Below, piece by piece: positions 1 to 55,677 of a stretch of DNA of 55,677 nt. The position numbers were made by a program, and so were the translations under genes. The stretch spans positions 1 through 55,677 of the forward strand of contig JALSIX010000102.1 in the NCBI GenBank assembly GCA_026989655.1, in the 5' to 3' direction. The notes beneath the pieces were generated by a model. That model was not told the origin of the DNA. It searched no databases and saw only the letters and a list, made by a program, of their open reading frames with translations. Every line of letters begins with the position of its first letter. Positions within the stretch are counted from its first letter, which is position 1. Source of the stretch: Caldilineaceae bacterium (GTDB taxonomy: Bacteria; Chloroflexota; Anaerolineae; Caldilineales; Caldilineaceae).

Positions 1-1
1 C

Positions 2-130
2 GCCCGTGAATTCGAGCGGCGCAAGCCGCTGTCCGCTGCATGCCGTGTGACCAATTTGACCGACTTGCATCGCCACATCCTTCGTCTTCTGGGTCCGGCC
101 GTAGAAAAATACTACACCGGCCCCTTGTAA
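2..130 (+). CDS. 3' end of an unidentified gene (partial)
   Basis: An open frame enters from the left edge and stops at TAA (128-130), giving the last 42 residues of a protein that ends EKYYTGPL. The segment is basic and helical-looking (RRKPL, then LHRHILRLLGP). I do not recognise the family; a transposase tail is possible but unproven. Base composition here and in the following 230 bp is less GC-rich than in the operon to the right. Bases 131-361 hold no gene I can support; a 57-codon frame at 207-380 with a weak AAGGA in front has no recognisable features. Confidence 0.45.
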   Translation, partial: AREFERRKPLSAACRVTNLTDLHRHILRLLGPAVEKYYTGPL

Positions 131-361
131 CTGCGGAATGTGGGCTATATGACATCCTTGCGTCACAAATATAGCATGCCTGCCGCGGCGTCGCAAGGAA
201 CACTTCATGGCCCGGTGTTCCAAATATCTCGACCCGCTGCGAGGAGCGATCCGTCGCCCAAACGGCGCCCACCGCAACCCTCTGGACGACCGATTCCCAC
301 GCGACGAAGCGTCCCCTCTCGGAAGCGCCGCCCATTCGTCGAGTCTCCCGCTTGTCCCCCA

Positions 362-1825
362 TCAAGTCCCTGCCAGGTAGATCGGATTGCTCAGGGCCCA
401 GCGCCACGCTCGCCGATCCAGGTCTGGTGGTGCACCCTTGGGAAGGAGCCGGGCCGGCATCTCCCCTACCAACTCTGCCCGCACGTAGCGCCGTACCGGT
501 ACGATGGGACGCACGGTCTCGCCCTCCCGGGTGATGGGATGACGAAAGACCACCTCTCCGTCCGCGACCAGGCGGAGCTCGAAGCCCACCCCGGCCAGGA
601 CCCGCACGGTCAGGGGGAGTCTGCCCGGGGCCTGGGGTACCGTGCCCCCCATGGGGACCGGCCCGGTGGGCGTGGTGGCCTCCAGCTCCAGCCGGGGGCC
701 GGTGGGTCCAGCGCTGATGCATACACGGCCCTGGCGGATGGCGGCCAGGATCCCTTGGGGGGTGGGATCCGCGGTCCACACCCAGGTGGTGGGCATGGCC
801 AGGTGGCGGATCCCTGCGTAGCTGGGCAGCCGACAGTGGTAGTCGCTGCCGCCTACACCCGGCAGCCGCCGCCCCTGACCCAGGAGTTGGTCCCAGGTGG
901 CCAGGATCTGGGGATTTCCAAAGGGCCAGGGGGTGTGCCAGACCTCCATGGCGTCCACGGGCAGGTGGAAGCCGTACTCCCATGGGGGACCGCCGGGCTT
1001 GGGGTGGTTCAAGGAGCAGAGGCCCCCGGCCTGGTGGGCCTGGGCGATGACCTGGGCCATCTCCTGGGGCGTGCGGCAGCGGAAGTCGCACCAGCGGGCT
1101 GCGCCCCACACGTTCATGTGGCCGTAGTAGGTGGTCACCTCCTGGCCGGGGATGAGGACGAGGCCTTGGTGGGCCAGTTGGGCCAGCTCCCGGTGGTGGC
1201 TGACCGTATTGTGGTCGGTGACGGCCAGGAAGTGGAGGCCCAGGGCCTGGGCCTCCTGGAGGAGCTGTGCCGGCGGTGCCTCTGCGTCGCTGTGCCAGGT
1301 ATGGGTGTGGAGATCCCCCCGGAGCCATTGTCCCGGGCTTTGGGCAGGGCTTTTCGTGTAGTCAAGAGGGGCGGCCGAGACCCAGGCCTCTCTGCAGCTC
1401 CGACCGGCACCGTCCCCAGCCGCGGGCTCGACAGTCACCTGGATGCGGACGTCCACCCCTGCTGGGTGGATCCGATAGAGGCCCAGGATCACGTGATAGC
1501 GCCCCGGCGGCAGGGGGCCTGGGAGATAGCCCGGGGTGGCCGTCTCCACGCCCACGGTGAACTCCCGCCGCGCGGATCCGCTCCATCCTCGAAAACCTGG
1601 ACCCTCAGGGAACGCCGTTCCTCGGGGGTCGAAGAGGCCGATGTCCACCACGCTGCTCGGGGGGCCTGCATTCCCTCCCTCTGCCCGCGCGGCGTCGGCG
1701 TACGTGTAGCGCACGGTGAGCCGTTGGGCCGGGGCCGGGAGATCCAGGGGGATGTACGCGTAGTCGCTGCGGGCCTTGTCCTCGGGCGTGAAGTGCCCTT
1801 CCCAGAGGATGGTGTGGACGCCCAT
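362..1825 (-). CDS. PHP-domain metallohydrolase, CehA/McbA-like
   Basis: A 487-residue protein whose N-terminal ~150 residues look like a beta-sandwich. A PHP domain follows, opening at about residue 170 with GDLHTHTWHSD; His173, His175 and Asp180 are the expected first metal ligands. TDHNT, a later Glu-containing GQEVTTYYGH stretch and a C-terminal GSDYH complete the metal site. Enzymes of this family hydrolyse phosphoester or carbamate-type substrates using two or three metals; the substrate cannot be read from sequence. No signal peptide is visible. The start lies 7 bp after the stop of the upstream ATPase gene, so it should be the last gene of the importer operon. It may act on the imported compound, which is inference. 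Confidence 0.85.
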   Translation of the reverse strand: MGVHTILWEGHFTPEDKARSDYAYIPLDLPAPAQRLTVRYTYADAARAEGGNAGPPSSVVDIGLFDPRGTAFPEGPGFRGWSGSARREFTVGVETATPGYLPGPLPPGRYHVILGLYRIHPAGVDVRIQVTVEPAAGDGAGRSCREAWVSAAPLDYTKSPAQSPGQWLRGDLHTHTWHSDAEAPPAQLLQEAQALGLHFLAVTDHNTVSHHRELAQLAHQGLVLIPGQEVTTYYGHMNVWGAARWCDFRCRTPQEMAQVIAQAHQAGGLCSLNHPKPGGPPWEYGFHLPVDAMEVWHTPWPFGNPQILATWDQLLGQGRRLPGVGGSDYHCRLPSYAGIRHLAMPTTWVWTADPTPQGILAAIRQGRVCISAGPTGPRLELEATTPTGPVPMGGTVPQAPGRLPLTVRVLAGVGFELRLVADGEVVFRHPITREGETVRPIVPVRRYVRAELVGEMPARLLPKGAPPDLDRRAWRWALSNPIYLAGT

Positions 1826-1832
1826 GGGTTCT

Positions 1833-2894
1833 CTAGCTCACTCCTCGGAGGGACAGCTTCTCCGCGAGGTGGCAGCTGACGAAGTGGCCGGGCGTGATCT
1901 CCCGCAACGGGGGTTCCTCCTGGGCGCAGCGGGGTTCGGCATAGGGGCAACGGGGATGGAAATAGCACCCCGAGGGTGGGCTGGCCGGGCTGGGCACATC
2001 CCCTTCCAGGACGATCCGCTCCCGCTTCACCCGAGGGTCTGGCTTGGGGATCGCGGAGAGCAGGGCCTCGGTGTAGGGGTGGCGGGGTTGGGCGAAGAGC
2101 TCCTCGGTCTCGGCCGTCTCCACCAGCTTGCCCACGTACATGACGGCCACGTGGTGGCACATCCAGCGGATGACGCTCATGTTGTGGGCGATGAAGAGGT
2201 AGGTGAGCTGGAACTGCTCCTGGAGGTCCTCCATCAGGTTCAGCACCTGGGCCTGGACCGAGACGTCCAGCGCGGAGACGGGTTCATCGGCCACGATGAA
2301 CTCTGGGTTCAGGGCCAGGGCCCGGGCCAGGCTGATGCGCTGGCGCTGGCCTCCGCTGAACGCGTGGGGATAGCGGTTCATGTGTTCGGGGCTCAGGCCC
2401 ACGGCCCGGAGCAGCTCCGCCACCCGGTCCTCCAGTTCCTGGCCCCGGCAGACCCGATTGATCACCAGGGGCTCGCCCACGATCTGCTTCAGGGTGAGCC
2501 GGGGATTCAGGCTGGAGTAGGGATCCTGGAAGACGATCTGGAGGTTGCGCCGGTATTTGCGCATCTGCTCCGCGCCCAGCGCCTCGATGTGGACCGGACC
2601 ATCCTGGGCGTCGTGGTAGATGATCTGGCCGCCGGTGGGATCCAGCAGGCGGACGATGCAGCGTCCGGTGGTGCTCTTGCCGCAGCCGCTCTCCCCCACC
2701 AGCCCAAAGGTATCCCCCCGAGGCACGGCAAAGGAGACCCCGTCCACGGCCTTCACGTGGCCCATGGTTCGGCGCAGAAAGCCCTTGCGGATGGGGAAGT
2801 GCATCTTCAGATCCTGCACCTCCAGCAGCACCGGGCGTTCTCCGTGGGTGGCAGGCGGGGCAGAGGGCGTGGGGATGGACGAGGGCATGCTCAT
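1833..2894 (-). CDS. dppF: Peptide-type ABC transporter ATP-binding protein (DppF/OppF-like)
   Basis: A 353-residue cytoplasmic ATPase that should energise the importer encoded upstream. Visible motifs are Walker A (GESGCGKST), the ABC signature SGGQRQR, Walker B ending VADEP, and the C-terminal oligopeptide/dipeptide-type extension with a Cys-rich segment ([14 protein letters not shown]) that in this subfamily often binds an Fe-S cluster. The frame is open upstream to 2957, but ATG at 2894 overlaps the TGA of the preceding dppD-like gene in an ATGA arrangement, so it is the preferred start. It is followed 7 bp later by the PHP hydrolase gene. Confidence 0.93.
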
Positions 2895-3964
2895 GGCTGG
2901 ACCTCCGGGCCATGGGCCATCGCGGGTTGGGGTGGGGGATCTGCGAACAGGACACACCGTACTTCCCGGCCGTCGTCCAGGGAGACCATGGGGGGGTCCA
3001 CCCTATCGCAGACGCCGGGGATGAACTCTGGACAGCGGGGGTGGAAAGGGCATCCCGGCGGCATGACCGATGGATCCGGCACGTTGCCCCGGATGACGGC
3101 CAATCGCCGTTGTTTGCGCTTCTCCAGCCGGGGGATGGAGCGGAGCAGGCTCTTGGTGTAGGGGTGTCGAGGATCGTAGAAGATGGCCTCCACCTCCGCC
3201 CGTTCCACCACCTTGCCCAGGTACATGACCGCCACCTGGTGGCACATCTCGGCCACCACCCCCAGGTCGTGGGTGATGAAGATGATGCTCATGCCCGTCT
3301 CCTGCTGCAGCTCCTGCATCAGGTCCAGGATCTGGGCTTGGGTGGTCACGTCCAGCGCGGTGGTGGGCTCGTCCGCGATGAGCAGGGCCGGGTTGCAGCT
3401 CAGGGCGACGGCGATCATCACCCGCTGGCGCATGCCGCCGCTGAGTTGGTGGGGGTAGCTGTCGAAGATCCGCTCGGGCTCGGGCAGGCGGACCTTGCGC
3501 AGAGCCTCCACGCCGATCTCGCGGCCCTCCCGTCGGTCCACCTGCTGGTGGAGGGTGATGGCCTCCAACAGGTGGTCCCCCACGGTGTAGAGGAGGTCCA
3601 GGGAGGTCATGGGCTCCTGGAAGATCATGGCGATCTCGTTGCCCCGGATGTCCCGCATGGCCTTGCCCCGGGGATCCAGCCCGGTGATGGGGACCTCTTC
3701 CACCTGGGTCGAGCTGTGGTCACAGGCCTTGGAGCGGTAGTAGACGATCTCGCCCTGGACGATGCGGCCGGGCTTGGGCAGGATGTGCATGACGCACTGG
3801 GCGGTGACGCTCTTGCCACAGCCGCTCTCCCCCACCAGCCCCACCACCTGGCCTCGTCCCACGTCCACGTCCACGCCCGAGAGGGCCCGGATCACCCCGG
3901 CCTCGGTGTGGAAGTGGACGTGCAGGTCTCGAATGCGGAGGATGGGGTCGTTCGAAGGGTCCAT
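2891..3964 (-). CDS. dppD: Peptide-type ABC transporter ATP-binding protein (DppD/OppD-like)
   Basis: A 357-residue ATPase, partner of the next gene in a heterodimeric motor. Walker A is GESGCGKSV, the signature is SGGMRQR, and Walker B ends [10 protein letters not shown]. The C-terminal oligopeptide-transporter domain carries a [10 protein letters not shown] motif. The ATG at 3964 has a short leader after the dppC-like gene (50 bp gap). Order and overlaps show co-transcription with binding protein, permeases and the second ATPase. The name reflects family membership only; dipeptides, oligopeptides, nickel or sugars are all possible substrates. Confidence 0.93.
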
Positions 3965-4014
3965 GGTCGGATCCTGGGGTCAGAGGTCCTGGAGGGACAC
4001 CGGGTTGGGCCGGG

Positions 4015-5184
4015 TCAGATGGCGTAGGGGTCCACCGCGTCCCGGATGCCGTCGCCGATGAAGTTGTAGCAGAGGACGGCCAGGATGACGAAAGCCCCCG
4101 GGATCATGATCCAGGGGTGTTTCACCACCACGCTGACCGTCTGCGCATCCTGGAGCAGGGTGCCCCAGCTCACCGCGGGGGGCAGGATGCCCAGGCCCAG
4201 AAAGCTCAGCGCGGTCTCGGCCAGGATCATGCCCGGGATGGCCAGGGTGGCCACCACAATGATGTGGCTCAGCGCATTGGGCAACATGTGGACCAGGATG
4301 ATCCGGGTGTGGGACGCGCCCGCGGCCTTGGCCGCGGCGGTGTAGTCCATCTCCCGGTAGGCCAGGACCTTGGCCCGGACCTGGCGGGCCAGGCTGGTCC
4401 AGCCGATGAGGGAGAGGATGACGGAGATGGCCAGGAACCGTTTCACCGTGGACCAATCTGGGGGCAGCGCGGCGGCCAGGGCCGCCCACAGGGCCACATC
4501 CGGGAAGGACATGAGCAGCTCCACCACCCGCTGCATGACCATGTCCACGATGCCCCCGAAGTAGCCGGAGATGGTGCCCAGGATCGAGCCCAGGAGGATG
4601 GTCAGGGTGACCCCCACCAGGCCCACGGAGAGGGAGACCCGCCCTCCGAAGAGGATCCGGGCCACCATGTCCCGGCCCAGACGATCCGTGCCCAGGAGGA
4701 AGACGGTGCCCGGCTCCTCCACGCCGTAGAGGTGGATGTCCGTCTCGAACAGCCCCAAGATCTTGTAGGGGCGGCCCCGGACGAAGAAGTAGACCGGGTA
4801 GATCTGGCTGGGGTCGTCCTCGTGGATCCAGAGCAGGTTCTCCGTGTCCAGGACGGTCTGGGTGCCGTAGACAAAGGGGCGCCAGCGGAAGTTTCCCTCC
4901 GGATCGATCCAGCGCAGCCGCTGTGGGGGGCGGAGGACGAAGTCCTCGTTCACTGTCAGGTGGTCGTATGGGGTGAAGAAGTCCGCGAAGATGACCAGCA
5001 CGTACAGGATCCCCAGCACGACCACACTGGCCACGGCCAGCCGGTTGCGGAGGAAGCGGCGCCAGATCAGGTACCAGATGGACCAGCGGCCCACGTCCGT
5101 GGCCACCACCGTGGCCACGGGGGCCGACGCCTCCAGGGCCAGCTCCTCGCCGGTGTAGAGCCTCTGTCGGGGCGTTTGAGCCAT
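4015..5184 (-). CDS. dppC: Peptide-type ABC transporter permease (DppC/OppC-like)
   Basis: A 389-residue inner-membrane permease. It has an N-terminal cytoplasmic stretch, a first membrane helix near residues 45-65, then an extended external loop of over 100 residues, as usual for OppC-type subunits though long here. The BPD transport domain with five further helices follows. The EAA loop that docks onto the ATPase is visible (KAAGASHTRIILVHMLPN). The gene lies 15 bp downstream of the dppB-like gene and pairs with it to form the channel. Confidence 0.93.
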   Translation of the reverse strand: MAQTPRQRLYTGEELALEASAPVATVVATDVGRWSIWYLIWRRFLRNRLAVASVVVLGILYVLVIFADFFTPYDHLTVNEDFVLRPPQRLRWIDPEGNFRWRPFVYGTQTVLDTENLLWIHEDDPSQIYPVYFFVRGRPYKILGLFETDIHLYGVEEPGTVFLLGTDRLGRDMVARILFGGRVSLSVGLVGVTLTILLGSILGTISGYFGGIVDMVMQRVVELLMSFPDVALWAALAAALPPDWSTVKRFLAISVILSLIGWTSLARQVRAKVLAYREMDYTAAAKAAGASHTRIILVHMLPNALSHIIVVATLAIPGMILAETALSFLGLGILPPAVSWGTLLQDAQTVSVVVKHPWIMIPGAFVILAVLCYNFIGDGIRDAVDPYAI

Positions 5185-5199
5185 GGCGATCGGTCCTCC

Positions 5200-6183
5200 T
5201 CACTCGTAGCGGATGCGAGGATCGATCCAGGCCAGGAGCAGGTCGGCCAGGAAGTTCCCCACCACCAAGGCGGTGGAGAGGAACATGAGGAAGGTCCCGG
5301 CCAGGAACATGTCCTGGTTGCGCAGGGCCTCGAAGTAGAGCGGGCCGGTGGTGGGCAGGCTCAGGACCACGCTGACCACCAGGGAGCCGGAGATGATGGA
5401 GGGCAGGCTCATGCCCAGGAGCATGATGAGGGGATGGATGGCGTTGCGCACCGCGTGTTTCCAGATCACCGCGTACTCCGGCAGGCCCCGGGCCCGAGCC
5501 GCCTGGACATACTGCATGTTGAGCACGTCCAGCAGGTTGCCCCGCATCATGCGCATGAGCCCGGCCGTCCCCGAGGTCCCCACCACCACCACTGGGAGCC
5601 AGAGATGTTTGAGGAGGTCCCAGAGCTTGGCCAGGTTCCAGGGCGCGTCGATGTATTCGTTGGAGAAGAGACCGCCCACGGACTGGCCGAAGTAGCGCTG
5701 GGCGATGACCATGAGCACCAGGGCCAGCATGAAGTTGGGGATGGAGAGGCCGGCCATGCCCACCACCGCGGCCAGGTTGTCGCCGATCTGGTACTGGTGG
5801 GTCGCGGCGTAGACACCCAGGGGAATGGCAATGGCCCAGGTGAAGAGCAGGGTGGCCACGGAGATGAGGATGGTGTAGCCCAGCCGTTCCCAGATCAGGT
5901 CCTTCACCTCTCGGTTGTACTGGAAGGAGCGGCCGAAGTCGCCCCGGACAAAGCCGGTGGCCCACTTCCAGTACTGGACGTGGAGGGGCTGATCCAGGGC
6001 GAACCGTTTCCGCAGGGCCTCGATCTCGCTCTCCGCGGTGCTGGTGCCCTGGATCTGCCGTTGGGCGATGTAGACGTCCAGGTAGGTTCCCGGGGGCAGG
6101 TTGATGATGCCGAAGCCCACGATGGAGATGAGGATCAGGGTGGACACCATGTAGATCAGGCGGCGCGCGATGTAGGCCAGCAT
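5200..6183 (-). CDS. dppB: Peptide-type ABC transporter permease (DppB/OppB-like)
   Basis: A 327-residue permease with the typical OppB opening MLAYIARRLIY, a first membrane helix at residues 9-30, an external segment with the family GLDQP-like motif (ALDQPLHVQYWKW), and the transport domain with about five more helices. The EAA loop reads ARARGLPEYAVIWKHAVRN. It ends IDPRIRYE, as is common in this family. The preceding 86 bp separating it from the binding-protein gene hold a strong terminator-like hairpin, so permease expression may depend on partial readthrough. Confidence 0.93.
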   Translation of the reverse strand: MLAYIARRLIYMVSTLILISIVGFGIINLPPGTYLDVYIAQRQIQGTSTAESEIEALRKRFALDQPLHVQYWKWATGFVRGDFGRSFQYNREVKDLIWERLGYTILISVATLLFTWAIAIPLGVYAATHQYQIGDNLAAVVGMAGLSIPNFMLALVLMVIAQRYFGQSVGGLFSNEYIDAPWNLAKLWDLLKHLWLPVVVVGTSGTAGLMRMMRGNLLDVLNMQYVQAARARGLPEYAVIWKHAVRNAIHPLIMLLGMSLPSIISGSLVVSVVLSLPTTGPLYFEALRNQDMFLAGTFLMFLSTALVVGNFLADLLLAWIDPRIRYE

Positions 6184-6205
6184 AGGCCCTCCTCCACACC
6201 TCTGG

Positions 6206-6255
6206 AAAAAGGCACCGCGTGGCGCCTCCGGCTCTGCTGCGGGCCACGCGGTGCC
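6206..6255 (-). terminator. Intrinsic-terminator-like hairpin between binding-protein and permease genes
   Basis: A perfect 13-bp inverted repeat (GGCACCGCGTGGC at 6211-6223 and GCCACGCGGTGCC at 6243-6255) with a 19-nt loop. On the minus strand it is followed directly by five Ts (6206-6210). It lies 15 bp after the binding-protein stop codon inside an otherwise continuous operon. This is the usual place for partial termination or an mRNA-stabilising structure that raises binding protein over permease. Confidence 0.75.
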
Positions 6256-6269
6256 AGGGGAGCAGGGGA

Positions 6270-8366
6270 CTACTCCATGTCCTTGTAGTAGAACTGCTCG
6301 GGGAAGACCGCACCGAAGTAGACCATGATCCAGGGGTTGGTGAAGCCTCCGGTGCCGAGCTGTTCCCGGGTGGTGGGCACGTTGCCCACGTTCCTCTGGG
6401 CCACCACGATGGTGGGGATGTTGGCCACGGTGCCGATGAAGAAGGGGCCTTCCTCGATGTGCACCTTCATGATCTCGAAGACGAGCTGCTCCCGTTTCTC
6501 GTCATCCGGCTCGATCTTGGCCTGGTCGTAGATGGCCCATAGCCGAGTCACGGGGTTGTCCGGCGGCGGCTCCTCCCGAGGCGGGTTCCGGTCCATGGGG
6601 TCCTTGTCCAGCTCCGTGCCCTCCTTGGGGGTGCCCAGGGTCGCGTACCAGGCGCCGTAGAGAGGGGCCCAGCGGTGGTTGCCGATGGGGACCACCCACT
6701 GGGGATAGACCAGGTGGTTCGGGCCGTCGCCCACCTCCCAGCCGCCCCGGATGTCGATCTGGTTGCCCTCCTGCATGACCGTGATCTGTTCACTGGGTAC
6801 CGGGTTGATGATGGTCTTCAGCCCCACGGCCTCCCAGTTCTCCTTGATGATCTCGTCGGTCAGGGTGTGTTCTCGGGAGGCATTGGCCGAGATGTCGATC
6901 CGGAGGACCAACTCCTTGCCGCTGGGCAGATCCCGCCAGCCATCGCCGTCCTGGTCCACCACCCCGGCCTCGTCCAGCAGGGCCTTGGCCTTTTCGGGAT
7001 CGTACTCCACGGCCAGGTCCCGCCACTGTTCGAAGAGCCGCCGTCCCTCCTCGGTGCGGTTGTACTCGATGGCCTTGGGGCTCATGGTGCCGGTGGTCTT
7101 GAAGCCGGTGCCGAAGTAGACCACCTTCTGGATCTTGTCCCGGTCGATGGCGTGGGAGAGGGCCCGGCGGAAGCGCTTGTCCTGGTAGACGGCCCGCTTC
7201 TCCGGGTCCGGGTGGGTGTAGTTGGGGTAGACCAGGGAGCCGGTGCCGGAACCGCCGTCCCAGAGCATGACGTTCAGGTTGGCCCGCTCCTCCGCATCCT
7301 TGAAGACCGAGAGCTCGCTGAGGGGCTGGTACTTGCAGGGCCGGCCACAGAAGGCCTGCTCGCCGTTGATCACCTTCAGCTTGGAGACCTCCAGGTCCTC
7401 CACGAAGGTCACCTCCACCCGGTCCCAGTAGGGAAGCTGGTTCCCCTCCGGATCCACCGCGTAGTAGTAGGGGTTTCGCTCCAGGATCATCCGGGTGCCC
7501 GGTTCGTAGAGGACGGGCATCCACGCGTTCAGGACCGGCCGCTCCGGGTTGATCTGCCAGAGCCGCTTCTCGTCGAAGACCTCGTAGGTGTCGTACTCGT
7601 CCGAGTACTTGGGGTGGAACTGCATCAGGTAGTGTTTGGGCACCACGAAGGTCTCGCTCCGATCCGGCACTCCGCTGTTGGGCCACATGGCCAGCCGGTC
7701 GGGGAAGAGGGGGGCCGGCGCGGCGAACGTGAACTTCAAGGTGTAGTCGTCGATCTTCTCCAGCTCCGCGGTTTTGCCGCCCGCGATCATCCAATCCGGG
7801 GGGCTCTCCGGGAAGTCCGGATTCAGGGCCATGTCCTCCCACCAGAAGAGGATGTCGTCCACGGTGAAGGGCTCGCCGTCGGACCACTTGGTCCCCTCCC
7901 GGAAGTAGAGGATCCACTCTGTCTTGTCCTCATTGGACTCCCAGCCCTTGGCCAGGCCCGGGCGCTTGTCCAGGCCATCTCGTACCCAGTGGATGGGCGA
8001 GTGGCCGTACATGGCCATGGCCAGGTGGTTGCCGTTCTTGTCCGTGTCGAAACGGCGCCAGGTCCCGCCGTACTTGCCGATGCTCTCGAACACCGGGATC
8101 ACGTAGGGCTCCTTGGGGATGCGCTCCTCCAGCGGGGGAAGCTCTCCTGCCAGCACCTTCTCCCGCAACATGGGGGCCTCCCGGATGGCCTCGGCGGGTG
8201 CCGCTTCCTCCTCCGCGGCCGGCGCCGCCTCCTCCGGGGGCGCGGCCGCCTCCTCCGGGGCTGGCTGTTCTGCCGGTGGGGCCGCCTGCTGGCAGGCGCT
8301 CAGCACCAGGCCGAGCACCAAGACCAGGGATACCCACCACAGGCCTCGGGTGGATCTGGGCAACAT
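6270..8366 (-). CDS. ABC transporter substrate-binding lipoprotein, family 5
   Basis: A 698-residue extracytoplasmic solute-binding protein (SBP_bac_5). A lipoprotein signal peptide ends in LVLSAC with the lipidated Cys at residue 25. An Ala/Glu/Pro-rich tether of about 40 residues follows, then the large two-lobed family-5 fold. It is longer than the usual 500-600 residues. The start has an excellent Shine-Dalgarno sequence (AAGGAGGAAGACC then ATG). It is the first gene of the importer operon and should set substrate specificity, which I cannot infer. Confidence 0.92.
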   Translation of the reverse strand: MLPRSTRGLWWVSLVLVLGLVLSACQQAAPPAEQPAPEEAAAPPEEAAPAAEEEAAPAEAIREAPMLREKVLAGELPPLEERIPKEPYVIPVFESIGKYGGTWRRFDTDKNGNHLAMAMYGHSPIHWVRDGLDKRPGLAKGWESNEDKTEWILYFREGTKWSDGEPFTVDDILFWWEDMALNPDFPESPPDWMIAGGKTAELEKIDDYTLKFTFAAPAPLFPDRLAMWPNSGVPDRSETFVVPKHYLMQFHPKYSDEYDTYEVFDEKRLWQINPERPVLNAWMPVLYEPGTRMILERNPYYYAVDPEGNQLPYWDRVEVTFVEDLEVSKLKVINGEQAFCGRPCKYQPLSELSVFKDAEERANLNVMLWDGGSGTGSLVYPNYTHPDPEKRAVYQDKRFRRALSHAIDRDKIQKVVYFGTGFKTTGTMSPKAIEYNRTEEGRRLFEQWRDLAVEYDPEKAKALLDEAGVVDQDGDGWRDLPSGKELVLRIDISANASREHTLTDEIIKENWEAVGLKTIINPVPSEQITVMQEGNQIDIRGGWEVGDGPNHLVYPQWVVPIGNHRWAPLYGAWYATLGTPKEGTELDKDPMDRNPPREEPPPDNPVTRLWAIYDQAKIEPDDEKREQLVFEIMKVHIEEGPFFIGTVANIPTIVVAQRNVGNVPTTREQLGTGGFTNPWIMVYFGAVFPEQFYYKDME

Positions 8367-8960
8367 GGTCTTCCTCCTTGTGGTGTGAAAGGGCGGATAC
8401 GGACGACTGAAATCGGTTCAGAAGCTCAGGATACAGCCACCACGGAGATTCGGACAGAGGCACGAAACCCAAAGCGCTTCACGGGATTCGGGACGGTCGT
8501 GCGAGCACCTTTGCCGAGACCATGTTTCCGCTGTGGACATGTCCCACGACCGGGAAGTGGATGTCGCCGTGGAGAGGTTCCACCACCAGTGCGTCCGGAG
8601 GCCGAAGGAAGACCTTCTCTCTGCTTTACAACTCTACCATGGGGGCGCGCAGGGGGGCAAACGGGCAAAAATTTTCAGTTTGCCGTCAGTTCTGTGGCGC
8701 GGACATCTGCTGTTGGCGTACCCCGGTATGGGCATCCGCTGTCCTCGCCTGGGCCGGCCACCCTGTGGTGCCCGCACGCTCTCTGCCGTCTCGGCGCTGT
8801 GATCGTCGACACCTCTCTTCCGTGGTCCATTCCCTATCGGTGCGGGCGTGCATCTGATAGGCTGCAGCCATCGCGAACCTTTTGAAGTGCCTTTTTCCAG
8901 ATGCGGATCTCCAGGCAGACCCCGCTACCGGCCCGATGTATCCAACCAGGAGAGAGAACC
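8367..8960. other. Divergent intergenic region with operator-like palindromes
   Basis: 594 bp without a supportable gene, between the importer operon (leftward) and the repeat-containing serine hydrolase gene (rightward). It holds CTGAA-N5-TTCAG at 8407-8421 and an AAGCGCTT palindrome at 8472-8479, resembling the core of LacI-family operators. Both lie 40-115 bp upstream of the binding-protein start, where a regulator of the importer would be expected. A third inverted repeat lies at 8656-8684. No convincing -35/-10 pair was found. Confidence 0.35.
8656..8684. repeat. Inverted repeat GGCAAAC-N15-GTTTGCC
   Basis: Perfect 7-bp arms at 8656-8662 and 8678-8684 flank an A5T4 core inside the divergent intergenic region. 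It could be an operator or a weak bidirectional terminator; its function is unknown. Confidence 0.4.
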
Positions 8961-11732
8961 ATGCACACCCCATTCCGTGGCAAAGCGTCTGTCCTGTGTA
9001 CACTGCTTCTATGCCTCTCCCTCGTGATGTCCACATCCTTGTCCTTGGCGCTGGCCCAGGAGCCCGGCCCGGCGGACGCCGCCGGCCCGCGCGACGGCAT
9101 CCAGGGGACTTCCGGCGGCCTGGCAGCGGCCGGCGTCCTGCCCAGCAGCCTCTTCGACCCGGATTCCATCGGCTGGGCCTCCCGACGAGACATGTCCAGC
9201 AGCGCCTTCAGCGATTGGTTCAACCAGATGAAGGACGAGTACATGCTCATCGACATCGAGGTGGACGAGGTCAACGGCCAGCAGCGGGTGGCCGGCGTCT
9301 GGCAGAGGAACACGGACAACCGGGGCTGGGCCGAGCACCGCAACCTCACCAGCAGCCAGTTCCATGACAAGTGGGTCAGCTACCGGGACCAGGGCTATCG
9401 CCTCATCGACCAGGAAGCCTATACCCTGGGCGGGACCCGGTACTACGCGGGGATCTGGGTGGAGAACAGGGAGGGACTGGCCTGGGCCTCCTTCCGGAAC
9501 CTGACCAGCCAGGAGTTCTCGAACAAGTTCCAGGAGTACAGCAAGAACGGCTACATCATGGTGGATGTGGAGGGATACCCTACCTCCAGCGGCCTGCGCT
9601 ACGCCATGATCTGGGTCGAGAACACCGAGGGGCTGGCCTGGGTGGAGTACCGGAACCTGAGCAGCCAGGAATTCGCGGACAAGTTCAACCAACTCAAGGC
9701 CACCTACCGGGTCCTGGACGTGGAATCCTATCGCCACAACGGGGTCCAGTACTACGCCGGGATCTGGGTGGAGAACAGGAACGGTCGAGCCTGGGCGGAG
9801 TACCGGGACATGACCGAAACGGGCTGGCGCAACCGCTGGTACCGCATGCGGGATCTGGGCTACCGTCTGGTGGACTTCGAGATCTACCCCACGGGAAGCG
9901 GCTACCGCTACGCCGGGGTCTGGCGCCAGAACACCGACCGGCCGGACTGGCCCCTGAAGGCCCAGGTGGACAGCTTGGCCCAGGCGTACATGGCCCAGAA
10001 CGATCTGCCGGGCATGAGCGTGGCCATCGCCCAGGGCGGGGTGATCCGCTACATGCGGGGCTTCGGATACCAGGACGTGGGCAGCGGCGTCTGGTACTCG
10101 GCCCGCACCCTCAACCGGCTGGCCTCGGTGAGCAAGGCCGTGGCCGGCGTCCTGGCCATGCGGCTGCTCCAGAAGGGAACCCTCGCCGACCTGGATGACC
10201 CCACCGCGGACTACATTGCCTCGCTGCCGGCCCACCACACCCACACCCTGCGCCAGCTCCTGAGCAACCGTTCGGGCATCGGCCACTACGAGGACTACAA
10301 CGTGCCCATCCAGGCCTACGCCACAGCCCTGGCCGCGGCCCAGACTTTCTGGAACACGGACAGCGATCCGAACACCCCGGGCACCCAACTGGTCTACATG
10401 CCGGGGGCCGGCTGCAAATACAGCACCCACGCCTACACGGTCCTGGGCGCCGCCCTGGAAGGGGCCACCGGCAAGAGCATCGGCGCCATCGTGGAGGACG
10501 AGCTCTCCGCCCCCTTCAACCTGCCCACCCTGCAGATGGAGGATCGCAGCGATGGCGACGCCAACCGCACCCGCCTGTACGGCACCAACAACGCGGAGAC
10601 GACCCCGGACGACATCAGCTGGAAGGTGTTGGGGGGCGGCCTGGAGGCCTCGGCCTACGATCTGGTGCGCTTCGGGATGAAGATCCTGGATGGCACCATC
10701 CTCTCCCAGGCCTCCCGGGACGAGCTGTGGAGCGTGCCCGCGCCGGTGTTCTGCACGGCCTACGCCCTGGGCTGGAGCGTGGGCACAGAGCAGGGCACCC
10801 CGGTGGTGGCCAAGGACGGCGCCCAGCGCGGCGCCCGCACCTATATGCGCATCTATCCAGAGCAGGAGATCGTCATCGTGATCCTCTCCAACCGGCGGAA
10901 TGGCCACAACCCGGGCAACTTGGGCAGGGACATCGGCGCGCTGATGCTGGACAACCTGCCCAAGCCACCTGCTACCCCCTACTGGATGGACGGCATCGCC
11001 CATTTCGCGCTCGGCGACACCCAGGTCTTCTGGAACGAGAAGCGCCAACTGGTGGCCCAGGAGATCGGTGACGGCCAGGACGAGGGCATCTCCATCCAGC
11101 CCGGTGACGCCTACCTGTGGCGAGGGGACCTGGCCCTGGGGTTCGACATCCAGAGCCGTCTGCCCATGACCCTGTCTCTCACCAGCTACTCGGGAGCCTC
11201 TGCTCGGGAGACCTCTCGCCTCCTCCTTCGCGCCAGGGCAGGCGGATTGGAGCTGCTGCCCTCATTCTCGGGCCGGCAGGTGCGGGTCCAGTTCCTCCAG
11301 GACGACACATTGGTCCACGAAAGCACCGTGCCTTCCACGGGACCGGCGGCCACCTCTCCCTTCGATCTGGTCTGGTGCATTCTGGAAAGCCCTCCAGGAA
11401 CTCCCACCGAGCTGTGCCGGATCTTGGTGGAGCACTATCGCAACCAGGCCGGCAACTGGGAGTGGAACCTGCGCCTGGCCGGTCCTGTCCTCTGGGCCAG
11501 CGGCGACGGTCAACGGATCCGGGCCGACCGGGTGCGCATGGAGGCCCTGCCGGCCGGTCCAAGGGCCTCCACAGGGGCCGACGCGACCATCGCCCAGGTG
11601 CGGGTGCGGGCCGCGAACTTGGAGACCCTGGTCTTCCTGGATGAGTTCGCCGGTGGCCCGGAGAGCATCCCGCCAGGACCAGGCGGTCAGTCCGGCAACC
11701 CGACCATCTTCCTGCCCGTGGTCGTGCGCTGA
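8961..11732 (+). CDS. Secreted serine beta-lactamase-fold hydrolase with five N-terminal BTRD1-type repeats
   Basis: A 923-residue exported protein. The signal peptide (about residues 1-32) ends in LALAQ. Residues 65-330 hold five repeats of ~48 residues with the pattern W(A/V)xxRxLxSxxF...GY...D...Y...YAGIWVEN. These match the bacterial tandem repeat domain seen in polyglycine-hydrolase-like proteins. A class C beta-lactamase/esterase domain follows (about 334-680), with SVSK (Ser389, Lys392) as nucleophile and base and a Tyr487-Ser-Thr motif where Tyr-x-Asn is usual. The last ~230 residues look beta-rich. ATG 8961 follows AGGAGAGAACC; the open frame reaches 8901 but would put 20 residues before the signal peptide. 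A peptidase or esterase role is more likely than antibiotic resistance (inference). Confidence 0.88.
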
Positions 11733-11766
11733 TCGATCATCCCACCGCGCTCCCCAGCCGATCCCT

Positions 11767-11816
11767 GGACGGCCTGGAGGCGGCTGTCCTCCTCAGACAC
11801 CGCCTCCAGGCCGTCC
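11767..11816. terminator. Perfect 17-bp inverted repeat after the serine hydrolase gene
   Basis: GGACGGCCTGGAGGCGG (11767-11783) and its exact complement (11800-11816) flank a 16-nt loop, 35 bp after the stop codon. There is no T-run on either side, so it would be a Rho-type or mRNA-end structure rather than a canonical intrinsic terminator. It separates the hydrolase gene from the lipoprotein operon promoter downstream. Confidence 0.6.
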
Positions 11817-11860
11817 GCGTCCATCCGCGCCCAGCCAGGCCCGGCTCCATTCCCCACCCA

Positions 11861-11891
11861 TTGGTTCGCCCTGGGGATTCCGTGCTATACT
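11861..11891 (+). promoter_or_regulatory. Candidate promoter for the lipoprotein operon
   Basis: An extended -10 element TGCTATACT (11883-11891), preceded by TTGGTT (11861-11866) at 19-bp spacing. It would give a leader of about 100 nt before the start at 11998, with a CCGGCC/GGCCGG hairpin in the leader. Confidence 0.45.
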
Positions 11892-11997
11892 TCCACCACG
11901 GAGCTCCGGCCTGGCTCCAGGGGCCGGCCGCCCGGGTTTCCAGTGGCCGGTTGCATCGCTGCGATTCGGACTATCGTTTGATTTCGGGCAATCACCG

Positions 11998-13134
11998 ATG
12001 CCGTGGTCCCACCCTCGAGCGGAGCACAATGGAGGAGGGCCTCCCCGGGCCTGGTGGCGTCTGTTCCTCGCCGGCCTGTTCGGCCTGTTGGGTCTCCTGG
12101 GCTGCTCCGGCACCATCGGGCTGGGCCGTGGACCTGTCCAGGGAACGCCCATCCCCACCCGGACTCCGGCCCCTACCTTCACCCCGACCCCCGAGACCAT
12201 CCTGCCCATCGTGGTCATCACGCCTCCTGTGGGGGCCACCCCCGGCGTGGTCATCGTACCTCCTGGGGTGGATCCCCAGATCCTGGTCCCGCCGCCGCCC
12301 ACCCCCACCTGGACGCCCACGCCCATGCCGGCTCCGCCGGAACCCACCCCCCCGCCCACCCCCACCTTCACCGCCACCCCCACCCCCACCCCCACGCCCT
12401 ACATCCAGGTGCGCCAGGGTCGCATCAGCCTGCGCACGGGGCCTGGCGTGAACTATCCCCTGGTGGCCCAACTGGGGCCCGACATTCCCGTGGCCGTAGT
12501 GGGCCGGAACACCGAGGGCGATTGGCTCCAGATCTGCTGTGTCAACGGCCGGTCCGTGTGGGTGGCCGCACGCCATGTGGAGCTCTTCAACCCCAGCCCG
12601 GAGATCCCCCTGATGGTGGCCGATCCCCCGCCCACCCCCACCTGGACACCCACGCCCACGAACACGCCGACCCCTACCCCGATCCTCTACCCCTTCGAGC
12701 GGGCCATCGGACCCCAGTTCTTCCCCACCAACAACCCGTTTCTCACCATCTGGGTCAAGCTCTTCGTGGGCCCTTTGGGCCGAGAGGTGCCCGCGGAGGG
12801 ATACTTCCTGGAGGTCCGCTTCGAGGGGTTTGAACGCCCTCCCACCAACGGCGTCCAGGCCAGCGCGGATCGTTTCGAGTGGAGCGCGCCCCCGGGCATG
12901 GGCAACCGGGTGCAGTACAACCTGAAGTACGAGTACCGCCCCTACAATCCGCCTCGGGCCGAGTGGCCCGGGGCCACCCCCACGCCCACCCTGCTGGAGC
13001 TCTTGGGGACCGGTACGTGGACCGTCTGGGTGAAGGACGGCGCGGGCAACCGCCTCTCGGAGCCGGTGCGCTTCACCACCTCGCCCAGCAACCCAAACCG
13101 GGAGATCTACATCGCCTGGCAACGTGTCCGATAG
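11998..13134 (+). CDS. SH3-domain lipoprotein with Thr-Pro linkers (paralogue 1)
   Basis: A 378-residue predicted lipoprotein: basic N-terminus, hydrophobic stretch and LLGC lipobox with Cys36. Thr-Pro-rich linkers follow (about residues 45-135). A bacterial SH3 domain comes next, with the [15 protein letters not shown] core and the signature [16 protein letters not shown]. After another TP linker there is a C-terminal beta-rich domain with no family I recognise. The frame is open far upstream, but ATG 11998 is chosen because it places the signal peptide at the N-terminus; its Shine-Dalgarno sequence is weak. It probably binds cell-wall or surface polymers outside the membrane. The next gene encodes the same architecture. 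Confidence 0.8.
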
Positions 13135-13165
13135 CACCCACCGCGAGACGAAAGGAGGAACGGAC

Positions 13166-14119
13166 TTGAGCGGTCAGTCCCGGATACGCGTCTTGGTTCT
13201 CTGGTGTTTCGCCCTGTTGACCCTCGGAGGCCTGTTGGCGGCCTGTGGGAGCGAGGAGGAGCCCACGGCTGTCCGCCCGCCGACCCGCACTCCCCGCCCC
13301 ACCTTCACCCCTACCCCGGCCGTCCAGGCCCCTTCGGCCCCGGCCATGGCCGGCAGCCCCGGGGAGGGCCAAGGGGCCACCGCGGCCACCTCCACCCAAC
13401 CCACCCCAACCCCGATCCCCCCGGAGCCCACCCCGACACCCACGCCGGAGCCCCAACAGCCCTTCGCGGTGGTCACGAACCCTCTGGCCAACCTGCGCAA
13501 CGGCCCCGGCACGGCCTTCGCCCTGGTGGGCACTGTGGAACGGGGAGCCGAGTTCGATATCGTGGGCCGGAACCCCGCGGGGGATTGGTGGCAGATCTGT
13601 TGCGTCAACGGGCAGACTGCCTGGATCGCGGCCTTCCTGGTGGACGCGGGGGGCCCCCTGGACGGGGTGCCCGTGCCCCCGGACATTCCCACACCGCCTC
13701 CGACACCCGTGCCGCCCACCCCCACGCCCGCGCCGCCCACCCCCACCCCGGCCCCCAGCTATGCCCTCCAGAAGGGCAACTACGTGGAGCCCCGGGTCAA
13801 CTCGAACCCCATCGTGACCTTCTTCGGCCTCCTCTGCAACCAGACCTGTCCCGGGGGCGGTGCTGTGGGCGGCTACCGTCTGGTGGTGGAGACCCCCATC
13901 GGCCGCTATGAGGGGCCCTTCCTGGACTACTTCCAGCACGGCGATCCCGGGCTGGAGAGCGAGTTCATCTACAACGCGAAGGTGGAGATCCCCAACGGGC
14001 CTCCCGGCCCCTACAAGGCCTATGTGGTGGACAGCGGAGGCAACGTGGTCAGCGAACCCTGGGAGTACACGGCCAGCGACAACGTCCGCACCTTCCTCCC
14101 CCGGTGGATCCTGCCCTGA
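13166..14119 (+). CDS. SH3-domain lipoprotein with Thr-Pro linkers (paralogue 2)
   Basis: A 317-residue lipoprotein with lipobox LLAAC (Cys27), a TP/EPTPTP linker, an SH3 domain (LRNGPGTAFALVGTV, then GDWWQICCVNGQTAWI), a second TP linker and a ~110-residue C-terminal beta domain. The SH3 domain matches its neighbour closely, including the CC pair, which points to tandem duplication. The start is TTG 13166, seven bases after a perfect AAAGGAGG; a GTG at 13124 has no ribosome-binding site and overlaps the previous gene. The stop overlaps the ATG of the glycosyltransferase-like gene (TGATG), indicating translational coupling. Confidence 0.82.
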   Translation: MSGQSRIRVLVLWCFALLTLGGLLAACGSEEEPTAVRPPTRTPRPTFTPTPAVQAPSAPAMAGSPGEGQGATAATSTQPTPTPIPPEPTPTPTPEPQQPFAVVTNPLANLRNGPGTAFALVGTVERGAEFDIVGRNPAGDWWQICCVNGQTAWIAAFLVDAGGPLDGVPVPPDIPTPPPTPVPPTPTPAPPTPTPAPSYALQKGNYVEPRVNSNPIVTFFGLLCNQTCPGGGAVGGYRLVVETPIGRYEGPFLDYFQHGDPGLESEFIYNAKVEIPNGPPGPYKAYVVDSGGNVVSEPWEYTASDNVRTFLPRWILP

Positions 14120-16959
14120 TGTCGTCTCCTGCCGAAGCCAGCCCTCGCGCTTCCACAGCCCCAGCTCGGACCGCCCCTGGATGGGCCCTGTTCGCGCTGG
14201 GGCTGTTCGGCCTCGGCCTCCGGCTGCTGCGCCTGGAATGGCAACCCCTGTGGTGGGACGAGGGCTATTCGGTCTACTTCGCCACCGAACCCCTGGGCCG
14301 GATGGTGGCCCTCACGGCCCAGGACATCCACCCACCCCTCTACTACGCTCTGCTGCACGGCTGGTTGGTGGCCTGGGGGCGGGCCGATCCCCTGGTCCTC
14401 CGGCTCTTCTCCGTGCTTGTGGGCGGGGCCGGCCTGTGGATGGGCGTGAAGCTGGCCCGGGCCCTCTACCCCCACCGTCCTTGGGTGGCCTTCTGGGCCC
14501 TGCTCCTCCTGGCCGTGAACCCCATGCACGTCTTCTACAGCCAGGAAGTCCGCATGTACGGCCTGGAGATGGCCCTGGGCATGGCCAGCACCTGGGCCTT
14601 CTGGCGCCTGGTGGAGCGGCTGTCGGCCCCTTCCCCGTCGGTCCCCTGGAGCGCTGTCCTCCTGTACGCGGGGACCACAGGGGCCCTGCTCTACACCGAG
14701 TACTACGGGGCTCTCCTTCCCCTGGCCCATGGGCTCTGGGCCTTGGTCTGGGCCGGGCCCTCCTCGCGCCGTCTCCGCCCTCTTCTGTGGGCCGGGGGCC
14801 TGGCCGGGCTCCTCTACCTGCCCTGGCTGATCTACGCGGTGCCGGAGCTGCTCCCCTATGTCAGCCAGAAGGTGGTCCTGGACGCAGATCGGCCCTTGGG
14901 CCTTCTGGAATACCTGGCCCGCCATCTGGTGGCCTTCTCCGCGGGCCACGTGGAGCCCACCCATCCCGAGCTGCGTACCCTGCGTTGGGTGGGGCTCCTG
15001 GCCCTGCCCCTCCTCCTGCTCCATGCCCTGAGCCCGGATCGGAACCCTGGGCCCAGGCCTCAGGGCCTGCTCCTGGTGGGCCTGGGCCTTCCTCTGGCTG
15101 TGGGCTTCCTCCTCAACCGTCGCCTGCCCTTCTTCCCCGAAGGCGGCGAGCGGGTCCTCCTCTTCGCCCTTCCCTACCTGCTGCTCCTGATGGCCGACGG
15201 CCTGGACCGGCTTCAGGACGCAGGACGGCGCCTGGACTGGACCGTGGGGGGCGGGGTGTGGCTCCTGGCCAGCGCGGTGGGCCTGTGGGCCTTCTTCTCC
15301 GTGCCCCGGTACCTGGACGACGACTACCGTCCCCTGATCCGCCAGGTCGTCCAACAGGGCGGGCAGAACGACACCGTCTTCGCGGTCTACCCCTGGCAGG
15401 TGGGCTACTGGCGGGCCTACGCCCCGGTGTGGGGGCGGGGGGAACGCCAGGGCCCCTGGCCCCAACTGACCCCCAGCCCCTCCTGGAACGGTGCCGTGGC
15501 CCAGGCCCTGGACCGAGCCCTCCGGCAGGGCACGGTCTGGTTCCCCGCCCATCTGGCCCTGGGCGGCATCCTGGAGACCCAGGTGGAACGCTACCTGGCC
15601 GAGAGGAGCCTCAACCTGGAGAACCGCTGGTACAGCCCCACCACCCGCCTCAGCGCCTGGGCCCTTCCCATCTCTGCCCCGGAGACCCGGCCCGTGGGCG
15701 CGGACTTCGGCCCTGTGACCCTGGTGACGGCCGGGGTGGCCCCCGCCGAACCCGAGAGCGCCAACCAGGTCCTGGCCGTCACCCTGAGCTGGCGTTGGAA
15801 CGATCCCCAGGCCGGCCCCCTGCGGGTGACCCTGCGCCTGGTGGACCGCCAGGGGCGGGTCTGGTCCTCGCGGGACTACGAGCCCCTGGGAACCTGGGCC
15901 GTGGCCGAGGGCCAGGAGGCCGTTGGCCCCACAGAGCGGGTGGGACTTCTGGTGCCCGCAGGCATCCCTCCAGGGGCCTACACCGTCGTGGTGGGCGTGG
16001 GCCCCGCGGGCGAGCTCCCGGAACGGCTTTTCGTCCTGGAGACCGCCCAGGGCCTCCAGGACGTGGTGCCCCTGGGACAGGTGCGGGTGCGGCTGCCCTC
16101 GGTTCCCCTCTCCCCGCTGCGCCTGCCGGTGGTCCATCCCCTGGCCCGACCGGTGGAGCGCCAGGGGGTGCGTTTCCTGGGCAGCGCGGGCTACCGGGAA
16201 GGGGAACCCCTGTTGGCCGGCACCGAGTTCCGTCCCCGGGTCTTTGTGCAGAACCGGGTACGCCACACCCTTCCCTGGGAGATCTACATCAGCCTGGTGG
16301 ACCGAAACGGCCAGGGAGTGGCCGGTTGGGAGGGCTGGCCCCTTCCCGATTACCCCACTACGGTGTGGGCACCCGGCGCGCTGGTCCAGATCCCCTTTGC
16401 GTTCTACCTGCCAGCCACCCTGGAGCCGGGCCGATATGACCTGTTGGTGGGCTTCCGGGAGCCAGAGGGCGGCCGCCGCCTGGACCCGGTCCGCTTGGCG
16501 CCGGTGGAGCTCACCCGCCGTCGGGCCCGGTTCGAGCGGCCCACCCCCTCCCAGCCCCTGGATCCCGCTCCCCAGTTCGGCACCCATGCCCGCCTGGTGG
16601 GCTACGACCTGGGCTGGACAGAACCAGGCGTGGAGCTGACCCTGTACTGGGAGGCCCTCCAGCCCCTGTTGCCTCCCCACCATGTCTTCGTGCACCTGTT
16701 GGGGCCAGACGGCCAGCGGATCACCCAGGACGATGGCATTCCCGGGCGGCTGGAGGTGCCTGCGCCGTCGGGGACCTGGCTCCCCGGGGAGTACATCGTG
16801 GATCCCCACGTGCTGGCGCTGGATCGCCTGCCGCCCCCGGGGAGTGTGCTGGCCGTGGGCCTCTACGATCCGGAGACCGGCGTGCGCCTGCCGGTGAGCC
16901 ACGGCGGAGAGGTGATCGGCGATCGCTGGACCATCCCGATCCCCTCTCCGAGCAGGTGA
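14119..16959 (+). CDS. GT39/PMT-like multi-pass glycosyltransferase with three C-terminal beta modules
   Basis: A 946-residue protein. The first ~430 residues form a polytopic membrane domain of GT-C (protein O-mannosyltransferase-like) type. The first external loop carries the expected acidic motif WWDEGYSVYF followed by QDIHPPLYY; in this family the Asp-Glu pair is catalytic and the donor is a polyprenyl-phosphate sugar. The remaining ~500 residues contain three divergent modules with the theme LxWxW/LYW...VHL...G.Y.L.VG.YD..TG, apparently extracytoplasmic beta-sandwiches. The ATG lies in the stop codon of the SH3 lipoprotein gene, suggesting that both work on the same surface polymer. The substrate is unknown. 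Confidence 0.8.
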   Translation: MSSPAEASPRASTAPARTAPGWALFALGLFGLGLRLLRLEWQPLWWDEGYSVYFATEPLGRMVALTAQDIHPPLYYALLHGWLVAWGRADPLVLRLFSVLVGGAGLWMGVKLARALYPHRPWVAFWALLLLAVNPMHVFYSQEVRMYGLEMALGMASTWAFWRLVERLSAPSPSVPWSAVLLYAGTTGALLYTEYYGALLPLAHGLWALVWAGPSSRRLRPLLWAGGLAGLLYLPWLIYAVPELLPYVSQKVVLDADRPLGLLEYLARHLVAFSAGHVEPTHPELRTLRWVGLLALPLLLLHALSPDRNPGPRPQGLLLVGLGLPLAVGFLLNRRLPFFPEGGERVLLFALPYLLLLMADGLDRLQDAGRRLDWTVGGGVWLLASAVGLWAFFSVPRYLDDDYRPLIRQVVQQGGQNDTVFAVYPWQVGYWRAYAPVWGRGERQGPWPQLTPSPSWNGAVAQALDRALRQGTVWFPAHLALGGILETQVERYLAERSLNLENRWYSPTTRLSAWALPISAPETRPVGADFGPVTLVTAGVAPAEPESANQVLAVTLSWRWNDPQAGPLRVTLRLVDRQGRVWSSRDYEPLGTWAVAEGQEAVGPTERVGLLVPAGIPPGAYTVVVGVGPAGELPERLFVLETAQGLQDVVPLGQVRVRLPSVPLSPLRLPVVHPLARPVERQGVRFLGSAGYREGEPLLAGTEFRPRVFVQNRVRHTLPWEIYISLVDRNGQGVAGWEGWPLPDYPTTVWAPGALVQIPFAFYLPATLEPGRYDLLVGFREPEGGRRLDPVRLAPVELTRRRARFERPTPSQPLDPAPQFGTHARLVGYDLGWTEPGVELTLYWEALQPLLPPHHVFVHLLGPDGQRITQDDGIPGRLEVPAPSGTWLPGEYIVDPHVLALDRLPPPGSVLAVGLYDPETGVRLPVSHGGEVIGDRWTIPIPSPSR

Positions 16960-17007
16960 GCGGCGCGCCAGGACGACCGACACACTCCAGTTCGAGGAAA
17001 GGCTGCC

Positions 17008-18270
17008 ATGAATCCGTTGGACATCGCCTCCATTCGCCAGGACCTCCAGCAGCGACAGCCCGCCTATCTGGATCTGCTGCGCCAGATGGTGGAGGTCAAC
17101 AGCTTTACCGCCAACCCGGCTGGGGTCAACCGCCTGGGCGACCTCACCGCGGAGGCCTTCGGGGAACTGGGCTTCCAGGCCACCCGGGTCCAGGCCGCGG
17201 ATCCGAGCCTGGGCAAGCACCTGGTGCTGGCCCGCCCCGGGGAAGGGCCTGTTCAGATCGGCCTGGTCTCCCACCTGGACACGGTCTTCCCCCCGGAGGA
17301 GGAGGCCCGCAACGATTTCCGTTGGCGGCCGGTGGGCCATCGCATCTACGGCCCGGGCACGGTGGACATCAAGGGGGGGACCGCGATGATCTACGCGGTG
17401 CTGGACCAGCTCCTCCGCCACGTGCCCGCGCTGGCCGACCGGGTGACCTGGAAGGTGCTCCTGAACGCGGCCGAGGAACGGCTGGTGCCCGACTTCGGCG
17501 AGCTCTGCCTGGCCGAGCTGGACCCCGAGCGGACCCGGGCCTGCCTGGTCTTCGAGGGCGGCGCCCTGGAGGACCGGGTCCATTCCCTGGTGGTAGCTCG
17601 GAAGGGGATGGCCATCTTCCGGGTGGAGGCCTTCGGCAAGGCGGCCCATGCCGGCAGCGCGCACCCCTGGGGCGCGAACGCGGTGGTCCAGCTCGCGGAC
17701 GCGATCCGCCACATCGCGGCCCTCACCGACTACGGCCGGGACCTCACCTTCAACGTGGGGGTGGTCCAGGGCGGGACCGTGGTGAACCGGGTGCCCCACC
17801 GGGCATGGGCCCAGGTGGAGATGCGGACCTTCGAACCCGCGATCTTCCAGGAGGGGATGGCGGCCATGGGGGCCCTGGACGGGATGTCCACCGTCCGCAG
17901 CGCCAAGGGGGCCTTCCCGGCCCAGGTGGCCGTCACGGTGGAGCGGGAGACCGGCCCCTGGTCTCCCAACGAGCGGACCGAGGGCCTCTACCGGGTGTGG
18001 GAGGGAGCCGCCCAGGAGGTGGGCATGGCCGTGGTCCGAGAACATCGGGGCGGCCTCTCCGACGGCAATCTGGTGTGGCACAGCCTGCCCACCCTGGACG
18101 GCCTGGGCCCTGCCGGGGGCAATGCCCACTGCTCCGAGTGGAGCCAGGACGGTTCCAAGGAGCCGGAGTTCCTGGACGTGCGCTCCTTCGCCCCCAAGGC
18201 ACTGCTGAACGTGGTCGCGCTGATCCGGCTCATCCAGGGCCCTGGAGATGTCCAGGCCGGGACCGGGTAA
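17008..18270 (+). CDS. M20-family metallopeptidase/deacylase
   Basis: A 420-residue cytoplasmic enzyme of the ArgE/DapE/carboxypeptidase G2 group. Metal-site motifs are in order: VSHLDTVFP (His and catalytic Asp), GTVDIKGGTAM (bridging Asp), NAAEERL (Glu-Glu pair), and a C-terminal AHCSEW carrying the last His. The central dimerisation domain (GKAAHAGSAHP) is intact. ATG 17008 follows GAGGAAAGGCTGCC. Such enzymes cleave N-acyl or peptide bonds with one or two Zn ions; the substrate is not evident. It lies 48 bp downstream of the glycosyltransferase gene on the same strand and converges on the SDR gene 33 bp away. Confidence 0.88.
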   Translation: MNPLDIASIRQDLQQRQPAYLDLLRQMVEVNSFTANPAGVNRLGDLTAEAFGELGFQATRVQAADPSLGKHLVLARPGEGPVQIGLVSHLDTVFPPEEEARNDFRWRPVGHRIYGPGTVDIKGGTAMIYAVLDQLLRHVPALADRVTWKVLLNAAEERLVPDFGELCLAELDPERTRACLVFEGGALEDRVHSLVVARKGMAIFRVEAFGKAAHAGSAHPWGANAVVQLADAIRHIAALTDYGRDLTFNVGVVQGGTVVNRVPHRAWAQVEMRTFEPAIFQEGMAAMGALDGMSTVRSAKGAFPAQVAVTVERETGPWSPNERTEGLYRVWEGAAQEVGMAVVREHRGGLSDGNLVWHSLPTLDGLGPAGGNAHCSEWSQDGSKEPEFLDVRSFAPKALLNVVALIRLIQGPGDVQAGTG

Positions 18271-18303
18271 TCCCGGGAGCGAGGCCTGGGCCTTCCAGCA
18301 CCA

Positions 18304-19074
18304 TCACCACAGGGTATAGCCCCCGTCCACCACCAGGTCGTGGCCGGTGACGTAGGCCGACGCGTCCGAGGCCAGGTAGACCGCGGCGCCCTGGAGGTCC
18401 TCCGGGGTGGCCAGGCGGCCCATGGGGGTGTTGGCCGTCCAGATGGAGCCCATCTCCGCCACGATGTGGTCGGTCATGGGGGTGCGGGTATGGCCTGGGC
18501 TGATGCTGTTGACCCGGACCCCGTGGGGAGCCCACTCTGCGGCCAGGGAACGGGTGAGCTGCACCACCCCGGCCTTGGACGCGTTGTAGTGCGCGTGGAG
18601 CTGGGGACGGTTCACGATCTGGGCGGACATGGACGCGATGTTGATGATGGCGCCCTGCCCCTGGGCCAGCATGGCCCGCCCTTCGGCCTGACAGGAGAGG
18701 AACACTCCCTTCAGGTTCACCCCCAGGATCGCGTCCCACTCCGTCTCCGGGATCTCCTCTGCCGGGTTGCGGTGGGCGATGCCCGCGCTGTTGATGGCCA
18801 CGTCCAGCCGCCCCCAGGCCTGGAGCACCGCGTCCACCATGGCCTGGGCCTGGGCGGCCACGGTCACGTCCACGGCCAGGGCCAGGGTGCGGACACCGGT
18901 GGCCCGGTGGATCTCGGCGGCCACGGTCTGGGCCGCGTCCTCTCGCCGATCCGCCAGGGCCACGTCCGCGCCGGCCTCGGCCAGGGCCCGGGCCAGGGCC
19001 CGCCCGATGCCGCTGCCGCCGCCGGTCACCAGGGCGGTGCGGCCCGCCAGCGAGAAGCGTTCCAGGATGGCCAT
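18304..19074 (-). CDS. Short-chain dehydrogenase/reductase
   Basis: A classical SDR of 256 residues. The nucleotide-binding motif is TGGGSGIG (residues ~18-25), DVT marks the adenine pocket, NSAG is the central motif, and the catalytic set is Ser (NIASMS), Tyr and Lys (YNASK). The C-terminal VDGGYTLW is typical of sugar/polyol dehydrogenases of this group. ADRRED after beta-strand 2 leaves NAD versus NADP preference open. It follows the pyrF-pyrE gene by 54 bp and is the last gene of the minus-strand run starting at the hydrogenase. Confidence 0.88.
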   Translation of the reverse strand: MAILERFSLAGRTALVTGGGSGIGRALARALAEAGADVALADRREDAAQTVAAEIHRATGVRTLALAVDVTVAAQAQAMVDAVLQAWGRLDVAINSAGIAHRNPAEEIPETEWDAILGVNLKGVFLSCQAEGRAMLAQGQGAIINIASMSAQIVNRPQLHAHYNASKAGVVQLTRSLAAEWAPHGVRVNSISPGHTRTPMTDHIVAEMGSIWTANTPMGRLATPEDLQGAAVYLASDASAYVTGHDLVVDGGYTLW

Positions 19075-19128
19075 TCTCCTCCCTCCCTTGCTCTCCCGGG
19101 TTCTCCGCCGCAGTGAGGCCTGTTCTCC

Positions 19129-20529
19129 CTATCCCAGCTCCTCGGGCAGGTGAACTCCGGCTTGGCGGAGGATGGCGAACATCTCTCCAAGGCGCAGGAC
19201 CGGGTGGAGCCGGATCCCCGCGGCGGCCAGGCGTTGGGCGCCCCCCTGCTCCCGATCGATGAGCACCACCGCGTCCTCCACCACCAGGCCCGCGGCCCGC
19301 AGCTGCTGTGCGGCGCGGAGGGTGCTGCCCCCACTGGTGATCAGGTCCTCCACGATGACCACCCGCTCCCCGGGTGTCCACTTCCCTTCGACGGTCTGGC
19401 CCAGGCCATGGGCCTTGGCCTCCTTCCGGGGGTAGATCAGGGGGATCCCTGTGGCCAGGGAGACCGCGGTGCCGATGGGCAGGGCCGCGTAGGGCACCCC
19501 CGCGATCCGGTGGCAGGGAATGCGGGCCAAGATCTGGCCGTAGGCCTGGGCTACCTGGGCCAACAACGGTGGGCGGCTGACCAGCAGGCGCAGGTCGATG
19601 TAGAGGGAGGAACGGATCCCGCTGGCCAGGGTGAAGTCGCCGAAGCGGAGCGCGCCCAGTTCGTGGATCCCCAGGACCAGCTCTTGGCGGGCCCGATCCG
19701 GTCGGGGGGCCCCGGCGACGGCACCCTCGCTCCTCCTCTGTCTGCGGATGGCCCGGATCCGCTCTCCCAGCTCCTGGGCCGCGGCCCGAGGGTCTGCCGC
19801 CCGGGTCACGCCCCGGGTGACGGCCACCAGGACGCCCAGGCCATCCTCCCGGAGACCCGCGCGCAGCGCGGCCTCCAGATCTCCGCCCTGGGCTCCCACC
19901 CCGGGGACCAGGAGCCAGCGATCCGGGGCCAGGGCCCGGACCTGGGCCAGGGCTTCTGGGTAGGTGGCCCCCACCACCAGGCCCACGTTGGGGGCCCGGG
20001 GCAGGAGCTGTTCCGCCACGACCTGGTAGAGGGGACGGTCCCCCACCCGGAGGTCCTGGAGGGCGGTCGCGCTGGGATTGGAGGTGTGGCAGAGGACGAA
20101 GAGGCCCTTGTCCGGGTAGCGGGCAAAGGGCGCCACGCCGTCCCAGCCCAGGTAGGGGTTGAGGGTGACCGCGTCCACGCCCAGGACCTGGAAACAGGCC
20201 CGGGCATAGGCCGCGGCGGTGGAGCCGATGTCCCCCCGTTTGGCGTCCAGGAGCACGGGGATCTCCGGCGGGATCGCGGCCAGGGTCTCCTGGAGCAGGG
20301 TCCAGCCCTCGGGCCCCAGGGCCTCGTAGAAGGCGATGTTGGGCTTGTAGCAGCAGACCTGATCCGCGGTGGCCTGGATGATCCGACGGTTCCAGCGCAG
20401 CAGGTCCTGGAGGGTGTCCCCGCTCCGCAGATCCGGCGGCAACCACGCGGGATCTGGGTCCAGGCCCACGCACAGGAGGGTGTCGTTGCGTTGGGCCGCG
20501 GCGGTCAGTCTCTGGTCGAAGGTGCGCAT
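19129..20529 (-). CDS. pyrF: Bifunctional orotidine-5'-phosphate decarboxylase / orotate phosphoribosyltransferase
   Basis: A 466-residue fusion carrying the last two steps of UMP synthesis. Residues 1-260 are a type-2 OMP decarboxylase, with catalytic DAKRGD (Asp95, Lys97, Asp100) and later PGVGAQGG. After a charged linker (~260-280), residues 285-466 are an orotate phosphoribosyltransferase, with the PRPP-binding motif [14 protein letters not shown] at about 389-402 and [10 protein letters not shown] before it. The order (decarboxylase first) is the reverse of animal UMP synthase. ATG 20529 lies 34 bp after hypA, so the fusion is probably co-transcribed with hydrogenase genes. Both active sites look intact. 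Confidence 0.95.
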
Positions 20530-20563
20530 GGGCTTCCTGGGGGATGGAGAGGGGGCACGGGGT

Positions 20564-20917
20564 TCATGGGGCCTCCAGGGTGACGTCCACCAGGGTCAGC
20601 TCGTGGGCCTCGTCCAGGGTCTGGAGCGCGCCGCAGGAAGGGCAGGCCACCAGGTGGTGCACCACATCCTGGGAGGCCACCGTCCGGGTATGGCCACACC
20701 GGTCGCAGGTGAGCCGGGTGGCCACGCTCTCCACCACCAGCTCGGCCTCCGCGAGCCGGGTTCCCGGGGCGTAGAGGGCAAAGGCCTGGTGCAGGGCCTC
20801 TTCCGAGAAGGTGCTCCCGCGACGGAGGCGCACCTGGAGGACCCGGGTGGCCCCCTGTTGGGCCAGTTCCCGATCCAGGCTCTCGATCAGGTGTTGGACG
20901 ACGCTCATCTCGTGCAT
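20564..20917 (-). CDS. hypA: Hydrogenase nickel-insertion protein HypA
   Basis: A 117-residue protein starting MHEMS, with the conserved nickel-binding His2. The zinc site CDRCGH...CPSCG lies at about residues 71-94. HypA works with HypB to deliver nickel to the large-subunit precursor. The frame is open to 22480 in antisense to hydA, but ATG 20917 gives exactly the HypA family N-terminus. The other maturation genes hypB-F are not in this window. Confidence 0.93.
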
Positions 20918-20952
20918 GGTCTGCGGGTTCCGTGTTCTCGAGGTGGGCCTTT

Positions 20953-21459
20953 CTACCCGTGTCGGCGCAGATCTGCCAGGATCCGGCGGACGACCGTCTC
21001 CACCGCGGCCGCCACCGGGGGCGAAAGCCCCATGCCGTGGTCGAACTCCCTGCCCTCCACTCCATAGATGAGGACCTCTGGGGGCAGGGTGCCCAGGGCC
21101 CGGGAGAGCTCCACGGCCTCGGCCAGGCTGAACGCGTGGGTGGAGCGGTGGAAGAGGGAGGCGGGAAGGGGCTGGCGATGGGCCTCCAGCCGGTGGACGG
21201 TGCCCGGTGCCGTGCCGGAGACCACCGCGTCCACCAGGATGACCCGGGGGTGCCCCTCCCACATGGCCATCAGCGAGGCCCCTTCCCCGCTGTGCTCCCG
21301 GAGGCAGACATGGGGGGATACCTGGTGGGCCAGCTCTCGGATCACCGCGGGCCCCACTCCGTCGTCCCGGCGATACGGGTTCCCGATGCCCACCACCAGG
21401 GGCTGGCCGGAGCGGGTCTGGGGGCTCTGGGTGTTCGGTGTGGTGGTCGGGGGGGACAT
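20953..21459 (-). CDS. Hydrogenase maturation endopeptidase (M52 family)
   Basis: A 168-residue protease that trims the C-terminal peptide of the NiFe large subunit after nickel insertion. Visible motifs are GIGNPYRRDDGVG with the first nickel-sensing Asp/Glu position, VDAVVSGTAPG with the second, and the third His in STHAFSL. The N-terminal ~18 residues (Thr/Pro-rich) are an extension. It starts 33 bp after hydA and its substrate is presumably the adjacent hydA product, which retains a nine-residue tail after the ligand His. Confidence 0.9.
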   Translation of the reverse strand: MSPPTTTPNTQSPQTRSGQPLVVGIGNPYRRDDGVGPAVIRELAHQVSPHVCLREHSGEGASLMAMWEGHPRVILVDAVVSGTAPGTVHRLEAHRQPLPASLFHRSTHAFSLAEAVELSRALGTLPPEVLIYGVEGREFDHGMGLSPPVAAAVETVVRRILADLRRHG

Positions 21460-21492
21460 GGCCTTGCTTCCTTCCCCTCTCTCCGCGCTGGG

Positions 21493-22803
21493 CTACACCT
21501 CCTCCACGTGGACCCTGAGGAAGTGGGTGGCGCAGGAGATGCAGGGATCGTAGTTGCGGATGGCCTGCTCGCACTGCCAGGTGAGCTCCTCCTTGGGGAG
21601 ATCCAAGGCCTGGGGCACGAACTGCCACAGGTCCTCCTCCATGGCGCGCTGGTTCTGGGAGGTGGGGGGCACGATCTTGGCGTCCAGGATGAGGCCCTCT
21701 GAGTCCAGGCGGTAGCGATGGTAGAGGAGGCCTCGAGGGGCCTCGCTGGCGCCGTAGCCCACGCCGGCCCGGGGTTCCACCTCCACCGCGGGGGCCGGAG
21801 GGGGTTGGTAGTCCTGGAGGATGCGGAGGGCTTCCTCCACCGCGTAGAGGACCTCCACGCTGCGCACCACGATGCTCTGGAAGGGGTTGCGACACTGGGG
21901 GCCCAGCCCTGCTTCCCGGGCGGCCTCCTGGGCCAGGGGGGAGAGGCGATGGAAGTTCAGGTTGTAGCGGGCCAGGGGCCCCACCTGGTAGCTTCCCCGT
22001 TCCCGGATGCGGGACTGGAGCGCGTGGGTGTGGGGCACGTGGATCTCCTGGAAGTGTTCGTCGTAGGCCTGCACCGGGATGTCCAGCCCTCGGTTGCTGA
22101 CGATTCGACCGGTCTCCAGGGGATAGCGGTCTGCCGCGCGGAGGGCGACGAACTCGTAGTCCCGCTGGAAGTCCGGGAAGGGCAGGGTGGCGGTCCAGCG
22201 GACCGTCTCCTGCGCGGCCTCCTGGGCCCACTTCAGCTCTTCGATGAGGGCGTTGAGTTCCTCGGGGCGGGGCACGCGGTAGAAGCCACCCACCCGCAGG
22301 TTGATGGGATGGATCTCCCGACCTCCCAGGAGGCGGACGATCTCGTTGCCGATCTTCTTCAGCCGCAGGCCCCGCTGCACCACCTCGGGATGGTCCTGGG
22401 CCATCTGGATCGCGTCCGGGTAGCCCAGGAAGTCCGGCGCGTGGAGCATGTAGATGTGGAGCACGTGGCTCTCGATCCACTCGCCGCAGTAGATGGCCCG
22501 GCGCAGGGCCTGGAGGGCTGGATCCACGGCCACCCCCAGCAGGTCCTCCATCGCGTTGATGGCGCTGATCTGGTAGGCGATGGGGCAGATGCCGCAGATC
22601 CGGGCGGTGATGTCCGGGGCCTCGGTGAAGTGGCGCCCCCGGAGGAAGGCCTCGAAGAAGCGGGGGGGCTCGAAGATCTGGAGCTGGACCTCCTGGACCT
22701 GGCCGTTTCGGACCCGGATGAACAGGGCCCCTTCTCCCTCCACCCGGGCCAGGTAGTCCACCCGGATGGTCCGGGTCTTGGGTCTAGGTGTGGGCTTGGG
22801 CAT
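21493..22803 (-). CDS. hydA: Group 3b NiFe hydrogenase large (alpha) subunit
   Basis: A 436-residue catalytic subunit. The proximal nickel motif is [10 protein letters not shown] (Cys70, Cys73) and the distal motif is DPCISCATH (Cys421, Cys424, His427), leaving a nine-residue C-terminal tail for the maturation protease. ATG 22803 lies within the 3' end of hydD (20-bp overlap), preceded by AAAGGAG; a GTG at 22812 sits too close to that site. The hydBGDA subunit set defines the cytoplasmic bidirectional NADP(H)-linked (sulf)hydrogenase class, which can evolve H2 or, in some archaea, reduce polysulfide. Confidence 0.95.
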
Positions 22804-23575
22804 GGGCCTCACTCTCCTTTCGGAAGGGTTCGGCGTGGGCGTTGAAGCTGCGGAAGGCCCGCACCAGCTCGGGGCGGTCCACGCCCAGGTGCTCCATCCA
22901 CCAGCCGCTCAGGGAGGCGGTGTTGGGGGATTCCTGGGGGCCGAAGCAGCCATAGCAGCCCCGGTGGTAGGCCGGGCAGAGGGCGCCGCAGCCGGCCTGG
23001 GTCACTGGGCCGAGGCAGGGGGTGCCGTGGGCCACCATGACGCACACGTTGCCCAGGCGTTTGCACTCCACGCACACGCTGTACCCCGGGATATTGGGCG
23101 GCCGGCCGTTCAGAAAGGCGCCGATGACCTCCAGGAGCTGGCCCTTGTTGATGGGACACCCCCGGAGCTCGAAATCCACGGGAACATGTTCCGCGATGGG
23201 GGTGGAGTGGGCCAGGGTCTGGATGTACTCCGGGTGGGCGTAGACCACCTGGAGGAACGCGTCCACGTCCTGGAAGTTGCGCAGGGCCTGGATGCCACCG
23301 GCCGTGGCGCAGGCGCCGATGGTGACCAGGAACCGGGAAGCCTTGCGGACCTGCTGGATCCGCTCCGCGTCGTGGGGCGTGGTGATGGAGCCCTCCACCA
23401 GGGACAGGTCGTAGGGGCCCCGCACCTCGGCTCGGGTCGCCTCGGGGAAGTACGCGATCTGGATCGCGTCGGCCACGGCCAGGAGCTCGTCCTCGCAGTC
23501 CAGCAGGCTGAGCTGACAGCCGTCGCACGAGGCGAACTTCCACACGGCCAACTTGGGTTTTCGGGGTTGGGCCAC
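22784..23575 (-). CDS. hydD: Group 3b NiFe hydrogenase small (delta) subunit
   Basis: A 263-residue electron-transfer subunit. The proximal cluster is bound by SCDGCQ (Cys17, Cys20) together with IGACATAGG and RGCPINKGQ. The C-terminal part carries a dense set of further cysteines ([11 protein letters not shown], then [15 protein letters not shown]) for two more [4Fe-4S] clusters. There is no Tat signal, fitting a cytoplasmic enzyme. The start is GTG 23575, one base beyond the hydG stop and preceded by GGGAGGTGTGAG; an upstream ATG would add 33 residues unlike the family. Confidence 0.94.
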
Positions 23576-23576
23576 C

Positions 23577-24437
23577 TCACACCTCCCATTTGCCGAAGAG
23601 CCAGCGGATGTGGTCGTAGCAGAACACGGGCCCGTCCTTGCAGATGAAGTGCGGTCCGTACTGGCAATGGCCACAGAAGCCCACCGCGCACTTCATGTTC
23701 CGCTCCATGGAGACGTAGATGGCCGGAGGGGGGACGCCCCGCTTCTGCAGGGCCAGGACGGTGTAGCGCATCATGATCTCCGGGCCACAGACCAGGGCCA
23801 TGGTGTCCTGGGGGTCGAAGGGGGCCCGGGGGATCAAGGTGGTGACCACGCCCACGTTGCCTCGCCAGGAGCCGGAGGCCCGGTCCACGGTGACCAACAC
23901 CTCCACGTCCAGGTGCCCGCTCCAGCGGGCCAGCTCCTTCGGGTAGAGGAGCTCCTCGGGGGTGCGGGCGCCGTAGAGGACCACGATCCGGCCGTAGCGT
24001 TCCCGATGGGCCAGGAGGTGGTAGATGGCCGGGCGCAGGGGAGCCAGGCCAATGCCCCCGGCCACCACCACCACGTCCCGTCCCACGGCCTCCTCCAGGG
24101 GCCAATGGCTGCCAAAGGGGCCCCGCAGCCCCAGGATGGCCCCGGGTCGAAGCCGGGCCAGGGCCTGGGTGACCGCGCCCACGGCCCGAATGGTGTGGAC
24201 CTGGGGGTGGGGCTGCGCCGGATCGCCGCTGATGGAGATGGGGACCTCGCCCACGCCGAACAGGTACAGCATGTGGAACTGCCCGGGCGCAAAGGAAGGG
24301 CTCTCGCCGGCCAACGGCTCCAGGAACAGGGTGAAAGTATCTCGGGTCTCCCGTCGTCGGCGCACCACGCGATAGGGATGGGGCACCATGGGATCCACCG
24401 GGGCGGGCATCGGGGGGGACGGCTGCGGAACGGACAT
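23577..24437 (-). CDS. hydG: Hydrogenase gamma subunit, FAD/NAD(P)-binding reductase
   Basis: A 286-residue flavoprotein of the ferredoxin-NADP reductase fold that links the hydrogenase to the pyridine nucleotide pool. It has an FAD domain ([11 protein letters not shown], then PISISG), an NAD(P) domain ([14 protein letters not shown]) and a C-terminal [2Fe-2S] site at Cys250, Cys255, Cys258 and Cys266. ATG 24437 follows GGGAGGAGCCACC; the longer open frame (to 24746) has no family similarity. It is separated from the cyclic-nucleotide-binding gene by 77 bp, the longest gap inside the operon. Confidence 0.94.
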
Positions 24438-24514
24438 GGTGGCTCCTCCCGTCTGGAATGGGCGGATGGCACGGCCCAGGCGGCTGCCGGGCCTGGGGCG
24501 GGACATCGGCCGGA

Positions 24515-25006
24515 CTATGGGCCGGGCTGGGCGGTGTGCACCCCGTACATGTCCAGGAGCTGCATCCGGGCGGCCTGGAGCCGCTCGATCAGCATGGCGG
24601 CGAAGCGACGCATGAGCTGGTATCCCAGGCGCGGATCCTCGTCGCACTTGCTCCGAAGGCATGTGGCGTCGAAGGCCAGGGCCCGGGTCACCTCCAGGGC
24701 CTTGGCGTCGAAGTGCCAGCGGTGGGGCGGGAAGAGCCAGGACCACCCGATCATCTCCCCGGGCCCCAAGGTCTGGATGGGGACCAGGCCCCGGCCGGGG
24801 ACCTGGACTCCGATGAGCACCTTGCCGTGGCGGATCAGGTAGAAGGCGTCTGCGGGCTCCCCTTCCCGGAAGACCATCTCATCCGGCATGAAGCGGACGT
24901 TTCGGGCACACCCCGCGAGGAGGTCCAGGTATTGGGGATCCATGTCCTGGAAGAAGGGGTGTTCCGCGATGAGGTCCCGCATCTCCTTGGTGGGTCTCAG
25001 GTCCAT
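24515..25006 (-). CDS. Stand-alone cyclic-nucleotide-binding-domain protein
   Basis: A 163-residue protein made of one Crp-type cNMP-binding beta-barrel (about residues 10-125), followed by a long C-terminal helix ([18 protein letters not shown]) that should form a coiled-coil dimer. The helix-turn-helix domain of Crp/Fnr regulators is absent, so it should not bind DNA by itself. The binding cassette keeps GE and an Arg but reads [15 protein letters not shown] instead of the Crp R-S/T-A pattern, so a ligand other than cAMP, or none, is possible. The position between hydB and hydG suggests a regulatory or structural role in the hydrogenase. The start with MDLRPTKEM fits a domain starting at the barrel. 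Confidence 0.88.
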
Positions 25007-25034
25007 GGTGGGTCTCTCCTTGCCTGCTGGAAGT

Positions 25035-26183
25035 TCACGGCTCCTGGGTCTTGGCCCCGGCCGCGATGCGGGCGGCCTCCTGGGTGATGTCGATGCCCAC
25101 GGGGCACCAGGTGATGCATCGCCCACAGCCCACGCAGCCCAGGGTGTCGAACTGGTCCTGCCAGGTGGCCAGCTTGTGGGTCAGCCACTGGCGGTAGCGC
25201 GCGGCCGGGCTGCTGCGGACGCTTCCCCCGTGGATGTAGGAGAAGGACAGGGTGAAGCAGGAATCCCAGACCCGACGGCGCTCGGCCCACTGGCCGGTGA
25301 GGTCGGTGGTGTCCTCCACGGTGGTGCAGAAACAGGTGGGGCAGACCAGGGTGCAGTTGGTGCAGGTGAGGCAGCGCTGGGCCACCTCCTCCCACTCGGG
25401 GGCCTCGTACTGGGCGTACAGCCGTTCCTTCAGCCCGTGGACGTCCAGGGAGCGCCCCATGCGTTGGGCCGCCTCGTCCAACCGGGCTCGCTCCCGGCCT
25501 CGGTCGGCCTCGGTGGCCGGCCGAAGGGGGACCGAGGCCAGCACCGCCGCGCCTTCTGGGCTTCCCACATGGACCAGGAAGCGGTGGTCTTCCGGATCCC
25601 ACAGCTCCGTCAGGGCCAGGTCGAAGCCGGCCTGGGCCCAAGGGCCCGCATCCATGCTGGCGCAGAAACAGGTATCGCCGGGCTCCACGCAGTTCACCAC
25701 CACGGTGAAGATCCGGCTTCGCCGCTCCCGGTAGGTGGGATCCACGAAGGGGCCCTCCAGGAAGACCCGGTCCTGGATCCGGATGGCGTGGAGCTCACAG
25801 GGGCGGACGCCCAGGAACGCGTACCGGGGGACCTGGGCAGCGCTCTCCACGACCTGTTGGAAGCCGCCGTCCGGGGTGCGCCGGGCCTTCCAGAGGGTGA
25901 CGGTGGGGGGATGGAGGAATTTCTTCCAGGAGGAAGGGCCGACCACATAGCCGAAGAGGGTGGGCTCCTCCCGGCGTTCCAGGCGGTAGAAACCGGGGCC
26001 CTGGCGATCCCGCCAGCCGATGGGCAGCTCCTCCACCCGGGTCAAGGGGCGGTAGACGATGGCCCCGGCCTCCACGGTGGGCCCCAGCACGGTGTAGCCC
26101 TGACCTTGCAGCGCGTCGAGGAGTGCTTGGAAATGGTCCCTCTCCAGCACGAAGGCCTGTCCAACGGCGATGGCGGTCTCCAT
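25035..26183 (-). CDS. hydB: Hydrogenase beta subunit, two-[4Fe-4S] ferredoxin-type protein
   Basis: A 382-residue subunit related to HydB/AsrA. Its N-terminal ~260 residues include conserved cysteines ([19 protein letters not shown]). The two C-terminal cluster motifs are [13 protein letters not shown] (about 271-285) and [12 protein letters not shown] (about 350-361). It passes electrons between the small subunit and the flavin subunit. ATG 26183 follows GGGAGGAGCCACC; the frame is open to 26375 but that would run through the promoter. It is the first gene of the operon. Confidence 0.94.
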
Positions 26184-26255
26184 GGTGGCTCCTCCCTGAG
26201 CTTGGGTGGGCGGTGCTGCGTTCGGGGGCCCGGGGCTTCGGCACATGTTTCCCCC

Positions 26256-26284
26256 ATTATCGTGGACCGGGGCCCGCTTTGCAA
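26256..26284 (-). promoter_or_regulatory. Promoter of the hydrogenase operon
   Basis: On the minus strand TTGCAA (26279-26284) and GATAAT (26256-26261) are separated by 17 bp, matching four and five of six consensus bases. The expected start of transcription is about 26249, 66 nt upstream of hydB. Confidence 0.65.
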
Positions 26285-26301
26285 GCCGGGTGCCCCGGAA
26301 G

Positions 26302-26315
26302 GTGAAATATTTCAC
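26302..26315. promoter_or_regulatory. CRP/FNR-like operator upstream of hydB
   Basis: GTGAAATATTTCAC is a perfect 14-bp palindrome of the form GTGA-N6-TCAC. Read on the minus strand with its flanks it is TGTGA-N6-TCACC, one base from the classical CRP site. Its centre lies about 60 bp upstream of the predicted transcription start, the class I activator position. No DNA-binding Crp/Fnr protein is encoded nearby. Confidence 0.6.
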
Positions 26316-26320
26316 AAATG

Positions 26321-26370
26321 GTTCCCAGAGAAGACACCCTCGGGTGGAGGGTGCCTTCTCCGGAGGGAAC
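26321..26370. terminator. Long hairpin between ppdK and hydB
   Basis: Three consecutive paired segments, GTTCCC/GGGAAC, GAGAAG/CTTCTC and CACCCTC/GAGGGTG, form a 19-bp interrupted stem with a 5-nt loop (42-46 of 26342-26346). It follows ppdK on the minus strand but has no T-run, and on the plus strand it is followed by CGAAAGGAGGT. It probably ends or protects the ppdK transcript; a structured RNA element is the alternative. Confidence 0.6.
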
Positions 26371-26391
26371 CACACGAAAGGAGGTCAGGCA

Positions 26392-26520
26392 AGCATCGCC
26401 CGGAGGACGATGCTCTACAGCGGATGGATGCAGGCTATCTGTGCGGGGCATGGGAGCGGCCTCCCCGTGCGGGGGTGGGGAAGCGGCCGGCTCCCCCGCC
26501 CCCGCATGCCCGAAAGGAGG
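26392..26520 (+). other. Structured intergenic segment with hairpins and orphan Shine-Dalgarno motifs
   Basis: AGCATCG/CGATGCT (26392-26398 with 26408-26414) forms a 7-bp hairpin. TGCGGGGG-T-GGGG (26468-26480) pairs with CCCC-G-CCCCCGCA (26494-26506) over 13 bp on the plus-strand RNA through a U-G pair that would be a C-A mismatch on the other strand. GGGCATG (26446-26452) can pair with CATGCCC (26505-26511). The structure is followed immediately by GAAAGGAGGT and ATG at 26526, but the 44-codon frame from there runs antisense into the end of ppdK and looks non-coding. No known riboswitch class was recognised. Confidence 0.4.
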
Positions 26521-26563
26521 TACCCATGTCCCGCCGAGCGGGCGAACGAGGTGGGTCGGCAAC

Positions 26564-29341
26564 TCAGTACTGGGGCCTGTCTCCCAGTTTCTCCTTCAGC
26601 GCGGCCTGGGCTGCGGCCAGCCGGGCAATGGGCACCCGGAAGGGGGAGCAGCTCACGTAGTCCAGGCCGATCTGGTGGCAGAACTGGATGGATCTGGGAT
26701 CGCCGCCGTGTTCTCCGCAGATGCCGACCTCCAGATCCTTCCGGGCCTCGCGTCCTCTCTCCGTGGCCCACCGCATCAGGGTGCCCACCCCGTCCCGGTC
26801 GATGGTGGCGAAGGGGTTCTCGGGCAGGATCCCATGTTCCAGGTAGTGGACCAGGAAGCCGGCCTCGGCATCGTCCCGGCTGATGCCGTAGGTGGTCTGG
26901 GTCAGGTCGTTGGTGCCGAAGGAGAAGAACTCCGCCGCCTGGGCGATCTGGTCTGCCGTGAGCGCGGCCCTGGGGATCTCGATCATGGTGCCGAACTTGT
27001 ACTCCACCTGGATCCCCTGTTCGGCCATCACCTCTTTGGCCACGGCCTCCAGGGCCTCCTTCTGGGCCTGGAGCTCGTTCACGTGGCTCACCAGGGGGAT
27101 CATCACCTCGGGGATGACCCGGATCCCTTCCTTGGCCACCTCGCACGCGGCCTCGAAGATGGCTCGGACCTGCATCTGGGTCAGCTCGGGCATGAGGATG
27201 CCCAGCCGCACGCCCCGGGTACCCAGCATGGGGTTCGCCTCCCGGATCCGCTCCACCTGCTGGAGGATCCGCTCCTCCTCCTCGATCTGGCGGAGGAGCT
27301 CGTCCACTTCCTGCAGGGTCTGGGCGTTGAGCAGCCGGATCTTGTGATCCGCCAGGCGCTGGGTCAGCTCCTCGTAGCTGGGCAGGAACTCATGGAGCGG
27401 CGGGTCGATGAGCCGGATGATGACCGGCAGGCCATCCATGACCCGGAAGAGCCCTTTGAAGTCCTCCCGCTGGAAGGGGAGCAGGGCCTCCAGGGCCTCT
27501 CGCCGCTCGGTGGGGTTGTCGGTCATGATCATCTTCTGGACCCAGGGCAGGCGCTCTGGTTCGAAGAACATGTGCTCTGTGCGGGTCAGACCGATGCCCT
27601 CCGCGCCGTAGTCCCGGGCCCGCTGCGCGTCTCGGGGGTAGTCCGCGTTGGCTCGGACGCCCAGGGTGCGGAAGGCATCGGCCCAGGCCAGCAGCTTCAC
27701 CAGCCAGGGGTCCGAGATGTCCGGCACCATGGTCTCCAGCTGGCCCAGGAAGACCTCGCCGGTGGTGCCGTCGATGGAGATCCAGTCTCCCTCCTGGATG
27801 ACCCGATCGTCCACGTGGATGACCCGTTCGGTCAGGTCGATGTCCAGTTCGGCCACCCCCACCACCGCGGGCTTGCCGAACTGGCGGGCCACCAGGGCTG
27901 CGTGGCTGGTCCGCCCACCCCGGCTGGTGAGAATGCCCTGGGCGGCCAACATGCCGTGGACGTCGTCGGGCTTGGTCTCCGGCCGCACCATGATCACCGG
28001 CTTGCCCTCCCGGGCCCACTGCTCGGCCAGGTCCGCGTCCAGGGCCACCACGCCCACGGCCGCGCCCGGGGAGACGTTGAGCCCCTTGGCGATCTGCTGG
28101 GCCTCCTGCTTGGCCGCGAGGGTGAACTGGGGGTGGAGGAAGAAGTCCACCTGTTCCGGCGTCACCCGCAGGACGGCCTCCTCCCGGGTGATGATGCCCT
28201 CCTCGGTCATGTCCACGGCGATGCGGACCGCGGCCTGGGCCGTGCGTTTGCCGTTGCGGGTCTGGAGCATCCAGAGCTTGCGGTGCTCGATGGTGAACTC
28301 CATGTCCTGCATGTCCCGGTAGTGGCGCTCCAGCATCCGGGCGATGCGCTCCAGCTCCTGGTAGGCCTCGGGCATCTCCTCCTGGAGCATGTGGATGGGC
28401 TTGGTCTGCCGGATGCCGGCCACCACGTCCTCGCCCTGGGCGTTGGTCAGGTAGTCCCCTTCCAGGGTCTTCTCGCCGGTGGTGGCGTTGCGGCTCATGG
28501 CCACGCCGGTGGCGCAGTCCTCGCCCATGTTGCCGAAGACCATGGTCTGGATGTTGACCGCGGTGCCCAGGTCGTGGGGGATGCCGGTGGCGTTCCGGTA
28601 GTCGATGGCGCGTTTGCCGTTCCAGGACTTGAAGACGGCCTCGGTGGCCAGGCGGAGCTGTTCGAAGGGATCTTGGGGGAACTCCTCCCCGGTGAAGCGC
28701 CAGATGATCTGCTTGAACTCCTCGGAGATGGCCTGCCAGTCCTCCGGGGTGAGCTCCGCGTCGGTGGCCACTCCTCGCTTCTGGCGGAACCGCTCGATGA
28801 TGTGTTCGAAGGGCTCGTCGGGCACCCCCAGCACCACCGAGCCGAACATCTGGATCAGGCGGCGATAGGAGTCGTAGGCGAAGCGGCGATCCTGGGTCTT
28901 CCGGGCCAGTCCCTGGACCGCGTCGTCGTTCAGGCCCAGGTTCAGGATGGTGTCCATCATCCCGGGCATGGAGAACTTCGCGCCCGAACGACAGGAGACC
29001 AGGAGGGGGTTCTCCAGGTCTCCGAAGCGCTTTCCCGTCTTGGCCTCCAGCCTGTGGAGGGCCTCCAGTTCCTGCTCCCACATGCCGGGCGGGAAGGAGC
29101 CACCGGAGTCCAGGTAGGCGATGCAGGCCTCGGTGGTCACGGTGAAGCCCGGGGGCACGGGGATGCCCAGGCGGGTCATGTCGGCCAGGTTCGCCCCTTT
29201 CCCGCCCAGGAGCCCACGCACCCGGTCCCAGTCGCCGCCCACCCGCTCCTCGGCCTGGTCCAGTTCGTCGAACATGAAGACCCAGCGTTGCCCGGAGGGG
29301 CTCTCCGGGCTGGATTCCCGTGCGATGGTCGGTGCGGTCAT
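26564..29341 (-). CDS. ppdK: Pyruvate, phosphate dikinase
   Basis: A 925-residue enzyme interconverting pyruvate, ATP and phosphate with phosphoenolpyruvate, AMP and pyrophosphate; slightly longer than the usual 875-890. The N-terminal ATP-grasp domain shows GGKGANLADM and RSGAKFSMPGMMDT. The central swivelling domain carries the phosphorylated His in GGRTSHAALVAR. The C-terminal PEP/pyruvate barrel shows GIGLTRTEHMFF, LGTRGVRLGI and SFGTNDLTQTT. ATG 29341 follows CCGGAGGGAACACC. It lies just upstream of the hydrogenase operon on the same strand but with a 380-bp structured gap, so it is probably a separate transcript. Confidence 0.96.
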   Translation of the reverse strand: MTAPTIARESSPESPSGQRWVFMFDELDQAEERVGGDWDRVRGLLGGKGANLADMTRLGIPVPPGFTVTTEACIAYLDSGGSFPPGMWEQELEALHRLEAKTGKRFGDLENPLLVSCRSGAKFSMPGMMDTILNLGLNDDAVQGLARKTQDRRFAYDSYRRLIQMFGSVVLGVPDEPFEHIIERFRQKRGVATDAELTPEDWQAISEEFKQIIWRFTGEEFPQDPFEQLRLATEAVFKSWNGKRAIDYRNATGIPHDLGTAVNIQTMVFGNMGEDCATGVAMSRNATTGEKTLEGDYLTNAQGEDVVAGIRQTKPIHMLQEEMPEAYQELERIARMLERHYRDMQDMEFTIEHRKLWMLQTRNGKRTAQAAVRIAVDMTEEGIITREEAVLRVTPEQVDFFLHPQFTLAAKQEAQQIAKGLNVSPGAAVGVVALDADLAEQWAREGKPVIMVRPETKPDDVHGMLAAQGILTSRGGRTSHAALVARQFGKPAVVGVAELDIDLTERVIHVDDRVIQEGDWISIDGTTGEVFLGQLETMVPDISDPWLVKLLAWADAFRTLGVRANADYPRDAQRARDYGAEGIGLTRTEHMFFEPERLPWVQKMIMTDNPTERREALEALLPFQREDFKGLFRVMDGLPVIIRLIDPPLHEFLPSYEELTQRLADHKIRLLNAQTLQEVDELLRQIEEEERILQQVERIREANPMLGTRGVRLGILMPELTQMQVRAIFEAACEVAKEGIRVIPEVMIPLVSHVNELQAQKEALEAVAKEVMAEQGIQVEYKFGTMIEIPRAALTADQIAQAAEFFSFGTNDLTQTTYGISRDDAEAGFLVHYLEHGILPENPFATIDRDGVGTLMRWATERGREARKDLEVGICGEHGGDPRSIQFCHQIGLDYVSCSPFRVPIARLAAAQAALKEKLGDRPQY

Positions 29342-29538
29342 GGTGTTCCCTCCGGGGACCAAGTGGACCGAACGGGGCACGGGCCCGAGGACCCGTGCGA
29401 AGCAGGGCCCACATGCCATGGGCCTCCGCGGCTCCTCGTCTCAGTATAGGGGGAGGGCGGTGCGGTGGTGCCCGAAAGGCGGAGGGTTCGATGCCTGGCC
29501 GATGGAAGGGCTTCTGCCCTGGTCGACTGGGCAGGGTC

Positions 29539-31614
29539 TCAGGGAGCGTGCCACACCCGCATCTGTTCCCGGCTCTCGGGCAAGGTGAACGGCGGGCTCT
29601 GGGCCCACAGGGAGCCGCCGGGCTGGCTGTAGATCTGCCAGCGGAAGGGCCCTTTCCCGTACAGGTCGGGGTGGACCCACCAGCGTTTGCGGCCGCGCTG
29701 GATCTCTCCTCGCCAGCCCTCCACATCGTGCCACTGGCCCTGGCCGTCCTGCCATTGGACCACGGACCAGGCGCCTTCCAGGGGTGGGGGGGCCAGCAGG
29801 AGAATGCGGGCACCATCGGGAGGGGCGGGAACGGTCTCCCACCAGCCCTGGGCCGGCCCTTCTGGAGGGCGCGCGTCCGGGGTGGAGGGGGCCGCAGGCA
29901 GGGGCGGGGACGTGGCCGGAGGCTCGGCCCTGGGCGGTCTGGGATGGGACGGGCCCTGGGAGGGGCTGGTCGCGCTGGCCCGGCCTTCGGGGGCGGGGTC
30001 GGCCCCGGTGACCTCCACGGTGAGGGTGGCCTGGGCCGAGGCTCCCTGGAGATCGGTGACCGTCAGGCGGACCGTGTACCGGCCGGGCTTCGTGTAGACA
30101 TGGGAAGGGTTGTGGACCCCGGTGACGGTGCCGTCCCCCAGATCCCAGCGAAGCTCCAGCCGATCCCCGTCCGGATCCGAGGAGTTGCTGCCGCTGAACT
30201 GGACCGTCAGAGGGGCCGGGCCCCGGACCGGCGCGGCCTGGGCCACGGCCACCGGTGCCCGGTTCCCCTCCCCCACGTACCGGATGCGGGCCAGGGTCCC
30301 GTATCCGTAGTAGAGGACGTAGAGGGCTCCGTCGGGGCCAAAGGTGAGCTGGACCGCGGTCATGGCCGGCGCGCTGAAGACGTGGCTGAGCACCTGCTCC
30401 TGCCCCTGGGCGTCCCGGCCTTCGAAGGTCAGGAAGTCGATGGTCGCGCTGTTGAAGTCCGCGTAGAAGTAGGTGTTCCGGTAGGACGCCGGGAATCCAT
30501 TTCCCCGGACGAAGTCTCCCCCGATGACCGCGCCCCGTCCGCCATCGTGGGGGTAGGCGTACAGGGCTGGATGGGCGGGTCCTGCCTGGCCCCTGAGCAG
30601 GGGCTGGCATTCCGGGTCCGTGGCGTTGAGCTCCGGGCCGTCGTAGCAGGGCCATCCGTAGTTCCCTCCGGGGACGACCCGGTTGATCTCCTCCCAGCGA
30701 TCTCGGCCCACATCGCCCACCAGGATCTCCCGGGTGCCGGGCCGGAAGGCGAAGCGGAAGGGGTAGCGAAAGCCCAGGGCGTAGACCTTGGAGCGATTGG
30801 CCTGGGGATCGCCGTTGTAGAAGGGGTTGTCCGGGAGGCCCGCGCCGCTGAGGGGGTGGATGCGCAGGATCTTGCCGTTGAGGCTGTCCACGCTCTGGGC
30901 CCGCAGGTTCCCTGCACTGTAGTTGATCCCGTCTCCGCTGCCCACGTAGAGCATGCCGTCGGGCCCGAAGGCGAGCTGGGCCAGGGTATGGCTGTTCCCC
31001 TCGTTGGCCACGCAGTCCTGGACGTAGGAGCCGTCGGGGTTCTGGCAGGAGTAGGGCTTGTGGTTCATCCGGCTGGGATCGCCGATGTGGGCGAAGGTGC
31101 TGTTGGTGCCCAGGATCACCGTCTCGGAGCCGGGTTGGGCCCGGTTCAGGTCGGCCGGATCGGCCCGGAAGCGGCTTACCCGGCTGACCCGGGCTCCTTC
31201 CAACGGGTAGCCCTGGGCCTCGGGGGGCTCGTAGGTGTAGGCCAGGTAGACGTAGGGCACCGCAGGCCAGCCGGGGTGGACCGCGATGCCCATGGCGCCT
31301 CGCTGCACCGCGGTGTTCACATGGTCCCGGATGTCCACGAAGGGCTCGGTCTGGAGCACGCCCTGGTGGACGACCCGGATGCGCCCGGCATGTTCGGCGA
31401 TGAAGATGCGGCCGTCCGGCGCGAACGCGAAGGCCGTGGGGCGGTCCAATCCCTCCACCACGGTCTCCTGGACAAAGCCCCGGGGCAGGTCGATCTCCGG
31501 GGGCGCTGCCTGGAGGGGGAGGGGTCTCGTCTGCAGCCCTGGATGGGAGGGCATCCACAGGATGGCGGCGATCAGGGCCGCCATGGGGAGGCGGGCGATG
31601 AGACGGTGGGCCAT
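29539..31614 (-). CDS. Secreted PQQ-dependent-type sugar dehydrogenase with PKD domain
   Basis: A 691-residue exported protein. A signal peptide covers about residues 1-37. The six-bladed propeller of soluble glucose/sorbosone dehydrogenases follows (about 45-420), recognisable by GLDRPTAFAFAPDGRIFIAE, GFRYPFRFAFRP and VPGGNYGWPCYDG. A PKD domain (about 445-530) contains SSDPDGDRLELRWDLGDG. After a Pro-rich linker, a C-terminal ~100 residues of unknown fold includes aromatic-rich motifs. Members oxidise aldose C1 and pass electrons to a quinone; PKD domains usually mediate extracellular protein or polysaccharide contacts. ATG 31614 follows AGGGAG. Confidence 0.9.
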   Translation of the reverse strand: MAHRLIARLPMAALIAAILWMPSHPGLQTRPLPLQAAPPEIDLPRGFVQETVVEGLDRPTAFAFAPDGRIFIAEHAGRIRVVHQGVLQTEPFVDIRDHVNTAVQRGAMGIAVHPGWPAVPYVYLAYTYEPPEAQGYPLEGARVSRVSRFRADPADLNRAQPGSETVILGTNSTFAHIGDPSRMNHKPYSCQNPDGSYVQDCVANEGNSHTLAQLAFGPDGMLYVGSGDGINYSAGNLRAQSVDSLNGKILRIHPLSGAGLPDNPFYNGDPQANRSKVYALGFRYPFRFAFRPGTREILVGDVGRDRWEEINRVVPGGNYGWPCYDGPELNATDPECQPLLRGQAGPAHPALYAYPHDGGRGAVIGGDFVRGNGFPASYRNTYFYADFNSATIDFLTFEGRDAQGQEQVLSHVFSAPAMTAVQLTFGPDGALYVLYYGYGTLARIRYVGEGNRAPVAVAQAAPVRGPAPLTVQFSGSNSSDPDGDRLELRWDLGDGTVTGVHNPSHVYTKPGRYTVRLTVTDLQGASAQATLTVEVTGADPAPEGRASATSPSQGPSHPRPPRAEPPATSPPLPAAPSTPDARPPEGPAQGWWETVPAPPDGARILLLAPPPLEGAWSVVQWQDGQGQWHDVEGWRGEIQRGRKRWWVHPDLYGKGPFRWQIYSQPGGSLWAQSPPFTLPESREQMRVWHAP

Positions 31615-31771
31615 GGTGGTTTCTCCCTGGGGGTGGGTCGCGGGCGAGAACGTCCGGCACCGAGGAGCGGCCATGGGCCATCCTTGGGCCCCGCACCTGT
31701 GTCGGTGGGCATAGGTCCGGGACGGTCGGCCCGGGGAGGCCGATCCGGCGAGATGTCCGGTGGGCCCGGGG

Positions 31772-32731
31772 TCAGGGGGTCTCCGGGCTCAGGCGGTTCA
31801 GCCCCTCGTCCAGACGACGCTGTCGTGCGGTCCACCAAAGTCCGCCCAGCTCTGCGCAGAGCATGCCGGCCAGGATCAGGAGGGAGCCCACCAGGGCCCG
31901 GCCGCCCAGCCGTTCTCCGATGAGCAGGTAGCTGGCCAGGGCCGCGAACACGGGCTCCAGGCTGAACAGGAGGGCGGTGTGGGTGGCGGTGGTGAACCGT
32001 TGGGCCGCGGACTGGACGAGAAAGGCCAGGGTGGTGGCCAGGAGCCCGGTGAAGACCGCGGCGAAGGCGATCTGGCCGTCCAGGGGGGGCAGTCCTCGGG
32101 GGATCTCGAACACCAGGGCCAGGATCCAGAGGACACCGGCTGCGGTGGCGATCTGGATCGCGGCCAGGCGATAGGCCGACATCCGGCGGGCGTAGCGGCC
32201 GGTCAGCAGGATCTGGGCCGCGAAGGAGGCCGCGCAGAGCAGGACCAGCATATCCCCCCGGTTGACGCTCAGGTCGTCGTTCAGGCTGAGCAGGGCCAGC
32301 CCCACAGTGGCCAGGAAGACGCCCAGCCCCCCGGGGAGGTGGAGGGGTTGCCCCAGGAGGAGGGCAGCCCCCAAGGGCACCAGGACCACGCTGAGGCCGG
32401 TGATGAAGCCGGCCTTGGCCGGTGTGGTGAAGAGGAGGCCGAAGGTCTGGAAGCTGTAGCCCGCGACCAGGGCCAGCCCCACCAGGGCCCCGGCCAGCAG
32501 GTTCCGAGAGGACCGGCCTTTGGGGTGGGGGCCACGATCCCGGGGCAGGCCCGGACGTCGACGCCACAGGAGGATGGGCAGGAAGGCCAGGCTGGCGATG
32601 GTGAAGCGGAGGGCCAGGAAGGCGAAGACGGGCCACTTCTGCACCGCCTCCTGGACCATGACGAAGGTGAACCCCCAGATGAGGGCCACCAGGAGCAGGC
32701 CCATGTCCGCCACCAGCTGACGCCGATCCAT
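31772..32731 (-). CDS. EamA/DMT-family membrane transporter
   Basis: A 319-residue protein with ten hydrophobic segments arranged as two five-helix EamA repeats, the first opening with ALIWGFTFVMVQEA. The family exports metabolites such as amino acids or nucleobases; substrate unknown. A basic loop (about residues 65-85, RRRPGLPRDRGPHPKGR) lies between helices 2 and 3. It follows the chelatase-type gene by 17 bp, so it is probably transcribed with it, and it precedes the sugar dehydrogenase gene by 157 bp. Confidence 0.9.
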   Translation of the reverse strand: MDRRQLVADMGLLLVALIWGFTFVMVQEAVQKWPVFAFLALRFTIASLAFLPILLWRRRPGLPRDRGPHPKGRSSRNLLAGALVGLALVAGYSFQTFGLLFTTPAKAGFITGLSVVLVPLGAALLLGQPLHLPGGLGVFLATVGLALLSLNDDLSVNRGDMLVLLCAASFAAQILLTGRYARRMSAYRLAAIQIATAAGVLWILALVFEIPRGLPPLDGQIAFAAVFTGLLATTLAFLVQSAAQRFTTATHTALLFSLEPVFAALASYLLIGERLGGRALVGSLLILAGMLCAELGGLWWTARQRRLDEGLNRLSPETP

Positions 32732-32748
32732 GTGGTCGGTCCTCCTTG

Positions 32749-33717
32749 TCAGCCTATCGCCCGTTTCACCGTGTTCAGCAGGGCATCCGCGTGCAGGTCG
32801 GGCAGGTTGTAGCAGACACCGCCCATCTGCGCGGCCAGGGCCTGGGCCAGTCCCCGGTCGAAGGCCGTGTGTTCCATGTTGATGACGATGGAGCGGATCT
32901 GGGCCTGGGCGAAGAGCTCGGCCATGCGCATGGCCTCCTCCTGGGCCGGCAGGCCGGTCATGCTCACGTTGCCGGCGCCGTCGGTGAGGAGGATGAGCAG
33001 GGGGCGGAGCTCGGGATCCCGCCGTTTGGCGGCCTCGATGACCTGGTACGCGGTGTACAGGCCGTGGCTCAGGGGGGTCTTCCCGCCCACGGGCAGGTTC
33101 TGCAGGGCCTTCTGGGCCAGGTCCACACTGTTGGTGGGGGGCAGGACCACCCGGGCCCGATCCCGTTGGAAGACCACCAGGCCCACCTGGTCCCGCCGTT
33201 GGTAGGCATCGATGAGGAGGCTCATGATCGCGCCCTTGGTGGCCTCCATGCGCTCGCTGGCGGCCATGGACCAGCTTGCGTCCACCACGAAGAGAATGAG
33301 GTTCCCGGTGCGTCGCACCCGGACCTTCCGCTGCAGGTCGGACAGGCGAAGTTTCAGGGCCAGGTTGTTGTCCCCCTCCTGGACCCGTTGTCGTTGGTAG
33401 GGGGCCGCGGCCCGCAGGGTGGCGTCGAACGCGATGTCGTCGAACCGATCCCGGGCCGGTCGAGCCTTGATGTAGCGCCCGCGTCTGCGCTCGGTGCGGC
33501 TGTAGGAACGTTTCCCGCTCTGCTCGCGGGTGACCCGGTCCAGGGGAGTATCCAGGCGGCGGGTCTCGAAGACCTGGCCGATCTCCACCGGGCGGCTGGG
33601 CCCCTTCTCGTCACCGGGCGATGTACTCCGCTGGGGGGCGGCCTCTGGTTCGGCCAGCCCTCCTTCGCCGCTTTCGGGCGAGGTCTCTACATCCTCGGAG
33701 TCATCGCCCGGGGGGCT
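32749..33717 (-). CDS. chlD: Chelatase D-type subunit, VWA domain part (entered by -1 frameshift)
   Basis: The 322-codon continuation of the ATPase reading frame at 33687-34817, read in the -1 frame from the A8 run. After an acidic, Pro-rich linker of about 40 residues come the conserved CobT/ChlD motif (RLDTPLDRVTREQSGKR), the basic RGRYIKAR segment and a von Willebrand A domain. The metal-binding site shows DASWS, GGKTPLSHG and LLTDGAGN. The VWA part has a possible internal GTG at 33588, but the linker before it is fully open and family-like, so a fused product is favoured. The total fused length would be 689 residues, normal for single-gene Mg/Co-chelatase D proteins. Confidence 0.82.
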   Translation of the reverse strand, partial: SPPGDDSEDVETSPESGEGGLAEPEAAPQRSTSPGDEKGPSRPVEIGQVFETRRLDTPLDRVTREQSGKRSYSRTERRRGRYIKARPARDRFDDIAFDATLRAAAPYQRQRVQEGDNNLALKLRLSDLQRKVRVRRTGNLILFVVDASWSMAASERMEATKGAIMSLLIDAYQRRDQVGLVVFQRDRARVVLPPTNSVDLAQKALQNLPVGGKTPLSHGLYTAYQVIEAAKRRDPELRPLLILLTDGAGNVSMTGLPAQEEAMRMAELFAQAQIRSIVINMEHTAFDRGLAQALAAQMGGVCYNLPDLHADALLNTVKRAIG

Positions 33718-34817
33718 TTTTTTTCCGAGCGGGCGGTGCCGGCCTCCACCTCCTCCAGGGCCTCTTCCTCCTGGAAGGCCTGTTCCGCCTCGGCCCGGGC
33801 CTGGCGCATGTTCGCCTCCAGCTGATCGGGGCTGAGGACCGAGTCCTGGAAGGGCTGTTTCTTCATCCGGTGGGGCAGGGCCAGCTCCGCGGCCAGCAGG
33901 ATGTCCCGGTCGGTGATGTGGGTGCGGCCTTCGAAGGCCGCCTGGGCTCGGGCGGTTTTGAGGATCACGATGTCGGCCCGGTGGCCGTCCACGTGGAAAC
34001 TGGCGGTCAGGGCCGCGATGGTGTAGAGGTCCCGGTCCGTGTAGGTGACCTGGGAATAGCGCTCTCGGGCCTCCAGGATGCGCTGGCCCAGCTCCTGTTC
34101 GGCCTGGGCGAACTCCTGGTAGAAGGCCTCGGGATCCTGCTCGAAGCGGGTGCGTCGTTGGATGATCTCCACCCGCTGGCGGGGATCCAGGATGCCGACC
34201 ACGTCCACCGCATGGGCGAAACGGTCCAGGAGCTGGGGACGGAGGTCCCCCTCCTCCGGGTTCATGGAGCCCACCAACACGAAGCGGGCCGGGTGCTGGA
34301 TGCTGATCCCCTCCCGCTCCACGATGTTGACGCCCATGGCCGCGCTGTCCAGGAGCAGGTCCACCACGTGGTCGTCCAGCAGGTTGACCTCGTCCACGTA
34401 GAGGACACCCCGGTTGGCCGCGGCCAGGATGCCGGGCTCGAAGTGGCGTTCCCCTTTCTGGATGGCCCGCTCGATGTCCAGGGTACCCACCACCCGGTCC
34501 TCGGTCGCGCTGACCGGCAGGTCCACGAAGGGGGTGGGCCGGCTGGCCTCGGGCAGGGGCTCACCGGTCTGCCGGGCGTGGCGGCAGACCGGGCAGAGGC
34601 CGGCGGGGGCGTGGGGTTCGCAGGCGAAGGGGCAGCCGTCTACGGCCTGGATGTCCGGCAGGAGCGCGGCCAGGCCTCGGGCCGCGGTGGACTTGGCCGT
34701 GCCCCGCTCGCCCCGGATCAACACACCGCCGATAAGGGGATGGACGGCGTTCAGGATCAGGGCCCGCTTCATCCGTTCCTGGCCGACGATGGCCGTGAAG
34801 GGATAGGTCACGCGCAT
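33687..34817 (-). CDS. Chelatase ATPase part (ChlI-like AAA+), zero-frame product
   Basis: A 376-residue AAA+ protein in the zero frame, equivalent to the small ATPase subunit of Mg/Co chelatases. Walker A is GERGTAKST, the Cys-containing insertion is CPFACEPHAPAGLCPVCR, Walker B is GVLYVDEVNLLDD, and sensor motifs include GSMNPEEGDLRPQLLDRF. Normal termination leaves it without a VWA domain; -1 slippage at 33717-33724 yields the 689-residue D-type protein. One gene could therefore supply both chelatase subunits. ATG 34817 is chosen at the family N-terminus (MRVTYPFTAIVGQ). No cobN/chlH large subunit is in the window. Confidence 0.88.
   Translation of the reverse strand: MRVTYPFTAIVGQERMKRALILNAVHPLIGGVLIRGERGTAKSTAARGLAALLPDIQAVDGCPFACEPHAPAGLCPVCRHARQTGEPLPEASRPTPFVDLPVSATEDRVVGTLDIERAIQKGERHFEPGILAAANRGVLYVDEVNLLDDHVVDLLLDSAAMGVNIVEREGISIQHPARFVLVGSMNPEEGDLRPQLLDRFAHAVDVVGILDPRQRVEIIQRRTRFEQDPEAFYQEFAQAEQELGQRILEARERYSQVTYTDRDLYTIAALTASFHVDGHRADIVILKTARAQAAFEGRTHITDRDILLAAELALPHRMKKQPFQDSVLSPDQLEANMRQARAEAEQAFQEEEALEEVEAGTARSEKKAPRAMTPRM
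33717..33724 (-). other. A8 slippery site, probable programmed -1 frameshift
   Basis: On the minus strand the zero frame reads TCG GAA AAA AAA GCC and stops at TAG (33687-33689). Slipping back one base on A AAA AAA gives AGC CCC CCG and a frame open through the VWA domain to 32749. GCCC-CCC-GGGC can form a small hairpin directly after the run, and CTCGG/CCGAG can enclose it. A GGAGGTGGAGG stretch lies about 18 bases upstream. Confidence 0.7.
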
Positions 34818-34907
34818 GAGGTCTTTTCCTTGCCAGGTGTCGCGTTCCACATCGGTCCATCTCCGCATCTGGATCGGTCCGTGTCTCCACAGGGGCTTCC
34901 TCCGGCC

Positions 34908-34937
34908 ATTATAAACGACCGCCTCTGGGCGAGGCAA
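34908..34937 (-). promoter_or_regulatory. Promoter of the chelatase-DMT transporter genes
   Basis: On the minus strand TTGCCT (34932-34937), 18 bp, then a perfect TATAAT (34908-34913). Transcription would start near 34901, about 85 nt upstream of the ATPase start. Confidence 0.65.
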
Positions 34938-34971
34938 GGCCAGGCCGGGCCGAAAGCAGGGCGGCCCGGAG

Positions 34972-35001
34972 TTGGCGGTTCCCTGCCCGGTCGGGTAGGA
35001 T
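34972..35001 (+). promoter_or_regulatory. Candidate promoter of the ECF sigma factor operon
   Basis: TTGGCG (34972-34977), 18 bp, TAGGAT (34996-35001) in the divergent 308-bp region shared with the chelatase gene. The match to a housekeeping promoter is moderate. The rest of the region shows no gene. Confidence 0.4.
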
Positions 35002-35125
35002 CCGCCCAGGGGGCCGGGAGGGCACCTCCCGGGCGAAACCTTCCCCCTGGGGACACCGTAGTGATCTGCGAATGCCGGGAGCGCGCGCATCCGGACTGGC
35101 ACCGCCCGCCCGAAAGGTAGAGGCG

Positions 35126-35722
35126 ATGGAACGAGAGCAGGAGGCCCGCTGGCTGGAAGAAGCCCGGGCCGGCGATGTGGAGGCCTTTTGTCGTCTGGTG
35201 GAGGTCTACCAACGGCCGGTGTACAATCTGGCCTACCGGATGCTCGGGAACCCCGAGGAGGCCGAGGACGCCACCCAGGAGACCTTCCTCCGGGCCTTCA
35301 CCCGGCTTCACCAGTACGATCCGAGGCGGAAGTTCAGCACCTGGCTCCTCTCCATCGCCAACCACCACTGTATCGATCGGCTGCGGCGTCAGCGCATGAC
35401 GTGGGTATCCATGGAGGATGCCCCTCACGTCGGGCAGATGGAGAGCCACCTGCCCCAGCCCGAGGAGGCCCTGATGGCACAGGAGCGGGCTGCGGAGATC
35501 CAGGCACTGCTCCAGGAGCTGGAGCCGGAGTACCGGATGCCCCTGGTGCTGCGCTACTGGTACGACCTGAGCTACCAGGAGATCGCGGAGGTCATGGGGT
35601 TGACCCTGGCCGCGGTGAAGACCCGGCTGTTTCGCGCCCGCCAGAAGTTGGCGGACGCCTATCGCCGCGCGCGGTCGGCCGGATCCTGGGCTCCGGTGCC
35701 GGATCGCGTTGCCGGTGAATGA
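35126..35722 (+). CDS. ECF (sigma-70 family) RNA polymerase sigma factor
   Basis: A 198-residue sigma factor with region 2 (PVYNLAYRMLGNPEEAEDATQ, DPRRKFSTWLLSIANH) for -10 recognition and region 4 (helix-turn-helix SYQEIAEVMGLTLAAVKTRLFRAR) for -35 recognition. A ~30-residue linker separates them. ATG 35126 follows CGAAAGGTAGAGGCG. The next gene encodes a zinc-finger anti-sigma factor starting 10 bp after this stop, and the third gene is a membrane/surface protein, so an envelope-stress type role is likely. Confidence 0.93.
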   Translation: MEREQEARWLEEARAGDVEAFCRLVEVYQRPVYNLAYRMLGNPEEAEDATQETFLRAFTRLHQYDPRRKFSTWLLSIANHHCIDRLRRQRMTWVSMEDAPHVGQMESHLPQPEEALMAQERAAEIQALLQELEPEYRMPLVLRYWYDLSYQEIAEVMGLTLAAVKTRLFRARQKLADAYRRARSAGSWAPVPDRVAGE

Positions 35723-35732
35723 GGAGATGGAG

Positions 35733-36341
35733 ATGGCTGGACGAAGTCTGCCCAAGATCCAGGCCCGCGCCAACCACCATGAGAGGCCCTGGGAGGACAC
35801 GGCTCCCCATCCCGAGGTGGGGCTCCTCATGTCCCTGGCCCTGGACGACATGTTGGAGCCCTCGGAGCGGGCCCACCTGGACGCGCACCTGGCCCAATGT
35901 CCCCTCTGTCGGGCCTATTGGCAGCTCTGGCAGTCCCTGGACCGGGAGCTTCGGGCCGCGCCCATGGCGGAGCCCCCGCCCCACCTGGTGGCCCGCACCG
36001 CGACGCGGCTGCTCCGGAGGGAGGGACGTCGTCGGCTTCGGCTGCTGTTGGGATTGGGCAGCCTGGCCCTTCTGGTATGGCTGGTGGGCCTGTTGGGCAT
36101 GGCCGGCCTGACGGGCCTGCTGGTGGCCCTCCGCTGGGAGCAGATCGCAGATACCCTGAGGTGGCTGGCCACGGTCTGGGCGGGGATGTCGGTGGTGATG
36201 GGCGCTGCATGGCGGATCCTGGCGGAGTGGTTCGGACATCCTCAGGGGGTGGTCTTTGTCCTGGGCTACAGCCTGTTGGCCCTGTTGGTGCTCTGGGGGT
36301 GGGGTCGGATGCTCCGGCGCAGCACCCGTCCTGTGGAGTAG
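35733..36341 (+). CDS. Membrane anti-sigma factor with zf-HC2 domain
   Basis: A 202-residue protein. The cytoplasmic N-terminal domain carries the zinc motif HLDAHLAQCPLC (about residues 51-62), which normally clamps the sigma factor. Three hydrophobic segments follow (about 105-140, 155-175, 180-195). ATG 35733 has GAGGAG six bases upstream; ATG 35727 and TTG 35709 are alternatives. It is presumed to hold the preceding sigma factor inactive until a signal is sensed. Confidence 0.85.
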   Translation: MAGRSLPKIQARANHHERPWEDTAPHPEVGLLMSLALDDMLEPSERAHLDAHLAQCPLCRAYWQLWQSLDRELRAAPMAEPPPHLVARTATRLLRREGRRRLRLLLGLGSLALLVWLVGLLGMAGLTGLLVALRWEQIADTLRWLATVWAGMSVVMGAAWRILAEWFGHPQGVVFVLGYSLLALLVLWGWGRMLRRSTRPVE

Positions 36342-36429
36342 AATCCCATGGGGGGCGGCTCCCGAAGCATCTGCGCTCCCATAACCCTGTGCTGTCTTCT
36401 GTGACAACCTGCGCTGAAGGAGAGTCTCC

Positions 36430-37872
36430 ATGTTGCGTCGTCGTTCGCTCCTGGGAGCCCTGATCGGGGCGGTGGTGGTGATGGGTATGGGCCTGGTGGT
36501 CCTGGGGGGATGGGTTTCGGCGGTCCAGGGCTCTGGACGGGCCCCGGCCTTGGGGGAGCGGGCGCTGTCTCGCCCGGTGGAGGCGGGGACGGCCCTTCGC
36601 GTAGCCACAATAGGCCGGACAAACGCCGATATCCAGATCTTCAACCAGAACTTTGTCCTCCGGCCCGGGCAGACCGTGCAGGACGACGTGGCCGTGTTTC
36701 GCGGCGATGCCACCATCCCGGAAGGGGCTCGGTTGGAGGGCGATCTCTCCGTCTTCGGCGGCGATGCGGTGATCGGCGGGGAGGTGTTGGGGAATGTGGC
36801 CGTGGTGGGAGGGGCTCTCCGGCTGCAGAGCACGGCCCGGGTGGACGGCGATGTGAGCGTGTTGGGGGGCGAGGCCATCCGCGAGCCGGGGGCCGTGGTG
36901 ACGGGCAACTTCGTGGGCGGCTTTCGGGAGGACGAGGGCCCGGTGCCCCAGGTGGAGAATCGGGTTGCCCGGGCCCAGGGGCTGTCGTGGCTGACCCGCC
37001 TCCTCTGGCGGCTGGTCCAGGCCGTCCTGTGGACCCTGTTGGTGGCGGGTCTGGTTGTCCTGGGAAGCTGGCTGTTGCCCGATGCCCTGGACCGCTACGT
37101 GGCCGTCGCCCGGAGTGAGCCTGGGCTGAGCCTGGTGTTGGGCCTGGTCCTCAACCTGACCGGAGGGTTCCTGGTGGGGCTGCTGGTGATCACCCTCTGT
37201 CTGGCTCCTCTGGGGCTGCTGCTGGCAGGGCTCCTCTTCCTGCTCAACCTGGTGGGCTGGGCCGTGGCGGTCCATTGGGCGGCCCAGCCCATGCACCGGA
37301 CCCTGACCGCGGGGGGGACCTCCTACCATCCTCTGGTGGGCGTGACCCTGGCCGCCTTCCTGCTCACCGGTCTGGTGGCCCTGCTCTGGGCCCTGTTCCC
37401 CCTCCTGGGGTGGCTGATGGGCGGAATGGTCGCCGCGTTGGGAACGGGCAGCGTGGTCCTGGATCTGGCCCGAGGCCGGGGGCTGCTGACCCCTCGGACT
37501 TCCCGGGAACCCCAGGGTCCCGGGGCCACGGGATCCCAGCCGTCCCCTTCGGTCGGGCCTCGCCCCGGGGAGGCGAGCCAGGAGGCCCCCCAGAGGGCCG
37601 AGGAGGCTCCGGCTCCCTCGACCCCCGCGGGAGAGGAGGCGGACACGGCCACGGAAGCCCCGGATGTCGTGGACGACTTCACCCGGATCCGGGGGATCGG
37701 GCCTGCCTTTGCCCGACGGCTGCAGGAGGCCGGGGTGCGGAGCTATGCCCAACTGGCGGCCATGACGCCCGAGGAGGTGGCCGCTGTGATCGGCTGGCCC
37801 CCGGCCCGGGTGATCCGGGACCGGATCCTGGAACAGGCTGCTGAGCTGGCCCGGGAGCCGGGCACCGGCTGA
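36430..37872 (+). CDS. Membrane protein with bactofilin-like repeats and C-terminal helix-hairpin-helix
   Basis: A 480-residue protein. An N-terminal hydrophobic segment (about residues 8-33) is followed by a short beta-helix region (about 70-165) of the polymer-forming type, with repeats such as GDATIPEGARLEGDLSVFGG and VDGDVSVLGG. Four to five membrane segments follow (about 190-345). A Pro/Glu-rich linker leads to a helix-hairpin-helix module (FTRIRGIGPAFARRLQEAG, about 415-475). GAAGGAG precedes the ATG. It follows the anti-sigma gene by 88 bp and is likely part of the same operon or regulon. Function is unknown; scaffolding at the membrane is a guess. Confidence 0.75.
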   Translation: MLRRRSLLGALIGAVVVMGMGLVVLGGWVSAVQGSGRAPALGERALSRPVEAGTALRVATIGRTNADIQIFNQNFVLRPGQTVQDDVAVFRGDATIPEGARLEGDLSVFGGDAVIGGEVLGNVAVVGGALRLQSTARVDGDVSVLGGEAIREPGAVVTGNFVGGFREDEGPVPQVENRVARAQGLSWLTRLLWRLVQAVLWTLLVAGLVVLGSWLLPDALDRYVAVARSEPGLSLVLGLVLNLTGGFLVGLLVITLCLAPLGLLLAGLLFLLNLVGWAVAVHWAAQPMHRTLTAGGTSYHPLVGVTLAAFLLTGLVALLWALFPLLGWLMGGMVAALGTGSVVLDLARGRGLLTPRTSREPQGPGATGSQPSPSVGPRPGEASQEAPQRAEEAPAPSTPAGEEADTATEAPDVVDDFTRIRGIGPAFARRLQEAGVRSYAQLAAMTPEEVAAVIGWPPARVIRDRILEQAAELAREPGTG

Positions 37873-37897
37873 TGGGCCGCCGGAAGGCCGGGCGGGA

Positions 37898-39025
37898 TCA
37901 GGGCTCCTCGGGCGGCACCGGCGTGGGCGTTTCGGAGGGAGATGGCCCCACCAGTTGGCTGAGCACCTGGGGAATGGACGTGGGGCGGGCCGGGCAGGTG
38001 GCCGTGTCCTGGCGGCCGGTGGCGGCCAACAGCCTACCCTCTCGGGCCATGTCCTGGATGAGGGCCTGGGCCCCTTCTGGGTCCTGGATGCGGAGGACAT
38101 CCGCTCCGGAAGGGGCGATGAAGCGTTCCAGGTAGGTGTCGTCCAATCCGGCTGCGTGGATCCGCTCCGGGGGGAGACGGATCCCCCATTGGGCCAGGCT
38201 CAGCACCTGGAGAAGGCTGAGATCCGTGGCAAAGGTGCCCCACAGGGCCTGCCATAGCTCGGGGATGCGGGGAAGCAGATTTTCGGTGGAGACCTTCTCC
38301 CGAAGGGCCCACAGGAGCTGGCGTTGGCGCTGGGCCCGGCTGAAGTCGTTGGAGCGCAGGCGCAAGGTCACGAACAGATAGGCGGTGTCGCCGTCCAGGG
38401 TCACCTCCCCCGCGGGCAGCTCAAAGATCGTCCATTCCTGGGTGTCCCGATCGTAGATGTACTCGTAGAAAGGGCAGTCCAGGTGGACGGTGACGCCTCC
38501 CAGGGCGTCGATCAGGTTCCGAAATCCCTGGATCTCCACCCGTACCCAGTGGCGGATGGGGATCCCCAGGGTGTCGCTGATCACCTGGGAGAGAAGGGCA
38601 GGCCCTCCGCCCTGGACCTTCAGGACCCTTTCCCCGTAGTAGTCGGCCTGGTTGATGCGTCTGGGACCGATCCCCGGGATCTCCACGTAGAGGTCCCGGG
38701 GGATACTCAGGATCCCCACCCGGTCCCGTTCCCGGTCGATTCCCACCACCATGATGGTGTCCGTGCGCCAGCTCGTCCAGTTGGGCCGCCGGTCCGTGCC
38801 CAGGAGCAGGATGTTCTCCGTCTCCAACAGGGAAAGGGGAACCGGCGTCGGGGTTGGCGTGGGGCCTGGGGCTGCGGTCCGCCAGGGTGGGGGAATGGGC
38901 CGCGGCTTCCGAGAGGCCGTGGGGGTGGGGACCTGCGCGGCCATCAGGGGGGAACCGACCTGACAGGCCGTGAGGAGGAGGGTGACCAGGAGCAACACGG
39001 GGACGACAGGGCGGGGCCGGATCAT
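37898..39025 (-). CDS. LytR-CpsA-Psr (LCP) family lipoprotein, copy 1
   Basis: A 375-residue lipoprotein (lipobox LLTAC, Cys21) with a Pro/Thr linker and an LCP domain starting NILLLGTDRRPNWTSWRTDTI. Conserved LCP features are visible: IPRDLYVEIPG with the polyprenyl-phosphate-contacting Arg, IDALGGVTVHLDCPF, and LRSNDFSRAQRQR with the distal Arg cluster. LCP proteins transfer lipid-linked glycopolymers onto cell wall or surface protein. It is 72 bp downstream of a second LCP gene. Confidence 0.92.
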   Translation of the reverse strand: MIRPRPVVPVLLLVTLLLTACQVGSPLMAAQVPTPTASRKPRPIPPPWRTAAPGPTPTPTPVPLSLLETENILLLGTDRRPNWTSWRTDTIMVVGIDRERDRVGILSIPRDLYVEIPGIGPRRINQADYYGERVLKVQGGGPALLSQVISDTLGIPIRHWVRVEIQGFRNLIDALGGVTVHLDCPFYEYIYDRDTQEWTIFELPAGEVTLDGDTAYLFVTLRLRSNDFSRAQRQRQLLWALREKVSTENLLPRIPELWQALWGTFATDLSLLQVLSLAQWGIRLPPERIHAAGLDDTYLERFIAPSGADVLRIQDPEGAQALIQDMAREGRLLAATGRQDTATCPARPTSIPQVLSQLVGPSPSETPTPVPPEEP

Positions 39026-39097
39026 GCGACAGGGTCTCCTCCAGATGCGGACGTGGGCGTACACGGGGGCAGTCCCCGGGCCCAGGGGGGCCCGGGC

Positions 39098-40303
39098 TCA
39101 TGGACATCGGGGGACAGGGGCACGGTCGTCGGCCCCGTTGTCCCCAGGGGCCTGGCCTGGGGCAGGCGGTGCGATGGTGTTGGTCTCCACCAGTGGAGGG
39201 CTGTCGAACACCCTCTGGATCTGGGCGGCCAGGGCCTCCCAGTCGGCCAGGAAGACGAACATGCCCTGGCGCCAGCCTTCCTGGATGAGCGGACGTTGGA
39301 CCACCATGCCGTGGATGTCCTCCTCCTGCAGGCTCAGGGCGAAGCGGGCGTAGCGGATGGCCGCCATCAGGCCGATATCTGTCTGCACATGGTCCCGCAG
39401 GGCCGCGTAGAGGGCCGGAATCCGGGGGAGGAGGTTCCGCTGCAGGATCTGGTTGCGTACCGCCCACACCACCCGTTGTTGGCGCCGGGCTCGCTCCAGA
39501 TCGCCGCCCTGGTTGCGGGCCCGCACATAGGCCAGGGCCTGGGCGCCGGTCAGGGTCTGGCGGCCCGGCCGGAGGTTGAGGTAGAGGTTCTCCTCGGGCA
39601 GGTATTCGTAGGCCGGGCAGTCGATCTCGATCTCCAGACCGCCCAGGGCGTCGATGACCTTCTGGAAGCCCTCGAACTCGAAGCGCAGATAGAAGTGGAT
39701 GGGGATGCCCAGACGCTCCTGCAGGATGCGGGCCAGGAGGCGCGGTCCACCGCCGCCGGGCTCGTCCTGTTCGCCCAGGTAGTCCACCACATTGATCTTG
39801 TTCGGCCGATGTCCGGGGATCTCGTCCAGGTAGAGGTCTCGGGGGAGGGAGATGGCCGCGGCCTGGCCGTTGGCCAGGTCCAGGGCGATGATCATGATGA
39901 CGTCCGTGCGCCAGTTGGGCATATGGGGCCGGCGATCGCTGCCCAGGAGCAGGATGTTGACGGTGCGGTCCAGGGGTTGGCCGGCCAACGGGGTGGCCGT
40001 GGCCGAGGGGACGGTCGGGGCCGTGGGCTGTGCCGGGCGGGAATCCGGCATGGCCTTCCTCGGGGGCGGGGTCGATGGCGGCGTCTCGGCCACCGTGGCC
40101 GAGACGGTCTGGGACGGCAGGGCCGACGCGCTCGTCAGGGGACCTGCTGTGGCGGTGGATGCGATGGGCTCAGACGGGGCCTCCCCCTCCCCGGGGGAGC
40201 TCGCGGCGCCGGGCCGGCTGCAGCCGGCCGCCGCGAGGACCAGGATCCACAGGACGATCCAAGGTGCCAGGGTCCGGAGCCTCTGGGGGACGAAGGGATT
40301 CAT
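39098..40303 (-). CDS. LytR-CpsA-Psr (LCP) family lipoprotein, copy 2
   Basis: A 401-residue lipoprotein (lipobox AAAGC, Cys28) with a Ser/Thr/Pro linker of about 90 residues. The LCP domain opens NILLLGSDRRPHMPNWRTDVI and shows LPRDLYLDEIPGHRPNKIN, IDALGGLEIEIDCPAYEY and RNQGGDLERARRQQR. It is clearly paralogous to copy 1. ATG 40303 overlaps the stop of the HD-domain gene by 4 bp, so this start is firm although the frame is open to 40939. Two adjacent LCP genes suggest either different polymers or different acceptors. Confidence 0.92.
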   Translation of the reverse strand: MNPFVPQRLRTLAPWIVLWILVLAAAGCSRPGAASSPGEGEAPSEPIASTATAGPLTSASALPSQTVSATVAETPPSTPPPRKAMPDSRPAQPTAPTVPSATATPLAGQPLDRTVNILLLGSDRRPHMPNWRTDVIMIIALDLANGQAAAISLPRDLYLDEIPGHRPNKINVVDYLGEQDEPGGGGPRLLARILQERLGIPIHFYLRFEFEGFQKVIDALGGLEIEIDCPAYEYLPEENLYLNLRPGRQTLTGAQALAYVRARNQGGDLERARRQQRVVWAVRNQILQRNLLPRIPALYAALRDHVQTDIGLMAAIRYARFALSLQEEDIHGMVVQRPLIQEGWRQGMFVFLADWEALAAQIQRVFDSPPLVETNTIAPPAPGQAPGDNGADDRAPVPRCP

Positions 40304-40902
40304 GGTCGAGTGCTCCAGTGGCTGAAGTGGCGGTGCATCTCCCCGTACAGGTGGGCACACAGGGGGTAGTGCCAGTGATGGCCGTCCAGGAATTCCTGGA
40401 GGTTCCGGTGTCCGGCTTCCGTGTAGCACAGGGCCTGGTGGACCATCTCCAGACGGTCCACATCCTTCACCAGTCGGGCCTCTGGCGAGGCGGCCCGTTG
40501 GTACTCGTGCCATAGACGGGCCAGCTCGGGTCCGCCAGGTACCTCTCCCAGGAGCTCCGCGATGGTTCGGGACTCCGCGTCCTGCTTGGTCTGGGGGCCC
40601 AGGGCCTGGGCCGCCTGGCGGGGCAGGTCGGTGAGCACGCTCTCGGCCAGATCGTGGAGCAGGGCCAGGGCCACCGCGCGGTGGACGTCCAGGGGGCTCT
40701 CCAGCCCCTGGCCCTGCCAGTCCTGGTTGATGGCCTCGGCCAGGAAGAGGGTGAAGAGGGCCACGGCCGCGGTGTGGTCGGCCAGGGATTCGGCCCGGGG
40801 CACCCCGGCCAGCAGCCACCCTGTCCGGGGAAGGCGCTTGAGGGCATTGATCCGTTGGAAGAGGGCGGATAGGGACTGCGCCGGGTCTCTTCGCGTAGTC
40901 AT
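40300..40902 (-). CDS. HD-domain nucleotidase, HDDC2/YfbR-like
   Basis: A 200-residue HD-superfamily hydrolase with RAESLADHTAAVAL, the HD pair in LLHDLAESVLTDLP, and the third motif LVKDVDRLEMVHQAL. This pattern fits the 5'-deoxynucleotidase (HDDC2/YfbR) group acting on deoxynucleoside monophosphates in the cytoplasm. ATG 40902 (MTTRRD) is taken as start; an upstream GTG would add six residues. It heads the three-gene operon with the two LCP genes, an unusual pairing of nucleotide salvage and envelope functions. Confidence 0.85.
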   Translation of the reverse strand: MTTRRDPAQSLSALFQRINALKRLPRTGWLLAGVPRAESLADHTAAVALFTLFLAEAINQDWQGQGLESPLDVHRAVALALLHDLAESVLTDLPRQAAQALGPQTKQDAESRTIAELLGEVPGGPELARLWHEYQRAASPEARLVKDVDRLEMVHQALCYTEAGHRNLQEFLDGHHWHYPLCAHLYGEMHRHFSHWSTRP

Positions 40903-41080
40903 TAGAAGCCAAACGCCCACTCAGGCACCGAAACCACAATATCCACAGCCTATGCCCCCATCTTGCTCGAAAATCTCCGGGGGCAACATCCCGGATCCTG
41001 CCTGGATGTGAGAGCAGGGCAGGTATAGTCTACTCAAGGGATCGGACACCGCCAAACCCCGGCGGACGATCCCGACGGAG

Positions 41081-41099
41081 ATCCGGGAGAATCCCGGAT
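41081..41099 (-). terminator. Hairpin directly after the PhnP-like gene
   Basis: ATCCGGGA (41081-41088) and TCCCGGAT (41092-41099) form a perfect 8-bp stem with a 3-nt loop, starting at the base next to the stop codon. It has no T-run, so it may protect the 3' end or act with Rho. Confidence 0.5.
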
Positions 41100-41966
41100 T
41101 CAGAGGACGATCTGGAGCATATCGTAGGCAAAGGTGACCTCCCAGCCCCGCTCGCGGTGCAGGGTGTCGGCCAGTCGCACCAGTGCTTCGGGCGAGTTGC
41201 CGTCGGGCTCCTCGATGTGGGTGAAGACCACCCGGGCCGGCTCCAGGCGCTCGACCATCTGCAGGGTCTGACGAAAGGTGGCCTCGTGGCGCAGTACGGG
41301 GTGCTGGATGGGGATGCGGCGTTCCCCGGTGAACGGATCGAACTCGAAGACCCCGGTGGGCAGCACGGCCAGGTCCACGCCCCGGAAGATGGGCGGGGGC
41401 GTCCAGCCCACCAGTTCGTCCATGGCGATCAGGACTCGACGGTGGCCGTCCATTTCCTGGAAGAGAAAGGCGTAGACGTAGTCCGCGGCCAGGGGATGGG
41501 CGGTGATGCGCCATCCGTTGAGCTCCAGGGGCCTGTCCATGATGTGGACCTTCACCAGCCCCTTCTCCTCCAGGTAGCGGAAGTTCTCCGCCAATCCCAG
41601 CATCACCTCGAAATCGCGGGCCACATTGGGGGGCAGGTAGATGGGGGTACAGAGATGTTGGGGGGGCCAACCCCGCCAGTCCCAGTTCCGGGTCTCCCAC
41701 ATGCGGCGGCCCGCGGTGTGATCGGGGTGCCAGTGGCTGTAGAGCCCGGCCGCGATCTGGCGGATTCCGGCCCGATCCACCTGGAGCGCGCTCTCTTCCG
41801 GCGTGTCGATGAGCACGTTCGGACCGTGGACGAAGAGGCTGGGCCCGGTCCGCTCCCAGGGGATGCCCACCCGTCGGGCGGTGGTGCAGAGGGGACACGG
41901 GCAGCCAGGGCGAGGTGTGCGGATGGCCCCGGCCGTGCCCAGGAACTCGATGGAAAGGAACGCCAT
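41100..41966 (-). CDS. PhnP-like metallo-beta-lactamase-fold phosphodiesterase
   Basis: A 288-residue enzyme with the PhnP-type N-terminal zinc motif GCPCPLC (residues ~21-27) after LGTAGAIRTP. The metal-site SHWHPDH is at about 77-83, MDELVG provides the bridging Asp, and FTHIEE lies near the end. PhnP hydrolyses cyclic ribose phosphates in phosphonate catabolism, but no phn genes are here, so another cyclic phosphodiester is likely. It is the last gene of the minus-strand group beginning at 44115, separated from hisH by 88 bp. Confidence 0.87.
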   Translation of the reverse strand: MAFLSIEFLGTAGAIRTPRPGCPCPLCTTARRVGIPWERTGPSLFVHGPNVLIDTPEESALQVDRAGIRQIAAGLYSHWHPDHTAGRRMWETRNWDWRGWPPQHLCTPIYLPPNVARDFEVMLGLAENFRYLEEKGLVKVHIMDRPLELNGWRITAHPLAADYVYAFLFQEMDGHRRVLIAMDELVGWTPPPIFRGVDLAVLPTGVFEFDPFTGERRIPIQHPVLRHEATFRQTLQMVERLEPARVVFTHIEEPDGNSPEALVRLADTLHRERGWEVTFAYDMLQIVL

Positions 41967-42054
41967 GGTTCAGCCTCGTTTCGCTGTGGGCGCTTTGTTG
42001 TGGGAATCCCGGTCTGCTGTCGCGGATCGAGCTCCGGCCGGGGCCGGATCACCG

Positions 42055-42738
42055 TCAGCTGTTACGCCCTCTTTTCGGCCCCACGGGTTGGCCGGAGACC
42101 ATGGCCATGAAGTTGGCCAGGATGCGCAGGCCCACGGTGTGGCTCTTCTCCGGATGGGGTTGGATCCCCCAGGCGTTGCCGTGCCGGACGATGGAGGCGT
42201 ACTCCAGCCCGTAGTCGGTGGTGGCCAGGACCACGGACCGGTCCACCGGGTCGCAGTAGTAGCTGTGGGCGAAATAGGCGTAGGCCCCATCCGGGACCTG
42301 GGCCAGGAGGGGATCGTCCTGCCGGCGATGGAGCTGGTTCCACCCGATCTGGGGGACGCGCAGGGTGTGGCCCGGGCGCAGGGGGTCCGGCATCTCTCCG
42401 GGGAAGCGGCGCACTCGACCGGGGATGAGGCCCAGGCCCCGGTGGTGGCCCATCTCCTCGCTCTCCTCGAAGAGCATCTGCATGCCCACGCAGATGCCCA
42501 GGAGGGGCAGGCCGGACGCCACCGCGTCCAGGAGGGGCTCCTGGAAGCCCTGGCGGCGCAGGTTGCGGATGCTGTCTCCGAACGCGCCCTGGCCCGGGAG
42601 CACCACCGCCTTCCAGCGGGTGAGATCTGTGGGCCGGTCCACGATGTCCACGGGGATGCCCAGAGGGGCGGCCACGGTCTCGAGGGCCTTGTGTACGCTG
42701 CGCAGGTTGCCCACCCCGTAGTCGACCACCGCGATCAT
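42055..42738 (-). CDS. hisH: Imidazole glycerol phosphate synthase glutaminase subunit HisH
   Basis: A 227-residue class I glutamine amidotransferase that supplies ammonia to HisF in histidine synthesis. The catalytic triad is visible: Cys83 in GICVGMQMLF, His195 and Glu197 in QPHPEKS. The N-terminal DYGVGNLRSV and the PGQGAFGD oxyanion segment are typical. Its ATG overlaps the DUF402 gene stop by 4 bp. No other his genes occur in the window, so the pathway genes must be scattered in this genome. Confidence 0.95.
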   Translation of the reverse strand: MIAVVDYGVGNLRSVHKALETVAAPLGIPVDIVDRPTDLTRWKAVVLPGQGAFGDSIRNLRRQGFQEPLLDAVASGLPLLGICVGMQMLFEESEEMGHHRGLGLIPGRVRRFPGEMPDPLRPGHTLRVPQIGWNQLHRRQDDPLLAQVPDGAYAYFAHSYYCDPVDRSVVLATTDYGLEYASIVRHGNAWGIQPHPEKSHTVGLRILANFMAMVSGQPVGPKRGRNS

Positions 42739-43283
42739 GGCTTGTCGGAGGGAACCCGGATCTCGAAGTTGCGGATCAGCGGAGGAGGGAACTGGCCTCG
42801 GTGGATGCTCAGGGTCAGTTCCCGGATGCGGCGTTCGGCCAGGGCCACCTCGGCCTCCTGGAGCAGGGCTTCATGGGCCGCCCGGTCGAAGGCCTCCTCG
42901 CCCAACACACGGACCCGGCCTCCTGGATCCAGCCATAGCCCCAGGAGGAGCTGGGTCGTCCGGTACTGCTCCCCCTGGAGCTGGATGGGAGGGGCCACGG
43001 GGATGTAGATCCCCAACACCTGGCCCTGGGGGTCGAAGTACTTCTCCACCACGTAGCCGCCGTCGGTCAGCCAGAAGCGGAACCAGATGTAGCCGGGCCC
43101 GCCGACCTGGGTGTTGGCCAGGTGGCGGCTGGGAGCATCGGCCCGCCAGGTGGCCCGCTCCACCAACAGATCGCCGAACCACTCGTGGCGGTAGTCCTCC
43201 ATGTGGGGATGTTCGGCCCACGAGCCGCTGGTCCAGGGGCGACGCAGGGGGGTGGGGTTCTGGGTCTCGTCCACTTCGCGCAT
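42735..43283 (-). CDS. DUF402 (FomD-like) family protein
   Basis: A 182-residue protein. The central region has VEKYFDPQGQVLGIYIPVAPP, and the following strand-helix motif LGLWLDPGGRVRVLGEEAFDRA matches the DUF402 pattern of an Asp-rich strand followed by DEDEF-like acidic residues. Here part of the acidic set is changed (VLGEEAF). Family members hydrolyse nucleoside di- or monophosphate conjugates using divalent metal. ATG 43283 (MREVDETQN) is chosen; the longer frame overlaps the nitrilase-like gene in antisense phase without similarity. Confidence 0.75.
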   Translation of the reverse strand: MREVDETQNPTPLRRPWTSGSWAEHPHMEDYRHEWFGDLLVERATWRADAPSRHLANTQVGGPGYIWFRFWLTDGGYVVEKYFDPQGQVLGIYIPVAPPIQLQGEQYRTTQLLLGLWLDPGGRVRVLGEEAFDRAAHEALLQEAEVALAERRIRELTLSIHRGQFPPPLIRNFEIRVPSDKP

Positions 43284-43299
43284 GACACCCGCCGTTCGC

Positions 43300-44115
43300 T
43301 CAGTATTTCTTGACGATGGCCCGGTATGCCATGGGCTCCCGGAACTGGATGAGCTGGCGTTCCTCCCGAACCTGGCGCACCCGGTCCAGGTCGATGGTGG
43401 CCACCGCGTAGCCCTCCACGGGTTCCTCCAACGCGGTGTAGAGCTCGCCCAGGGGCCCCACCAACATGCTGTCGCCCGCGAACTCCAGGGTCGCCTCCTG
43501 GCCCACCCGGTTGGCCGCGGCCATGAAGACCGCGTTCTCCACGGCCCGACTGACCAGATGGGCCCGCCACTGGTCCTGACGGCCCATCTCCCAGTTGGCA
43601 CTGACGGTGAGCAGCTCTGCGCCGTCCAGGGTGAGGGAGCGGGCAGCCTCGGGGAAGATCAGGTCGTGGCCGACGAGCATGCCGAAACGGCCCCACTCCG
43701 CGTCCACGGCCATGAAGCGAAAGCCGCCCCGGTAGATCTGGCGTTCCTCCCCCAGGAGGTGGACTTTCCGGTACACCGCGGCCACGTCGCCGTCGGGGCC
43801 CAGGCAGACCACCGCGTTGTAGAGGATGCTCTCCACCTTTTCCTTGAGGACCATGCCGAAGACGACGTGGGTGCCGAAGTCCGCGGCCCGTTTGGCCAGG
43901 TAGTTCGTCGCGTGGCCAGGCACCCGCTCGGCCAGATCGGTGGCCTGGAGGCCCAGCTCGGTGCCGGTGTAGCTGAGTTCCGGGAAGACGATGAGCTCGG
44001 TGGGCTGTTCGGTGCAGATCCGTTCCACGAAATCGCCCATCTTGCGCAGGTTGTCCTCGGGCCTGCCCAGCGCGGGCTCCATCTGCACCAGGGCCACGGT
44101 GATCTCACGGGGCAT
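43300..44115 (-). CDS. Nitrilase-superfamily protein lacking the catalytic cysteine
   Basis: A 271-residue carbon-nitrogen hydrolase fold. Glu46 (FPELSYTG) and Lys117 (YRKVHLLGEE) of the Glu-Lys-Cys triad are present. The nucleophile position reads GMLVGHDLIFPE, with Gly149 where Cys is expected before the aromatic/His-Asp pair; the codon is GGC. The later motif SANWEMGR and the domain end are intact, and the frame shows no sign of decay. It may be a non-catalytic or differently catalytic member. ATG 44115 begins MPREITVALVQMEP, typical of the family. It heads the group with DUF402, hisH and the PhnP-like gene. Confidence 0.85.
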   Translation of the reverse strand: MPREITVALVQMEPALGRPEDNLRKMGDFVERICTEQPTELIVFPELSYTGTELGLQATDLAERVPGHATNYLAKRAADFGTHVVFGMVLKEKVESILYNAVVCLGPDGDVAAVYRKVHLLGEERQIYRGGFRFMAVDAEWGRFGMLVGHDLIFPEAARSLTLDGAELLTVSANWEMGRQDQWRAHLVSRAVENAVFMAAANRVGQEATLEFAGDSMLVGPLGELYTALEEPVEGYAVATIDLDRVRQVREERQLIQFREPMAYRAIVKKY

Positions 44116-44166
44116 GGGGATGGGTGTCCTTTCCTCCAGCGGGTTGGATCCGATCGCACAGCCCAG

Positions 44167-44175
44167 AGTATAACA
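44167..44175 (-). promoter_or_regulatory. Extended -10 element upstream of the nitrilase-like gene
   Basis: TGTTATACT on the minus strand is an extended -10 (TGn-TATACT), 52 bp upstream of the start at 44115. No good -35 hexamer is visible. Confidence 0.4.
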
Positions 44176-44226
44176 CACGCCGGGGCAAACCTCGGAACCT
44201 CCGCGCTGCCTCCCCGGGGAGGCCAC

Positions 44227-44256
44227 TTCCGATTTCCCGGCCCAATGGGGTACAAT
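44227..44256 (+). promoter_or_regulatory. Candidate promoter of lspA-rluD
   Basis: TTCCGA (44227-44232), 18 bp, TACAAT (44251-44256) on the plus strand, about 60 bp upstream of lspA and divergent to the nitrilase-gene promoter. Confidence 0.45.
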
Positions 44257-44318
44257 GGGAACACCGACAGGGCGACCTGGGGTCGCCGTCCATCCTCGTT
44301 GGAAGGAGAACTGCTGGC

Positions 44319-44897
44319 ATGCCACATACCCGACCTCGTCTTCTCTCGGTGCTGCAGGGCATGATCCCGGTCATCCTGGTGGGCTCTGTGGTGGTTGCCC
44401 TGGACCAGTGGACCAAAGGGCTGATCGAGCAGACTCTCCCCAAGTACACCTCCATGGTGCCGGTGTCCCGCCTGGGCGAATACCTGCTCTTCGAACACGT
44501 GGGCAACTACGGGGCCGCGTTCGGCATCCTGCAGAACCAGGGAGACTTCTTCATCCTGGTGGCCGGGGTGGTGACGGTGGTGATCCTGTACTACGCAGGC
44601 TTCCAGCTCCCTCCCGAACAGCGCATGATCCGGATCTTCATGGGGCTGATCCTGGGCGGTGCCCTGGGCAACGTCATCGACCGGATCACCCAGGGGTATG
44701 TCACGGACTTCGTCAAGATCGGCGTCCCCGGGGTCTACTACTGGCCCAACTTCAACGTCGCGGATGCCTCCATCGTCAGCGGCACCCTCTCCCTGGCCCT
44801 GGTGATCCTCTGGCAGGACCTGCGACACCAGCGCCAGTCCCGGGAGACGGTGGATGCCTCCAAGGCCTCGGACCCCCAGGCCGAAGGGGCCGGCTAG
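44319..44897 (+). CDS. lspA: Lipoprotein signal peptidase (signal peptidase II)
   Basis: A 192-residue polytopic aspartyl protease that removes signal peptides from lipoproteins, of which several are encoded here. Family motifs are ALDQWTKG in helix 1, VGNYGAAFG, and the catalytic Asp pair in GNVIDRITQGYVTDF and FNVADASIV. ATG 44319 follows GGAAGGAG by ten bases. The C-terminal ~30 residues form a hydrophilic tail. It is followed by rluD within 34 bp, the same order found in many bacteria. Confidence 0.95.
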   Translation: MPHTRPRLLSVLQGMIPVILVGSVVVALDQWTKGLIEQTLPKYTSMVPVSRLGEYLLFEHVGNYGAAFGILQNQGDFFILVAGVVTVVILYYAGFQLPPEQRMIRIFMGLILGGALGNVIDRITQGYVTDFVKIGVPGVYYWPNFNVADASIVSGTLSLALVILWQDLRHQRQSRETVDASKASDPQAEGAG

Positions 44898-44930
44898 GCG
44901 AGGAGGGCCCTCTCCACGCCCGTGGACGGC

Positions 44931-45896
44931 ATGGATGCGCCTCCGCTCGTCCTGGTGGTCTCGCCCGAGGATGCCGGTGAGCGCCTGGACCGATGGCTGG
45001 CCGCCCGGCTGCCCGAGCACAGCCGCAGCCAGGTCCAGCGCTGGATCCGGCAGGGGAGGGTGTGGGTGGATGGAACATCGGCCAAGCCGGCACACCGGGT
45101 GGAGCCCGGGGAGACCGTGGCGGTCCACATCCCTCCCCCCGAGGAGACCGCCCTGCGGCCCGAGGCCATTCCCCTGACCATCCTCTACGAGGACGCGGAC
45201 CTGCTGGTGGTGGACAAGCCCCCGGGCATGGTGGTCCACCCTGGCCCCGGCCACCCCCGGGGCACCCTGGTGCAGGCCGTCCTCCACCGCTGCCCCGACA
45301 TCCAGGGCGTGGGCGGCGAGAAGCGCCCGGGCATCGTCCACCGACTGGACAAGGACACCTCGGGCCTGATCCTGGTGGCCAAGAACGACCGGGCCCACCG
45401 TTACCTGCAACGGCAGTTCGCGGAGCGCAAGGTCCACAAGGAGTACCTGGCCCTGGTGGCGGGGCGGCCCGATCCCGCGGCCGGTCGGATCGTGGCCCCC
45501 ATCGGCCGCCATCCGGTCCATCGCAAGCGCATGGCCGTGCTGCCGCGAGACCCCGTCACCGGGCAGAGCCGGGGCCGAGAGGCCATCACCCAGTACGAGA
45601 CGCTGGCCAGCTATCGGCTCCCGAGGGCCCGAGGGGCGGCACCGCCCTTCACCCTGGTTCGGGCCGTGCCCCTCACCGGTCGCACGCACCAGATCCGGGT
45701 CCATCTGGCCTGGCTCGGCCACCCCGTGGTGGGCGACCCGGTCTATGGCCCCCGGCGGCCACACCTGACCGGGCCCCGGCTCTTCCTCCACGCCCATCGG
45801 CTACGGTTGCGCCTTCCCTCCGGCCTGGAACGGGCATTTGTGTCCCCGCTGCCGCGGGATCTGCGCCAACTCCTCGAAGGGCTGGAACCCGGATAG
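44931..45896 (+). CDS. rluD: RluD-type 23S rRNA pseudouridine synthase
   Basis: A 321-residue enzyme with an N-terminal S4 RNA-binding domain (GERLDRWLAARLPEHSRSQV, WIRQGRVWVDG) and a RluA-family catalytic domain. VVDKPPGMVVHPG is present, and the catalytic Asp lies in HRLDKDTSGLILVAK. LTGRTHQIRVHLAWLGHPVVG ends the core. GTG 44922 is an alternative start three codons upstream; neither has an ideal Shine-Dalgarno sequence. RluD modifies helix 69 of 23S rRNA in E. coli; the exact target here is inferred by family. Confidence 0.92.
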   Translation: MDAPPLVLVVSPEDAGERLDRWLAARLPEHSRSQVQRWIRQGRVWVDGTSAKPAHRVEPGETVAVHIPPPEETALRPEAIPLTILYEDADLLVVDKPPGMVVHPGPGHPRGTLVQAVLHRCPDIQGVGGEKRPGIVHRLDKDTSGLILVAKNDRAHRYLQRQFAERKVHKEYLALVAGRPDPAAGRIVAPIGRHPVHRKRMAVLPRDPVTGQSRGREAITQYETLASYRLPRARGAAPPFTLVRAVPLTGRTHQIRVHLAWLGHPVVGDPVYGPRRPHLTGPRLFLHAHRLRLRLPSGLERAFVSPLPRDLRQLLEGLEPG

Positions 45897-45949
45897 ATGA
45901 AGAGGGCGTCCGGCCCAGGAGGAACGGATCTCGGGCTTCGGGCCGGGCT

Positions 45950-48511
45950 CTACACCCACTTGGCCAGACCCAGTTCGTAGGGGTGGATCAGCTCTGGGTG
46001 GTGGGGACGTACCCGGATGCCCACGGCCAGGCGTCCGCTGTCCTCGGGATGGAGCACCCCTCGATAGTCCACCGCGCCGTCGGGCCGCGACTTCTCCGGC
46101 TCCATGGGCACGGCCCGAGGCCGACGCAACAGGCCCTCGGGATCGGGGGCTCCCACCACGATCTCCACGGCCAGGTCCTCGGGCTGCAGATGCCCGGACC
46201 ACACCCGAGCGCCCAGCTCCACCGGATCGCCCACATGGGCCTGGGCCGGGACGCCCCGGAGGAGCTGGATCTGGACCGTGGACCAGTGCTCCCGGATCCG
46301 TCGCTTCCAGGCGGCCACCTCCCGGGCCACCCGAAAGCCCTCCAGCCGGTAGCGGCGGCTGTGTGCGTCCGCGGGGATGTAGTAGGTCCGGATGTAGTCC
46401 TTGACCATGCGGCGGGTGCTGAACCGGGGGGCGCAGCTCCGCACCGCAGCCCGCATTCGCTGCAGCCAGGCCTGGGGGATCCCCTCCTCGTCCCGTTCGT
46501 AGTAGGCCGGCAGGATCTCCTGCTCCAGGAGCGCGTAGAGGCTCAGCGCGTCGGCCTCGTCCTGGGTCTCCTGGTCCTTGTATTCCCGCTTCTCGCCGAT
46601 GGCCCAACCGTTGCTGCCATCGTAGGCCTCGTGCCACCAGCCGTCCAGGACGCTGAAGTGGGGCACCGCGCACAGGGCAGCCTTCTGGCCGCTGGTGCCG
46701 CTGGCCTCGTAGGGGCGACGAGGGGTGTTGAGCCAGAGGTCCACGCCGGCCACCAGATGGCGGGCGATGTGGATATCGTAGTTCTCCACGAAGACGATCC
46801 GGCCCTGGAGCTCCGGATCCTGGCTGAGCTGGTAGACCCGCTGCAACATGGCCTTGCCCGGCTCGTCCTTGGGGTGGGCCTTGCCCGCGAAGATGATCTG
46901 GACCGGCCGTTCCGGGTCCGTCAGGATCCGTCGAATCCGCTCCAGGTCTCGGAAGATGAGGGTGGCCCGTTTGTAGGTGGCAAAGCGGCGGGCAAAGCCG
47001 ATGGTCAGGATGTCGGGATCGAGCAGGCCTGCCGCCCAATCCAGCCGACGGGGCCCCTCGCCGTGGCGGCGGAACTGGGCCTGCAGCCGCTCCCGGATCC
47101 GCGCGATGGCCTGCTCCTTGCATCGGCGATGGGCCGCCCAGAGTTCCTGGGCAGGGATGGCCTCCAGGGGCTTCCAGGTCCCGGGATCGTCCACCTCCTC
47201 CAGCCAGTCGTCGGGCAGGTAGCGGGCGTAGAGCTCCCGGAGCTCCGGCACCAGCCAGGTACCCGTGTGGACCCCGTTGGTGATGTGCCCGATGGGCACC
47301 TGCTCCACCGGCAGATCGGGCCACAGGTCCCGCCACATCCGCCGGCTCACGTGGCCATGGAGCTGGCTGACACCGTTGTGGTAGCCGCTCAGCCGGAGGG
47401 CCAGGACGGTCATGTTGAAGTGGGGGCCCCAGCCCTGGTCGTATCGGGCCAGGTCCATGAAGCGGTCCCGATCGATGCCCAGTTGTCCCCAATACTGCCA
47501 GAAGAACTTCTCCACCAGCTCGAAGGTGAAGGCATCGTGGCCCGCGGGCACAGGAGTGTGGGTGGTGAAGAGGTTGCCGGCCCGGACCACCTCCACCGCG
47601 GTGTCGAAGTCCAGGCCCTCTTCCTGGACCAGCTCTCGGATCCGCTCCAGGCCGAGGAACGCGCTATGCCCCTCGTTCATGTGCCACACCGTGGGCCTCA
47701 GGCCCAGGGCCCGAAGCACCCGTACCCCACCGATGCCCAGGACCACCTCCTGGCTGATGCGCATCTCCGTGTCGCCGCCGTAGAGCCGGGCGCTCAGCTC
47801 CCGGTCCTGGGGCGCGTTGCGTTCCACGTCTGTGTCCATCAGGTACAGGGCCACCCGCCCCACCTGGATGCGCCACACCTCCGCGTAGACCGTCCGCCCG
47901 GGCAGGTCCACGTGGACGAGGATGGGACGCCCCTGGGCGTCCGTGGCCTTGGTTGCGGGCACTTCGGCGAAGTCGATCTTCTCGTAGAGGGCTTCCTGGG
48001 TGCCGTCTGCGGCGATGCGCTGGGTGAAATAGCCCTGGGGATAGAGGAAGCCCACCCCCACGAAGGGAAGGCCCAGGTCGCTGGCCTCCTTGCAGTGGTC
48101 GCCGCTGAGGATGCCCAGGCCACCGCTGTAGATGGGCAGGGATTCGTGGAGGCCGAACTCCGCGCTGAAGTAGGCCACCAGGAAATCCTCCCGAGGACCG
48201 AACTCCCGGCGGAACCAGGTGTCCGCATCCGGGTCCATGTAGGCGTCGAACGCGGCCATGACCCGATGATAGTGGTCCAGGAAGTCCGGATCCCGGGCCA
48301 GACGGTCCAGGTGACGTTGGCGGACGTCTCGCAGGAGCTTCACCGGATTCTGGTTCGAGGCCTGCCACAGCTCCGGGTCGATGCGTTCGAACAGGGCCTG
48401 GGCGTCCGGGTGCCAGCTCCACCAGAGGTTGTAGGCCAGCTCCTGGAGCCGGGCAACGGCCTCTGGGAGCCGGGGGAAGACGGAGATGCGTCCGATCAGG
48501 TGGATGGGCAT
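45950..48511 (-). CDS. glgP: Alpha-glucan (glycogen/maltodextrin) phosphorylase
   Basis: An 853-residue GT35 enzyme of the bacterial/archaeal short type, releasing glucose-1-phosphate from alpha-1,4-glucans. The N-terminal ELAYNLWWSWHPDAQALF is the hallmark of this subtype. The active-site region shows SGGLGILSGDHCKEASDLG, HMNEGHSAFLGLERI, GHITNGVHTGTW and, near the pyridoxal-phosphate site, EASGTSGQKAAL and NGWAIGE. ATG 48511 (MPIHLIGRIS) is chosen against a longer frame to 48559. It lies 63 bp downstream of pgl, linking glucan breakdown with the pentose phosphate pathway. Confidence 0.95.
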   Translation of the reverse strand: MPIHLIGRISVFPRLPEAVARLQELAYNLWWSWHPDAQALFERIDPELWQASNQNPVKLLRDVRQRHLDRLARDPDFLDHYHRVMAAFDAYMDPDADTWFRREFGPREDFLVAYFSAEFGLHESLPIYSGGLGILSGDHCKEASDLGLPFVGVGFLYPQGYFTQRIAADGTQEALYEKIDFAEVPATKATDAQGRPILVHVDLPGRTVYAEVWRIQVGRVALYLMDTDVERNAPQDRELSARLYGGDTEMRISQEVVLGIGGVRVLRALGLRPTVWHMNEGHSAFLGLERIRELVQEEGLDFDTAVEVVRAGNLFTTHTPVPAGHDAFTFELVEKFFWQYWGQLGIDRDRFMDLARYDQGWGPHFNMTVLALRLSGYHNGVSQLHGHVSRRMWRDLWPDLPVEQVPIGHITNGVHTGTWLVPELRELYARYLPDDWLEEVDDPGTWKPLEAIPAQELWAAHRRCKEQAIARIRERLQAQFRRHGEGPRRLDWAAGLLDPDILTIGFARRFATYKRATLIFRDLERIRRILTDPERPVQIIFAGKAHPKDEPGKAMLQRVYQLSQDPELQGRIVFVENYDIHIARHLVAGVDLWLNTPRRPYEASGTSGQKAALCAVPHFSVLDGWWHEAYDGSNGWAIGEKREYKDQETQDEADALSLYALLEQEILPAYYERDEEGIPQAWLQRMRAAVRSCAPRFSTRRMVKDYIRTYYIPADAHSRRYRLEGFRVAREVAAWKRRIREHWSTVQIQLLRGVPAQAHVGDPVELGARVWSGHLQPEDLAVEIVVGAPDPEGLLRRPRAVPMEPEKSRPDGAVDYRGVLHPEDSGRLAVGIRVRPHHPELIHPYELGLAKWV

Positions 48512-48574
48512 GGGGAAACTCCAACTCCTTCCAGTCTCTGGGGCGATGGCCAGGCGCAACGGTCCCCGCGGAGG

Positions 48575-49405
48575 TCAGTCCGTCTCCACCGGGGCCATCT
48601 CCTCCTCGACGCGGGCAAAGGCCTCCTGGTCCATCAGCCAGGTCAGATGGCCGTCCACGGGCTGGACCCCCTGGACGGGGACACGCCGGGGCTCGTAGGG
48701 GCCACACAGGGCCTGGTAGACCGCCGGGGCCTTGTCCCTGCCGGACACCAGGATGAACACCCGATGGGCCGCGTTGATCAGCGGGTAGGTGAAGGTGATC
48801 CGGGGCACGGGAAGCCGGGGGACGGCATTGGCCACCACCAGCCGCTCCTCCTCGTCCAGGGCCGGGGTGTCCGGAAAGAGAGAGGCGGTGTGGCCATCCG
48901 CGCCCATGCCCAGGAGGATCAGGTCGAAGCGGGGCCGGTCACCGGCCCGGGAGCGGGGATCGGCCGGCACCAGCTCCCGAACGGTGGTCTCGTAGGCCAC
49001 CGCGGCCTGTTCCGGGGGGAGTTCGGTGGGCACCCGCAGCACCATGCCCGGTGGGGTGGACAGGTGGGAGAGGAGGACCTCCTTCACCATGCGGTAGTTG
49101 CTGTCCGGATGGTCGGGAGGCACACACCGCTCGTCGCTCCAGAAGAGATGCCAGTCCCGCCAGGCGATGTCCGGGTCCTGGGCCAGCCGTTGGTAGAGGG
49201 GGCGGGGGGTGGAGCCGCCCGCCAGGGCGACTCGAAAGGCCCGACGTTGGGCTACAGAGACCACCGCGGCCGCGGTGACCAGCTCCGCGGCCACTCGGAC
49301 CAGCTCCTCGCGGCTGGGCAGGACCTCCACCCGATGGCGAGGATGGCCGTGGAGATGTCGGAGTTCGGCGGACCCCTGGGGAGGATCCGACGGGAACAAG
49401 GTCAT
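48575..49405 (-). CDS. pgl: 6-phosphogluconolactonase
   Basis: A 276-residue DevB-type lactonase, the second step of the oxidative pentose phosphate pathway. ALAGGSTPRPLYQRL binds the phosphate, WSDERCVPPDHPDSNYRM is the central signature, and LLGMGADGHTASLFPDT carries the catalytic His. The N-terminal ~25 residues are an extension. ATG 49405 is taken at the protein N-terminus MTLFPSDPP; the open frame runs on antisense to the next gene. It is divergent from the membrane protein gene at 49493 with 87 bp between them. Confidence 0.94.
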   Translation of the reverse strand: MTLFPSDPPQGSAELRHLHGHPRHRVEVLPSREELVRVAAELVTAAAVVSVAQRRAFRVALAGGSTPRPLYQRLAQDPDIAWRDWHLFWSDERCVPPDHPDSNYRMVKEVLLSHLSTPPGMVLRVPTELPPEQAAVAYETTVRELVPADPRSRAGDRPRFDLILLGMGADGHTASLFPDTPALDEEERLVVANAVPRLPVPRITFTYPLINAAHRVFILVSGRDKAPAVYQALCGPYEPRRVPVQGVQPVDGHLTWLMDQEAFARVEEEMAPVETD

Positions 49406-49492
49406 GGCGGTTGCCTCGGTGTGCCATCTTGGGCCCTGGCTTGTGCCTGGCGTGGGGCAGAAGTTTGGATCTTCGGCCTGCACAATGATAGC

Positions 49493-52291
49493 ATGGAACC
49501 CATGGCCGTCCAACCCGCATCCTCGGGCCCAGAGCGCCCGACGGAGGGCTCGCTGCATCGCCCTGGGGCGGACTGGATACTCTGGGCCTCGGTGTTCGCC
49601 GGGAGCATGGGGCTGGCCGGGCTCTTCCTGGCCCCCCTGTGGAGCCGTCCTGGCCTTCCCAACACCGCGGACGGGCTGCTCCACGTCCAGCGGGCCGCGG
49701 TGTTGGCCTGGAGCCTGGACCAGGGGGTCCTCTGGCCCCGGTGGCTGCCCCAGGTCTACGCGGGCCTGGGCGCGCCGGTGTTCCACTACTACAGTCCCCT
49801 CTTCCACTGGCTGATCGGCCTGTTCCACTGGGCCGGCGTTCCCCTGGATGTGGCGGTGAAGGCCCTTGTCACGGCCGGATTCGTGGCCGGAGGGCTGGGC
49901 GTCGGGGCCTGGCTGTGGGGCCTGCTGTCCATCCGTCGACCTGGATCCCTGCTGGTGGGCATGGCCCTCTACCTCTCCGCCCCCTTCCTCTTCCGGGAGT
50001 ACTACGTACAAGGGGACTATCCCCAGCTTCTGGCCTGGATGTGGACCCCCGTGTGCCTGGCCGGGGTGACGGCTCTCCACGGAAATGGCCATCCTGCCCT
50101 GCGCCTGGCCGTGCCCCTGAGCCTGGCCATCCTGGTACTCCTCCACCATCTGACCGCCCTGCTGGTGGCCGGGCTGTTGGTCCTCTGCTGGCTGGCCCTG
50201 GCCGCCCTGGCCCCCCAGGGGAGGGGCCTATGGCGCACGGCCATGGGCGGTCTGCTGGGGCTCGGCCTGGCCGGGTTCTACTGGTTGCCGGCCCTGGGCG
50301 ACCTGGCCTGGGTCCAGATCGAGCGGGCCCGCTCCGGTTTCTTTCTCTATTCCCGTTACTGGCTGAGCGGGTCGGAGCTCCTCTCGCCGGTGCCGGTGAT
50401 GGACACCCGGGCGGCCAACCCACCCTTGCCCCACACCCCTGGGCTTCCGGCATGGCTGGCCCTGGCCCTTGGAGGCCTTCTGTGGGCACGGCCGTGGGCA
50501 CGAGGCCGGTGCCCACCGCGGCAGGGCCGGGAGCTCTGGGTCGGTGCGGCCCTGGGGGTGGCCGGCCTGGCCCTCGCCCTGACCACCGCCCAGGCCGCCC
50601 CCCTCTGGGAGCGTCTCTCCCTGTTGCAGATGTTCCAGTTTCCCTGGAGGTTCCTGGGCCTGGTCTCCCTGGCCGCGGCGCCCGTGGCCGCGTGGACGCT
50701 GGACCAACTTCAGGGACGGCTGCGTTCCCTGGCCTTGGTGACCGCTCTCCTGGGGATCGGGGTGGCGGCAGGGCCCTTCCTCTTCCCCAACCGGCCCTTC
50801 CTCCCCCTGGCCCAGGTGGGCCTGGAGACCATCAAGGCCCGGGAACAGGCGGTGGGCACCTGGGGCACCACGGGCAGCAACGAGTTTCTGCCGATCTGGG
50901 CCGATCTGGAGGCCATTCTCCAGCCAACGGTCCGTTCCCAGGCCCTGCCGGTGAGGTGGCGTTCACCCCACCGGGGGGATACCTGGGTGCCGGGGACCGA
51001 GGCCCCCTCTGCCCTGGACCTGCGTCTCCTCTACTTCCCCGCGTGGCAGGTCCACCGGGCGGACGGGCGCCCGGTGGCCGCGGAGCCCTCCCCTGTGGGG
51101 CTGCTGCGGGTGCGGGATCCCGGCGTGGGTTCCCTCTCCATCCGTTGGGCTGGAAGCCGGTGGCAGCACCGGGGCGCGTGGCTGAGCGCCCTGGCCGGCA
51201 TCCTGGCCCTGGCCTGGGCCGGGAGGGCTCTCGGTCCAGAGAGCGGGCGAGGAAAAAGGCCGGCACCGTCTCCAGGGTTCGTGGTGGACTCGGCCCGCCG
51301 GGAGGCGCTATGGGGGCTGGGCGCCCTGGTGGGCCTGATGGGGGTGCGGGCGCTCCTGGCCCGGCATCCCTTGGGGATCTTCCAGCGCCATTCGCCGCCT
51401 GGCCAGGTGCTGGGTGTGGCCCACCCGCTGGATGTGCCCTTGGCCCTGGACGGGGTAGAGCGGGTGTCCCTGCTGGGATGGGAGCTGCTCACCACACCCC
51501 GCCCCCGGCCGGGGAGCGGGGTGCGGGTTCGGCTCTACTGGCAGCCCCTGGGGCCCCTGGATGTGGACCTGGCCAGCATGGTCCACCTCTACACCCCGGC
51601 CACCCGGACCTCCTGGGCGGTGGGGCAGAACATGCACCCGGGCCAGATCCCCACCCGACACTGGCATCCTGCCCTCTACTACGTGGACCAGGTGGAGATC
51701 TCCCTTCCCGTGGATACCCCTCCGGCCACCTTCACCCTGGCGGCAGGGCTGGTCACCCGGGACGATCGGCGGCTGTTGCCGCCGGGCAACCCGGATGGCC
51801 TGATCTTCCTGGGAGAGATCCGGCTGGAGCCCCTGCGCGCGGGGTGGCTCCAGGCGGTGCGGCCCCAGGTGCCCACCCCCGCGGACACAGAGGTGGGGCT
51901 CCATCTCCAGGGCTACGATCTGCTCCCCGCACCGGGTGGCCCCGTCCTGCGCCTCTACTGGACCCCTGTGGCGCCGGTCCGCCAGGATTGGACCGTCTAC
52001 GTTCACCTCTACCATCCCCGGGGCCCGCGGATCGCCCAGTACGATGGGCCTCCCCTGGCCGGGCTGCTTCCCACCCGGGAATGGGAGCCCGGCCGTCTAT
52101 ATGTGGACCGCCGGGTGTTGCCCCTGCCCGAGCCACTGGAGCCGGGGGTCTACCGCTTCCTCGTGGGCCTGTATCGGGTGGAGACCGGGGAGCGAGCCCT
52201 CTTCCGGCCGAGGTCAGGGGCCCCGTCCAATGCCTTCCAGGACGGCGGGCTGGTCATCGCCATGGCGGTTTCGGGAGAACCACGGCCGTGA
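49493..52291 (+). CDS. PTPS-related polytopic membrane protein with two C-terminal beta modules
   Basis: A 932-residue protein. The first ~570 residues hold a dozen or so hydrophobic segments; the first external loop has the pattern ADGLLHVQRA...WPRWLPQVYAGLGAP-FHYYSPLFHW of the 6-pyruvoyl-tetrahydropterin-synthase-related membrane family, which resembles GT-C glycosyltransferases. A further membrane pair lies near residue 570-620. The last ~270 residues contain two modules (RVRLYWQPLGPLD...MVHLYTP and LRLYWTPVAPVRQ...YVHLYHP) like those at the end of the protein encoded at 14119-16959. ATG 49493 is chosen with a second ATG at 49502; the leader may be very short. Probably surface glycan assembly; the substrate is unknown. 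Confidence 0.8.
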   Translation: MEPMAVQPASSGPERPTEGSLHRPGADWILWASVFAGSMGLAGLFLAPLWSRPGLPNTADGLLHVQRAAVLAWSLDQGVLWPRWLPQVYAGLGAPVFHYYSPLFHWLIGLFHWAGVPLDVAVKALVTAGFVAGGLGVGAWLWGLLSIRRPGSLLVGMALYLSAPFLFREYYVQGDYPQLLAWMWTPVCLAGVTALHGNGHPALRLAVPLSLAILVLLHHLTALLVAGLLVLCWLALAALAPQGRGLWRTAMGGLLGLGLAGFYWLPALGDLAWVQIERARSGFFLYSRYWLSGSELLSPVPVMDTRAANPPLPHTPGLPAWLALALGGLLWARPWARGRCPPRQGRELWVGAALGVAGLALALTTAQAAPLWERLSLLQMFQFPWRFLGLVSLAAAPVAAWTLDQLQGRLRSLALVTALLGIGVAAGPFLFPNRPFLPLAQVGLETIKAREQAVGTWGTTGSNEFLPIWADLEAILQPTVRSQALPVRWRSPHRGDTWVPGTEAPSALDLRLLYFPAWQVHRADGRPVAAEPSPVGLLRVRDPGVGSLSIRWAGSRWQHRGAWLSALAGILALAWAGRALGPESGRGKRPAPSPGFVVDSARREALWGLGALVGLMGVRALLARHPLGIFQRHSPPGQVLGVAHPLDVPLALDGVERVSLLGWELLTTPRPRPGSGVRVRLYWQPLGPLDVDLASMVHLYTPATRTSWAVGQNMHPGQIPTRHWHPALYYVDQVEISLPVDTPPATFTLAAGLVTRDDRRLLPPGNPDGLIFLGEIRLEPLRAGWLQAVRPQVPTPADTEVGLHLQGYDLLPAPGGPVLRLYWTPVAPVRQDWTVYVHLYHPRGPRIAQYDGPPLAGLLPTREWEPGRLYVDRRVLPLPEPLEPGVYRFLVGLYRVETGERALFRPRSGAPSNAFQDGGLVIAMAVSGEPRP

Positions 52292-52318
52292 CCATGATAG
52301 ACCACCTTCCTCTCATGT

Positions 52319-55300
52319 TCATGCCAGGATCTGTTCCAGAAGCCTGATGGCGACACCCCGTTGCAAGGTGTCATGAACCCGCTGATTTTGATAGTTGCGC
52401 AGACAATTGTAGCAACTGGTCTCTTCACCGCATTCACAGCGCACCAATCTATCCAAGGCAGCCTGGGCTGTTTCCCGCAGGTGGTCATGGATACGCCGCA
52501 CATGGCCCGCCCCTCCTGGCACGTTGTCGTAAAGGATGAAAGAAGGTGACTGACCACCTGCTTGATAGTAGAAGACTCCATGAATGTCCGTTCTTTGGAT
52601 GTCCAAGGCCTCGCTGGCTCCGTCGAGGAGGGCATAAAGGAGGGAATGAGGGGCTCCTGGCATCGACATGGAGATATCGAAACGCACCTCCAGCACATCG
52701 GTCATGAAACGGTGCCCCAGATGCCAGATACGGAACGAGCCCTTGCACTCGCGCCCGGTGAGCGGGTTTTTGTGTGTTTTTTGCCGTTTTCGGCGACTGT
52801 TTTGCCGCTGTTTGGCGGCTGGCTCCGCAGCGCCACAGGAGGTGCATACCCGAAAGCCAGCCCGATAGCCTGTATTTACCAGGGCCAACCAGCCATAACG
52901 AGAGTAGCGCTTCCAGGTGGGCACATGAGCGAAGCTGGGATCTTGGAGCAACTCGGGAATGCTCTGCTCGTCCGCGGAGATGCCTTCGGGCAGTTGGTAG
53001 CGCACGAAGTGCACCTGGCTGGCATAGATGCGTTGGGGCGGCGCCTCACCCGGTGAACGGGTGTCGCCGCCGGCAACGAAACCTGCTTCCGGCACGATGA
53101 GAGCGCCTCCGCTCTTGAGTTCGGCACCACATGTGCAGTGGGCCGGGAGAGTCTCACCTGGTTCGATGGTCATGCGCTGACATTGGGGACAGATGGCGTA
53201 CCGGTAAGGAGGCCATTCACGGCCTGGCAATTTGCGAATGCCTGTGCTTTGCCAGATCCGCTTGGCCGCTACCACCTCTGCGCCAGGAGCGAATTCGGAA
53301 ATGGCGATGCGCAGATCCCGCTCAAGTGCGATTTCCGTCGCTCTGCCAATACTGCGTAGATGATTGGTCTTCAGCTCCACCACATCGGTGGGAAAACCGT
53401 ATTTGGGTAGAACGTTCCGGGTGCCCAGGAAGCCTAGCAAATCACGACGACGAATGTTGTTTTGAACTTTGCTATAGTACTTTGCACTATCATTTTTCTG
53501 TTCAAAAAGCCGACATTGTCCCTTTTCAAGAGCATTAGTTGCTTCTTCCAAGGCTCTGCGGGCCAAATCGTGGAAAGTTTGGATTTCACCAACGACTTCT
53601 GCGGTCGCACGATCCAAGATGCCGTTTTCATCTGGACTTTGCAGACGATGGGTCCAGGCCCAGCCGGGGAACTCCAGCTCCCGACGGGGTAGCTCTTCCT
53701 CCGGTGGCAGGATGCGGTCCAGAGCCTGCTCCAGCTTGTCTGGGCGACCTTCGAGGAACTCTCGGAGCAGTTCGGGACCCGGCGAACGGTCCAGAGGGGC
53801 GAAAAATTCACCGACTGTGCGGTAGGTGACACCGTGCTGTTCCTTGGCCCAGCGAAAGAAGGCAGCAAAGGCCACCGAATGCATGTGGCGGCGCACGATC
53901 TTCTCATTGCTCAACACGACCACGGGCGGGCGGATCTTGCCGGCCACCATCTTCTCCGGCTGCTCGTAGTAGGAGAGGTCATGAGAGCGACGCTGCGCGA
54001 AGGTGAGGACAAAGGCTGCCGTATCGGTGCGGCGACCGGCTCGGCCAGCGCGTTGGACATAGTTGGACGTGGTGGGCGGCACGTTGCGCAGAATAACCGC
54101 CTGCAGATCGCCGACATCCACACCGAGTTCGAAGGTGGTAGAGCAGCTCAACACATTGATCTCGCCGCGAACAAAGCGGCCCTGCACCTCAGCGGCCTTC
54201 TTCGGGATCCACTGAGCGGTATGTTCCTCCACCTGGATGGGTACAGGATCGCCTCGCAGATAACTATCCCGATAGAGGTTGTCCTCAATGGCCATGGAGT
54301 AGCCGGCCAAAGGCTGCACCGTGCCCTCACATCCGTACACCGGGCACACCCCGTGCACATTTATCCCTGTGATGTTGTGGCAGCGGTTGCAGATCCACCA
54401 GCCTTCCATCTCGCCTTGGACGGAAGGGATCACCTCCCACATGCGGTGGTCCAGACGATAAACTGTTCCCTCTCGTTTTATCGTTTCGTCTACTAGATGC
54501 TTCCGCCAAGGACCGCTCGCGCTCGTCAGGTAATCCCAAATGGTCCACAGGGCAGCCCGGGCCAGATCTCCACTCTCCTCCTTGGAAACACCGCGGCGGT
54601 GCAACACTTTGCGTAGAATCTCCAGGCGGCCGTTGCTGTACTGGTCGCTGGCCGGGGCCCAACCATAGATAGCCCAATCCCTGGTCGAGCAGGCACTCTT
54701 TCCACGCACATAGCCTGCTTTGTTGCGCGGGGCAAAAGCCTCATTCTTGTAGAGATCACCTCGCTCCGGGAGAAGATACGTGGTCACCCCCTGCCAGCGC
54801 AATGTGTTCAACAACACATGGAGCAGATCTCGAAACGTGGTCGAATCGAGATCCCAGGGTGAATCCGAAAAAAGTGAGGGCGGAGTCCAGTTGCCTGGCT
54901 CTACCGGACGAAAATGCAGCAGACCTACCCCCTCCAGGCTGATACGCCGGTCCAGGGGCATGAACTCCTGCATGAGCCAGATAGCTACCTGCTCTTTGCG
55001 TTCCTCATAGCCTTTACGCTCGTCAAAAAAGCCTGCCTTCTCGGCATGTGTGATCAGAGGGGATAACAGTTCCTGAAGCCTGAGATGCTCCGGACGAATG
55101 CTCTCCCGGGCTTCCATCTGCTGCAACATGTCCACGATCAGACGACGGCGAATAGTACGGTTATGAACCCGCTCTAGATAGGCCGCGAAGAAGGCCGCGT
55201 TCTGGCGACTGTCGGTGAAATTGAGCATCTTGCGGCCCTGTCCTGGCAACTCCCGGCTGTCCGGTTCTCGAGCTGGGGGCACGTGTTGGTAGAGAGCCTG

Positions 55301-55677
55301 AGCCAGGATGCTAACAGGCGCGTCCTGGCCGGTGAGGAAACGATACACAACGCCCCGGCTGGCCTGGGTGGAACAACTGACACAACGCTGCAAGGTGCGG
55401 TGTTGGCCCTGTTGCACCTGATACACTTCAATTAGGTTACACCTACAAGTGCATGCACGTGGCTCGAATTCCCCATAGACCGCGCCACAGACCGGACATA
55501 GACGCATCAGCTTGGCTGTTGTGGTCTCGGCGGTCAAATCTCGCATGTCGACATCGGAAGCGATGGTTTCGTCTTCATCCTGGGGCGCCATATTGGCCTG
55601 AAGAGCGAAATATTTCACGTTTCGGGCCACTTCCTCGTAGACGGCGCTGTTCTGGATCAGATAGTCTAGACGCTGCC
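52319..55677 (-). CDS. Very large DEAD/DEAH-type helicase with DUF1998, C-terminal part (5' truncated by window edge)
   Basis: The frame is open to the window edge (first full codon at 55675), giving the last 1118 residues. A Cys-rich segment is followed by RKMLNFTDSRQNAAFFAAYL (start of the helicase C domain). The second RecA domain shows TTFELGVDVGDLQAVILRN and the arginine-finger motif QRAGRAGRRTD. Further Cys clusters and a DUF1998/MrfA zinc-binding domain follow, with CYNCLRNYQNQ and a RG-terminated end. The missing N-terminal part should hold the Walker motifs. Candidates are the Druantia DruE type, other defence helicases, or an MrfA-type DNA repair helicase. GC content and codon use are visibly lower than in the rest of the window, suggesting horizontal acquisition. 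Confidence 0.85.
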   Translation of the reverse strand, partial: QRLDYLIQNSAVYEEVARNVKYFALQANMAPQDEDETIASDVDMRDLTAETTTAKLMRLCPVCGAVYGEFEPRACTCRCNLIEVYQVQQGQHRTLQRCVSCSTQASRGVVYRFLTGQDAPVSILAQALYQHVPPAREPDSRELPGQGRKMLNFTDSRQNAAFFAAYLERVHNRTIRRRLIVDMLQQMEARESIRPEHLRLQELLSPLITHAEKAGFFDERKGYEERKEQVAIWLMQEFMPLDRRISLEGVGLLHFRPVEPGNWTPPSLFSDSPWDLDSTTFRDLLHVLLNTLRWQGVTTYLLPERGDLYKNEAFAPRNKAGYVRGKSACSTRDWAIYGWAPASDQYSNGRLEILRKVLHRRGVSKEESGDLARAALWTIWDYLTSASGPWRKHLVDETIKREGTVYRLDHRMWEVIPSVQGEMEGWWICNRCHNITGINVHGVCPVYGCEGTVQPLAGYSMAIEDNLYRDSYLRGDPVPIQVEEHTAQWIPKKAAEVQGRFVRGEINVLSCSTTFELGVDVGDLQAVILRNVPPTTSNYVQRAGRAGRRTDTAAFVLTFAQRRSHDLSYYEQPEKMVAGKIRPPVVVLSNEKIVRRHMHSVAFAAFFRWAKEQHGVTYRTVGEFFAPLDRSPGPELLREFLEGRPDKLEQALDRILPPEEELPRRELEFPGWAWTHRLQSPDENGILDRATAEVVGEIQTFHDLARRALEEATNALEKGQCRLFEQKNDSAKYYSKVQNNIRRRDLLGFLGTRNVLPKYGFPTDVVELKTNHLRSIGRATEIALERDLRIAISEFAPGAEVVAAKRIWQSTGIRKLPGREWPPYRYAICPQCQRMTIEPGETLPAHCTCGAELKSGGALIVPEAGFVAGGDTRSPGEAPPQRIYASQVHFVRYQLPEGISADEQSIPELLQDPSFAHVPTWKRYSRYGWLALVNTGYRAGFRVCTSCGAAEPAAKQRQNSRRKRQKTHKNPLTGRECKGSFRIWHLGHRFMTDVLEVRFDISMSMPGAPHSLLYALLDGASEALDIQRTDIHGVFYYQAGGQSPSFILYDNVPGGAGHVRRIHDHLRETAQAALDRLVRCECGEETSCYNCLRNYQNQRVHDTLQRGVAIRLLEQILA

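Follow-up and report, generated by a model that had tools for sequence, protein, structure and literature searches.

Our results strongly suggest that the gene at the right edge of the window (the whole stretch of DNA analysed, 55,677 nucleotides) is druE, the helicase gene of a Druantia III-type system that protects against phage with two genes and was acquired horizontally. They place it in the branch whose helicases lack a nuclease, with a divergent druH probably lying just upstream, beyond the end of the contig. In itself the gene is ordinary, a further DruE of an already known kind. It represents the C-terminal two thirds of a DruE and occupies a minus-strand reading frame of 1,118 open codons that has no internal stop and runs off the right edge of the window. 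The initial annotation described it as cut by this edge, which is correct, but the assembled contig itself (C102 of the bin, exactly 55,677 bases) stops there too, which rules out an extension to the right, and the end that is missing is the N-terminal one. The features of the region are the following:

52319..55675, minus strand: druE, C-terminal 1,118 codons, with the N-terminus cut by the contig end
55373..55498, minus strand: zinc-binding module CPVC...CxC...CVSC, amino acids 60-101, with cysteines invariant in 23 relatives
54029..54238, minus strand: Helicase_C domain (RecA2; Pfam), amino acids 480-549, with motif VI (QRAGRAGRR, amino acids 541-549) intact
52400..52636, minus strand: MZB zinc domain (formerly DUF1998; Pfam), amino acids 1014-1092
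52292..52318, no strand: boundary between the host gene and the low-GC gene, 27 bp between convergent stop codons, where the GC change falls
49493..52291, plus strand: large membrane protein of the host flank, start codon approximate, with a homologue beside GlgP in genome G018
45950..48559, minus strand: GlgP-like alpha-glucan phosphorylase of the host flank, 68% identical in G018

The gene had been described as coding for more than 1100 residues with a helicase C domain, cysteine clusters and DUF1998, and this is what we find: Pfam identifies Helicase_C and MZB, and CxxC motifs lie at six places along the 1,118 codons (amino acids 60, 98, 429, 829, 944 and 1088). The four-cysteine MZB domain is fused behind RecA2 and keeps its cysteines. 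In an alignment with 23 relatives, the QRAGRAGRR motif and the paired cysteines are invariant, as are Cys 60, 63, 77, 98 and 101 of the N-terminal zinc module. The protein ends 27 amino acids beyond the last cysteine pair of MZB (26-40 amino acids in 58 relatives), and neither Pfam nor the C-terminal length reveals a domain after MZB. With so short a tail the protein therefore lacks a C-terminal nuclease, in which it differs from E. coli DruE (2,104 amino acids). The N-terminus of druE (its initial ~600 residues, with RecA1 and its Walker A and DEAH motifs) and everything upstream lie outside the window; full-length DruE relatives have RecA1 with Walker A and DEAH.

We found neither the N-terminal half of druE nor a DruH-like partner gene anywhere else in the bin. 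As these ~600 residues and the partner are absent from the bin, the window druE may be a solitary or dead helicase. The visibility of the C-terminal part only, together with the missing N-terminal half, would also suit a decaying remnant of which the C-terminal half alone is left, but this is unlikely, because the 1,118 codons are free of stops, none of the motifs or invariant cysteines has been lost, and the gene breaks off where the contig ends. We infer that the window copy has its own druH and is active.

The assignment to the DruE family was already the first guess, with MrfA, DISARM and Dpd as alternatives, and the search with defence models (PADLOC) decides in its favour. Seven DruE models rank above all others, at 207-386 bits (DruE1 at the top, 386 bits, E=1.4e-115), whereas models from outside Druantia score far lower (47 bits for BrxH, the best of them, only 37 for DrmA and 31 for DpdF). 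The three alternatives are disfavoured. When PDB chains were searched with a profile built from the window protein and four relatives, E. coli DruE (9tu7) came first with 443 bits, against 92 bits for MrfA. The AlphaFold2 model of the window protein (pLDDT 80, low at residues 532-588, which hold motif VI) matched MrfA best (amino acids 108-1117, Z 15.1, 342 aligned residues, 5.2 Å), and over amino acids 771-1115 it matched DrmB in the DrmAB structure (Z 9.7). The query mattered for finding relatives among the genome contigs: a single-sequence scan returned 0 and an alignment query 496. The viral contigs held one distant DruE only.

Known systems with related helicases differ from the window protein in their architecture. 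DISARM encodes the DrmA helicase and the MZB protein DrmB separately, whereas the window protein has both in one frame. The YprA-type helicase of ARMADA carries a C-terminal Vsr nuclease, while window DruE has no domain in this position. In Dpd, DpdJ loses the MZB cysteines that window DruE keeps, and the match between the two is only E=3e-5. MrfA (YprA) has the RecA2-OB-MZB fold in common with window DruE, but is much smaller and acts in a repair context. It is nevertheless worth asking whether the gene could encode an unusually large form of a YprA/MrfA-type DNA-repair helicase, given its MZB domain and MrfA fold. This is very improbable: the DruE models beat all others, the zinc modules and the full length of >1,600 amino acids in relatives are those of defence DruE, the gene shows no synteny with host genes, and an MrfA-like helicase of 976 amino acids is already present on contig C17 of the same bin. 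Separately, at the locus L038 (2561-11811, genome G058) a DrmMI/type IIG-like methyltransferase immediately precedes a YprA-family helicase, an order that resembles DISARM or ARMADA.

The composition and the neighbourhood of druE fit its acquisition in the window's lineage. The initial annotation had placed a sharp change of composition after position 52300, and the GC content indeed falls from a host mean of 0.688 (52 segments of 1 kb, sd 0.022, minimum 0.638) to 0.577 in druE (z -5), the shift lying within 52292-52318. At third codon positions, GC is 0.64 in druE vs 0.88-0.92 in the three flanking host genes. The named relatives of the genome are Chloroflexota. A genome from the same family as the host (G018) offers the comparison with a relative lacking the insertion that had been proposed: GlgP (68% identity) still lies next to the membrane protein (43%) there, ABC-transporter genes then follow, and the corresponding stretch has no helicase match. 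The helicase is thus not part of a conserved host synteny. No convincing direct repeats or tRNA were found at the druE boundary. The suggestion that the start of a defence island lies here is borne out only in part: the partner of druE would lie beyond the contig end, no copy of it turned up in the bin, and its existence is deduced from relatives.

In these relatives, 64 of the 66 co-directional upstream neighbours of druE (>600 amino acids) belong to one family, and the median gap between partner and druE is -4 bp (66 loci). The PADLOC models of DruH match none of 40 members of the partner family, although they recover E. coli DruH at E=0, and ordinary HMM searches do not recognise E. coli DruH from the relatives' partner. 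In a comparison by hhalign, the partner family matched a profile of seven DruH proteins at 96.9% (score 104.7, 347 columns), and the match is colinear (329-738 with 370-728). The controls gave 27.8 for the reversed profile and 15.5-20.4 for ten column shuffles. An earlier comparison with one E. coli DruH sequence had given 0.7%, most likely a matter of sensitivity, since the profile of seven sequences is positive. In the AlphaFold model of one partner (pLDDT 86), the N-terminus is helical, tandem Ig-like domains span 243-858, and helical repeats are present as well; the same architecture is reported for E. coli DruH (PMC13192584). Among the matches listed in fold searches with this model there were only generic multi-Ig proteins, and the absence of 9tud there carries no weight. 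On the strength of the profile comparison, we identify the partner as a very divergent DruH, the homology being demonstrated over the Ig-like region only.

This divergent family has 64 linked members (e.g., L047:4690-8265) that are missed by PADLOC 2.0.0 and found by profile-profile comparison alone. The taxa of the branch include Chloroflexota, Bacillota, Actinomycetota and some archaea; plasmids gave no match to the partner protein from Nocardiopsis. Because the PADLOC models miss the DruH of this branch, surveys that rely on PADLOC and demand both DruE and DruH (e.g., PMC13192584) may undercount Druantia III outside Proteobacteria.

The phylogeny points to the same branch. In a FastTree analysis of 62 DruE-type proteins, with some long branches, the window druE falls in a clade of 50 rows (SH-like support 99) that includes the Microbispora locus L120 and leaves out the references for Druantia I (from P. 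putida, where an annotated DruA lies alongside), Druantia II (cyanobacterial, taken as such) and E. coli-type Druantia III; window DruE is thereby separated from the DruE of E. coli and M. parvus. Helicases of the published Druantia III-like branch are most often without nuclease, and its III-B representative is GIH50614.1 (PMC12458937). Window DruE fits this III-like/III-B nuclease-less branch (PMC12458937): the DruE of its relatives has ~1,550-1,780 amino acids with DEAD, Helicase_C and MZB domains and no nuclease, and a large DruH-like gene lies directly upstream, although the assembly contains neither the N-terminus nor the partner of the window copy. The E. coli Druantia III (ECOR19 type, PMC13192584; PDB 9tu7, 9tud) shares the druH-druE order with the window's relatives, the helicase plus MZB core of DruE, and a DruH whose profile matches the relatives' partner in the Ig-like region. 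In contrast, E. coli DruE has two C-terminal PLD nuclease domains, neither of which occurs in window DruE, and it falls outside the window's clade.

Two experimentally studied pairs indicate how such a system might act. In M. smegmatis, a DruH of 1,132 amino acids and a DruE of 1,667 amino acids, with no nuclease domain, block phage; they halt the circularisation and replication of phage DNA, require DruH-DruE contact, and are triggered by a minor tail protein (PMC13316683). By size and domain content this pair (MSMEG_1253/1254) can tentatively be placed in the window's branch; its sizes match those of the actinobacterial members (1,136 and 1,640 amino acids in L103). The helicase DruE of E. 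coli forms a dimer and loads onto 3' single-stranded tails; its DruH has a dimer-dependent nuclease activity and probably senses the phage (PMC13192584). By analogy, window DruE most likely works like these pairs. DruH, with its helical N-terminus, Ig-like chain and helical repeats, would sense a phage structural protein. DruE would engage phage replication or entry intermediates by loading on their 3' single-stranded tails and then translocate, its OB-CON-MZB canopy gripping the strand, and the pair would stop phage DNA from circularising and replicating. Cutting, if any, would fall to DruH or to host nucleases, because DruE of the window type carries no nuclease.

The neighbourhoods of the closest relatives raise a different possibility. 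DruH-DruE lies beside BREX genes in 12 Chloroflexota loci, most of the BREX-linked loci being in one 15-row Chloroflexota clade of the DruE tree that also holds the window. These loci include its two closest relatives, L059 (63%; the same contig as L030) and L045 (57%), both with the order DruH-DruE-PglZ-BrxA. Five loci of Anaerolineae (L048, L049, L065, L077 and L106) have the order BrxC-PglX-DruH-DruE-BrxA, and PglZ was not found in their genomes. L051 has PglX-DruH-DruE-BrxA, L070 and L088 have DruH-DruE-BrxA, and L063 and the Thermoflexus locus L062 begin with BrxC. The window druE might therefore be part of a hybrid of BREX and Druantia: a divergent DruH and a DruE without nuclease would stand in for BrxHII (in some species also for PglZ) as the helicase and sensor module of a type-3-like BREX operon. 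The presence of BrxC, PglX, PglZ and BrxA beside some close relatives of the window druE recalls type-3 BREX, although BrxHII is a Swi2/Snf2 helicase and DruE a YprA-family one. A PglZ-BrxA pair in the same bin also speaks for the hybrid: contig C8 (L129, G000:C8) starts at low GC with the PglZ C-terminus and BrxA (1-1607), and GC then rises from ~0.60 to 0.72.

We regard the hybrid as a tentative and rather doubtful reading of the window gene. There is neither BrxA nor PglZ, nor any other BREX gene, 3' of the window druE, where a host gene adjoins instead. The PglZ of the bin shares only 34% identity with its L059 counterpart and resembles that of an ordinary type-3 BREX, and BrxC was not found in the bin; the start of C8 is the edge of another defence locus, probably a type-3 BREX. 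In the wider set, the majority of DruH-DruE pairs lack BREX genes in their vicinity. We also considered whether the PglZ-BrxA pair of C8 and the window could be two sides of one insertion, an idea we set aside as unproven: the genes flanking them, for the membrane protein and GuaA, do not lie side by side in relatives, and the arrangement would require both operons to diverge. Among the papers searched, none linked DruE to BREX and BrxC, and none brought Druantia together with PglZ and BrxA. If the hybrid were real, methylation-based self marking would be joined to DruH sensing and DruE translocation. BREX operons that contain DruH-DruE, in genomes where PglZ was not found, would make it possible to investigate which of the proteins acts as the BREX effector.

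Other genes lie beside druE at related loci. A NERD-UvrD helicase (PADLOC RTasNERD-Hel/C3a187) lies directly 3' of druE in several of them, e.g., L063 (13265-14947) and L053 (13193-14869). In L057, druE is directly followed on its 3' side by a second, very divergent DruE-like protein of 1,438 amino acids (6427-10740) and then by a UvrD-type helicase.
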